The notes beneath the pieces are model-generated. The model was not told where the DNA came from. It did no database searches and saw only the letters and a list, made by a program, of their open reading frames with translations. Below are positions 1 through 37,947 of a stretch of DNA of 37,947 nt, piece after piece (positions within the stretch are counted from its first letter, which is position 1; each line of letters begins with the position of its first letter). The stretch is from a virus: positions 1 through 37,947 of the IMG/VR virus record IMGVR_UViG_3300042534_000477. One strand, written 5' to 3'. Position numbers and translations under genes: made by a program.

Positions 1-23
1 TGCATTATTCTTGTGGCTTGCTA

Positions 24-52
24 TTGCGCGCTGTGAGGGGAGCCGATAGAGT
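24..52 (+). promoter_or_regulatory. Promoter P1 (CTATTGCGC-N17-TAGAGT)
   Basis: The -35 hexamer TTGCGC (24-29) is preceded by CTA and followed, after exactly 17 bases, by the -10 hexamer TAGAGT (47-52). The predicted start is near 59, giving a leader of about 49 bases before the ATG at 108. The same element occurs four more times in the window next to gene starts, which is the main support. The block after the -10 (TGGGGGTGTCGG) is also found at the 36276 promoter. Confidence 0.75.
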
Positions 53-68
53 GGGGGTGTCGGAAGCG

Positions 69-86
69 CGGGGCAAGCAAGCCCCG
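69..86 (+). promoter_or_regulatory. Leader hairpin of the first gene
   Basis: A 6-bp stem (CGGGGC at 69-74 with GCCCCG at 81-86) closes a loop AAGCAA. The related leader at 36322-36336 has a stem at the same place in which the third pair is C-G instead of G-C. That compensatory change argues for a real RNA structure. It sits about 10 bases upstream of the ribosome binding site AGGAG (97-101), so it could affect translation or mRNA stability. Its function is inferred only. Confidence 0.5.
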
Positions 87-107
87 GCCCGGCGCCAGGA
101 GCAGACC

Positions 108-284
108 ATGAACGCCAAGCTCAACGCCCTCGCCGCCCAGAAGTTCGACGGTGTGCAAGTCATCTACAACGGCAAGCACGACCCGAACTACGGTCCCGGC
201 TGGTTCATGCGCCACGCCTCCGGCTACACCCGGTGGATCGGCCGGAACGCAAGCGCCGCCGCTGAGTGGATCAACAACGCCTGA
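108..284 (+). CDS. Hypothetical small protein (58 aa)
   Basis: Not recognised. The start at 108 is chosen because AGGAG (97-101) lies 6 bases upstream; an upstream in-frame start at 18 would precede the promoter's -35. The protein is short, basic and aromatic (GWFMRHASGYTRWIG), with no signal peptide or membrane segment, and is probably a small cytoplasmic globular protein. It is the first gene after promoter P1, so it is likely made early and strongly. Its leader resembles that of the 241-aa gene at 36357, although the two proteins are not alike. Such first early genes are often host-takeover or anti-defence factors, but nothing in this sequence proves that. Confidence 0.65.
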   Translation: MNAKLNALAAQKFDGVQVIYNGKHDPNYGPGWFMRHASGYTRWIGRNASAAAEWINNA

Positions 285-292
285 ACTACTCG

Positions 293-338
293 GGCCGCCC
301 GGCCCCGATGGGCGGCCACCACCGGCGCTGCGAGCGCC
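293..338 (+). terminator. Tandem GC hairpins after the first early gene
   Basis: There are two perfect hairpins in a row. GGCCGCCC (293-300) pairs with GGGCGGCC (310-317) over a 9-base loop, and GGCGCT (324-329) pairs with AGCGCC (333-338) over a GCG loop. No T tract follows, so this is a possible terminator, attenuator or mRNA-stabilising element rather than a classic intrinsic terminator. Confidence 0.4.
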
Positions 339-366
339 ACCGGCCCGATGAGGGCCAACGGAGACG

Positions 367-555
367 ATGATGGGACGTGTATGGGACGTGTGCGGCTACG
401 AGCCAGACCTGCCCGACTACGACGAGAGCGACCGCTACGACGACCGCCCCGAGCGGACCTGCCACCCGACCTACGGGGAGCCCTGCGGGGAGTGCAGCGC
501 GTGCGGCGGCGAGGATGACGACTGCGCCGAGGACGGCGAAGGGGGTGAGGAGTGA
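367..555 (+). CDS. Hypothetical acidic cysteine-rich small protein (62 aa)
   Basis: Not recognised. The C-terminal half carries CHPTYGEPCGECSACGG followed by a run of Asp and Glu, so a small zinc- or metal-binding knuckle is plausible. Tyr and Asp dominate the N-terminal half (DYDESDRYDD). A GGAG site at 360-363 supports a start at 367 or the adjacent ATG at 370. The stop overlaps the GTG start of the next gene (GTGA), so the two are translationally coupled. Such acidic peptides are common in phage early regions and may mimic DNA or bind host proteins; that is inference. Confidence 0.6.
   Translation: MMGRVWDVCGYEPDLPDYDESDRYDDRPERTCHPTYGEPCGECSACGGEDDDCAEDGEGGEE
535..555 (+). repeat. Direct repeat at a gene junction, copy 1
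   Basis: A 21-base stretch containing GAAGGGGGTGAGGAGTGA is repeated exactly at 765-785. Each copy encodes the last residues GEGGEE, contains the ribosome binding site, and ends in the overlapping GTG start and TGA stop of two consecutive genes. Confidence 0.8.
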
Positions 556-785
556 CCGAGACGAAGGTGAAGATCACGGGCTACTGCGCCTTGGTGTGCG
601 CGCGCTACGGCCCGACCATCGCGCCCGACGTGGCGATCCGCTACACCGAGCGCTCGCCGACCCACGGGTTCAGCGACGCCGAGACAGAGGCCGACATCGA
701 CGCCGATGATGCGCGCGCCATGATCGCGCTGTTGGTCGAGGCGTTCGGCCCGGCGGTGCTGCCGGGCGAAGGGGGTGAGGAGTGA
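552..785 (+). CDS. Hypothetical protein (77 aa)
   Basis: Not recognised. The GTG start at 552 overlaps the upstream stop and is preceded by the purine-rich GGGGGTGAGGA. The protein is a mixed alpha/beta polypeptide with a Cys pair (YCALVCARYG) near the N-terminus and an acidic helical C-terminus ending in GEGGEE, the same ending as the gene before it. It lies in the middle of a tightly coupled early cluster and ends in the GTG start of the next gene. No catalytic motif is visible. Confidence 0.6.
   Translation: MTETKVKITGYCALVCARYGPTIAPDVAIRYTERSPTHGFSDAETEADIDADDARAMIALLVEAFGPAVLPGEGGEE
765..785 (+). repeat. Direct repeat at a gene junction, copy 2
   Basis: Exact copy of 535-555, again spanning a gene end, a ribosome binding site and an overlapping GTGA start/stop. 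It suggests the small genes here were added or duplicated as cassettes through a shared junction. Confidence 0.8.
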
Positions 786-985
786 GCCCCGACGACTGGC
801 GCGCCGCCTGGGAGCGCGAGCGCGACGCCCGGATCGACGCAGAGGTCCGGCTTTCGGGCCTGCGCTCAGCGATGGGCGCGGTGGTGATCGCGGTGGTCGT
901 GGGCGCCATGTTGATTGGGTGCCTGCAAGGGGCGAACGACATGAGCCGCGCGGTGGCGCGGTGGGAGGTGAGCGATGGCGAGTGA
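782..985 (+). CDS. Small single-pass membrane protein (67 aa)
   Basis: Starts with GTG, coupled to the upstream stop. Residues 1-28 are charged and helical (DDWRAAWERERDARIDAEVR). About residues 30-49 form one strongly hydrophobic segment (MGAVVIAVVVGAMLIGCL). A short polar tail follows. The arrangement suggests an inner-membrane protein with a cytoplasmic N-terminal helix. It could be a superinfection-exclusion, anti-defence or holin-like peptide. Its position in the early cluster, far from the endolysin in transcriptional terms, argues against a main holin role. The final 11 bases overlap the next gene. Confidence 0.55.
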   Translation: MSPDDWRAAWERERDARIDAEVRLSGLRSAMGAVVIAVVVGAMLIGCLQGANDMSRAVARWEVSDGE

Positions 986-1454
986 GTTGAAGGCGTGCCC
1001 GTTCTGTGGCTTGGCGCCGAGCCGCGCGGCGAAGTCCTACGGGACGCCGATCGTGTGCTGCGGCAACGTGCACTGCACCCTCGGCGCATCCGACGCCGAC
1101 TGGTACGAGATCGACGACTGGAACCAGCGCCCGATCGAAGATGCAGCCACCGCCCGCGCCGAGGCCGCCGAGCAGCGCGCCGAGGCTGCCGAGCGCGAGG
1201 TGGCGCGGCTGCGGGGCGCATGGGCTCAGGCCGAGGCCGCCGCGCACTTCTGCCAGTCGGTCGCGCACCTGCTCGCGTCGCCCGGTGCTGAGGCTGAGGC
1301 TGTTCAGCACCTGCGCGCCGACGACCTGCCCCACCTGCTCGACTGCCTGCGCGGGCGAATCATGCTGTCCGCCCCGGAGCCGAGGTGGGTGCGTCTACGC
1401 AACGAGGCCGACTTGGTGGCCGAGGCTCAGCCCGCGGAGGTGGCCGATGGCTGA
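975..1454 (+). CDS. Lar-like zinc-ribbon protein with coiled coil (159 aa)
   Basis: The N-terminus matches the layout of Lar-type restriction alleviation proteins: LKACPFCG (C8, C11), a second cysteine cluster (C28/C29 and C34) and the closing DDWNQRP. Family members are small zinc ribbons in phages and prophages; the founder (Rac prophage Lar) modulates type I restriction. After residue 55 this protein has an Ala/Glu-rich heptad region (ARAEAAEQRAEAAEREVARLR), likely a coiled coil, and a further helical part, so it is longer than a bare Lar domain. The start has a strong GGGAGGTG site and overlaps the upstream gene by 11 bases. An antirestriction role is inferred from family and position only. 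Confidence 0.65.
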   Translation: MASELKACPFCGLAPSRAAKSYGTPIVCCGNVHCTLGASDADWYEIDDWNQRPIEDAATARAEAAEQRAEAAEREVARLRGAWAQAEAAAHFCQSVAHLLASPGAEAEAVQHLRADDLPHLLDCLRGRIMLSAPEPRWVRLRNEADLVAEAQPAEVADG

Positions 1455-1527
1455 CCCCGTCACCCTGTGAAACCCGCTCCGTACCTCTCCGGGGTAGACT
1501 CCCCCCACAGGCTCCGCGTATACGGGC

Positions 1528-1728
1528 TCACCCCGAGCCGCGCGCCGCCGTGGGGGTGGTCGGTCGGTCTGGCCGGGGCTCGGGGTCAACCGGGCCCAGA
1601 ATGGCGAGACAGGCGCCGACCACGATCAGCAGGGCGGCGCGCTGAGCGGGGGACAGCCCCGCGCGCTGGCCGTCGGTCGGCGGATCGTGCGGGCGCTCGG
1701 CGACGGCGAGGGCAGGCGCGGGCGGCAT
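1528..1728 (-). CDS. Small membrane protein, lysis cassette (66 aa)
   Basis: One hydrophobic segment at about residues 31-47 (ALLIVVGACLAILGPV) is flanked by Pro-rich polar ends. The start codon overlaps the stop of the preceding gene (TGATG) and GGAG lies just upstream. As the last gene of the late operon, directly after an endolysin and another membrane protein, it is likely part of the lysis set (holin, antiholin or spanin component). There is no lipobox, so it is not an obvious o-spanin. The 73 bases between it and the convergent early cluster contain no convincing terminator. Confidence 0.55.
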   Translation of the reverse strand: MPPAPALAVAERPHDPPTDGQRAGLSPAQRAALLIVVGACLAILGPVDPEPRPDRPTTPTAARGSG

Positions 1729-2075
1729 CAGCGGTCTCCGAGGCGGCTGGCGAAGTCATGGAGCATCTGCCGGACGGCCGCCGTCTGGCCTTCCTGCCGC
1801 GCCCAGCTCAGCTCGATCGCGCTCAGTCGGGCGCGCAGATCGTCGCGCTCGGTTGCGTGCCGTGCGGCCTCGGTGCGCCAGGAGTGCAGGACGTAGGCCA
1901 CGATCGCGCCCGCGCCGCCGGTTGGGCCGAGCGACCCGAGCAACGAGAGCAGCGGATCGGCCACCGGGGCGACGGTCGCGGCGGCCTCGGGCAGCGCCTG
2001 CGCGTAGACGGCGAGGGGCAGGCCGAGGGTCAGAGCGGCGGCGGTGAGGATGGCGATGGGCTTGGCGTGGCGCAT
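1728..2075 (-). CDS. Putative holin or lysis membrane protein (115 aa)
   Basis: Residues 1-26 look like a signal peptide or first membrane helix (MRHAKPIAILTAAALTLGLP, then LAVYAQA). A second hydrophobic stretch lies at about 46-66 (LGPTGGAGAIVAYVLHSW). The rest is a charged helix with heptad character (RDDLRARLSAIELSW) ending LGDR. Two N-terminal membrane segments plus a cytoplasmic coiled coil fit several phage holin families, and the gene follows the endolysin by 4 bases. A periplasmic spanin-like role is the alternative, because AQA is a plausible signal-peptidase site. AGGTGA precedes the ATG. Confidence 0.55.
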   Translation of the reverse strand: MRHAKPIAILTAAALTLGLPLAVYAQALPEAAATVAPVADPLLSLLGSLGPTGGAGAIVAYVLHSWRTEAARHATERDDLRARLSAIELSWARQEGQTAAVRQMLHDFASRLGDR

Positions 2076-2079
2076 GGGG

Positions 2080-2529
2080 TCACCTAACCCCGTTGATCTG
2101 CCAATGGGCGCCGTCAGGCTTGCGTTGCCAGTCGCCGCCCCACTCTAGAGTCACACCGTCAGGGATCAGCCCCTCGGCGACCATCGCGGCCCATTCAGCC
2201 TTGATCGACGGCGCGATCGCGTGGAAGTTGGCCCACGTCGCCGGGTCTGGCCGACCGCCCACGAAGGGCACCACGTCGACCGCCTTGCTCGGGCTGGTGT
2301 TGTGGCGAGACGTGCCGGGCTTGCTCCACGTCACGATGGGGCCGGGGGTCGTGCGGCCCTTCGCGTAGAGCTTGGCTTGCTCGGCGTTGGTCCGATGTCC
2401 GTAGACAACGGACATGTCGTGCGGGAGGTCCGCCCGCTTGATGGCCCGCTGGAACAGGACGATCAGCAGGGGGTCGCACGTCAGCAAGCGCGCGAGGCTG
2501 GTAGAGCCCCAACCGTAGCCGCTGGGCAT
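2080..2529 (-). CDS. Endolysin, M15-type peptidase (149 aa)
   Basis: Zinc peptidase of the VanY/M15 type, predicted to cut a peptide bond of the cell-wall stem peptide at lysis. Signature residues are GHRTNAEQ (44-51), SRHNTSPSKAVD with zinc ligands H76 and D85, the likely catalytic glutamate E129 in LEWGGDW, and the third ligand H142 in AHWQ. The start MPSGYGWG at 2529 follows the previous stop by 2 bases with GAGGG upstream; a much longer in-frame extension upstream is not coding-like and covers two other genes. There is no signal peptide, so it should need a holin, matching the membrane proteins encoded next. Length fits a single-domain phage endolysin. Confidence 0.85.
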   Translation of the reverse strand: MPSGYGWGSTSLARLLTCDPLLIVLFQRAIKRADLPHDMSVVYGHRTNAEQAKLYAKGRTTPGPIVTWSKPGTSRHNTSPSKAVDVVPFVGGRPDPATWANFHAIAPSIKAEWAAMVAEGLIPDGVTLEWGGDWQRKPDGAHWQINGVR

Positions 2530-2531
2530 GG

Positions 2532-2720
2532 TCAGCCCTCGCCGTCGGCGTCGGTCGCCGCGAGCAGGGCGATCGCGATCTCGGCCACGTCGGCGGCGAG
2601 GTCGCGAAGCTCGGCGACGGTGAAGCCGCCCGCGCTGTAGCGGAGGGCCTTCACGCCGACCCGGGCCAGGGAGCGGAGGGCGCTGCGGACGTGGGGGCTG
2701 TCGATCTTGCGGTCGTTCAT
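2532..2720 (-). CDS. Hypothetical helical protein (62 aa)
   Basis: Not recognised. It is almost entirely alpha-helical by composition (VRSALRSLARVGVKALRYS, then AELRDLAADVAEIAIALLAAT) and has no full membrane span. The start overlaps the upstream stop (ATGA) and the stop lies 2 bases before the endolysin start, so it is co-translated with the lysis genes. It could be a lysis accessory or a small structural protein. Confidence that it is a gene rests on the coupling and the CGGAG site. Confidence 0.6.
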   Translation of the reverse strand: MNDRKIDSPHVRSALRSLARVGVKALRYSAGGFTVAELRDLAADVAEIAIALLAATDADGEG

Positions 2721-3109
2721 CGGGGGCTCCGTTCGGCCGCGATGGCCGCATCGACGATGATGTTGGCGAGGGCGACGGCACGGTCAAGCGCACCGGCCGG
2801 GGCCTTGTCTCCGAGGGCGAGCAGGTACGCGACGAGGTCGAGGGCCTCTTGCACGGCTTCAACCGCGGCCCCAGGGTAGCCGACGCGGAGGGGGTTGCCG
2901 TACTTTTCGACGCCGCGCGCCAGCCGGGTGACCATCATGCCGTGGGCGTCAACGCTGAGGCCCACGGGCAAGACGTCGATCACGCGGGGGCCGTCGCTGA
3001 GGCAGGGGCCGCAGTCGCGGAGGGCGATGCCGTGAGGGTTGCGCGGCGGTGGCGGCGCGGGCTGGGGCCAGCCTCCGAGGGCGGCGATCTGTGCGCGGTC
3101 GCGGTTCAT
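2717..3109 (-). CDS. MazG-like/dATP-dGTP pyrophosphohydrolase-like protein (130 aa)
   Basis: Residues 60-100 read TRLARGVEKYGNPLRVGYPG followed by EAVQEALDLVAYLLAL. This resembles the KYG...E..LDL..YL core of small phage all-alpha NTP pyrophosphatases, which hydrolyse (d)NTPs to monophosphates. E88 and D91 would be metal ligands. The N-terminal 40 residues are Pro-rich with a Cys pair (RDCGPC). The start at 3109 overlaps the previous stop (ATGA). It is unusual to see such a gene inside the tail-to-lysis segment, and the window has a second MazG-type gene at 35778. Only one of the usual two acidic helices is clear, so the enzyme call is tentative. Confidence 0.5.
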   Translation of the reverse strand: MNRDRAQIAALGGWPQPAPPPPRNPHGIALRDCGPCLSDGPRVIDVLPVGLSVDAHGMMVTRLARGVEKYGNPLRVGYPGAAVEAVQEALDLVAYLLALGDKAPAGALDRAVALANIIVDAAIAAERSPR

Positions 3110-3330
3110 GCAGGCAGCACCAACCGCCCATCGGCGACGGCGGCCTGTGTCTCGGCGGCGACAGGGACAGACACCGAGCGCGCGAGCGTCGGCGACACAC
3201 CCGTCGGGCTGCCCAGGTCGGCGACTGCAAGGTCGGCGCAGTCGGTCAGCGGCACGAGCAACAGAAAGCGCGCGCACGGCACCTTTTCATCGCCGACCGT
3301 GACGGTCTCAACATACTCAGCCGACGTCAT
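3106..3330 (-). CDS. Hypothetical protein (74 aa), tail-fibre neighbour
   Basis: Not recognised. The protein is beta-rich (VETVTVGDEKVPCARFLLLV, then SVSVPVAAETQAAV) and has no membrane segment. The start at 3330 has a GGAGG site 5 bases upstream and overlaps the stop of the putative fibre gene (ATGA). Its position after the last tail gene suggests a small virion or fibre-associated protein. The true start is MTSAEYVE; longer upstream readings are out of context with the fibre gene. Confidence 0.6.
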   Translation of the reverse strand: MTSAEYVETVTVGDEKVPCARFLLLVPLTDCADLAVADLGSPTGVSPTLARSVSVPVAAETQAAVADGRLVLPA

Positions 3331-4385
3331 GCGGTCCTCCGGGTGTGTAGGGTGACGCCCGTCAGCACAAAGTTGGGCCGCCAGATTGCTCGAACGCTCG
3401 CGTAGAACGTCGAGGCGGCCCAGCGCGCCGAGCCCGCTGCGATGGTTCGGGCCATGACCTGCCCACCTGCGTCGAGTGCCGCGCCGGTCGGAGCGGTCGC
3501 GCCGGTCGCATAGAAGGCTTCGGCGATCTGCCCGCCGCGCAGGAGGATCGTGGCAACCCACGCGCCGGCCGGGATGGCCTCGTTCAGCGACCAGTTCGAC
3601 GTGTTGTTGTTCGTCGAGACCAGCCTATCTTGCCCAACGGCGTCAAAGTCGCCACGCACCGAGAAGCCCGCGCCCGTCGTGAAGTTCGCAGACGAGTCGG
3701 CCATGATCCCGGCCTCCCAAGCGTCTGTGCCGCCGGTCCAATCGGCGAGGCCGTCGAGGTGGAGCGTGATGGCGCAGTCGTTGAGAACGTCGCCAGGGAC
3801 GGTGATGCCGAAGATGGCCTCAAGGTCGATACCGATGCCCAGCGAGCCCGCCGCGCCGCCGCCCGCGACCGTGATCCCGGTGGCCCCCGCGCTCACAACG
3901 CCGTTGTTTGAGTTGTAGTTGACGACCTTCACATCAGCGACGGCGACCGCCGAGCGCGTAACGCCGGTCGTCGCGCCGTTGGTTAGGGTCGCGGCGTCAA
4001 GCCCGGTCAGGTCGAAGAACTCGGTATCCCAGCCGGGGGCGGCGCCGCCTGCGGCTGCGACCTCGACCAACGCCGAGTTGGAGTTGCTTTGGCCATCGGT
4101 GCCGGTTGCGGTCAGGCGCGCCTTGTACGCCTTGCCGGCGGCGACAGGGAAGACGTAGGGGCCGAGGCCGCTGCCACTGTCGGGCGTGACTTCGGCGTCG
4201 GCTTCGTCGGTCACGGTGAGGGCGTAGGTGACACCGGCGGGCGCGTCGGGGTGGGTGAACGTGACCGATGCCGTCGTCGCGGACGAGGCCAGCGACTGTG
4301 CCGCGGGCGGGGTTGGGGCGGTGAGGTCGACGACTTCGCCCCCGGCGCTCGGGTCGCCCGATAGGTAGCGGGATCGGCAGGTCAT
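3327..4385 (-). CDS. Putative tail fibre / receptor-binding protein with Fn3-like domain (352 aa)
   Basis: Residues about 20-110 look like a fibronectin type III-like fold (APTPPAAQSLASSATTASVT, then YALTVTDE and KAYKARLTATGTDGQSN). The rest is a Gly/Ala/Thr/Asn-rich beta structure (NYNSNNGVVSAGATGITVAGG, residues about 150-175) typical of fibre or carbohydrate-contact domains. ATG at 4385 is preferred because it overlaps the upstream stop (ATGA); a GTG at 4397 is possible. It lies after the tail hub genes, where adsorption proteins are usually encoded. No chaperone or peptidase domain is seen. Host-range function is inferred. Confidence 0.6.
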   Translation of the reverse strand: MTCRSRYLSGDPSAGGEVVDLTAPTPPAAQSLASSATTASVTFTHPDAPAGVTYALTVTDEADAEVTPDSGSGLGPYVFPVAAGKAYKARLTATGTDGQSNSNSALVEVAAAGGAAPGWDTEFFDLTGLDAATLTNGATTGVTRSAVAVADVKVVNYNSNNGVVSAGATGITVAGGGAAGSLGIGIDLEAIFGITVPGDVLNDCAITLHLDGLADWTGGTDAWEAGIMADSSANFTTGAGFSVRGDFDAVGQDRLVSTNNNTSNWSLNEAIPAGAWVATILLRGGQIAEAFYATGATAPTGAALDAGGQVMARTIAAGSARWAASTFYASVRAIWRPNFVLTGVTLHTRRTA

Positions 4386-4744
4386 GCGGCCGACCACTCG
4401 ATCTCGACGTCGGCGGTGCCGGCCTTCGCCGCAACGTAGATCGTCCGGTTGCCGATCAGCCCGACGTTCACGGGTCGGTCCAGCGGGTTTCGCAACAGGA
4501 CGGCATAGGCAGCATCAGCCGCGACCGTTCCTTTGTGGGTTGTGCCGCTCGCCGCGTTGCCGTCTGCCGGTTCGGTCGCGCCCGTGATGTCGCAAACGAA
4601 GGCGTACCAGACGTCGGCCGAGGGCTTGATGACGGCTTGGGTGCACCAATGCGGCGCCGTCCATGCCTGCCAGTTCGTGCCAACCGAAGCCAACCGTTCG
4701 ACGAACGGGGCGCGGGTGGCGTTGGATCGGTCGATGAGGGCCAT
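4382..4744 (-). CDS. Hypothetical tail-tip protein (120 aa)
   Basis: Not recognised by family. The beta-rich composition (GTVAADAAYAVLLRNPLDRP, then IYVAAKAGTADVEIEW) and the position between the putative tail hub and the fibre suggest a small baseplate or fibre-connector protein. ATG at 4744 follows the hub stop by 3 bases, with GGAG upstream. The stop overlaps the fibre start. Confidence 0.6.
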   Translation of the reverse strand: MALIDRSNATRAPFVERLASVGTNWQAWTAPHWCTQAVIKPSADVWYAFVCDITGATEPADGNAASGTTHKGTVAADAAYAVLLRNPLDRPVNVGLIGNRTIYVAAKAGTADVEIEWSAA

Positions 4745-4747
4745 CGG

Positions 4748-6331
4748 TCACTCCAGAAGGTCGGCGGTATCGGCGGGAAGGGTCGCCAGTCGCAGCGTTA
4801 CCATACCACGCAGCGGGTCGGGCTGCACACTCACCACCAACGCGAGCCGCCCCACCCAGCCGGCCAACGTCGAGGCGTAGAAGCCGCCGACGCGGCTACA
4901 GGTGAAGTCGATCACGTCGCCGGGGCAGAGTCGCCAGCCGATGAGCCCGGCGACTTCGACCGTGATCGACTCGCCCAGGGTGTATGCCCACCAACGCACG
5001 CGGTCCCGGACGTTCTGCCGAAAGTCGGGCTGGTAGCTCCAGACGTAGGGGGTCAGGTCGTAGAGCTTCGCGGAATAGGCCGGATAGGAGGCGAACGGCG
5101 AGCCAAGCGCCGAGGTGCCCGACGTTGACACGGCGCCTGCGCTGACGTTGACCACGTTGGCCCAAGTCGCCGTCTCGACCGATGCCCGCACAATCTGCCC
5201 AGGGTCGATCACGACCGACGACACGATCGCCGAGGCCCGCGAGATCGGCCGAATGTCCTGGGCAGCGCGCAGCGTGATCAAACCCTGGCGCACGGTCAGC
5301 CATGCGCCGAACGCGCCCAAGATGCCCTCAAGCCAAGACCGCGAGTCGGTCGGCACCGAGTCGATGAGCACTTCGATGCTGTTGGTGGCAGGCGATGCCG
5401 GTGCGAGGATGCGGGCGAACGCGAGGATATCGCGCAGATCGACGTCTTCGCGGTCTACCAACCCATAGCCCCAGTCAACGGGCAGAACGTCATAGGCCCC
5501 GTTCGTGCCAGCCCCGGTCGAGGTCAAGACCTGCGCCACGATCTCGGCGAGCGACCCGTACAAGTAGCCCACGAAGGCGACGACTGAGGTGTTGTTGGCT
5601 GTGGAGGCCGTCGTTCCGAACTTGGCCGTCGACCCAACGCCAGTCAACGTGGTCGAGGTGCTGCCGGTGTAGGTCAGATAGAACGGATCACCCCCGCCGC
5701 TGTGGGGCGTCACCTTGACCAGCCCCGTTCCGCCGGCTCGCTTGCGGCTGCCCGATGGTACCGAGGTGACGTTGATCGTCGCGTCGCCGGGGGTGTAGGC
5801 CCCGCCGTGGACGGTGGTCGATGCTGCCAAGCCGCTGAAAAGCTGCGGGTAGGAGCGCACGTCACCGCGGAACCGGCCGGTCAGGGCCGACGCGAGATCC
5901 CACGTCTCGACGCTTAGGCGCCCGTCGCCATCGTCCCGGACCTTGCAAACCCGGCCGGTCTGGACAGTCACGAACCGCGAGTAGTCCAGGCCCTGCCACC
6001 CCATCTTGAGCCGAACGATCCGCCCGCGACCCAGCGCCCGGATCGCGACCTCGCGCAGCGCGCCCGACACGCCCAACGTGAAGCCCCAGGCGCCATGCTC
6101 GGCGGTCCAATCGACGGGCTGAACGCCGTAGGTGCCGAAGGTCGGGCCGTCGCTGCCAGTGAGCAGGCACGGGTAGCGGGCCGGTGTGAGGCCGGTAGAC
6201 GTGGTCAGGGCCGTTCCGCCAGGGATCAGGGCAGACGTGAAGGCAACCGATGAAGGCAACACTTCGACGGCCCACACAGGCGCCAGGGCGCCACCCTCAA
6301 GCCATGCGGCGAAGTCGGCAGGCCAAGTCAT
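4748..6331 (-). CDS. Putative tail hub / minor tail protein (527 aa)
   Basis: A large protein encoded right after the distal-tail candidate. The N-terminal third contains a segment typical of tail hub proteins (RIVRLKMGWQGLDY, then VQTGRVCKVRD and LSVETWDLASALTGRF). The middle has DVDLRDILAFARILAP and LEGILGAFGAWLTVRQGL, the domain layout in which a hub protein reads out and re-samples a beta domain. The C-terminal part (ESITVEVAGLIGWRLCPGDV, then LALVVSVQPDPLRGMVTLRL) resembles the end of phage hub domains. No peptidase motif is visible. The start overlaps the upstream stop (ATGA). Exact homology to a named hub family cannot be shown here. Confidence 0.6.
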   Translation of the reverse strand: MTWPADFAAWLEGGALAPVWAVEVLPSSVAFTSALIPGGTALTTSTGLTPARYPCLLTGSDGPTFGTYGVQPVDWTAEHGAWGFTLGVSGALREVAIRALGRGRIVRLKMGWQGLDYSRFVTVQTGRVCKVRDDGDGRLSVETWDLASALTGRFRGDVRSYPQLFSGLAASTTVHGGAYTPGDATINVTSVPSGSRKRAGGTGLVKVTPHSGGGDPFYLTYTGSTSTTLTGVGSTAKFGTTASTANNTSVVAFVGYLYGSLAEIVAQVLTSTGAGTNGAYDVLPVDWGYGLVDREDVDLRDILAFARILAPASPATNSIEVLIDSVPTDSRSWLEGILGAFGAWLTVRQGLITLRAAQDIRPISRASAIVSSVVIDPGQIVRASVETATWANVVNVSAGAVSTSGTSALGSPFASYPAYSAKLYDLTPYVWSYQPDFRQNVRDRVRWWAYTLGESITVEVAGLIGWRLCPGDVIDFTCSRVGGFYASTLAGWVGRLALVVSVQPDPLRGMVTLRLATLPADTADLLE

Positions 6332-7122
6332 GGGCGCACCCGCAGGCCCGACGGTGAGGGCAGCGTGGCGCCGCTGGGAGCCTCGCGCCCGATGGCCTGG
6401 AGCAGCGACCGGGCGAACGGTGCTGCGTGGGGCGTCGTCGTGCCGCCCAACGTCACGCCGCGGAGGGCGCTCAGGTGGGCCGGGTGTTCAGCGAGGGTCA
6501 GGGTGATGTCGTAGTACAGTTCTCGGTCACTGGCGATCGACGACTCGCCAAGCTCAGGATCGAGCGTCAGGATCGGGTGGAAGCCCCAGGGGCGCACCGC
6601 GATGTGACCGGCCGCGAGCCGTTCGGGGGTGGCGTCGGTCAGGGAGAGCAACCCGGCCGCCGAGACCGCCCCGCCGGCTGCCACGACCGCGTGCTGACAC
6701 GCAGGGGCAGGCGACGACAGGAGCAGTTTGGTTCCGCTGGCGATAGCGCCCGACGACTCCCACGCGGCCATCTGCGTCGCGCCAGACAGGGCGAGGACCG
6801 ACGTGCCCGGCGACAGCCCGGCCGCCGGGGCGAGCTGCCAACCGAGTTGGACGGTCGCCGGATCGATCGCGAACCCAACGGCGCCGCCTGCCCGAAGGTG
6901 CTCAACCATGCTGTAAAGCTCGGCGTGGTCGGTATCTTCAACCTTGTCCAGACTGATCTGAACCCGCAGATACCCGCCATGATCGACCACGACCGCGAAC
7001 CCGCCGGGGGCGGTCGTGCCTGATCGGTCGCGAACGGTGGCGACTTGGAAGTCGGCGACCGTTACGTCCACCTTCCGCAGCTTCGACGACCCCCGACCGT
7101 ACCAGTAGAAGCGTTCGGCCAT
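6328..7122 (-). CDS. Putative distal tail protein (264 aa)
   Basis: This is the first gene after the tape measure, the usual place of the distal tail protein in siphoviruses. It opens with a beta-rich region (KVDVTVADFQVATVRDRSG, then AVVVDHGGYLRVQISLD) and continues with an inserted domain and a C-terminal strand-rich part with YYDITLTLAEHPAHLSAL. Length (264 aa) fits this class. The start ATG shares its A with the tape-measure stop (TGATG), so translation is coupled. The call rests mainly on gene order. Confidence 0.6.
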   Translation of the reverse strand: MAERFYWYGRGSSKLRKVDVTVADFQVATVRDRSGTTAPGGFAVVVDHGGYLRVQISLDKVEDTDHAELYSMVEHLRAGGAVGFAIDPATVQLGWQLAPAAGLSPGTSVLALSGATQMAAWESSGAIASGTKLLLSSPAPACQHAVVAAGGAVSAAGLLSLTDATPERLAAGHIAVRPWGFHPILTLDPELGESSIASDRELYYDITLTLAEHPAHLSALRGVTLGGTTTPHAAPFARSLLQAIGREAPSGATLPSPSGLRVRP

Positions 7123-9698
7123 CAGTTGCTCCCCAGGATCGTGGTGCCCGAACGTAGCCCGCCGGGGCCGTTGTAGCGATCCAAGCGCCGACCCAAGGCG
7201 GGCACGAAGTCCGGGGTCAGGTCGCCCTGTAGGACGATCGTGGCCCCAGCGGCGCGCGCAGAGTCGGGCCGACCGCCCGAGCGGCTGCGGTTGTCGCCGC
7301 GGAAGGCGTCGCCGATCGACTCCCCAACAGCGCCGAGGGCTTGGCCGAATGTCAGTTGGTTTTCGTTCCGGGCCTTGCGCTCATCGCGTCGCTGCTCACG
7401 TCGATCTTTGTTCGGCGTGAAGATGTCGCGGAGCCAACCCTTGATCCGGTCCCAAGTCGAGGTCCACCACTCGCGCACGCCGACGGCGATCGACTTGGCT
7501 ATGCCCTTGAACCCGCCGATGTCGCGCCACCAACCGACGATCCCGCGGACAATGGCGACAGGCAACTCGATCAGGATGGCGACCACCAACCGGGGGATCG
7601 CGCCGACCAAGGCGACAACCAAGTCAGGCAGAACATCAACGAGCAGAGACGGCACCAGCTTGACGATCAGGGCCGGGAGGCTGCTTAGGCCCTTGATGAT
7701 CGACTGGAGGAACCCGGTGATCATCTTCGTTGTCTTGCCTGCGCCCTGCTCGCCCAACGCTGACAGCCCTTCGAGCGCCCCGCCGATGGCCGCACCCACG
7801 GGTCCGGTTGCCGATAGCAGGTCGGTCAGCAGGCCGGAAATGTCGCCGCCGATGATCGCGCCGATCTGCGCGCCCACCCCGGCGGCCTTCTTGGTGGCCT
7901 CATCGATACCCTTTGCCACAAGGTCGGCGAACTCCTTACCGGCGACGGCGAGGTCTTGACCGATCGCCTCCATGAGTGCGCCGCCCGCTTGATCCTCCAA
8001 GCCGCTGAGCGCGCCGCCGCTTTGGATGTTGGCGCGTTGGATGTCCAGCAACAGGAGTTGAAGCTGCTCAAGGTCACTCAGGACGCTCTTGGATGGGGCG
8101 AGCGTCTGGAGCGCGTCTCCGAGTTCGCGGGCCCGGCTGATCGTCTCTGTGGTCACGAGGTTGATCGGCTCGATGTCGGCGCCTTCGGCCATCGCCCCGG
8201 CGAGCAGTTGCGACTCGATCAGGGCTTCCCTGAGCGACGGGAGCGCCGCGCGGAGGGCCTGCTGTAGCTCCGTGAGGGCTGCAGCCTGACTGCGAACAGC
8301 CGACGTGCTGCGGCGCCCCGCGGCGGCCTCGGCGTCGCGTGCGGCCCGCAACTTGGCGAGGGTGTCGATCTGTTCAAGCTCTTTCGCCGTTGCGGCTTGC
8401 CGGGCCTTGAGGTCGCCCTCAAGGACTTCGATCTGCTCTCTGCCGGCCCGAATGTTCTCGCGTAGTTCTTCGCGGGTCTCTTTGCCGATCCAGCCCCCGG
8501 ATCGCTTCTCCTCCAACTTCAAAGCGTTCTCTTGGACGTGCACCAAGTCGAGCTGCGCCTTTAGCCGGTCGCGGGCTGCCTGCGTCTCGGCCTTGGCCTG
8601 CTCCTCGACCGTCTCGATCGCCTTCTGTCGGCCAGCCTCTTCCTTTGTGATCTCGCCGGTCAGAACGGCAATCTCTCGGGCGTTGTCCTTTGTCCGGTCG
8701 CGGACCTTGCCCAGCATCCCATTGACTTCATCGAGGCGACCCGCCATCGCGGCAAGTTTGGCCTCGGCGTCTTCGACGTTGACGTTGTAGATGCCCTGGG
8801 CTTCGTTCGCCTCTTCGGTTGCGTTCTTGGTGATAAGATAGGCCGTACCTGCCGCAGCGAGCGCAATAGCAAGCGGGCCAAGGACGCCAGCCGCGGAGAT
8901 TAGCGCGGCCTTCATGCTGGCGAGGATGCCGGAGAACAGCGCCGACGCCGAAGACGCCGAGGCGATGGCGGCTGCAAGGGCCGGGCCCTGCTGGATCAGG
9001 ATCAGCATAGGGTTGGCGCCGCCCGCAAGCTGCGTCGTCACGTCCATGAGGTTCGCAATCAGCGTCTGGCGCGCCTGCGCGTCACGCCCCCCGCCGGGCG
9101 GCGGAGGTGGCGGCGGGTTCGGGCCCGGCGGGGGCGGGGGTGGGTTGGGGCCCGGTCTCGGCGGCACGGGCGGCACAGGTCCACCGCCGCGGCCCAGGCG
9201 ACCGCCGGCTGCCGCGATGGCCGCTGCGGTCGCGGTGGTCGTGGTCTTGAGGTTGGTCATGACCGGGATCAGCGCCTTGACCTGCTCGCCGAAGCCCCCG
9301 AGGTCGCGGGAGAGGCTGTCGAGGACTCGGTTCAGCCGGTCATCGTCCGGGCCGCCACCGCCGCCACCGCCGCCACCGGGCGGGGGTGCGCCGCCGCCGC
9401 CGCCCGCGCCGCCGCGCACACGGGCCGCTGCGGCTGCCGCTGCGCGCTCAGCCTCGGCCAACCGCCGCTCGGCTGCCGCTGCCGCCTCTGCCGCTGCCGC
9501 TTGCCTTCTGAGGGCTTCGGCTTGGTCATCCGACCCGTCGGCCGCGGCCCGGTCTGCGGCGGCCCTGGCGCGCTCTGCTTCGGCTAGGGCGGCCTGGGCG
9601 CGGGTAAGCTCGTCGATGGCCGCTTGGGCAGCCCTGACGCCAGCTGACGACTCGTCGCGGGCCCGGATAACGATGTCGATGACGTCGCGGTCGGCCAT
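7122..9698 (-). CDS. Tail tape-measure protein (858 aa)
   Basis: Sets tail length and enters the host with the DNA. The N-terminal 95 residues are an Ala/Glu/Arg coiled coil. Residues about 97-120 are poly-Gly/Pro, then come a helical block and a second Pro-rich linker (about 173-205). Next is the characteristic segment LMDVTTQLAGGANPMLILIQ, with QQGPALAAAI, and hydrophobic helices (ALISAAGVLGPLAIALAAAG). A long coiled coil (about 300-470) and further membrane-like helices follow (residues about 670-740). The family rule of thumb of roughly 1.5 Å per residue predicts a tail near 130 nm (inference). The start has GGAGG 9 bases upstream. It follows the chaperone frames, as in nearly all long-tailed phages. 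Confidence 0.9.
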   Translation of the reverse strand: MADRDVIDIVIRARDESSAGVRAAQAAIDELTRAQAALAEAERARAAADRAAADGSDDQAEALRRQAAAAEAAAAAERRLAEAERAAAAAAARVRGGAGGGGGAPPPGGGGGGGGGPDDDRLNRVLDSLSRDLGGFGEQVKALIPVMTNLKTTTTATAAAIAAAGGRLGRGGGPVPPVPPRPGPNPPPPPPGPNPPPPPPPGGGRDAQARQTLIANLMDVTTQLAGGANPMLILIQQGPALAAAIASASSASALFSGILASMKAALISAAGVLGPLAIALAAAGTAYLITKNATEEANEAQGIYNVNVEDAEAKLAAMAGRLDEVNGMLGKVRDRTKDNAREIAVLTGEITKEEAGRQKAIETVEEQAKAETQAARDRLKAQLDLVHVQENALKLEEKRSGGWIGKETREELRENIRAGREQIEVLEGDLKARQAATAKELEQIDTLAKLRAARDAEAAAGRRSTSAVRSQAAALTELQQALRAALPSLREALIESQLLAGAMAEGADIEPINLVTTETISRARELGDALQTLAPSKSVLSDLEQLQLLLLDIQRANIQSGGALSGLEDQAGGALMEAIGQDLAVAGKEFADLVAKGIDEATKKAAGVGAQIGAIIGGDISGLLTDLLSATGPVGAAIGGALEGLSALGEQGAGKTTKMITGFLQSIIKGLSSLPALIVKLVPSLLVDVLPDLVVALVGAIPRLVVAILIELPVAIVRGIVGWWRDIGGFKGIAKSIAVGVREWWTSTWDRIKGWLRDIFTPNKDRREQRRDERKARNENQLTFGQALGAVGESIGDAFRGDNRSRSGGRPDSARAAGATIVLQGDLTPDFVPALGRRLDRYNGPGGLRSGTTILGSN

Positions 9699-9719
9699 AG
9701 GTAGGGCCCTCCGTGGGGA

Positions 9720-10362
9720 CTATAGCACGCCGAGGGCCGCGAGCATGGCCGGGATCTCGCCCGCTTGCATCGCCTCGGCGCGGGCCCGGTCGGCGCAGAT
9801 CGCGTCGAAGATCAACGACTCCCACTGGTCGGTCAGGCCCAGCATCGCGCTCGGGCGCTGACCGTACCGCTTGGCGATGGCATCAGCTTGGATCGGCAGG
9901 TTCGGTTGCGCCTGAACGAAACGAGGCAACCGCAGCGGCGGCCCCCTGTGCGCCGGCCAGCGCGGCGGCGATGACCTCCATCGCGACAGCCTCACTCAGC
10001 GAAGCGACCGACAGATGCCCAACCGTGAGGTCTTCGGCCTCGGGGCTCACCAGCCGGATCGGCTGCCACTCGCCACCCTCGGCCCGGACGCCACAGACAG
10101 CAGCCCGCGCCACGCTGTCGAGCATCGTCGCAACGGCCTTGGCTTGGGTCAACGTCGGATCGGGCGCGCCAGCCATCCGGCCGTTCTTCGGGGGCGCGGC
10201 CTTGTCCAGCGCGGCGCCCATCAAGCCCTCCAAGACCCCAGCGGCGGCCGACTCGGCGGTGCCGAGCTTGCGGACGCGCCAGAAGATCGGGCCGTCTGCG
10301 GTGTCTTGGCGCACCTCGGCATAGTTGGCGGCTGAGAGTCTGGACAGAAGGTCAGACGTCAT
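9720..10362 (-). CDS. Tail assembly chaperone, frameshifted long form (GT-type)
   Basis: The long product shares the N-terminal region with the 159-aa short form and then switches frame to continue through ADAIAKRYGQRPSAMLGL and LTDQWESLIFDAICADRARA to the stop at 9720. The second frame is +1 (equivalently -2) to the first. It has no start of its own and lies exactly where the T part of GT chaperones is expected, just before the tape measure. Possible slip sites in the overlap are GGGGG in CAGGGGGC (9941-9948, minus strand) and TTTCGT (9916-9921). GT proteins bind tape-measure protein during tail assembly and are absent from virions. The exact slip site is not determined. Confidence 0.7.
9883..10362 (-). 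CDS. Tail assembly chaperone, short form (159 aa)
   Basis: Reads MTSDLLSRLSAANYAEVR and onward to the stop after ATEPADPS. It lies between the tail tube gene and the tape measure, the conserved position of the G chaperone. The start at 10362 overlaps the end of the tail tube gene by 11 bases. The C-terminal 30 residues are Ala-rich (EVIAAALAGAQGAAAAVASF) and lie over the region where ribosomes would shift. The short form should be the abundant product, with a minority of ribosomes making the long form. Mixed alpha/beta composition fits the family; individual catalytic residues are not expected. Confidence 0.75.
   Translation of the reverse strand: MTSDLLSRLSAANYAEVRQDTADGPIFWRVRKLGTAESAAAGVLEGLMGAALDKAAPPKNGRMAGAPDPTLTQAKAVATMLDSVARAAVCGVRAEGGEWQPIRLVSPEAEDLTVGHLSVASLSEAVAMEVIAAALAGAQGAAAAVASFRSGATEPADPS
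9916..9948 (-). promoter_or_regulatory. Candidate programmed frameshift region
   Basis: On the minus strand the 0 frame reads CAG GGG GCC at 9948-9940 and, 18 bases later, TCG TTT CGT. The run GGGGGC resembles the -2 slippery site known in phage Mu (GGGGGCGA). The TTT C could instead allow +1 slippage of the Phe tRNA. A canonical -1 shift would enter a frame that does not lead into the conserved-looking downstream segment. Confidence 0.55.
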
Positions 10363-11260
10363 AGGTTGCTTCTCCGTTGGTGAGGACAATGGTGGGCAGG
10401 CCCACGCTCTCAAAGGACAGGGCGTCCGACAGAACGCCGAAGGTGGTGCCGATCTGCTCGTCGCTCTTGAGCAGGCAGGACACGGTGATCACGACCGTCT
10501 TGGCGCCGGTCGCGGTGTCGGTGATCGTGATCACAAGGTCGGCCGCGCCGTCGGCGAGTTCGGCGGTTCGGTAGGCAAAGGCCGTCTTGTCCACCGCTCC
10601 GGTGACCATGACCTCGCGCGGGCCGCTGAACAGGGGCTCGGCGGTGTTGAGCGACCCGACGCGCTGCCGACGCTCAAGGTTGTTCGACAGGGTCAGCGTC
10701 ATGTCGCGGAGCAACGTAACGGCCGAGCCGTCGTAGGTCACGCCAACTTCATAGGCTTCGATCGCCACAGGGGTCGCCATCGACGGGGTGCCGGCCGAAC
10801 CGGATGCGCCCTTGGTGGCGCCGATCAGGTCAAAGGCCCAAGTCACCTCACCGCCGGGCGAGACTGTCAGGGTCGCGGTGTTGACCTTGACCCCGGCGTA
10901 GAGTTCGCTGTTGCCGCTGTTGCCGACCAACTGCTCGATCGTCAGGCTCGGCAGAGAGTTGGCCGTCGCGAACGTGAAGGGGCCGGCGCCGCTGACGGCA
11001 CCCAAGGCAGCCTCAAACAGCAGGCCGAGGCCCGAGTAGCCAGCCGGGAGCGTCACGGCACCGCCGACTTCGTTGTCGGTCACGAAGCGCGACTCGACGA
11101 ACGCTTTCGTCTTCGCCAGCGCGGCGCGAACGGCGCGCTTGCGGGCGGTTTGGGTGAGCGTGGTGCCGTTGACGTCGAGCCAGCGGGCGCGGCTAACCGC
11201 GGTGCCGTAGGTGCTCTCTTTTCCCAGACCGATGACCGTGCCGAAGCCGCTGAAAGCCAT
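10352..11260 (-). CDS. Major tail tube protein (302 aa)
   Basis: The N-terminus FGTVIGLGKESTYGTAVSRA is typical of one family of siphovirus tail tube proteins (G.E.TYGTAV...). The rest is beta-rich with many Thr/Val/Gly strands, as expected for a tube subunit. It is encoded upstream of the chaperone frames and tape measure, the standard order. A strong AGGGGGG ribosome site precedes the ATG, fitting high expression. The C-terminal part contains strands such as ADLVITITDTATGAKTVVIT. The alternative, a decoration protein, is unlikely given position and length. Confidence 0.8.
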   Translation of the reverse strand: MAFSGFGTVIGLGKESTYGTAVSRARWLDVNGTTLTQTARKRAVRAALAKTKAFVESRFVTDNEVGGAVTLPAGYSGLGLLFEAALGAVSGAGPFTFATANSLPSLTIEQLVGNSGNSELYAGVKVNTATLTVSPGGEVTWAFDLIGATKGASGSAGTPSMATPVAIEAYEVGVTYDGSAVTLLRDMTLTLSNNLERRQRVGSLNTAEPLFSGPREVMVTGAVDKTAFAYRTAELADGAADLVITITDTATGAKTVVITVSCLLKSDEQIGTTFGVLSDALSFESVGLPTIVLTNGEATYDV

Positions 11261-11272
11261 GATGTTCCCCCC

Positions 11273-12085
11273 TTAGATGACGGGCTCGATCCCGCGGAGT
11301 CGTAGATAGTGCTTCTCGACCCGCCCTTGCGACCGGCCGATCTGATAGACGGCGAGGCCGTCGGATGCGTGCGATACGTCTATCTGGGATCGTAGCACAC
11401 CGCGGCCGTCTTCGACGGCAAACCGCAGCCCCAGCGACGTCGCCCACGTTGGGGCGCTGGCGTCGCTGCCCGTGGTTGCGACGTAAACCCATCCCACGTC
11501 CTGATAGACGTCGTGACCGTTGAGCGAGAAGCCTGTCGGGTAGCGCGCTCCGGGGCCGGTGTCGATCGTGCCCCAACGGTACTCACCAACGCCGACCGCG
11601 ACCGTCTGTGCGGCGCTCGGGGTGTTGGAGTCGGCCGACTGTTGCCACGATGCCGACTCGATGCGGATCGTGGGGCCGTCGGGGTAGATCAGGGGCGCAG
11701 TCACGGCGCCGGTCACGGTCGGGGTGTAGGTGCCCGTGCTCGGGTCGGTCGCCACGGTGCCGCCCGTGGCGTTCCAGTAGATGTACAGCACCTGCATCGA
11801 CCCGGAGACGGCGAGGGCCGACATCGTCACCGTGCAGCGCAGGATCGCGCCCTTGGCTGCGTAGGACCAAGTGTGCCGCTGATAGGGGATCAGGCCGGAG
11901 GCGTCGCCGTAGCCGATGGCGATGTCGTAGCCGTTCGACTGAACCGTGTCCCAAAACGCTTCTTGATCCGGGCCAATCGTGATCGCGACGTCATAGGACG
12001 CGCCGGGGGTGACGCCCGACGTGTCGATCGTGGCGGCCAGCCGGTAGTTGTACGTTTCGCCCGCAGGCCCAAGCGCCCAAGCCAT
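11273..12085 (-). CDS. Structural protein with DUF2341-like domain (270 aa)
   Basis: Residues 8-105 (ETYNYRLAATIDTSG, then GYDIAIGYGDASGLIPYQRH and QVLYIYWNATGG) have the W/Y.YR...G.D...LP...YYW pattern of the DUF2341 family, a beta-sandwich domain found in surface and phage virion proteins. The C-terminal half has PTIRIESASWQ, then SLNGHDVYQDVGWVYV and LGLRFAVEDGRGVL, again beta structure. It sits between the tail terminator and the tail tube, where an extra virion decoration protein could be placed. CGGAGGT lies 6 bases upstream of the start. Function unknown; virion surface binding is inferred. Confidence 0.6.
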   Translation of the reverse strand: MAWALGPAGETYNYRLAATIDTSGVTPGASYDVAITIGPDQEAFWDTVQSNGYDIAIGYGDASGLIPYQRHTWSYAAKGAILRCTVTMSALAVSGSMQVLYIYWNATGGTVATDPSTGTYTPTVTGAVTAPLIYPDGPTIRIESASWQQSADSNTPSAAQTVAVGVGEYRWGTIDTGPGARYPTGFSLNGHDVYQDVGWVYVATTGSDASAPTWATSLGLRFAVEDGRGVLRSQIDVSHASDGLAVYQIGRSQGRVEKHYLRLRGIEPVI

Positions 12086-12097
12086 CGGGAACCTCCG

Positions 12098-12541
12098 TTA
12101 GATGCTGCGTTGCCAAGAGACGGCGACGACGGTTGATGCAACGTTGGCCGGTTCGCCGATGTCGCCCGCGGCGGTCGGCGGCATGAAGTCGGTGACCGAC
12201 ACGTTTCGGACGGTCGCGCCCAGCGTCTTATCGACGTAGAGCGACGCCCGAACGGCCTCCCAGAGCGCCAGGGCGGCGATATCGCGGGCCTCGGGGCTGT
12301 CCTCGGTGGTCGGCGCCCACATCCTGATCGTGTAGGTGGTCACGAACAGCTCAGACCGCAACGTTCCGGCGCGCTCATCGATCCGGGTGCCCGACGTCGC
12401 AAAGGTGATCGCCGTGGCGGCCGGCGGCTGGGTGAAAACGCCGTATCGGACGGTGTGCTCACTCATGCCGGTCACGGCGATCAGGCGCGCCTTGATGGCT
12501 GCGTTGACGTTGGCGACGGTGGTTGTAAGGTCGCTGCTCAT
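12098..12541 (-). CDS. Putative tail terminator protein (147 aa)
   Basis: Length and gene order (after the HK97 gp10-like gene, before the tail tube) match siphovirus tail terminators, which cap the tail and join it to the head. The sequence shows an N-terminal helix (VANVNAAIKARLIAV), central strands (RYGVFTQPPAATAITF, SELFVTTYTIRMWAP), a helix (EARDIAALALWEAVRASLY) and a final strand (ASTVVAVSWQRSI). This is the alpha/beta layout expected of the family. The start overlaps the upstream stop (ATGA). Confidence 0.65.
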   Translation of the reverse strand: MSSDLTTTVANVNAAIKARLIAVTGMSEHTVRYGVFTQPPAATAITFATSGTRIDERAGTLRSELFVTTYTIRMWAPTTEDSPEARDIAALALWEAVRASLYVDKTLGATVRNVSVTDFMPPTAAGDIGEPANVASTVVAVSWQRSI

Positions 12542-13131
12542 CCGCGGAGTGCCCGGTTCAGGTTCTTGGCAAGGTAGCGCGGGAACGCGGCGGCTGCCAC
12601 CTCGGCGCCGGGGCGGAGAAAGGGGCGGGCGCGGACTGTCACGGCGCGCACCAACCGATACCAGAGCTTCCCACTGGGAATGTGCAGCAGGTAGAGCTTT
12701 CCGGTCTTCGGTGGGATCTGAACGACCCGGAACAGGCCGGGGGCCATCGTCCGCAGAGGGCCGCCGTAACGGTCAGACCCGCCTTGGGTTAGCGCGGCCT
12801 TCATTGGTATCCGCAGAAACTTGCCGGGCTTGGCTCGGATCTGGCCGTCGCTGCCATACTCGATCGTTCGGGCGTAGCCCAGCCACTTCCCGTCGGGCGA
12901 GCGACCACCGGCCCTGACCACGGCTTCGGGGCCTTGGTCGCCCGTGCGAACGAAGCCGGTGATCGACCCGTAGAGGTTGCCCGAGCGCGTCACAGTCACG
13001 GCCCGGACTTTGTCTTTGGCTGCCTGCTCGGCCTTGAGTGCCGTCGCGATCAGCGACTGCTCGACGACACGGCGGAAACCATCGCCACCCAAGCGGCGCA
13101 GCTTCGCGGCCACGTCGGCGGCGCTGGCCAC
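12538..13131 (-). CDS. HK97 gp10-like head-tail protein (197 aa)
   Basis: The family pattern is visible: helix with Lys/Arg (ATALKAEQAAKDKVRAVT), RSGNLYGSI, YARTIEYGSDG, and the ending VRARPFLRPGAEVAAAAFPR. The same Y..tiE.G and PFLRPA signatures mark HK97 gp10/neck proteins. An internal insert (FRVVQIPPKTGKLYLLHIPS) makes it somewhat longer than usual. The GTG start at 13131 shares one base with the upstream TAG stop (TAGTG); upstream in-frame codons lie inside the connector gene. Role: completes the neck or joins head and tail. Confidence 0.75.
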   Translation of the reverse strand: MASAADVAAKLRRLGGDGFRRVVEQSLIATALKAEQAAKDKVRAVTVTRSGNLYGSITGFVRTGDQGPEAVVRAGGRSPDGKWLGYARTIEYGSDGQIRAKPGKFLRIPMKAALTQGGSDRYGGPLRTMAPGLFRVVQIPPKTGKLYLLHIPSGKLWYRLVRAVTVRARPFLRPGAEVAAAAFPRYLAKNLNRALRG

Positions 13132-13730
13132 TACAGGATCATCCGGCGGTATGGCCCGATCATCTGCTCGACCACCGCCGGGATCGTCTCGTCGCGGAGG
13201 GATGCCGACCCGCCGCCCTCGCTGATCGACGTCTGGCCTTGGTTGCGGCGAAGCGTCCACAGGTGTTTGGCGTGCATGGCGACGGCTTGCGCCAAGACGT
13301 CTTCGGTGGTGAGGTCGGCCCATCCGGCGACGGCGACGACCTGCACACAGCCGTCGTTGACGTTGAGGTCGGTAGCCGTGGGCTTGAGCCGGATCGCGCC
13401 GGTGCGGCTGTCCAGCCGGTAGTCATCGGACGAGATCAGCGACGTGGCGTCGAAGACCTCAAGGTCAGACGAGTGCAGCGACGTGATCGCGGTGATGTTG
13501 AGCAGGGGCAGGTAGACCAAGCGCGAGGTCGGGAGCGTCACGTCGGGGTGGGTCAGCGTGTAGGTCGCCGACCCGAGGGTGCGGGTTCCGCTGTCAGGCT
13601 GGCTCAGGTTCAGCGACTGCGCGATCTGCGCGTCGGCCACGTCGATCAGGGCCTCAAGCTCGGTGTCTTCGCCCGTGCCAGACAGCACAGGCAGAAGGGA
13701 GCGGACGCGCGCTGCGGTGATCACGGGCAT
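13131..13730 (-). CDS. Head-tail connector, gp6-like (199 aa)
   Basis: Matches the head-tail connector group. The helical N-terminus (ITAARVRSLLPVLSGTGEDT, then LEALIDVADAQIAQSL) precedes beta strands (RLVYLPLLNITAITSLHSSD, then DYRLDSRTGAIRL), a VVAVAGWADLTTEDVLAQAV segment, and a C-terminal helix. The pattern of helix bundle, DY..D...G.I.L and helix is typical of adaptor proteins binding beneath the portal. It overlaps the small upstream gene by 10 bases and the next gene by one. Confidence 0.8.
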   Translation of the reverse strand: MPVITAARVRSLLPVLSGTGEDTELEALIDVADAQIAQSLNLSQPDSGTRTLGSATYTLTHPDVTLPTSRLVYLPLLNITAITSLHSSDLEVFDATSLISSDDYRLDSRTGAIRLKPTATDLNVNDGCVQVVAVAGWADLTTEDVLAQAVAMHAKHLWTLRRNQGQTSISEGGGSASLRDETIPAVVEQMIGPYRRMIL

Positions 13731-13978
13731 GGGTCGGCCTCGGGGTCTGGATCGGCGGGATCATCGGGCAGGGCGTCAGGGTGCTGGGGGTAGCCCTGGG
13801 GCGACAGGGTGCGCCCTATCGCCTGCGGCCCCCCAAGGCAGGACAAGGCCCGGTGGAGGTGCCCCGGCGCGCCTGGGGGGCATACAGGGGCGGCACAGAC
13901 CACCGGGCAGGGCGAGGCCACCCCAGCCGACCCGGCGGCATTCGTAGCGTCCGGCGGGGCGGTTGGGGTGGCGGGCAT
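13721..13978 (-). CDS. Hypothetical Pro/Cys-rich small protein (85 aa)
   Basis: Not recognised. It is low-complexity and proline-rich, with four cysteines (CPVVCAAPVCPP and LSC) and an acidic tail (DDPADPDPEADPCP). The start shares a base with the upstream stop (TGATG) and the end overlaps the connector gene by 10 bases. This unbroken coupling chain is the main reason to accept it, because Pro-rich frames also arise by chance in GC-rich DNA. It might be a small disordered virion or assembly factor. Confidence 0.45.
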   Translation of the reverse strand: MPATPTAPPDATNAAGSAGVASPCPVVCAAPVCPPGAPGHLHRALSCLGGPQAIGRTLSPQGYPQHPDALPDDPADPDPEADPCP

Positions 13979-14364
13979 CAGGACCGGATCTCAAGCGCCT
14001 GGGCGACGACGATGCCGGAGAGCACCGCACCGCTGCCGGCGTAGGTCTTCGTGGCGGACAGGACCGCGCCGACGTCCATCGTGAGGTCGCCCGACATGGT
14101 CAGCTCGACCGGCGTGCCGGCCACCAAGCTACCGCCGGCAACATCGGTCACCAGGGTCGCGATCGTGGTCGCGCTGATCTTGATCGTCAGCGTTCCATAG
14201 TTGGTGTCGCTGGCGGTAACGGCGGTGTCGGGAACGAAGGAAAGAGCGGTCAGAACGACCTTGTTGGGGCCGTCGTTGACGCCATAGCGGGCGATCTCGT
14301 CAGCGCCAGCAGCGGCGGTGCCAACGCGGGGCACGGTGATGGTCTTGTAGGAAGGGGCGGACAT
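13978..14364 (-). CDS. Putative capsid decoration protein (128 aa)
   Basis: Encoded directly after the capsid gene. It is beta-rich and Thr/Val/Ala-rich (KVVLTALSFVPDTAV, then TLTIKISATTIATLVTDVAG and GAVLSATKTYAGSGAVLSGI). Size and place fit head decoration (cement) proteins that trimerise on the shell, though a short fibre-like protein is also possible. A GAGGTG site precedes the ATG. No cysteines or catalytic motifs are present. Confidence 0.55.
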   Translation of the reverse strand: MSAPSYKTITVPRVGTAAAGADEIARYGVNDGPNKVVLTALSFVPDTAVTASDTNYGTLTIKISATTIATLVTDVAGGSLVAGTPVELTMSGDLTMDVGAVLSATKTYAGSGAVLSGIVVAQALEIRS

Positions 14365-14402
14365 TGGGCACCTCAGAACGAAAGGGGGTGGAGCGCGAGG
14401 GG

Positions 14403-14433
14403 AGTCGGCGGGCCCGAGGGCGACCCGCCGACT
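14403..14433 (-). terminator. Hairpin after the capsid gene
   Basis: A perfect 10-bp stem (AGTCGGCGGG with CCCGCCGACT) has an 11-base loop, in the 82-base gap between capsid and decoration genes. No T run follows on the minus strand, so it may be an attenuator or 3'-end stabiliser that separates highly expressed capsid mRNA from downstream genes. An alternative 7-bp pairing (GGCCCGA at 14411-14417 with TCGGGCC at 14435-14441) is mutually exclusive with it. Confidence 0.5.
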
Positions 14434-14446
14434 TTCGGGCCAGGGG

Positions 14447-16060
14447 TCAGCTCGCGTCGTAGCCGACGACCACGTTGACGGTCGAGTCGGCGGCGAGCGC
14501 CGAGGCGTGGTCGGGGCTCTCGAAAGCGTAGCGGCCGGAAGCCACCAACACGCCGGTGTTGTTCATGATGTTGACGTCGCTCTCGACGCGCAAGCCCTGG
14601 CGGGTGCCGAGGACGTAGCGATCGAGGTCAGCCATAACGATCGACTGCTTGACGTTGTTGCCGGCGGTCGCCGAGTGGAGGCCCGACGTGGTGAACGCGC
14701 CGGTCTCGCTGCCGGTGCGGCCGAGGGGCCAGGACCGGATCACGGGCTTGCCGCCGAGGCTCAGCACCTGCCCGGTGAGGACGGTGGCGGCCGGGCCGAA
14801 CTTCTCCAAGGTCACGATCTCGCTGATGGTCGAGAAGCGGTTCAAGATGTTCTCGAACGAGGCGAAGATCGCGACCCGGTTGGGGTTCTGGCCGACACCG
14901 CCGCTCATCTTCGCGTGCATCCCCTGGATCTTGGCGAAGGTGTAGGCCGAGGCAAGGTCCGACTTGGCGGTCGCGCCGATGTCGAAGGCGCGCGCCCGGA
15001 GCCCAAGGAAGGCCCGACGGTGATCCAACGCACTACCAACCATCGTCCCGCCGGAGGGGGTCGCGACGGGGAAGACACCCTCGGGGGCCCAGGCGGACAG
15101 GCTGTCCTGATGGGTCGCGGCGGTGTCACCGTTGATGATCGCGTCGAAGAGCGCCAGCGCCATCGCCTCGGCCATCTGGGTCCGAAGCTCGGGCATGAAT
15201 GCGATGATCGCGTCAGCCTCGGCGTTCCGGTCGTACTGCACGGCGCAAGCCATGTTCTTGACCGTGTAGGACAGCACATCGGTGCCCAACGCGGACAGGA
15301 TGAAGTCGGCCGCGGCGGTCGAGGTGGCGTTGCCCTGGAGGTAGGGCCGGGGGCGCGCGGTGCCAAGCGGGCTCTTCATGTTGCGGTCGTTGATGACCTT
15401 CTGCACGAAGAGACCAACCGGGCTGTCCATGATCGCGGCGCTGGCGACACGGAGCATCTCGGGGGCGAGGACTTCGCCGGGGATGAGGTCGGAGCCGCCG
15501 CCGCCCGACACGCCGAAGACGCGCTTGACGACGCTGTCACGGTCGCTGGCGAGGCCCATGCGGACCACGCGATCGGCGATCTTGGCGACGATCGGGCCGT
15601 TGTGCTCGGCGAAGGCGCGCCGAAGCTCGCCGCCGCTCATGTTGGCTGCGTTCTTGCCCTTGCAGGCGAGGCTGATCAGGCCGGCTTCCCAGAGCGTCTT
15701 CAACTCGGCGTGGCCCTCGCCGTAGGTGCGGGACGAGGTCAGCAGACCATCGGCGATCTCGGTGTGGGTCTGGTTGCCGACGTTGTAGGAACGCGACACG
15801 GGGAACAGGGCGAGGTCGTCGCCCTTGCCGTACTCGCTGGCGAGCGATGCGGCGGGGCCGTCCATCTTGACGGTGTGGGCGGCCTGGGCGGTCTTGAGGC
15901 TCGCGATCTGAGCGTCGAGCGCCTGGATCTCGGCGGCGCGCTCCTTGATCTCGGTTTGGGCGACCGAAAGGTCAGCCTTGAAGGCGGAAGCGGCGCGGGT
16001 GATACCCTCGCCGACGAGCTGGGCAACTTTGGCCTCCAGCGTGGGGACGTCTACGGCCAT
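14447..16060 (-). CDS. Major capsid protein, HK97 fold (537 aa)
   Basis: The N-terminal 65 residues form a charged heptad helix (ITRAASAFKADLSVAQTEIK, then RAAEIQALDAQIASLKTAQA), like the scaffold/delta domain of HK97-type capsids. The mature part follows a Gly-rich hinge (GVSGGGGSDLIPGEVL) and contains the usual N-arm (PVGLFVQKVINDRNMKSPLG), spine helix (RTQMAEAMALALFDAIINGD) and E-loop/P-domain elements, ending SGRYAFESPDHASALAADST. The adjacent prohead protease would remove the N-terminal domain. The strongest ribosome site in the operon (AAAGGAGG, 6 bases before ATG) fits the most abundant virion protein. Length is at the long end for the family because of the N-terminal domain. Confidence 0.9.
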   Translation of the reverse strand: MAVDVPTLEAKVAQLVGEGITRAASAFKADLSVAQTEIKERAAEIQALDAQIASLKTAQAAHTVKMDGPAASLASEYGKGDDLALFPVSRSYNVGNQTHTEIADGLLTSSRTYGEGHAELKTLWEAGLISLACKGKNAANMSGGELRRAFAEHNGPIVAKIADRVVRMGLASDRDSVVKRVFGVSGGGGSDLIPGEVLAPEMLRVASAAIMDSPVGLFVQKVINDRNMKSPLGTARPRPYLQGNATSTAAADFILSALGTDVLSYTVKNMACAVQYDRNAEADAIIAFMPELRTQMAEAMALALFDAIINGDTAATHQDSLSAWAPEGVFPVATPSGGTMVGSALDHRRAFLGLRARAFDIGATAKSDLASAYTFAKIQGMHAKMSGGVGQNPNRVAIFASFENILNRFSTISEIVTLEKFGPAATVLTGQVLSLGGKPVIRSWPLGRTGSETGAFTTSGLHSATAGNNVKQSIVMADLDRYVLGTRQGLRVESDVNIMNNTGVLVASGRYAFESPDHASALAADSTVNVVVGYDAS

Positions 16061-16119
16061 CTTGGCCTCCTTTGGGGGATGACCGGGAACCCGCCCGGCG
16101 CGGAGGGAGTCAGGTAGGG

Positions 16120-16887
16120 TCAGGAAACAAAGACGGGGAACAGATCGGCGAACGCTTGGGTCATCTTTTCGAGGTCGAAGGTGTCGGCCTCGGCAACCGG
16201 GGCCGGCGCGGGCTCAGGCTCGACCACCGGGGGGGCCTCAGGGGCGACCGGGGGCGGCTCGGCGGCGCGCTGCGACGTGGCGCTCGGGTGCATCGGCACG
16301 TTGACGATCGAGCACTCAAGGAGCTTCGGCCGCCCGTAGACGTAGCCGCGCTGGGCATAGTAGGCATGGGTCGTCGGAAACTTGCTGCGTTCGGTCACGG
16401 TGGTCGGCACGAAGCCCACCGAAGCGGCGCGGAGGGCGCCCGCCTTGAGTAGCCCAGCGACGATGATCGCGCGCTCATGCCCCGGAACAGGGGTCGGCAC
16501 GAAGTCGCCCATCAGCATCCCACGTTCGACCCGAACGTTCATCCACTTGCCCACCGGAAACTCCCAGGTGTTGTGGTTGTAGGGGGCGATCGGGTTGGCC
16601 TGGAACGCTTCGAGATCCCAATCCTGCTCGACGATGTCCTCGGCCCGGTCGGGCGCGGCGGCCGACATCACGAAGGGGTAACGCTCGGGGTTGTCGTCGC
16701 TGGGCTTGTCTTCGTCCTCGCCCTCGCCGGGGCTCATCGCATCGGGCAGCGCCCGCAGCATGACCGACCGATAGAGCGCCGCCGGGGGTGCCTCGCCGGG
16801 TAGGGTCTGGCCGCCCTCGACGCGCTCGGCATAGCGGCGGGTGACCTGCTCGGGGGTCGCAACGCAAGCGGCGAACGTCGTGGTCAT
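16120..16887 (-). CDS. Prohead maturation protease (255 aa)
   Basis: HK97-type (U35) serine protease that cleaves the capsid N-terminal domain during head maturation. FVMSAAAPDRAEDIV (72-86), the catalytic histidine in APYNHNTW (H105), the G-LLKAGALRAASVGFVP block (145-161) and the catalytic serine in LLECSIVNVPMHPSA (S193) are all present in order. The C-terminal 50 residues are Pro/Glu-rich and end in a short helix, probably a scaffold-like tail. The start at 16887 (MTTTFAACV) follows the previous stop by 4 bases; a longer frame runs into the upstream gene. Confidence 0.88.
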   Translation of the reverse strand: MTTTFAACVATPEQVTRRYAERVEGGQTLPGEAPPAALYRSVMLRALPDAMSPGEGEDEDKPSDDNPERYPFVMSAAAPDRAEDIVEQDWDLEAFQANPIAPYNHNTWEFPVGKWMNVRVERGMLMGDFVPTPVPGHERAIIVAGLLKAGALRAASVGFVPTTVTERSKFPTTHAYYAQRGYVYGRPKLLECSIVNVPMHPSATSQRAAEPPPVAPEAPPVVEPEPAPAPVAEADTFDLEKMTQAFADLFPVFVS

Positions 16888-16891
16888 CGGG

Positions 16892-18106
16892 CTAGTCCTC
16901 GTCTTCGTCGTCGAGTAGGATGGGCTTGGTGCGGCATCGGCAGTTGATGTCCTGTCGGGCGATCCCAAACTTGCCGGGGAACGGCGCGCTTGCACCAGCG
17001 TCTTCGCCCGACTCTATCACGAACATACCACCGGGCGCAACACGGGTGCCGTGCAACCGACGGTGCGAACGCTCGGGGAAGGTCGGGATCGGCGCCTTGA
17101 CCCACTCGACCATGAGCGGCACGCCCATGTCGGCGGCTTGGTTGTATGCCAGCGCGCTGCCGGCGTTGAGGGCGTGGGCGCTCTCCGTTCGGGCGATGGT
17201 TAGGGCGCGCGCCGGGCTGAACGCTTGCGACTCATACAGGTCGTTCTGGATCTCGCCGATCGACTTGCCTTCGGTGAGCCCTTCCCGGATGGTCGCCTCA
17301 ACCTCGCGCTTGGTGGTCTCGTTGACGTAGGTGACCTGCTCGGCGAGCAGGCCGGGCGCCGGGCTGATCGTCGGCTCCCAAGCGATCGGGCCGAGGACGG
17401 CTTTGAAGATGCCCCAACCGACCTTGACCACGCTTTCGACGGCGGTGCGGATCAGGCCGCCGATTAGGCTCGCCTCGGCGGCAACGCTGAACAGGGCGGC
17501 GATGTCGTCGATGCCGAAGACCTTGTGGACGGTGCCAGGGAGGGCCATCAGTCGGGATTGACCGTCAAGGGCCTCGGCCGTCGCCACGAACCGCGCCACG
17601 ATCCGGTCTCGCTGATCGGTGAGGGCGCCGGCCCAGGCGCGCGCCATGATGCGGTCGCCCTCTTTCAGCGCCTTCGCCCATGCGGCTGCGTCCTGGCGGT
17701 CGCTGCGCTTGGCTGCGCGGGTGACGATGCCGGGGGTGGCCCTGTGAGCGCGCTGGCGACGCTTGGGCTTGCGTGCGGCCATGATGCGGTCTCGGCGCAC
17801 GCGGGCCCACGTCCTGCCGCTGTCGCCGCCCCAGAGCAGCCACGCGATCCACCCGGCGGACGGCGCCGAGGCGTCGCCCCAACCGGGCGCCGACGAGTCG
17901 ACGGCGTGCCGGGCGAAGTAGGAGTACATCTTGAGGATCGTTCGGTCGCTCAAGTTGGCACGGTTTGCGATGTCGCGGGCGCGAGCGACGCCAACGGCGG
18001 TCCCGCCGCGGCCAAACTCGCGCCGAAGCTCAAGCCCGCGCGCCGCGTTCGCGGCCATCGCTCGGGTCGGCTTGCGGTCGAGGCCGCTGATGTCGCGCTC
18101 GATCAC
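16892..18106 (-). CDS. Minor head protein, Mu F-like, with extra N-terminal domain (404 aa)
   Basis: The C-terminal half is a phage head morphogenesis domain (Mu gpF/SPP1 gp7 type). It contains ARTESAHALNAGSALAYN, the block RSHRRLHGTRVAPGGMF and IARQDINCRCR with its paired cysteines. The N-terminal 110 residues are a distinct module: RGLELRREFGRGGTAVGVAR, ARDIANRANLSDRTILKMYS, YFARHAVD and WIAWLLWGGDSGRTWARVRR. I recall the same conserved block in other phage proteins but not an assigned function. A basic linker (RKPKRRQRAH) joins the two. The gene is coupled to the portal (ATGA) and precedes the protease, the usual place for a minor capsid protein. Confidence 0.78.
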   Translation of the reverse strand: MIERDISGLDRKPTRAMAANAARGLELRREFGRGGTAVGVARARDIANRANLSDRTILKMYSYFARHAVDSSAPGWGDASAPSAGWIAWLLWGGDSGRTWARVRRDRIMAARKPKRRQRAHRATPGIVTRAAKRSDRQDAAAWAKALKEGDRIMARAWAGALTDQRDRIVARFVATAEALDGQSRLMALPGTVHKVFGIDDIAALFSVAAEASLIGGLIRTAVESVVKVGWGIFKAVLGPIAWEPTISPAPGLLAEQVTYVNETTKREVEATIREGLTEGKSIGEIQNDLYESQAFSPARALTIARTESAHALNAGSALAYNQAADMGVPLMVEWVKAPIPTFPERSHRRLHGTRVAPGGMFVIESGEDAGASAPFPGKFGIARQDINCRCRTKPILLDDEDED

Positions 18107-19536
18107 GCCATCCCCGAAAGCTCATCGGCGACGCTGGCCAGCTCGGCGAGGGCGGCGGCCTTGTCTTCGGCGCTCGCCTTCGAATCGCGCAGAACGTCGA
18201 GGGCCACGTTGATGTCGTCGCCAAGCTCGGCCATTGGGTTTGGGCCGTCTTCGGTGGGGTCGTCGGTCGCGTCTTCGTTGGCGCCGTCGTTGGTCGGGGC
18301 TGCGCCGGGTTGGGGCGACGGGGCCGACTCGAACGCATCGGGCGCGACCTCCCAGCCCTCATAGGCGTAGGCAGCCGCGGCGCTCATGCCGTTGGCGATG
18401 TGTTTGCCAATGCGGTCAAGGACGGCGGTCTGCGCGACTTGCAGCGCGGGCACGCCGTCGAAGGCGTGCTCGACGGTCAAGGTAGGGTCGCCGTCGATGC
18501 GGCGGACCAAGGCGGTCAGGGCTTCGTCGAAGGGCGCCACGGTGCCCTGTAGCTGCGTCCAATAGGCCGTCATCTGCGCGTCGGACGTGGCCCAAGTGTT
18601 GGCCCCATCGACGCCCAGGCGAACCGGGGGCACACCGAGAACCGCCATCACGGTCCCCCGAATCCATGCGCGCTGTTGGGGGCCCTCCATCTCGCGCGGG
18701 GCCCAACCCAAGATGTCAAGCTCCGACTCGCCTTCGCCAGTGACAGCGACGCCGCCGTCCGCCTTCGTAAACAGGCTGGTGATCGTGTCCTTGACGATCG
18801 CGACCTGCGTTGGACTCCAACGGCCCGACTTCGGCCGGTAGATCGCCGAGGGGCGGCCGGCACTGGCGGCGCGGGCGGCGGCTTTGGCGAGGGCTTCGTC
18901 GGCGGTCAGGTCGCTGTGTAGGACCTGGGTTGCGCCGATGCCGGTGAGGATGTCCGGGCTGTCGAGGTAGCCCAGCGATAGGGTGGCGATGACCTGCTCG
19001 GGGCTGTACTGGATCAGCCGGTCAAGGCCGATCTCATACCCGATCGGGGTGCCGTCGGCGCCGGGGACGGGCTTCACTCGGTTCGGGTGCTGCCACCGAA
19101 CGCCGATGGGTTGGCCCTTCCGCAGAGACGAGATCAGCAGGACCGACGTGGAGCGCCCGACCAACACCTGATCGCGGATCATCAGCTTGCGCCACGTTCG
19201 CGCGCCGAGGCCCGTGTTGGCCAGCATCGTGTGAAGCCAATGCCCTTCGACGACTTCCTCGCCGCGCATCACGCGGATCGGCAGGCCGGCGAGGTCGCTG
19301 GTGATCGCCTCGATGCAAGCGTAGACGACCGGGTGCGCGATCGCGGACAGCGACACCTCGGGCGAGTAGCGCGAGGGCACCGCGGCCGACGCCGCATAGT
19401 CGCCACCGGCGACGACTTCGGGGGTCGTCTCCACGGTGCCGACCAAGCCAAGAGCCCGGCCCACAGCGGCCCAGGCGCGACCCAGCGCAGACGGAGAGGC
19501 GACGGTGAGGGCGGTGGAGTCGTTGGGGGGGCTCAT
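18103..19536 (-). CDS. Portal protein (477 aa)
   Basis: HK97-family portal, the dodecameric ring at the head vertex. Recognisable parts are AIAHPVVYACIEAITSDLAG, GLPIRVMRGEEVVEGHWLHT, RDQVLVGRSTSVLL, a stem region with YSPEQVIATLSLGYLD, a clip/wing part and AVLGVPPVRLGVDGANTWAT near residue 325. The C-terminal 90 residues are acidic and Ala/Pro-rich. The start MSPPNDST at 19536 is chosen because a promoter-like element lies immediately upstream and no good ribosome site supports the in-frame codon at 19572. It overlaps the minor head gene by 4 bases. Confidence 0.9.
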   Translation of the reverse strand: MSPPNDSTALTVASPSALGRAWAAVGRALGLVGTVETTPEVVAGGDYAASAAVPSRYSPEVSLSAIAHPVVYACIEAITSDLAGLPIRVMRGEEVVEGHWLHTMLANTGLGARTWRKLMIRDQVLVGRSTSVLLISSLRKGQPIGVRWQHPNRVKPVPGADGTPIGYEIGLDRLIQYSPEQVIATLSLGYLDSPDILTGIGATQVLHSDLTADEALAKAAARAASAGRPSAIYRPKSGRWSPTQVAIVKDTITSLFTKADGGVAVTGEGESELDILGWAPREMEGPQQRAWIRGTVMAVLGVPPVRLGVDGANTWATSDAQMTAYWTQLQGTVAPFDEALTALVRRIDGDPTLTVEHAFDGVPALQVAQTAVLDRIGKHIANGMSAAAAYAYEGWEVAPDAFESAPSPQPGAAPTNDGANEDATDDPTEDGPNPMAELGDDINVALDVLRDSKASAEDKAAALAELASVADELSGMA

Positions 19537-19543
19537 GCGGCCA

Positions 19544-19572
19544 ATGCTACCACGAACGCGCCAACGCCGCAA
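19544..19572 (-). promoter_or_regulatory. Possible promoter before the portal gene (TTGCGG-N17-TAGCAT)
   Basis: On the minus strand TTGCGG (19572-19567) is followed after exactly 17 bases by TAGCAT (19549-19544). The expected transcription start falls at about the portal ATG (19536), which has no clear Shine-Dalgarno site, so a leaderless mRNA is possible. It differs from the main phage promoter at the sixth -35 base and lacks the upstream CTA. Confidence 0.35.
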
Positions 19573-19581
19573 CGTGGGGCC

Positions 19582-21312
19582 CTACTCGGCTTCGTCGGGC
19601 TCGCTGGCCTCGCGCGGGAGGGGCAGGTAGCCACAGAGGTAGCGCAGCGCGTCGTGGGCGTGGTCGTCGCCTTTGGTCTTGAGTTCCAACTTTCGGCCCT
19701 CCAGCCACGTCAGGCGCCGGATCTCTCGGATCAGGTTGGTGCAGCAGTCGTGAATGACCAGGGCCGGCGTCGATAGGGTCGGATGCAAGGCGAACCGCGA
19801 GAACAGCGCGTTGAACGTCTTTTTGACGTCCTTCTTGGCTGGGGAACAGGCGATGTCGTACTCACCGGCCAACGTGTTCCGGGCGCCGAGGTCTTCGGGG
19901 TCGGCGATGATGACGGCGGGCATGTCGGTCGAGAAGCCCGAGCCCCCGCAGACGTGACAGCCGGTGCCGTGGGTCGCGCGGCGCACGATCCATGCGTGCC
20001 AAGCGTCGGAGCCGATGGGCTGCGACGTGTAGCAGGTCGAGCAGGCGTTGATCCGGCTGATCGCCTCGGCGTGTTCCCTGATGGTCATGCCCGCTTCGTA
20101 CCGCTCTCGGTAGATGTGGACGACGTCGTTGGCTTCATCGTGGGCGGCCCAAAGCATCGCGAACGGGGCGCGGGTGCCGAAGTCGATCGACCCGTAGCGG
20201 GTCCAATGGGCCGGCGGGTCGAAGGCGGGCAGGACGTAGGGGGCCGACGCGCTGAACGTCGGGTGAACGGCGCCCTCCAGAGCCACGATCTCGCCGCGCA
20301 GGCGGGCCCGGCGAACGGCCTCAGGTTGGTTCGCCCACTTGCCCTCGATGACGATTGGGCTGACGTGGGGGTTGTCGATCGCGTGGAGGAAGCCGACGTA
20401 GAGCCGCGGCGGGCAGGGCTCGCCTTTGTCAAGGTGCCGAAGCTGCGCCTGTAGGAACGCAGTCCAGCCCGACAGCGGGGTCATCGACACGAAGACCATC
20501 CCGTCTTGGTCGGTCGTTCGGGTCATGATGCTTTGGTAGCCGGTTGGGCTCTGAATCTCCTCATCGACCCATGCATACCGGATGTTTGCGCCCTCAAACG
20601 GGTTCTTGGCGTTCCCCTCTGATCCCGCCATGCTGGCGGCCTTGAGCACGATCTTGCCGCCGCCGGGCAGGCGCACTTCGGCCTCTGCCTCGCCGTCCCA
20701 GTTCCGGCGCTTCGACCCTTCGGGCAGGTATGCGTCGAGCTTCGGCCGCTGGATCTGGCGGCTCATGCTGAACGTCTGGCTGACCGCCCACACAAGGCCG
20801 GGCCCTCGGTGCATCCGGCCGAGGCTTAGGCCGTTGAGCTTCGCCCATGCGATCGTGTCGGGGTGGTCTGCCCCTTGCACCCATGCGACCGTGAGCTGCG
20901 CGCCAAGCTCGGTCTTGCCCGTCCGGTTGCCGCCGAGGGCGAAGACCTGCTCATAGTCTCCGTCGAGGATGGCTTGGGCCAACGCGATCTGCGACGTGCG
21001 CTGCTCGACGACGCCGCAGCCGGGGCAGCGGTGGCCCATGCCGCTGCCGGGGATCGCGACCATCGGCAGGCCCCGGCGCGACTTCGGGGGCGCCGGTGCG
21101 CGAGGGTCGGGGTGCGGGCAGGTGCGGCACTCGGGCGCCCATAGGCGGGCGTAGGCCAGCGGTCGGGTCTCGCGCTCGGCGACATAGACCTCGGCTTCGG
21201 CTTCGGCGTCCTCCAACAGCGCGAGCAGGCGCGAGGGCACCCGTAGCCCTCGGCTGGTGTACGTCGCGATCTTGGCGTGCAAGTCGTCGAGCAGGGCAGC
21301 AAGGTCCGACAT
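19582..21312 (-). CDS. Terminase large subunit with two Cys clusters (576 aa)
   Basis: DNA-packaging motor. The ATPase part has Walker A GGNRTGKT (127-134), Walker B IRYAWVDEE with D250/E251, and the coupling segment MVFVSMTPL. The nuclease part has SIDFGT (D377) and DDHAHDAL (D554 region). Two features are unusual: four cysteines ahead of the ATPase (C62/C65 and C96/C99) and four inside the nuclease domain (C424/C427 and C452/C455), each set able to bind zinc. The packaging strategy cannot be told from the sequence alone. The ATG overlaps the small-subunit stop (TAATG). Confidence 0.9.
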   Translation of the reverse strand: MSDLAALLDDLHAKIATYTSRGLRVPSRLLALLEDAEAEAEVYVAERETRPLAYARLWAPECRTCPHPDPRAPAPPKSRRGLPMVAIPGSGMGHRCPGCGVVEQRTSQIALAQAILDGDYEQVFALGGNRTGKTELGAQLTVAWVQGADHPDTIAWAKLNGLSLGRMHRGPGLVWAVSQTFSMSRQIQRPKLDAYLPEGSKRRNWDGEAEAEVRLPGGGKIVLKAASMAGSEGNAKNPFEGANIRYAWVDEEIQSPTGYQSIMTRTTDQDGMVFVSMTPLSGWTAFLQAQLRHLDKGEPCPPRLYVGFLHAIDNPHVSPIVIEGKWANQPEAVRRARLRGEIVALEGAVHPTFSASAPYVLPAFDPPAHWTRYGSIDFGTRAPFAMLWAAHDEANDVVHIYRERYEAGMTIREHAEAISRINACSTCYTSQPIGSDAWHAWIVRRATHGTGCHVCGGSGFSTDMPAVIIADPEDLGARNTLAGEYDIACSPAKKDVKKTFNALFSRFALHPTLSTPALVIHDCCTNLIREIRRLTWLEGRKLELKTKGDDHAHDALRYLCGYLPLPREASEPDEAE

Positions 21313-21788
21313 TACTCGTCCTCGGCGTCTTCGTCCTCGCCTTCATCGTCGTCGGTCGCGTCCGGGATCGTGGACAGCGCGGAGCCCAGGCGCGCGGCAA
21401 GGCGCGCGATCCGCACCTCGGGGTCTTGGGTCTGGCCGTCGCTGACGACTTCAAGGATCTGCGTCTTGCCTACGCCGATCCTGTCGAGGATGGAGTTGGC
21501 GGCGGCTACGCGGGCGCCCGGCTGGGCTTCCTTGTCTCCGGCGACCTCGGCGAGCGCCTTGACTGCGATGTTTCTGACTCCGCGCAGTTTGCCCCGGACT
21601 TCCTTGCTGATCTCGGCGCTGCGCCGGTCAACCTCAGCCTTGACGCGCGGATCGACCATAGCGCGATCGACGCCGCGCTCCGAGAGGCCCGAGAAGACCG
21701 CGGCCTGTTTGCGGGTCATGCCGTTGGCGATGGCTTCGCAGAGCAGAAGGCGGCGCTTGGTCAGGGTGGTGTCATGGGCGACCGTCAT
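21312..21788 (-). CDS. Terminase small subunit (158 aa)
   Basis: Directly precedes the large subunit with a one-base overlap. The N-terminal 50 residues form a helix-turn-helix (LTKRRLLLCEAIANGMTRKQ, then AAVFSGLSERGVDRAMVDPR), the DNA-recognition domain of small terminases. The central part is helical and basic (RSAEISKEVRGKLRGVRNIA), fitting the oligomerisation region, and the C-terminus is strongly acidic (ATDDDEGEDEDAEDE). Length is typical. It should recognise the packaging start and regulate the motor. The start overlaps the glycosyltransferase stop. Confidence 0.8.
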   Translation of the reverse strand: MTVAHDTTLTKRRLLLCEAIANGMTRKQAAVFSGLSERGVDRAMVDPRVKAEVDRRSAEISKEVRGKLRGVRNIAVKALAEVAGDKEAQPGARVAAANSILDRIGVGKTQILEVVSDGQTQDPEVRIARLAARLGSALSTIPDATDDDEGEDEDAEDE

Positions 21789-22642
21789 AGGGGCCTCGGC
21801 TTGCGGTGTTCGGGGGAGAGGATCATCGGCACGGTCTTAGGCCAGTCGATCTTGTGGTGGATGCGGTAGCTTGGTGACCGTGGGTCTCCTAACTCTCCGA
21901 TTGAAACCGAAGATGGTTGCACCATCACGGTGTAGAACGACTTCGCATAGGTGCCGCTATCGAGGTAAATGTCGGTAAGTCCGCCGCTTTGGGCTTGGGT
22001 GGCTTGTTGATTTAGTTGTGCAGCCATGACGGTTAGCATGATGCCGCCAGTAGCGCCGTGGCTGACGTAGGTGTTTACGTCGTCGTTTAGTATGCCCCGA
22101 AACAAGAACCGACGATCGGCCCTGCAGAAAAACGAGTTCATGGCCTTTCGTCTGGCTGTGTTGTCGGCCGATCCCCCAATATGGTCTCCGCCTTGAGAGA
22201 AGGCCACACAGAGGGCGCCAGACGTGTCAAGGAACGACAGAAACAGGTCGCAGATGCTATCGAACGTTCGCCTAACCCCTGCAACGCAGTAGTTTCCGGC
22301 TGAGTCGAACCGCAGATAGAACCCGCTGTAATCGTCGTCAAGCTCCAGAAAGTACGTCAGCCCGAGCCGCTCGGCGAGGTCATGGCAGAAGTTGCGCGCG
22401 TAGATGACCGAGCGCCGGTCGTTGAAGTTGTTCATCTCGTCGAAGGTCGGCGCGATGGCCGCCTTACTGAACGTGACCACCTGATCGCCATAGTTGGCGC
22501 GGTACTGGTCGCCCGCCTTGTCTTCGTCGTCGATGACGATGTAGATGCGGCCCGTGTAGCCGGCTTTGCGAAGGCTCGCATAGGTCTTGACGTTGTCGGG
22601 TCTGCCGTGGGTCAAGATGAAGCAGGCGAAGTCATCACGCAT
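21785..22642 (-). CDS. TAGT-like glycosyltransferase (285 aa)
   Basis: The N-terminus CFILTHGRPDNVKTYASLRK, then IYIVIDDEDKAGDQYRANYG, TFDEMNNFNDRR, YARNFCHDLAERLGLTYF and LELDDDYSGF, fits a GT-A fold enzyme of the kind found in phages and named TET-associated glycosyltransferases. DDED (38-41) and DDD (102-104) would bind metal and the nucleotide sugar. Family members are thought to glycosylate modified bases in phage DNA; no TET-type oxygenase is seen in this window, so the acceptor may differ. Base composition is visibly more AT-rich than in the neighbours, especially 21880-22340, suggesting later acquisition. The start at 22642 overlaps the ParB-like gene by 8 bases. Confidence 0.65.
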   Translation of the reverse strand: MRDDFACFILTHGRPDNVKTYASLRKAGYTGRIYIVIDDEDKAGDQYRANYGDQVVTFSKAAIAPTFDEMNNFNDRRSVIYARNFCHDLAERLGLTYFLELDDDYSGFYLRFDSAGNYCVAGVRRTFDSICDLFLSFLDTSGALCVAFSQGGDHIGGSADNTARRKAMNSFFCRADRRFLFRGILNDDVNTYVSHGATGGIMLTVMAAQLNQQATQAQSGGLTDIYLDSGTYAKSFYTVMVQPSSVSIGELGDPRSPSYRIHHKIDWPKTVPMILSPEHRKPRPL

Positions 22643-23537
22643 CGGAGGCCCCTGCGGCTGCGGCGCGCTCGCTGTCGGCCAGGGCCCCCAGCCGCTCGGT
22701 GAGGTGAACGAAGCCGTTTTCGATGGCCTTGTCGAAGTCAATGATCACGAGCGCCGACCGCTCGAATAGGTCTTGCACCTCCGCGGGCTGGTGGCAGTAG
22801 AGTTCGGCGATGTTCCGATAGTTGAAGACGGTGTGGCGCCGGGCCGCGGCGCGAAGGAAGGCGGCAAGGTCGGGCGCGAGACCCGCGGAGTCGATGTCCC
22901 GGATCAGGGCTGCCGTCTTCGCTTCGCCGTAGCAGTCGCCGAGGTCGGGTGCGTTGCCCTTCGGGGTGTAGATCGGCGCCTTGACCTTCTTGGTGTAGGT
23001 GTCGGAGAGGGCGGCCGGCTTCTCGGGCTCCACGTTGACAGTCGGACCCGCGGCGCCCTTCGACTCGGGGGTGACGATCTCGGCCTTTGGCGCCGGGCCG
23101 GTGTTGATGGGGTCGGGCCCGATCTCGCCACCATCGTCGAGGCCGTCGATCAGGCGGCTCAAGTCGTCGTCGCTGAACCCCAAGCCCGAGAGGTCGAACG
23201 CCTCGGCGTCAAGCTCCCGAAGCACCTCGGCCAACAGCGGCGAATCCCAGTCGGCCAGCTCGCCGAGCTTGTTGTCGGCCAGGGCGAGGGCGCGCGCCTG
23301 CGCGGGGTCGAGGTCCATGTAGCGCACGAGCACCTTGTCAAGCCCCAGGCGCTGCGAGGCTGCATAGCGGGTGTGGCCTGCGATGATCACGCCATCGGCC
23401 CGGCGGACGATGATCGGCGACGAGAAGCCGAACCGCTTGATCGAGCCTGCGACTTCGTCGATGGCCTCCGCGTTCTTGCGGGGGTTCCGGTCCCACGGCT
23501 TGATCTCGCTGATCTCAACCCATTCTGCGTCTGCCAC
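22635..23537 (-). CDS. ParB-like nuclease domain protein (300 aa)
   Basis: The N-terminal 100 residues are a ParB/Srx-type domain: IKPWDRNPRKN (12-22), IKRFGFSSPIIV, and IIAGHTRYAA with the GHTR motif (54-57) that in relatives binds CTP or acts in nuclease or DNA-binding roles. After a Pro-rich linker the C-terminal part has IYTPKGNAPDLGDCYGEAKT, AAARRHTVFNYRNIAELYCH and LVIIDFDKAIENGFVHL, a conserved-looking second domain I cannot name. Such genes often lie beside phage DNA-modification or terminase genes. The GTG start follows a GGGGGCGGA stretch. It is the first gene of the long late operon in this window. Confidence 0.75.
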   Translation of the reverse strand: MADAEWVEISEIKPWDRNPRKNAEAIDEVAGSIKRFGFSSPIIVRRADGVIIAGHTRYAASQRLGLDKVLVRYMDLDPAQARALALADNKLGELADWDSPLLAEVLRELDAEAFDLSGLGFSDDDLSRLIDGLDDGGEIGPDPINTGPAPKAEIVTPESKGAAGPTVNVEPEKPAALSDTYTKKVKAPIYTPKGNAPDLGDCYGEAKTAALIRDIDSAGLAPDLAAFLRAAARRHTVFNYRNIAELYCHQPAEVQDLFERSALVIIDFDKAIENGFVHLTERLGALADSERAAAAGASDA

Positions 23538-23616
23538 TTCCGCCCCCGTTCAGCCCCATCGTCTCACGTCACCAGCGGCCCCACAATCGACGCCGCCAGT
23601 CCTCCTAACTCTACCC

Positions 23617-24051
23617 CTACGCCACCGCCTCAAGCGGCCCACAAGGCCCCTGAGCGACCCAGGCGCCGGCACGCGGCCCCAGTTCCTCAGTGGTCACCGG
23701 AGCCGCGATCGACCCGTACAGCTCGGCCACCGCTCCAGCCCACATCGCCGACGTCGAGCCGCTGATCGCCCCGCGCGCCTGCGACAGCAGCGCCACAGTC
23801 CGCCGCCCGCCCCGGACATTCAGCCGATCGCTCGACAGCGCAGCCACGGGCGCAACCGACGACGGGCGGCCCGCGCCGTGGGGCTCAGGCAGCGAGGGCA
23901 CGACGCCCCGATCATTCAACGCAGAGGCCAGGACCAGATCGATCAGGTCGCCGACACCGGCGTCAGGGTCGCCCTCGCGCAGCCACCCGAGCAGGGCGAC
24001 CGCTTGGCGGCGTGTGGTGGCGGATTGGTAGATCGTCGTTGTCGTCGGCAT
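23617..24051 (-). CDS. Hypothetical protein behind its own promoter (144 aa)
   Basis: Not recognised. The N-terminus MPTTTTIYQSATTRRQAVAL, then LGWLREGDPDAGVGDLIDLV, suggests two helices; the rest is Ala/Gly-rich with a predicted helix (AMWAGAVAELYGSIAAPV). Strong points are the promoter at 24103-24075, a CGGAG site before the ATG and a leader of about 17 bases. It lies beside the palindrome array and is read away from it, the classic position of a regulator that could bind those sites, although no helix-turn-helix is obvious. It may be the first gene of the leftward transcript, 79 bases before the ParB-like gene. Confidence 0.65.
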   Translation of the reverse strand: MPTTTTIYQSATTRRQAVALLGWLREGDPDAGVGDLIDLVLASALNDRGVVPSLPEPHGAGRPSSVAPVAALSSDRLNVRGGRRTVALLSQARGAISGSTSAMWAGAVAELYGSIAAPVTTEELGPRAGAWVAQGPCGPLEAVA

Positions 24052-24074
24052 GGGTGGCTCCGTGGTTCGCCCTC

Positions 24075-24103
24075 AGTCTACCACGTTCGGCGACGGCGCG
24101 CAA
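24075..24103 (-). promoter_or_regulatory. Promoter P5 (CTATTGCGC-N17-TAGACT, leftward)
   Basis: On the minus strand TTGCGC (24103-24098), preceded by CTA, and TAGACT (24080-24075) are separated by exactly 17 bases. Predicted start near 24068, 17 bases before the ATG at 24051. It is one of five copies of the same element and probably drives the 144-aa gene and possibly the late operon. Confidence 0.75.
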
Positions 24104-24147
24104 TAGGGCGGCGCCATCACGCATGGGACCGCCCGGTTTATGCACGC

Positions 24148-24196
24148 GGTTACAAGATCTGCCCCGAAAGTTACAAAGGCTTGTAACCGTGTAACC
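24148..24196. repeat. Palindromic sites, cluster 1
   Basis: A half site GGTTACAAG (24148-24156) is followed by the full palindrome AGTTACAA-AGGC-TTGTAACC (24169-24188) and a further half site GTGTAACC (24189-24196). The palindrome has 8-base arms and a 4-base centre, like the three other copies. Confidence 0.8.
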
Positions 24197-24304
24197 GTAG
24201 CTTCATCCTGCCCTTTCACCGAATCCGCAGAAACCGGGTTACAAGGGTTTGTAACCGTGAGAAGGTAGCTTCATCCTGCGCTTTCGCCCGATTTCGCCCT
24301 CGGG
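24171..24304. repeat. Degenerate tandem repeat, two units of 68 and 66 bases
   Basis: Unit 1 (24171-24238) and unit 2 (24239-24304) both begin TTACAA, contain TTGTAACCGTG and then the exact shared block GTAGCTTCATCCTG (24197-24210 and 24265-24278, 68 bases apart). A third unit starts with TTACAA at 24305 and breaks off. The shared non-palindromic block shows that more than the protein site was duplicated. Confidence 0.75.
24237..24256. repeat. Palindromic site 2
   Basis: Perfect 20-base palindrome GGTTACAA-GGGT-TTGTAACC. A lone half site GGTTACAA follows at 24303-24310, near the third partial unit. Confidence 0.85.
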
Positions 24305-24412
24305 TTACAACTATGCACAACAGCATGGTCACTCCTGGGGGAAGGAAAAACAAGAAGAGAGGGATCTGGCTCTTCTGATTTTTTCCGCGCGCGTAGAGGG
24401 TATATGTGTCTT

Positions 24413-24420
24413 TTGTAACC
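24413..24420. repeat. Half site in the AT-rich stretch
   Basis: TTGTAACC follows TATATGTGTCTT in the most AT-rich part of the region. It is a single arm of the palindromes found on either side. Confidence 0.6.
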
Positions 24421-24466
24421 TGATCTGATTTATTGATGAGAATAGTGTGATGCAGGGCATTCTCAC

Positions 24467-24495
24467 GGTTACAAGCCGTTGTAACCCTTGTAACC
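24467..24495. repeat. Palindromic site 3 with extra arm
   Basis: Perfect palindrome GGTTACAA-GCCG-TTGTAACC (24467-24486) followed at once by a further arm TTGTAACC (24488-24495). Three arms within 29 bases suggest cooperative binding. Confidence 0.85.
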
Positions 24496-24540
24496 CGCGA
24501 GACCCGAACCGCATCAGCAGAGCATTCTCAGCGACCCCAA

Positions 24541-24559
24541 GGGTACAAGGGCTGTAACC
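24541..24559. repeat. Palindromic site 4, degenerate
   Basis: GGGTACAA-GGGC-TGTAACC is one base shorter than the other palindromes and less exact. It lies about 45 bases upstream of the possible TTGACG promoter for the primase operon. Confidence 0.55.
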
Positions 24560-24603
24560 GTGGCACCCTCGGGCACGTCCTGCGATGATCTTCGCCGTCC
24601 CGC

Positions 24604-24632
24604 TTGACGCGCCATCGGGCTCGGGCTACCTC
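24604..24632 (+). promoter_or_regulatory. Possible promoter for the replication operon (TTGACG-N17-TACCTC)
   Basis: TTGACG (24604-24609) and TACCTC (24627-24632) are 17 bases apart. The -35 is near the sigma70 consensus but the -10 lacks the final T. It has no CTATTGCGC element. It is the best candidate between the palindromes and the primase start at 24749. Confidence 0.35.
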
Positions 24633-24660
24633 TGCGGAGCCTGCTGACCTGGGCGCCCCG

Positions 24661-24695
24661 CCTGCCCTCTCCGGCTGATCCCCGGAGAGGGCAGG
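24661..24695. other. Strong 14-bp hairpin upstream of the primase gene
   Basis: CCTGCCCTCTCCGG (24661-24674) is exactly complementary to CCGGAGAGGGCAGG (24682-24695) across a 7-base loop CTGATCC. No T run follows on either strand, so a simple terminator is unlikely. It may be a leader structure of the primase mRNA or a single-strand primase or initiation signal of the origin. Confidence 0.7.
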
Positions 24696-24748
24696 GACAA
24701 CGGGAACCCGGCTGCCACAGCGGGCGATCCTCGCACCCAGGTCACACG

Positions 24749-25693
24749 ATGCCACACCACGACGGGCTACCCTGCCCCTCGGCGACCTACGCCGCTGCGC
24801 GCCGCTCAAGCCACGGCCGCGCCCACCCGACGACATGGCGCCAGCTCCGGCGCGCCCTCACCCGCCACGATCGGGCCCGCACCGAGAAGCTCGACGCCCC
24901 ATGCTGGGCGCCGCACGTCGCCACCGATGGCCGCCGCTTGGCCTCGGCGATCGTGTCGGTTCACGCCCTCGTCCTCGACTTCGACGACGGGGCCGACGTT
25001 CCGGCCGCGATGGGGCTGTTCCCTGATCGCGAGCGGTGCGCCTACAGCACCTACAGCGCCACGCCCGAGGCCCCGCGGTGCCGCCTCGTGCTGCCCCTGG
25101 CCGCGCCCGTTGCCGGCCACATCTGGGCCGCTGCGATGCGCCTGATCCTGCGCGACGTGGGGCAGGATGCCAACGCCGCCGATCCGAAGTGCATCGACCC
25201 CTCGCGCCTCTACCTCCTGCCATGCCGCGGGCCGGTCGAAGTCGCAGACTACGCCCCCGGCGACCTGCTCGACCTCTCCGAGCACGTCGCCCGCGCCGAG
25301 TACGATGCCGAGCTTGCCCGCCTCCACCAAGAGCGCCAACGGGCACAGAGCGCCGCCCGCGCCGTTGCCGCGCGCCAGTGGGCGGCCCGCGCTCCCGACG
25401 ATGCCGCCCGCGCCGAGCGCGCCGGTCGCGCTGCCCTGCGATCCGACCCCGATGCCCGAGCCCGCGCCGCTGCCGACCTCCGCGCTAAGGTGGTCGAGCG
25501 CGACGGCGCCCGCGTGGCGATCGGGCTGCCCTGCCCCGGCTGCGGTCGGCCGGCTGCGTGGTTCTTGATCGACCCTCGCGCCGCGTGGAGCGCCCGTTGC
25601 AACCACGTCAAGACCTGCGGCTGGCACGGCCAGATCGCCGACCTGCTCGCCACTCACGGGCTACAGCCCCAAGCCTACGGGGCCTTCCGATGA
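24749..25693 (+). CDS. AEP-type primase with C-terminal zinc ribbon (314 aa)
   Basis: Shows the three motifs of archaeo-eukaryotic primases: LVLDFDD (D77, D79), the basic strand APRCRLVLPL (R110, R112) and CIDPSRLYLLP (D150, R153). The central part is a long charged helix. The C-terminus carries a Cys4 zinc ribbon (C262, C265, C284, C290) in PCPGCGRP and CNHVKTCGWHG. In most primases the zinc element is elsewhere, so this order is uncommon. It would lay down RNA or DNA primers for phage replication. ATG at 24749 has AGGT 6 bases upstream. The stop overlaps the DUF927 gene (ATGA), placing both in one complex or pathway. Confidence 0.78.
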   Translation: MPHHDGLPCPSATYAAARRSSHGRAHPTTWRQLRRALTRHDRARTEKLDAPCWAPHVATDGRRLASAIVSVHALVLDFDDGADVPAAMGLFPDRERCAYSTYSATPEAPRCRLVLPLAAPVAGHIWAAAMRLILRDVGQDANAADPKCIDPSRLYLLPCRGPVEVADYAPGDLLDLSEHVARAEYDAELARLHQERQRAQSAARAVAARQWAARAPDDAARAERAGRAALRSDPDARARAAADLRAKVVERDGARVAIGLPCPGCGRPAAWFLIDPRAAWSARCNHVKTCGWHGQIADLLATHGLQPQAYGAFR

Positions 25694-27888
25694 CCGCTCA
25701 GCCCGCCGACCGCACCCTCAGCCTCGCCCCGCCCGCCGATTGGGGGATGGAGACCACCGCCGCCCGCGCCCGCCGGGAGCGCGCCGAGGCCATCTTGGCC
25801 CCGCTCATTGAGCACGCCGCGAACGAGAACACCGAGCCCGGCGCCCGTCTCGGCGCATGGGCCAAGCTCAAGTCATCGGCCTGCGATCTCGCCGAACTCC
25901 TCCACGTCGCCGGCTCCGACGACCTGCGCGACCTGCTCGCCGTCGCCGGCTCGATCCGGGGCGCGACCGCCGACTATCGGGCCCTCAGCGCCGCGATGTC
26001 CCGCGTCGAGAAGGACGTCGCCAAGGCCCAGGCCGCCGCTGCCCGCGCCTGGGCCGCAGAGCAAGCCCGCACCGGGCCGCCGCGCCTGTCTGCCCGTGGC
26101 GCCGCTGATCGTCTGCTCGAACTCGTACCCGGCGCCGCAGTCGGGGGCGGCTGGGAACTCTCCGACAACGGCGTGATCCACGTCAGCCTCGACGACGAAG
26201 GCATCCCCTCCGACAAAGTCAAGGTAGCCGCCACCCGCCCGATCTTGCTCGCCGGCCGCGCGGTGGACGTAGACTCCGGCGAGTACAGCGTCGAAGTCGC
26301 CTGGATCAACGAAGACGGCCACGTCGGCCGCGCATGGACGCCTCGGGCTGACGTGATGGACGGCCGCAAGCTGATCGCCCTGGCCTCTCAGGGCGCCCCG
26401 GTCTGCTCGCCGACCGCCTCCGACCTGTCCCGCTTCCTCGACTGGTGTGACAGCACTTGGGCTGGCCGGCTGCCCCAGCGCGCCATCGCCGTCCGAATGG
26501 GCCACCTTCGGGGCGGCTTCCTCCGCGGTCCCGGCTGGCATCCCGCACCCGTCGCCCCCATCGCCGAGCCCACCGAAGGGGCCGAGCCCGCGCCGCCCGC
26601 GCCGGTCCCTCCGCCGGTCCACCTGACCCCACCCGGCGGCTTCGAGGCCCTTGCCGCCAGCATCCACAGCCACGGCACCTACGAGGGCTGGCTCGACGCC
26701 TGGGCCGTCACCACCGGCCGCCCCGTCGCCCGCCTCGCCGTCTATGCGTCGCTGGCCTCGGCGATCCTGCCCTGGACAACCGATCGCGGGTGCGTGCTCG
26801 ACCTCTGGGGCGAGACCAGCATCGGCAAGACCACGGCCCTCAACCTCGCCGCCTCGGTCTGGGCCTCGCCCCGGTCCTACGTCGGCAAGTGGGCCTCCAC
26901 CATGACCTATCGCGAGCGGTCGGCCGCCGCGCTGTCTTGCCTGCCGCTGTTACTCGACGACACCCGCCAGATCCCGCCGAAGGAACGCGAGCAGATCGGC
27001 CAGACGGTCTACCAGCTCGCCGACGGCCAAGGCAAGGGCCGCGGCTTCGTCTTCGGGGCACAGGTTCGGGCCGTTTGGTGCTCCTTCACGATCTCCACAG
27101 GTGAAAGCCCCTTGTTGGGCACCTCTCAAGACGAAGGCGCCCGCGCCCGCTGTCTCTCGGTTGAGGGCGCGCCGTTCGAGGCTCGCTCCGAAGCCGTCAC
27201 CGTGAACCGCGTGACCGAGCGCCATTACGGGCACCTCGGCGCCCGGTTCATCGACGCCATCCTGACCCGAGGCCGCCCCTCCATCGCCGCGCTCTGGGAG
27301 GCTGCCGATGCCGTATGGGCCGACCGCCTCGGCGACTATGGCGGCCTGTCCGCCCGCTTGGCCGCGCACCTCGCCGCCATCGAAGTCGCCGCGCTCATTG
27401 CCCATCAAGACTGCGGGCTGCCCCTCGCCGACCCCGCCGAAGTCGAGGCCGTCATGGGTGTCGCTGCGACCGCTGCGATCCGGTCGGGCCAAGACGCAGA
27501 CAAGCCCCTCGCCGCGCTCCGCTCCGTGATCTCGCGTGCCGTCGCCCAACAGGTCGCCTTCTACGGCCGCCACGCGCTCGACCGCGAAGGCGAGCCCCGT
27601 GATCCCGCCCTGGGCTGGCTCGGCCAATGGCGCCCCGACGGGGCAACCGACCGCGACCGCTGGCCCTACCTCGCCGTCTCGGCCCACGTCCTGCGCCGCT
27701 GGCTCGCCGAAGACCGCTATGACGGGCCCGGCGTGGTCGCTCAGTGGGCTGCCCGCGGTTGGCTGGCCTTGCCGCCATCCGGCAAAGGCCATGACAAGCC
27801 CGTCAAGGTCAACGGCCAAAGTATGCGCTGCGTCTGCCTTCTGCGCGATGCCGTTGAAGCTGCGATGTCCGACGGGAGCGCCGAATGA
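25690..27888 (+). CDS. DUF927-type replication ATPase/helicase (732 aa)
   Basis: The central domain matches the DUF927 pattern: CVLDLWGETSIGKTTALNLA with a Walker A around G374-T382, KWASTMTYRERSAAALSCLP, LLLDDTRQIPPKEREQIGQT with Walker B near D423/D424, and YQLADGQGKGRGF. DUF927 proteins are helicase-like ATPases encoded with phage or plasmid primases. The N-terminal 190 residues are helical and charged, then a domain with strands (VIHVSLDDEGIP, YSVEVAWINEDG) and a Pro-rich linker (about 290-310) precede the ATPase; a C-terminal 200-residue helical part follows. The start at 25690 overlaps the primase stop and the end overlaps the SF2 helicase start, so the three are made together. Confidence 0.8.
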   Translation: MTAQPADRTLSLAPPADWGMETTAARARRERAEAILAPLIEHAANENTEPGARLGAWAKLKSSACDLAELLHVAGSDDLRDLLAVAGSIRGATADYRALSAAMSRVEKDVAKAQAAAARAWAAEQARTGPPRLSARGAADRLLELVPGAAVGGGWELSDNGVIHVSLDDEGIPSDKVKVAATRPILLAGRAVDVDSGEYSVEVAWINEDGHVGRAWTPRADVMDGRKLIALASQGAPVCSPTASDLSRFLDWCDSTWAGRLPQRAIAVRMGHLRGGFLRGPGWHPAPVAPIAEPTEGAEPAPPAPVPPPVHLTPPGGFEALAASIHSHGTYEGWLDAWAVTTGRPVARLAVYASLASAILPWTTDRGCVLDLWGETSIGKTTALNLAASVWASPRSYVGKWASTMTYRERSAAALSCLPLLLDDTRQIPPKEREQIGQTVYQLADGQGKGRGFVFGAQVRAVWCSFTISTGESPLLGTSQDEGARARCLSVEGAPFEARSEAVTVNRVTERHYGHLGARFIDAILTRGRPSIAALWEAADAVWADRLGDYGGLSARLAAHLAAIEVAALIAHQDCGLPLADPAEVEAVMGVAATAAIRSGQDADKPLAALRSVISRAVAQQVAFYGRHALDREGEPRDPALGWLGQWRPDGATDRDRWPYLAVSAHVLRRWLAEDRYDGPGVVAQWAARGWLALPPSGKGHDKPVKVNGQSMRCVCLLRDAVEAAMSDGSAE

Positions 27889-29795
27889 ACGCCCCGGCCG
27901 CCCCCTCGACCACGTCGCCCGGCCTCACTCCCACCGAGGCCGCCGAGCTACGCCGCAAGGCCCGTGCCTGCCTTGACCTCGCCGCGAGCAGCACCCATCC
28001 GGCCGAGCGAGACAGCGCGACGACCGCCGCCGACCGCCTAAGCTCCCGCCTGATCTCCGCGGGCCTGCCCGGCATCAAGGGCACACCCTCCGAGGCCGCC
28101 AGGGCCGCCCACAAGGCCACAGGACGGCGCCGCGCCCCGAAGCCGGCCGCAGACCCGCCCCCGCCAGAAGCCGGCGTCCTGGCCCGCGTGGAGCGCCCAC
28201 AGGCCACCCCAGCGCCACGGCACCGCCCGCGCCCTGGACAGCCCATCCCCGCCGACCCGCCGCGCAACCTGCGCCGCTGGCAAGCCGAAGCCATGCCGAT
28301 CGTCCGGCGCGCCTTGGGGCGGATGGTCACCCCGGATGGCGAAGCTGTCGCCCGACCTCTGCGCCCGGTGGTGTCGGCCTTCATGGGCGCAGGTAAGTCC
28401 GTGTTTCTGGCCGAACTTGCTCGGCTCTGTGCAGTCAAGGGGTTTACCGTCGTCGTCGCCACCCCACGCCAAAAGCTCGTGAGGCAGCTCGGCGAGACCA
28501 TTCAGGCGTTTGTGCCCGACACCGGCCTCGTGATGTCGGGCTATCGCCAGCCTGCCCAGGTCATCGTCGCTTGCTTCTCATCCCTTGAGCAGACCCGCGC
28601 GATCCTCGCCGAGACCGGCCGCCGCTGCGACCTGCTGATCGTCGATGAGTGCCACGGCTCCGAGGCCCCGAACCATCAACGGTCGATGCTTGCCCTTGAG
28701 CCCCGATGGATGGTCGGCGTCACCGCAACCCCATTCCGAAGCGATGAGGGCGAGCGCCTAAGCCTATGGGATGAGGCCGTTTATCGCTACAGCTTCTCGG
28801 ATGGCCTGCGCGACGGCGTCGTGACCTCGATCACCCCGATCCACTGGTCAGACGACTGCATCCCACACCTGCCCGACCCGAAGACCGACCCCGAAGCCCT
28901 GCCTTTGGAGGACGGCGCCCCGGCGGTCGACGACGCCCTGATCGCCATGTTCAAGCGCCACGGGCTACCCGGTCCTACCCTCACCAATGCCGTGAGCATC
29001 GCCGAGGCCGACTCTTTCGCGCAGCGCCTGACCCGCTACGGATGGACCGCCGCGAGTATCCACAGCCGCTTGACCTGGGCCGAGCAGGCCGACCGGATCG
29101 AAGCCCTCCGAACCGGAGCGATCGACATCTTGGTTCACGTCTCCATGCTCTCCGAAGGCGCCGACTTCCCTTGGCTCGCCGCGCTGGCCTTCCGTCGCCG
29201 CGTGGGCGCAAAGGTGCGCCTCGTGCAAGAAGCGGGCCGAGTCTGCCGCACCCATCCCGGCAAGGCAACGGGCTACATCTTCGACCCGATGGCCCTGCTC
29301 GCCGCCCACGGACTACAGCACCCCGAAGCCCTCGGCGCCGCGATCGACGAAGCGGACCCCGAAGACGGCGAAGACGAAGCCAAGCGCCGCGACCCTGACG
29401 AACCCGAAGAGGCGGGCCCGCCGCCGCGCGCCGTTCTGCTCGCCAGGGTGGACGCCTGGGCGCTGTCTCTGATCGAGGGCCTGAGCCAGACCGGCCGCCT
29501 TGACGCCAAGAACCGCGAGCACCTGCCCTGGATGATGCGCGAGCTGCGCAAGGGTGGCCGAGTCCCGCCGACGGGTAAGCAATGGCAAGCGATCGGCCGA
29601 GCCATCGCGAGCAACGGGTTCCGGCGCTACCCCTGCGCCGCGACTCGTGACGCCATCAAGCGCATCGTCGGCCAAAAGGCGCTCACCAAGCCCCAAGCCG
29701 CCGTCTTGCTGACCGCGCTCGGATGGGTTGCCCAGAACGTCTCGGTCTTCGCCCCGTGGCCCGCCGACCTGCCGATCCCGCCAGCGCCTGCCTAA
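27885..29795 (+). CDS. SF2 DNA helicase (636 aa)
   Basis: Superfamily 2 helicase of the DEAD/H-ResIII type. Walker A FMGAGKS (166-172), Walker B VDECH (253-257), motif III VTATPFRSDE (279-288), HVSMLSEGADFPWLAAL and motif VI QEAGRVCR (448-455) are all intact. The first 60 residues (EAAELRRKARACLDLAASST, with HPAERDSATTAADRLSSRL) resemble a DUF2786-like helical module. The C-terminal 140 residues are acidic then helical (LPWMMRELRKGGRVPPTGKQ). Likely unwinds DNA in replication, recombination or restart. The start overlaps the DUF927 stop (ATGA). No nuclease motif is seen, so it is not itself a type I/III restriction subunit. Confidence 0.85.
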   Translation: MNAPAAPSTTSPGLTPTEAAELRRKARACLDLAASSTHPAERDSATTAADRLSSRLISAGLPGIKGTPSEAARAAHKATGRRRAPKPAADPPPPEAGVLARVERPQATPAPRHRPRPGQPIPADPPRNLRRWQAEAMPIVRRALGRMVTPDGEAVARPLRPVVSAFMGAGKSVFLAELARLCAVKGFTVVVATPRQKLVRQLGETIQAFVPDTGLVMSGYRQPAQVIVACFSSLEQTRAILAETGRRCDLLIVDECHGSEAPNHQRSMLALEPRWMVGVTATPFRSDEGERLSLWDEAVYRYSFSDGLRDGVVTSITPIHWSDDCIPHLPDPKTDPEALPLEDGAPAVDDALIAMFKRHGLPGPTLTNAVSIAEADSFAQRLTRYGWTAASIHSRLTWAEQADRIEALRTGAIDILVHVSMLSEGADFPWLAALAFRRRVGAKVRLVQEAGRVCRTHPGKATGYIFDPMALLAAHGLQHPEALGAAIDEADPEDGEDEAKRRDPDEPEEAGPPPRAVLLARVDAWALSLIEGLSQTGRLDAKNREHLPWMMRELRKGGRVPPTGKQWQAIGRAIASNGFRRYPCAATRDAIKRIVGQKALTKPQAAVLLTALGWVAQNVSVFAPWPADLPIPPAPA

Positions 29796-29810
29796 TCTCG
29801 CCCCGCGCTA

Positions 29811-29839
29811 TTGCGCCCCTCCGCCCACCGCGCTACACT
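29811..29839 (+). promoter_or_regulatory. Promoter P3 (CTATTGCGC-N17-TACACT)
   Basis: TTGCGC (29811-29816), preceded by CTA, and TACACT (29834-29839) are separated by exactly 17 bases. Start predicted near 29846, giving a 31-base leader. It lies in the only sizeable gap of the rightward operon and would give extra transcription of the 109-aa gene, SSB and methyltransferase. Confidence 0.75.
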
Positions 29840-29876
29840 CCACAAGTCGGCAAGACCACCCCGGCACGGAGCCCCC

Positions 29877-30206
29877 ATGCTCACACCCGAAGAGATCGAC
29901 GCCATCGACGCCGCCGAAGACGCCCACGTCGAGGCGATGACCGGCGATCAGATCCGCGCCGCCCTCGTCCCCTACGTCCACCACCTGCGAGTCGTCCACC
30001 CCGAGTCCGCCCGAGAGCTGCTCGACGGCTTCGGCACGACCGGCGACCGCTGGATCGCCACCTTCCGCGGCCCGACCCGCTTCGGCTGGCCAGGCAGGCG
30101 GTATCCCCAGTCCGTCGCCGCGCAGATCGTGGCGCTGCTCGCCCAGCTCGACGACCTGCAAGCCAAGACCGCCCTCGCGTACCGCAAGACCCAGGAGACC
30201 CCATGA
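29877..30206 (+). CDS. Hypothetical protein before SSB (109 aa)
   Basis: Not recognised. The N-terminal 60 residues are acidic and helical (TPEEIDAIDAAEDAHVEAMT, then DQIRAALVPYVHHLRVVHPE). A central strand region (DRWIATFRGPTRFGWPGRRY) and a final helix (AAQIVALLAQLDDLQAKTAL) follow. ATG at 29877 has GGAG upstream and a dedicated promoter. The stop overlaps the SSB start (ATGA), so it may be an SSB partner or regulator. No catalytic residues stand out. Confidence 0.65.
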   Translation: MLTPEEIDAIDAAEDAHVEAMTGDQIRAALVPYVHHLRVVHPESARELLDGFGTTGDRWIATFRGPTRFGWPGRRYPQSVAAQIVALLAQLDDLQAKTALAYRKTQETP

Positions 30207-30670
30207 CCGTCAACAAGTGCATCCTCGTCGGCAACCTCGGCCGCGACGCCGAGATCCGCAACACCGGCGGCGGCACGACCATCGCCAACCTCCGCCTCGC
30301 CACCACCGACCGCCGCAAGGCCCAGGACGGCACTTGGCAAGACCACACCGAATGGCACGCCGTCGTCGCCTTCGGCAAGACCGCCGAGGTCATGGAGAAG
30401 TACGGCAAGAAAGGCAAGATGCTGTATGTCGAGGGCCGCATTCAGACCCGCGAGTACACCGACAAAGACGGCAACAAGCGTTGGTCCACCGAGATCGTGG
30501 CCAATGAGATCAGGATGCTGGGCGGCAAGGGCGAAGGCGAAGGGCAGGGCCAGTCCAGCGGCGCCGACCGCAGCCGGAGCGCCCCGCCGACCGGGCAGCG
30601 CCAGCGCCAGCCCGAGGCCCCGGCGCAGTCGGACGGCTGGGGCGGTGGCGACGAAGAGTTGCCCTTCTGA
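30203..30670 (+). CDS. ssb: Single-stranded DNA-binding protein (155 aa)
   Basis: Bacterial-type SSB. It has an N-terminal OB fold (VNKCILVGNLGRDAEI, then TIANLRLATTDRR, TEWHAVVAFGKTAEVMEKYG, GKMLYVEGRIQTREYTDKDG and NKRWSTEIVANEIRML), then a Gly/Gln/Pro-rich linker (residues about 115-145). It ends in the acidic tip DEELPF, which in other SSBs recruits helicases, primases and nucleases. Length is standard. The start has AGGAG upstream and overlaps the previous gene. It probably coats phage single-stranded DNA for the primase-helicase set and for the YqaJ-like nuclease encoded further on. Confidence 0.95.
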   Translation: MTVNKCILVGNLGRDAEIRNTGGGTTIANLRLATTDRRKAQDGTWQDHTEWHAVVAFGKTAEVMEKYGKKGKMLYVEGRIQTREYTDKDGNKRWSTEIVANEIRMLGGKGEGEGQGQSSGADRSRSAPPTGQRQRQPEAPAQSDGWGGGDEELPF

Positions 30671-30688
30671 CCCCACGGAGCCGACCCC

Positions 30689-31900
30689 ATGACCCCCGAA
30701 CCCCGCTGGACCTCTCCCCTCACCGGCTCCGAAGTCTACGAAGCCGACGCCCGCGCCGTTGCCGCCACCCTCCCCGACGGCATCGCCTCGGCGGCCATCC
30801 TCGACGGCCCCTATGGCATGGGCAAGGCGGCCTGGGACCGCGTGCCCCGCGGCGGGTCGCTGCTCGACCTCTACCGCGACCACCTCGCCGACGTGGGGCG
30901 GGTCTGCGCGCCGTCGGCGTCGCTCTACGTCTGGAACACCGCCGAGGGCTGGGCCGAACTCCATCCGGCGATCCTGGCGGCGGGATGGACATTCCGCAGC
31001 CTGATTGTCTGGGACAAGATGACACCCCCAAGTCTTATCAGCTGGAAGTCTGCTTGCTCGTGGCCGGATTCGCACGAAGTCTGCGGCTTCTACCAGCGCG
31101 AGGCGTGGGCCCCAAACACCAGCGCCGGGCAGCAGATCGGCTATGCCGCCGGGCGCGACGACCGCAACTGGGTTCGCCCGTGGCTCGCCGCCGAGTGGGC
31201 CGCGGCCGGGCTCAAGATGCGCGACGCCGATCGGGCCCTCGGGACCAACGGCATGGCCGGGCACTACTTCCAAGCGTCCCAATGGTCCCTGCCGACGTGG
31301 GACGCCTTCAAGCGCCTCGCCGAGCACGCCGCCGAGCATGGGCCGCCCCGCGCGGTCCCGTACCTGACCCTTGAGCGGTTTGCTGGGGCTGACGGCCTCG
31401 CCGCCACCTACGACCACCTCCGCGCCGAGTACGACCACCTCCGCGCCACCTACGACTACCTCCGCGCCGAGTACGAGGCCAGCCGCGCGGTTTTTACCAT
31501 GCCCGAGCCGGTTGGTACCGTCTGGCAGGTCAGCACAGGCGCACTAAGCAGAGAGACGCTGCGCTCTGACAAGATGACGCCCAACATCCTCAAAAGCGAC
31601 GGACTCAAGCGCGAAGCCCTCCACCCCTGCCAGAAGCCCCTCGCCTTCGCCGAGCGCATGATCCGCGCTTCAACCCGGCCCGGTGACGTCGTTTGGGTGC
31701 CCTTCGGCGGCACCTTGCGGGAGGTGGTCGCCGCCGAGCATATGGCCCGGCGCGACCCGGCCGAGGCCCGGCGCGTCATCGCCTGCGAACTGAACGCCGA
31801 CGGCGCAGACTACATCGGCCCGGCGCTGGCCCAAGCGGAGGGGCGGTCCCTGCTCGACGTGGCCCCGGCGCAGGTCTCACTCTTTGGAGCATCACGATGA
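30689..31900 (+). CDS. DNA N4/N6 methyltransferase (403 aa)
   Basis: Amino-methyltransferase of the beta class (catalytic motif first). LDGPYGMG (D39-Y42) replaces the usual DPPY. The cofactor part near the C-terminus reads HPCQKPLAFAERMIRAST then GDVVWVPFGGT, where the normal DPF.GSGT is altered. Between them, three 21-base DNA repeats (31409-31471) encode a heptad helix YDHLRAE-YDHLRAT-YDYLRAE, a spacer also seen in other phage methylases. The enzyme could protect phage DNA from host restriction. The target base and site cannot be read from the sequence. It has a GGAG site and follows SSB by 18 bases; no restriction partner is visible. Confidence 0.75.
   Translation: MTPEPRWTSPLTGSEVYEADARAVAATLPDGIASAAILDGPYGMGKAAWDRVPRGGSLLDLYRDHLADVGRVCAPSASLYVWNTAEGWAELHPAILAAGWTFRSLIVWDKMTPPSLISWKSACSWPDSHEVCGFYQREAWAPNTSAGQQIGYAAGRDDRNWVRPWLAAEWAAAGLKMRDADRALGTNGMAGHYFQASQWSLPTWDAFKRLAEHAAEHGPPRAVPYLTLERFAGADGLAATYDHLRAEYDHLRATYDYLRAEYEASRAVFTMPEPVGTVWQVSTGALSRETLRSDKMTPNILKSDGLKREALHPCQKPLAFAERMIRASTRPGDVVWVPFGGTLREVVAAEHMARRDPAEARRVIACELNADGADYIGPALAQAEGRSLLDVAPAQVSLFGASR
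31409..31471 (+). repeat. Three 21-base tandem repeats in the methyltransferase gene
   Basis: Units at 31409-31429, 31430-31450 and 31451-31471 differ at a few bases and each encodes one heptad (Y-D-x-L-R-A-x). Being in frame, copy number can change without breaking the gene and would alter helix length. Confidence 0.85.
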
Positions 31901-32106
31901 CCGAACCCATCCCGCGCCGTGTCCGCATTTTCGTAACGCCTATGATTGGCGACCGTTTCTGCGGCTGCATTACGGACGCAGAGAACACCAACATCACACT
32001 ACACCTTGGCCCCAAGTGTGCCTCGATTGCCTCGGCCACGTCTGCGGCGACGGCGATCGCAAAAAAGAAGGGCTGGACAGTGGCGCCAAGGCACCGCCAA
32101 GGGTAG
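31897..32106 (+). CDS. Hypothetical protein (69 aa)
   Basis: Not recognised. The sequence begins MTEPIPRRVRIFVTPMIG, contains a Cys pair (FCGC), a strand (NTNITLHLGP) and an Ala/Lys helix (ATSAATAIAKKKGW). The start overlaps the methyltransferase stop (ATGA) and TTTGGAG lies upstream. It is the last gene of the rightward operon before the terminator at 32206. Confidence 0.6.
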   Translation: MTEPIPRRVRIFVTPMIGDRFCGCITDAENTNITLHLGPKCASIASATSAATAIAKKKGWTVAPRHRQG

Positions 32107-32205
32107 ATGACTCCGCGCCGCGCGGTGCTCACGGGTCCGTTCAGCCCTACCTCACGCCGCAAAGCGCATGGTCGACTTGTCCGGCCAAACAGCAAGCCGA
32201 CCCCG

Positions 32206-32234
32206 AACCCCGCTGGCGACAACCGGCGGGGTTT
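32206..32234 (+). terminator. Intrinsic terminator of the rightward operon
   Basis: The stem AACCCCGCTGG/CCGGCGGGGTT (11 pairs including one T-G) has a 6-base loop CGACAA and is followed by a short TTT. It lies about 100 bases after the last rightward gene and faces the convergent reductase operon. Confidence 0.7.
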
Positions 32235-32278
32235 CGCGCATCTTCGGCATGGTCCACCCACGCGCAAGCCCCAAAGAA

Positions 32279-32310
32279 GACGGCCGCCCCGAGTCACCGG
32301 AGCGGCCGTC
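32279..32310 (-). terminator. Intrinsic terminator of the reductase operon
   Basis: A 9-bp stem GACGGCCGC/GCGGCCGTC surrounds a 14-base centre with a possible CC/GG pairing. On the minus strand it is followed by TTCTTT. It lies 37 bases after the reductase stop and back to back with the plus-strand terminator. Confidence 0.65.
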
Positions 32311-32346
32311 GGGCCGGGGCTACTCACCCCGGCGTGGTGTCGCCGC

Positions 32347-34491
32347 CTATCGCAGCTCGCACGCCCCGCCACCGCAAGCCAGGGTTTGCGCCCCCTCGCT
32401 CACGCCGGTCTCGTACTCAGCGAGCCGGCCCCAATCGACGGCGGGGAGCGCGGCAAGGCGGGCCTCGTACTCGTCACGGGTCAGCGACGTCCGGGGCTGC
32501 CCGTAGTAGACCGCGCCTTCGTCGGGAAAAAAGCTCACGCCGCCCAGCTCGCCCGCGTCGCCCCGCTCCCAGATCCGCTCCTTGACGCCGTCCCATTCAT
32601 CGGGCCGCACGTTGACGGTGACCGACTGGTTGTGGCCCTTCTCGCCCAGCCACCCCCGGTTGACCACGTCGAGCCGATCGAGCAGGCCCAAGGCCGTCTC
32701 CTGAGTCCGCAAGAGCGCCCCCGGAGCTGCACCCATCGGGAACTCAAAGAGCCACGCGCTCGGCTCGGTCGCCCCCGGCTCCGACGGGATCGCCGGCACC
32801 CCGGCCTCGCGAAGCACCGCGCAGATCGGCGACTGCGCCGACACCGTGATCCGCTGTAGATAGTACCGATCGTGGTGCGCGTGGATGCCGCTGGAACAAC
32901 CCAGGAAGGCCGAGCTGTTGCCGTCGGGCTTGCCGCACGTCACCCCGGCCGCCTGCGAGATCCCGAAGATCCCGGCCCACCAAGCGTTTGCATCGACGGC
33001 GAGCGCGTTGAGGCTGGCCAACTTCGCGACCGACGACGTGACCTGGGGGCAGTCGGCTTGACCGCTGAGCCCGACACCGAGCAGCGCATCCCGGCGCGTG
33101 ATGTCAGTCCACCCCGCCCGAAGGCCGTTGAAGCGCGTACACGAAGCCTGCAAGGTGCCCAGGAAGGCAGCCAAAGCGACCTTGGCGCGGGCGCTTTCGA
33201 GGTCATCCCACGGCCGGAGGATGACGTTGGTCAAGTTGCAGAACTGCCCGCCGCCGTCGCCGCCCATCGGGTCGGCCGCATCCTTCCAAGCCAAGCCAAT
33301 CTCGACGCACGGGTTCGCTCGCAGATCAACGCCCCGGTAGCGCATCCGGGCCGGCGAGAAGATGCCCCGCTCGCCCGCGTTCGACGTCTGGAGTACCGCC
33401 CACTCCTGATCGAAGTCGGCCCTCCGCGTGCCCTCCAACCACACCCAACTGTTGTTGGCCTGCGTCCGCTCGGCCGGGATGGTCGCCCCGAGCCCATAGG
33501 CCGCCGGGTAGTGCTTCGCCCAGCGCATCTTGACGTCGTCGCGGTCGCTGAACGAGATCATCGCCGAGCGCCGAACCCCGCCGACCTGGACAGCGCGGGC
33601 CGCGAGGCAGAGCAGGTCGTGAACCTCGACCGTGGTGAGCTGCCGCCGCTCAAGCGCGGCGCGCTGGATTGACATCCGCAGCCCTCTCAGGTAGCGCCGC
33701 AAAGGCTCCGGGCCGGACGCCTCGCCACCCTTGGTCTTGAGCTTCGCGCCAGCGGGCCGGATCTGCGAGAAGTCAAACATCACATCCCGACCATCAAACC
33801 ACGTCAAGACGCCGACCTCGACCGCGTTCCGCCACCCTTCGGTGCTGTCTTCGACGACATGAGTCCCGCCGACCCACTCATCGTCCCCCTCAACCCCGTC
33901 AACCCACCCCTCGCACGGCACCTCCGGGATCGGCAACTTCGCCACGAACTGCTCTTCGACGCTGAACCCGAACCCGGTCCCGTGCATGAGGACGTAGAGG
34001 CTTTCCCAGAAGACCGCGACGCTGTCCGCCGGGGCGAAAGCGCAGTTGTAGAGGGCGATGTCGTTGCTGTCGAGCACGTCACCGGCCGACCACAAGGCGC
34101 GCATCGAGGGCATCACCTCGCGCCGAAACACCGCCCGGACGGCCTCCCGAAGCTCAGCCTCGGCGCCCGCGTCATCGGTCGTGAGGCTCAAGCGGTGGAG
34201 CATGTAGGCCCCCCATCGGATCACCGTGTCTCGCCAAGACTCTCGGACGGCATCGGCCTTGACCTTGGCATAGGTCCGCAGCCGCACCACCTCCGAGGCC
34301 AGCCGCACCCCGGCGGGCAGGCCCTTGAGTCCGTCGTCGTCGCTGAGATCGGCCAGCCATTCGGCCACCTCGGCCATGCACCCCGCGCGGTTCTGCTCCC
34401 ACGTCAAGTCAGTCTCACTCGACGGCACGCGCTCACCCCGAGGCCCTACCACCCGATCGAGCGCCCCAGCGCCCATCACCACGTCACCCAT
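32347..34491 (-). CDS. nrdJ: Class II (adenosylcobalamin-dependent) ribonucleotide reductase (714 aa)
   Basis: Monomeric B12-dependent reductase that makes deoxyribonucleotides. All key residues are present: thiyl-radical cysteine and its partners in NPCVEI (N393, C395, E397), the redox pair C150 (YNC) and C418 (FCNL), and the C-terminal shuttle cysteines C706 and C711 in CGGGAC. Conserved blocks VMPSMRALW and FDFSQIRPAGAKLKTKGG also fit the Lactobacillus leichmannii-type triphosphate reductase, and length matches. The start at 34491 has GGAGGT 5 bases upstream; the longer frame is not supported. The enzyme needs host or environmental cobalamin and a thioredoxin-like donor. It is the last gene of the MazG-clamp operon. 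Confidence 0.93.
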   Translation of the reverse strand: MGDVVMGAGALDRVVGPRGERVPSSETDLTWEQNRAGCMAEVAEWLADLSDDDGLKGLPAGVRLASEVVRLRTYAKVKADAVRESWRDTVIRWGAYMLHRLSLTTDDAGAEAELREAVRAVFRREVMPSMRALWSAGDVLDSNDIALYNCAFAPADSVAVFWESLYVLMHGTGFGFSVEEQFVAKLPIPEVPCEGWVDGVEGDDEWVGGTHVVEDSTEGWRNAVEVGVLTWFDGRDVMFDFSQIRPAGAKLKTKGGEASGPEPLRRYLRGLRMSIQRAALERRQLTTVEVHDLLCLAARAVQVGGVRRSAMISFSDRDDVKMRWAKHYPAAYGLGATIPAERTQANNSWVWLEGTRRADFDQEWAVLQTSNAGERGIFSPARMRYRGVDLRANPCVEIGLAWKDAADPMGGDGGGQFCNLTNVILRPWDDLESARAKVALAAFLGTLQASCTRFNGLRAGWTDITRRDALLGVGLSGQADCPQVTSSVAKLASLNALAVDANAWWAGIFGISQAAGVTCGKPDGNSSAFLGCSSGIHAHHDRYYLQRITVSAQSPICAVLREAGVPAIPSEPGATEPSAWLFEFPMGAAPGALLRTQETALGLLDRLDVVNRGWLGEKGHNQSVTVNVRPDEWDGVKERIWERGDAGELGGVSFFPDEGAVYYGQPRTSLTRDEYEARLAALPAVDWGRLAEYETGVSEGAQTLACGGGACELR

Positions 34492-34617
34492 GCACACCTC
34501 CGGCGCCGTCTGGCGCCCGCAGACGCCCGCCCCCACCGCGCCCCGACGGGGCCCCGATCGGGCGGGCAGACCAGTAGCGTAGCCCAGCGGAGTGCCGGGC
34601 CCACGCGGAAAATCAGC
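34492..34617 (-). other. Structured leader between clamp and reductase genes
   Basis: 126 bases with several GC-rich inverted repeats (GCCCGCCC/GGGCGGGC, CGGGGCCCCG, GTCTG/CAGAC). A TACGCT with a poor -35 partner 17 bases upstream could be a weak promoter. No cobalamin riboswitch layout is recognisable, and the stretch is short for one. Confidence 0.35.
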
Positions 34618-35781
34618 TCAGTCGAGCCGCATGGGCATCACGACGAAGACCGCATCCTCGCGCCCGTCGGGCCGGATGATCACCGGGTCAAGCGCCCCGC
34701 TCCCCATCTCGATCCGCACCTCGGCCGCCTTCGTCGCGCCGACCACGTCGAGCAGATACCGGGCGTTGAAGCCCGTCTCCATCGGCGACCCGTCGAGCAC
34801 GCAGGCGACCTCCTCGACGACGCTCCCGGCCTTCAGATCCTGCGCCGACACAGTCAAGGTGCTCTCAGTGAAGGCCATCCGAACCGACGTGTTCCGATCT
34901 GAGGCCATGAGCGCCGCCCGCTTGAGCGCCGCCGACAGATCAGCCCCGCCGACCGTCGCCACGCGCTTGGGTCCGCCACCGGGCAACACCTGCCGATAGT
35001 CGGGAAACTCGCCCTCAACCAAGACGCCCGACAGCTCGACGTCCCCGCACCGCGCCGAGACCCAGCGCGCGCCGATCGACAGCGTCCACTCTTGCTCGGC
35101 GCCGCTGATCAGCTTGCCCAACTCGGCGAGAAACGCCCGGTTGAGCAGCTTCTTGCGCGACCCCAGCCCGACGCCAGCCGAAGCCGGGCCTTCCGACCAC
35201 GACAGCCGGCTGCCGTCCGTGGTCGCGAACCGCAGCCGCGCCCCACCATCCGGGCCAGCCTCGACCGACTCGACGAGCAGGCCGTTCAGGCCGTAGCGGT
35301 TGGGGTCGTCGCAGATCGAGAACATCGTCTCAGCGATCATCCGGCCCAGGTCGCCGCCCTTGATCGTGGTCACGTCGGCCGGGCCCTCCGCGTCGCCGCC
35401 GCTGGGCGGGTAGTCCGCGGCGTCATCGGCGTTGAGCCGGTAGCGCGACCCGCCGCCCTTGACCTCGACGATCCCCTTCCCGGTCTTGCCGCTGAGCGCC
35501 AGCGCCACGTCACCGCGGGGCAGGCCGCCGACCACGTCTGCCAGCCGCCGGGCATCGACCGCGACGTCGCCGCTGTCGAGCACGCAGTCGAGCCCCAGGC
35601 TGACCCGCTGGATCAGGGTCATCGTCCCCGACGAAGCGGTCACGGTCAAGACCCCGTCATGCCCAGCCGACAGCAGGACGCACGACAGGATCGGCCGGTC
35701 GGCCTTGGCGGGCGCGACCGCTGAGGCCCGGCGCAGGATCGGCCCGAGCACGCCGATGGGTGCGTTGATGGAGAGGGTCAT
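34618..35781 (-). CDS. dnaN: DNA polymerase III beta-type sliding clamp (387 aa)
   Basis: Three-domain bacterial sliding clamp. Typical blocks are ILRRASAVAPAKADRPILSC at the N-terminus, ARRLADVVGGLP, FSICDDPNRYGLNGLLVE and TDGSRLS in the middle, GEFPDYRQVLPGG in the third domain, and the C-terminal VVMPMRLD that forms part of the partner-binding pocket. Length (387) is close to the host-type 366-380. Phage-encoded bacterial-type clamps are uncommon. It should ring DNA and tether a polymerase, but no polymerase or clamp loader lies in this window. The start overlaps the MazG stop (ATGA). Confidence 0.93.
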   Translation of the reverse strand: MTLSINAPIGVLGPILRRASAVAPAKADRPILSCVLLSAGHDGVLTVTASSGTMTLIQRVSLGLDCVLDSGDVAVDARRLADVVGGLPRGDVALALSGKTGKGIVEVKGGGSRYRLNADDAADYPPSGGDAEGPADVTTIKGGDLGRMIAETMFSICDDPNRYGLNGLLVESVEAGPDGGARLRFATTDGSRLSWSEGPASAGVGLGSRKKLLNRAFLAELGKLISGAEQEWTLSIGARWVSARCGDVELSGVLVEGEFPDYRQVLPGGGPKRVATVGGADLSAALKRAALMASDRNTSVRMAFTESTLTVSAQDLKAGSVVEEVACVLDGSPMETGFNARYLLDVVGATKAAEVRIEMGSGALDPVIIRPDGREDAVFVVMPMRLD

Positions 35782-36113
35782 CGGTCATCCCCTTCGCCGA
35801 CGATCACGCCGCGATTGTCCCGGTCTTCGAGCTTGCGGATGTTCCGGCAAGCGATGTCGGACAAGCTCAAGCCAAGCTCATTGGCGCACGCGCTGATCTG
35901 CCAGAGCACGTCCCCAAGCTCAAGGGCGAGCGCGTCTTCGGGCAGGTCGGCCCCCTGGCGCATGGCTTTGGCGACCTTACCGCAGACCTCACCCGCCTCC
36001 TCGGCCAAGGCGAAGAACGGGTAGAGCTGCATCCCCCAATGCTCCGGGCTCTCGCTATACCGCGAGAACCTCCGCGCTTCCTCCTGATACCACTCCATCG
36101 ACACATCGCTCAT
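35778..36113 (-). CDS. mazG: MazG-type nucleotide pyrophosphohydrolase (111 aa)
   Basis: All-alpha NTP pyrophosphatase. LAEEAGEV (E38, E39, E42) and ELGDVLW (E65, D68) form the metal site, and the C-terminus NIRKLEDRDNRGVIVGEGDD is the typical family ending. It is a short, single-domain form. Substrates are (d)NTPs or alarmone-like nucleotides; phage copies are thought to tune nucleotide pools or stress signals. The start at 36113 has GGAGG 5 bases upstream and a promoter at 36197-36169. First gene of a three-gene operon with the clamp and the reductase, which supports a role in DNA-precursor metabolism. Confidence 0.9.
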   Translation of the reverse strand: MSDVSMEWYQEEARRFSRYSESPEHWGMQLYPFFALAEEAGEVCGKVAKAMRQGADLPEDALALELGDVLWQISACANELGLSLSDIACRNIRKLEDRDNRGVIVGEGDDR

Positions 36114-36168
36114 GCTGCCCTCCGTCGCCGCCGACCCGGTCCCTCCGAGCCCGCCGCAGCGCCCGACC

Positions 36169-36197
36169 ACCTTACCCCGGCGTCGCCCCCAGCGCAA
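36169..36197 (-). promoter_or_regulatory. Promoter P4 (CTATTGCGC-N17-TAAGGT, leftward)
   Basis: On the minus strand TTGCGC (36197-36192), preceded by CTA, and TAAGGT (36174-36169) are exactly 17 bases apart. Start near 36162, leader about 49 bases. It drives mazG-dnaN-nrdJ and is divergent from the promoter at 36276, with 78 bases between the two -35 boxes. Confidence 0.75.
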
Positions 36198-36275
36198 TAG
36201 CCGCGCGCCACAAACACCAAAGAGCCGACCATCACGGCATCCTCAACAATCTTCACACTTTCTATCGGCCAGCTA

Positions 36276-36304
36276 TTGCGCGCCCTGACGTGGCCCGATA
36301 GGCT
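36276..36304 (+). promoter_or_regulatory. Promoter P2 (CTATTGCGC-N17-TAGGCT)
   Basis: TTGCGC (36276-36281), preceded by CTA, and TAGGCT (36299-36304) are exactly 17 bases apart. Start near 36311. Both the promoter and the following leader closely resemble those at 24-110. Confidence 0.75.
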
Positions 36305-36321
36305 GGGGGTGTCGGGAGCGC

Positions 36322-36336
36322 GGCGCACGAAGCGCC
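36322..36336 (+). promoter_or_regulatory. Leader hairpin of the 241-aa gene
   Basis: The 5-bp stem GGCGC/GCGCC with loop ACGAA is at the same place in the leader as the hairpin at 69-86, with one compensated pair (C24-G34 here against G72-C83 there, last two digits). It ends 10 bases before the CGGAG ribosome site. Confidence 0.5.
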
Positions 36337-36356
36337 CAGCCCGACCGGAGCAGACT

Positions 36357-37082
36357 ATGATCACCATGACCATCGGACAGCGCAACCCCTCGATCTCTGT
36401 CAAGAGCCTTCTGTCCATCATCAACCCGAACCGGTGGGAGCCGCTGGACACCGCGCTGACTGCCAAGGTCACCGGCGCCCGCAAGAACGGAGCGACGGCC
36501 ACCTTCCGCCGGATGCTGGGCATTCACGACCTCGCCTATGGGCCGCGCTACCACACGATCATCGGCGAAGTGTTGATCAACAACATCGAAGGCGTGCGCG
36601 TCGCCCGCTGCTACGATGTGTTTGTGCAGCGCGTCAAGCCGACCCGTGGGGGTCACCGCTTCTTCTGGCGGACCTTCCCGATGAGCGCAACCGACGCCGA
36701 GATCCTGGACAGCGCCAGCAAGGAGGTTTCGGCTCGGGCGTTCCTGAGCACCCGAACCGGGGGAACCGCTCCGGCCGCCACGGTGCCGCGGGCGATGAGC
36801 GAGTCTGAGCTGGGCGAGGCCGCGAACCTGCTCTTCGGTCAGTGCAAGACCGAGGCGACGACTCCCCAGGCCGCCAAGCCGACCCCCTCACCCAGCGCCC
36901 CGGTCGCGCCGCCGGTCGATCAGCCGCAGCCGATCAAGTTGGCCGTCGACGTCAAGGCGATGAGCGACGACGACTTGATCGCCGCCATCAAGTCGCGCCG
37001 AAAGGTCTTGACCGCTCTGGAGTATGAGCGCGACCTCCGCGTTCGCTCGGCTACCAACCTGATCGCCAAGCTGAAAGCCTAA
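36357..37082 (+). CDS. Hypothetical protein (241 aa)
   Basis: Not recognised. Residues about 15-110 look like a folded domain with strands and basic residues (SLLSIINPNRWEPLDTALTA, TGARKNGATATFRRMLGI, IGEVLINNIEGVRVARCYDV, VFVQRVKPTRGGHRFFWRTF), which could bind nucleic acid. A Pro/Ala linker (about 180-200) follows, then a helical C-terminus (MSDDDLIAAIKSRRKVLTAL, then YERDLRVRSATNLIAKLKA). ATG at 36357 has CGGAG upstream; a second ATG at 36366 is possible. The strong promoter, shared leader and position beside recombination genes suggest an early regulator or recombination helper. Confidence 0.7.
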   Translation: MITMTIGQRNPSISVKSLLSIINPNRWEPLDTALTAKVTGARKNGATATFRRMLGIHDLAYGPRYHTIIGEVLINNIEGVRVARCYDVFVQRVKPTRGGHRFFWRTFPMSATDAEILDSASKEVSARAFLSTRTGGTAPAATVPRAMSESELGEAANLLFGQCKTEATTPQAAKPTPSPSAPVAPPVDQPQPIKLAVDVKAMSDDDLIAAIKSRRKVLTALEYERDLRVRSATNLIAKLKA

Positions 37083-37096
37083 ACCCCTTCCTCCAC

Positions 37097-37128
37097 GCCG
37101 CAGAGTCCCATCGGCGCGGCCCTCTGCG
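37097..37128 (+). terminator. Hairpin after the 241-aa gene
   Basis: The perfect 8-bp stem CCGCAGAG/CTCTGCGG spans a 16-base loop and lies 14 bases after the stop. No T run follows. The rest of the 199-base gap to 37282 is GC-rich with no promoter of the CTATTGCGC type, so readthrough into the nuclease gene is likely. Confidence 0.35.
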
Positions 37129-37281
37129 GTGGTCTGCCGCCGCGCCGACGCTGGCCACGATCCGGCCCCGTGCCGCCCGCCCCACGGTCACTCAGGGCGG
37201 GCCTCTCCACCGACCGACCAACCGCCCGGCCGCCGCAGCGCGAGCCGCCAGGGCGCCCCGTAGCGCCCGACAGGAGCAACG

Positions 37282-37947
37282 ATGACCGACCGCACCGCCC
37301 CGCCCCGCGCCCGCAACTTCCAGGTCTACGCCAGCCGCGCCGATTGGCTCGCCGACCGCAGCGCCACCGCGCCCGACGGCGGCCCCTCGATCGGCGCCAG
37401 TGACGTCGCCTCGATCTTCGGCTGCGGGTTCCGCGGCCCGGCCGAGACCGCCGCGATCATGCGCGGAGTCGCCCCCAAGGAGCCTGAGAGCGACGACCCC
37501 ATGAACCCGCTCAACGTCGGCACGCGCTTGGAAGCGACGGCCCTCGCCGAGTACGAGTTGATCCACAATGGCGACGAAGACGCACCATCGACGTGGGCCG
37601 ACATCACGCGCTGGACTCACCCGGATCACCCGTGGCTGTCTGTCTCCCCTGATGCGATCCTCTGCGGCCCCTACCCCGCAAGCGCCCTTGAGAGCGCCGA
37701 CCTGTACTCGGTCCTGTACGCCCGCGCCCTCGGCCTCGTCGAAGTCAAGATCCCCCGCGGCGCCTGGGCCCTCGGTGAGTACGCCCCCGACCTGGGCGAC
37801 GAACCCGGCGCCGGCTACGGTATCGCAGCGACCCTCGCCGACCCCGACGGGCCAGCCGTCCCCCGCAAGTACGCCCTCCAGGTGCTCGCCCAGCTCGGCG
37901 TCCTCCGCGCCTGCGGTGCCCCCGTGGGCTTCTGCGACGCCTGGGTC
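37282..37947 (+). CDS. YqaJ/lambda exonuclease-like recombination nuclease, partial (222 codons seen)
   Basis: The frame is open to the window end. It contains the family order ASRADWLADRSA, GPSIGASDVASIFG (G..SDVA...G), GTRLEATALAEYEL (G..E...L), SVSPDAIL (SPD motif, first metal ligand), GLVEVKIPRG (E-x-K) and YALQVLAQLGVL (Q helix). These fit the PD-(D/E)XK alkaline exonucleases used by phages to resect DNA ends in single-strand annealing recombination. An unusual 45-residue insert lies after EVKIP (GEYAPDLGDEPGAGYG...). The start has AGGAG 5 bases upstream. The C-terminus is missing; a partner recombinase may follow outside the window. Confidence 0.8.
   Translation, partial: MTDRTAPPRARNFQVYASRADWLADRSATAPDGGPSIGASDVASIFGCGFRGPAETAAIMRGVAPKEPESDDPMNPLNVGTRLEATALAEYELIHNGDEDAPSTWADITRWTHPDHPWLSVSPDAILCGPYPASALESADLYSVLYARALGLVEVKIPRGAWALGEYAPDLGDEPGAGYGIAATLADPDGPAVPRKYALQVLAQLGVLRACGAPVGFCDAWV

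Follow-up and report, generated by a model that had tools for sequence, protein, structure and literature searches.

A probable iteron replication origin beside the primase and DUF927 helicase genes of a tailed phage

Background

A viral contig of 37,947 bases (the window, by which we mean the whole stretch of DNA that was analysed) carries an array of palindromes and half sites at positions 24148-24559, in a gap between divergent transcripts. A preliminary description of this locus left an iteron origin and a master operator as readings of the array, which raises the question as to what the array does and which protein is likely to bind it.

Organisation of the palindrome array

The four palindromes reported earlier were all located, as were five extra half sites where at least five had been counted (Table 1), and the gap that holds them is indeed without genes and AT-richer, with about 51% GC versus 69%. 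The 4-base centre had been described as constant in three sites, which is wrong because the centres AGGC, GGGT and GCCG all differ. Palindrome 4 has a centre one base shorter and one mismatch relative to the other three, and in the nearest relative the corresponding site is perfect except for the shorter centre; most iterons are paired as inverted repeats with a centre of 3-4 bases.

Table 1 Features of the array, its flanks and the adjoining replication module, with positions in the window
Feature	Position	Strand	Sequence, composition or basis
Candidate leftward promoter	24075-24103	-	TTGCGC-N17-TAGACT; by eye
Left iteron set	24148-24310		Half site 24148, palindromes 1 and 2, half sites 24189 and 24303
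Extra half sites (five)	24148; 24189-24196; 24303; 24413; 24488	+; -; +; -; -	
Palindrome 1	24169-24188		AGTTACAA-AGGC-TTGTAACC
Palindrome 2	24237-24256		GGTTACAA-GGGT-TTGTAACC
AT-rich core, presumed melting region	24311-24450		GC content
Imperfect hairpin in AT-rich core	24346-24383		Arms 24346-24359 and 24370-24383; inverted repeat and alignment
Right iteron set	24413-24559		Half site 24413, palindrome 3, half site 24488, palindrome 4
Palindrome 3	24467-24486		GGTTACAA-GCCG-TTGTAACC
Palindrome 4 (imperfect, weaker)	24541-24559		GGGTACAAGGGCTGTAACC
Candidate replication-operon promoter	24604-24632	+	TTGACG-N17-TACCTC; by eye and alignment
Conserved structured mRNA leader, ending at primase ATG	24640-24751	+	Stem CCTGCCCTCTCCGG/CCGGAGAGGGCAGG with covariation
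Primase, 314 aa, probably archaeo-eukaryotic type with C-terminal Zn motif	24749-25693	+	
DUF927 AAA+ helicase, SaPIbov1 Rep relative, proposed initiator	25690-27888	+	True start 25690
C-terminal winged-helix domain of DUF927 protein (predicted DNA-binding, residues about 596-732)	about 27475-27885	+	
ResIII/SNF2-type helicase, third gene of the module	27885-29795	+	

Allowing up to three mismatches the palindrome was found three times, compared with 0.01 expected from shuffled sequence. All 11 copies of GGTTACA/TGTAACC in the 37,947 bases lie within 24148-24559, and GGTTACA is more densely clustered than any other 7-mer of the record (11 per 450 bases, maximum of 6 in shuffles). Outside the array GGTTAC was seen 0 times where 3-4 copies were expected, numbers too small for a claim of avoidance. 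The iterons form two sets on either side of an AT-rich region, a layout always seen in PICI origins (PMC6092414), and 24401-24450 within this region is the lowest-GC stretch of 50 bases in the record (30%).

Genome setting

Terminase, portal, head and tail genes are present leftward of the array in this IMG/VR virus contig, so the element is a phage and not a PICI, a satellite without its own full virion genes. The rightward module encodes the primase, the DUF927 helicase, a ResIII/SNF2 helicase, SSB and a methyltransferase. There is no gap 3' of the DUF927 gene since the following gene starts at 27885 and overlaps its stop codon (27888), and the array is found 5' of the primase gene rather than directly 3' of rep as in the PICI/SaPI arrangement. 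No DNA similarity to named phages was found; one relative was located in a Sphingomonadaceae MAG contig, a weak hint that the host is perhaps Sphingomonadaceae-like.

Cumulative GC skew had been proposed as a check on the origin. A flip is present at 22-24 kb, however it is uninformative and was rejected as origin evidence because the gene strand switches at the same place, with the coding strand C-rich at third positions on both sides of the flip; the sign of the skew is the opposite of the usual leading-strand bias.

As a separate observation, a TET-associated glycosyltransferase (PF20691) adjoins a ParB-like protein (21785-23537 for the two together) and a DNA methyltransferase is encoded at 30689-31900. 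These are probable DNA hypermodification genes, present in some relatives such as L033 and missing from others.

The array in close relatives

In L004 and L010, with primases 89% identical to that of the window, the array is kept site by site with the exception of half site 24189, and in the nearest relative the iteron bases are 94% conserved versus 76% for the spacers (Fisher P 4e-5). Seven further relatives, with six distinct ori sequences because two are identical, also carry an array in the corresponding gap. Primase identity is 68-70% for L005, L006/L008 and L041, and the gap in these and in L033-L036 aligns or matches in position. These sister phages carry mostly GGTCGC/GCGACC or GGTCGT with few GGTTAC, and GGTCGC is found in 5-14 copies versus about 1 expected. 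The change from GGTTACA to GGTCGCG corresponds to three transitions, in register, and the C-terminal domain of the DUF927 protein in the GGTCGC phages is about 70% identical to that of the window.

Every relative encodes the primase, and all contigs that extend far enough also encode the DUF927 protein and the ResIII helicase, these three being the only constant companions of the array. A search beside DUF927 genes in related phages had been advised, and the array accompanies the primase/DUF927 module in every relative. The 144-aa protein (23617-24051), put forward earlier as a possible binder, was found among the relatives only in L010 and is an unlikely candidate because most relatives lack it. 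The ParB-like protein was found only in L010 and L033; some relative contigs are short leftward, and its absence is safe for L005, L034 and L035, in which terminase genes lie further left.

The hairpin within the core (AAGAAGAG/CTCTTCT) is retained by relatives despite different sequence, and may be either a bidirectional terminator or an origin hairpin. Just left of the AT minimum, CCGCGCGCGTA at 24386-24397 is invariant in the window, L004, L005 and L006, and nearly invariant in L041 too.

The DUF927 protein as putative initiator

The DUF927 protein matches PF06048 (E 3e-34) and, among solved structures, those of SaPIbov1 Rep (8tch, E 6e-33) and of the SCCmec helicase Cch (5dgk); the similarity reaches into the C-terminal domain. 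It is through its C-terminal domain that SaPI Rep recognises the iterons next to rep (PMC7581432). AlphaFold modelling gave a pLDDT of 35 for the whole protein and a moderate model for the C-terminal domain (pLDDT 66, pTM 0.66), and this moderate model has structural matches in the winged helices at the C-termini of 8tch (Z 7.0) and 5dgk (Z 6.2) and in the oriT-binding winged helix 5vfx of pCW3 (Z 8.9). The sole Pfam match of the domain, below cut-off, is HTH_56, 'Cch helix turn helix'.

Iterons beside distant helicase genes

An iteron cluster was found in the gap of about 300 bases 3' of the DUF927 gene in 9 of 11 distant DUF927 phages and satellites. The word is GGTTACA in MT837305 and MT835739 (phrog_8841, the PHROG of the window protein), GGTTACC in THSA-485A, GGTTAC[CG] in AC844P1, GGTAACA in Jekyll and phiRg507T2_3, GTTCCC in PT1028 and AH14b and GGTGAAAC in Epona; the clusters in Jekyll, AC844P1 and MT837305 are small and distinct by the short word GTTAC, not by the 7-mer scan. 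The tested gap 3' of DUF927 contained no iterons in the other two elements, MT835519 and Pae_U10. Across these distant elements a DUF927 or VapE/D5 helicase always accompanies the iterons, while the primases differ.

Viral contigs were scanned for three tandem copies of TGTAACC, and this gave at least 120 stretches. Eighty loci were analysed, in which 15 large ORFs have their 3' end within about 110 bases of the array. Thirteen of these 15 encode DUF927 (L110, L068, L062), VapE (L054, L088, L073, L093, L115, L118, L125), D5/DUF5906 (L058, L111) or a Toprim primase-helicase (L116); of the remaining two, one matches nothing but an uncharacterised family (L051) and the other is an integrase (L067). 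Neither DUF927, VapE nor DUF5906 was among the 25 most frequent of 35 families in 40 control ORFs distant from arrays. The word is not exclusive to a single helicase family, since TGTAACC arrays also occur next to terminase genes (L070, L119) and, in L020, within a lambda-O-like gene. An exact palindrome scan of viral contigs gave 18 stretches, several of them in dense arrays, compared with 4 stretches and none in arrays for a reversed control word.

Two individual loci were recorded alongside these scans. In L020 (3918-4050), on an unrelated 56 kb viral contig, GGTTACAA-N4-TTGTAACC palindromes lie in the lambda-O-like initiator gene, which is followed by primase/helicase. A low-GC viral contig of 40.7 kb has two dense and similar GGTTACA arrays (L009:1065-1452 and L022:10783-11153), one adjoining a D5-type helicase gene and the other adjoining structural genes.

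We tentatively suggest that GGTTACA(A) may be a recurrent origin word across phage and satellite initiator helicase families (DUF927, VapE, D5/DUF5906 and perhaps lambda-O-like), which would be recognised through a single type of C-terminal winged helix and could shift by a few transitions (GGTTACA to GGTCGCG) within one phage family. If so, the series from GGTTACA to GGTCGCG would be a natural record of the evolution of origin specificity. The array in any case provides a short DNA word with which origins and initiators of many uncultured phages could be traced, and the sister phages with their in-register shift make initiator/origin co-evolution directly testable. No phage origin with a GGTTACA iteron word was recognised in the open-access papers searched, and no earlier description of GGTTACA(A) beside DUF927 in MT837305 or MT835739 was found in the open-access literature searched.

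Candidate origin and alternative readings

Of the two readings first proposed for the array our analysis favours the origin, and we put at about 0.8 the probability that 24148-24559 is the replication origin of the phage, made up of iterons around an AT-rich core and bound by the DUF927 helicase. This is favoured because the array and the primase/DUF927 module stay together throughout the relatives, because DUF927 phages generally keep iteron clusters beside the DUF927 gene and because SaPIbov1 Rep, a relative of the DUF927 protein, recognises the iterons of its own origin; the position of the candidate promoters, outside the array, further favours an origin over an operator. Weighing against it are the location 5' of the primase rather than 3' of rep, the use of GGTCGC by sister phages whose C-terminal domain is about 70% identical, the moderate confidence of the domain model, the two DUF927 elements lacking iterons in the tested gap and the TGTAACC arrays found next to other genes. 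We infer a course of binding, melting, replication start and two-hexamer loading in which the DUF927 protein, as a self-loading helicase like SaPIbov1 Rep, would bind the GGTTACAA iterons via its C-terminal winged helix. Binding from both iteron sets would give two DUF927 hexamers; melting of the AT-rich core and outward unwinding would follow, exposing strands for priming by the neighbouring primase.

A master operator, on which a repressor or activator would bind the palindromes and switch the divergent operons, is unlikely. In its favour, palindromes of 19-20 bases fit binding by a dimer, transcripts diverge from the gap and both candidate promoters are about 44 bases beyond the array, the right one with TTGAC and GCTAC invariant across the aligned relatives; a strict promoter consensus scan detected neither. 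However, no site overlaps either candidate promoter, L004 tolerates a 21-base insertion between the last palindrome and the right promoter, no conserved regulator gene adjoins the array (the 144-aa protein being confined to L010) and unrelated phages also have the motif 3' of their helicase genes.

Less likely again is a variant of the origin reading in which a different protein binds the iterons, be it the primase, the ResIII helicase or a host factor, and DUF927 is only loaded as the helicase. The primase and ResIII helicase are also retained with the array in the family, however the partner that stays constant beside distant iterons is the DUF927 or VapE/D5 helicase while primases vary, SaPI Rep itself binds its iterons (PMC7581432) and the record contains no DnaA-box consensus. 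Two other origin types were rejected, a DnaA-dependent oriC as TTWTNCACA is absent from the record, and a lambda-type origin as the array is non-coding and no O-like match was found among the neighbouring proteins scanned.

That the array is a centromere-like site serving the ParB-like protein (22635-23537) is very improbable: a ParB_N protein does lie one gene off and the repeats are palindromic, but L005, L034 and L035 keep the array without ParB beside it, no parS match within 3 mismatches was found and no ParA was recognised among the scanned proteins. Phage ParB-like proteins are often not partition proteins. Operator and centromere are both disfavoured because the sites lie outside the two candidate promoters, at a distance from the right one that varies, and because neither a regulator nor ParB is retained.

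The mRNA leader of the primase has a very stable fold (z -4.5), and its domain closed by UGACCUGGG/CCCAGGUCA includes the likely ribosome-binding AGGU immediately before the ATG. Six pairs of the inner 14-bp hairpin are changed on both sides among seven distinct relatives, and the leader is without a match in Rfam. It is possibly a translational switch of the replication operon.

Comparison with known systems

Lambda-type origins share with the array inverted-repeat iterons and an AT-rich region, and L020 resembles them in having N4 palindromes inside a lambda-O-like gene; in the window, by contrast, no O-like protein was recognised and the array is non-coding. The putative origins of SCCmec Cch/Cch2 are alike in having an initiator helicase, of the same class or a parallel one, whose C-terminal domain binds short repeats (PMC7581432), but the Cch2 iteron is AAGTG, in few copies and as direct repeats (PMC7581432), and the Cch2 helicase is of D5 type, not DUF927. 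The gut phages MT837305 and MT835739 have the same GGTTACA(A) word beside a DUF927 gene, however their helicase is about 26% identical and their array is 3' of the gene and tandem, not palindromic.

The pri-rep-ori region of SaPIbov1 and other PICIs likewise combines a self-loading DUF927 helicase with a C-terminal winged helix, a neighbouring primase and an AT-rich core flanked by two sets of short iterons. The window differs in that it belongs to a tailed phage with head, portal, tail and terminase genes, in that the ori is 5' of the primase whereas there it is 3' of rep, in its iteron (GGTTACAA compared with AGTTCCC in PT1028) and in that most iterons are paired as N3-N4 palindromes. A two-set iteron origin of PICI type is known, and what is unusual here is that the array lies 5' of the primase and that its iterons are paired into palindromes; the SaPI-type system would be found here in a full tailed phage, and apparently in many others.
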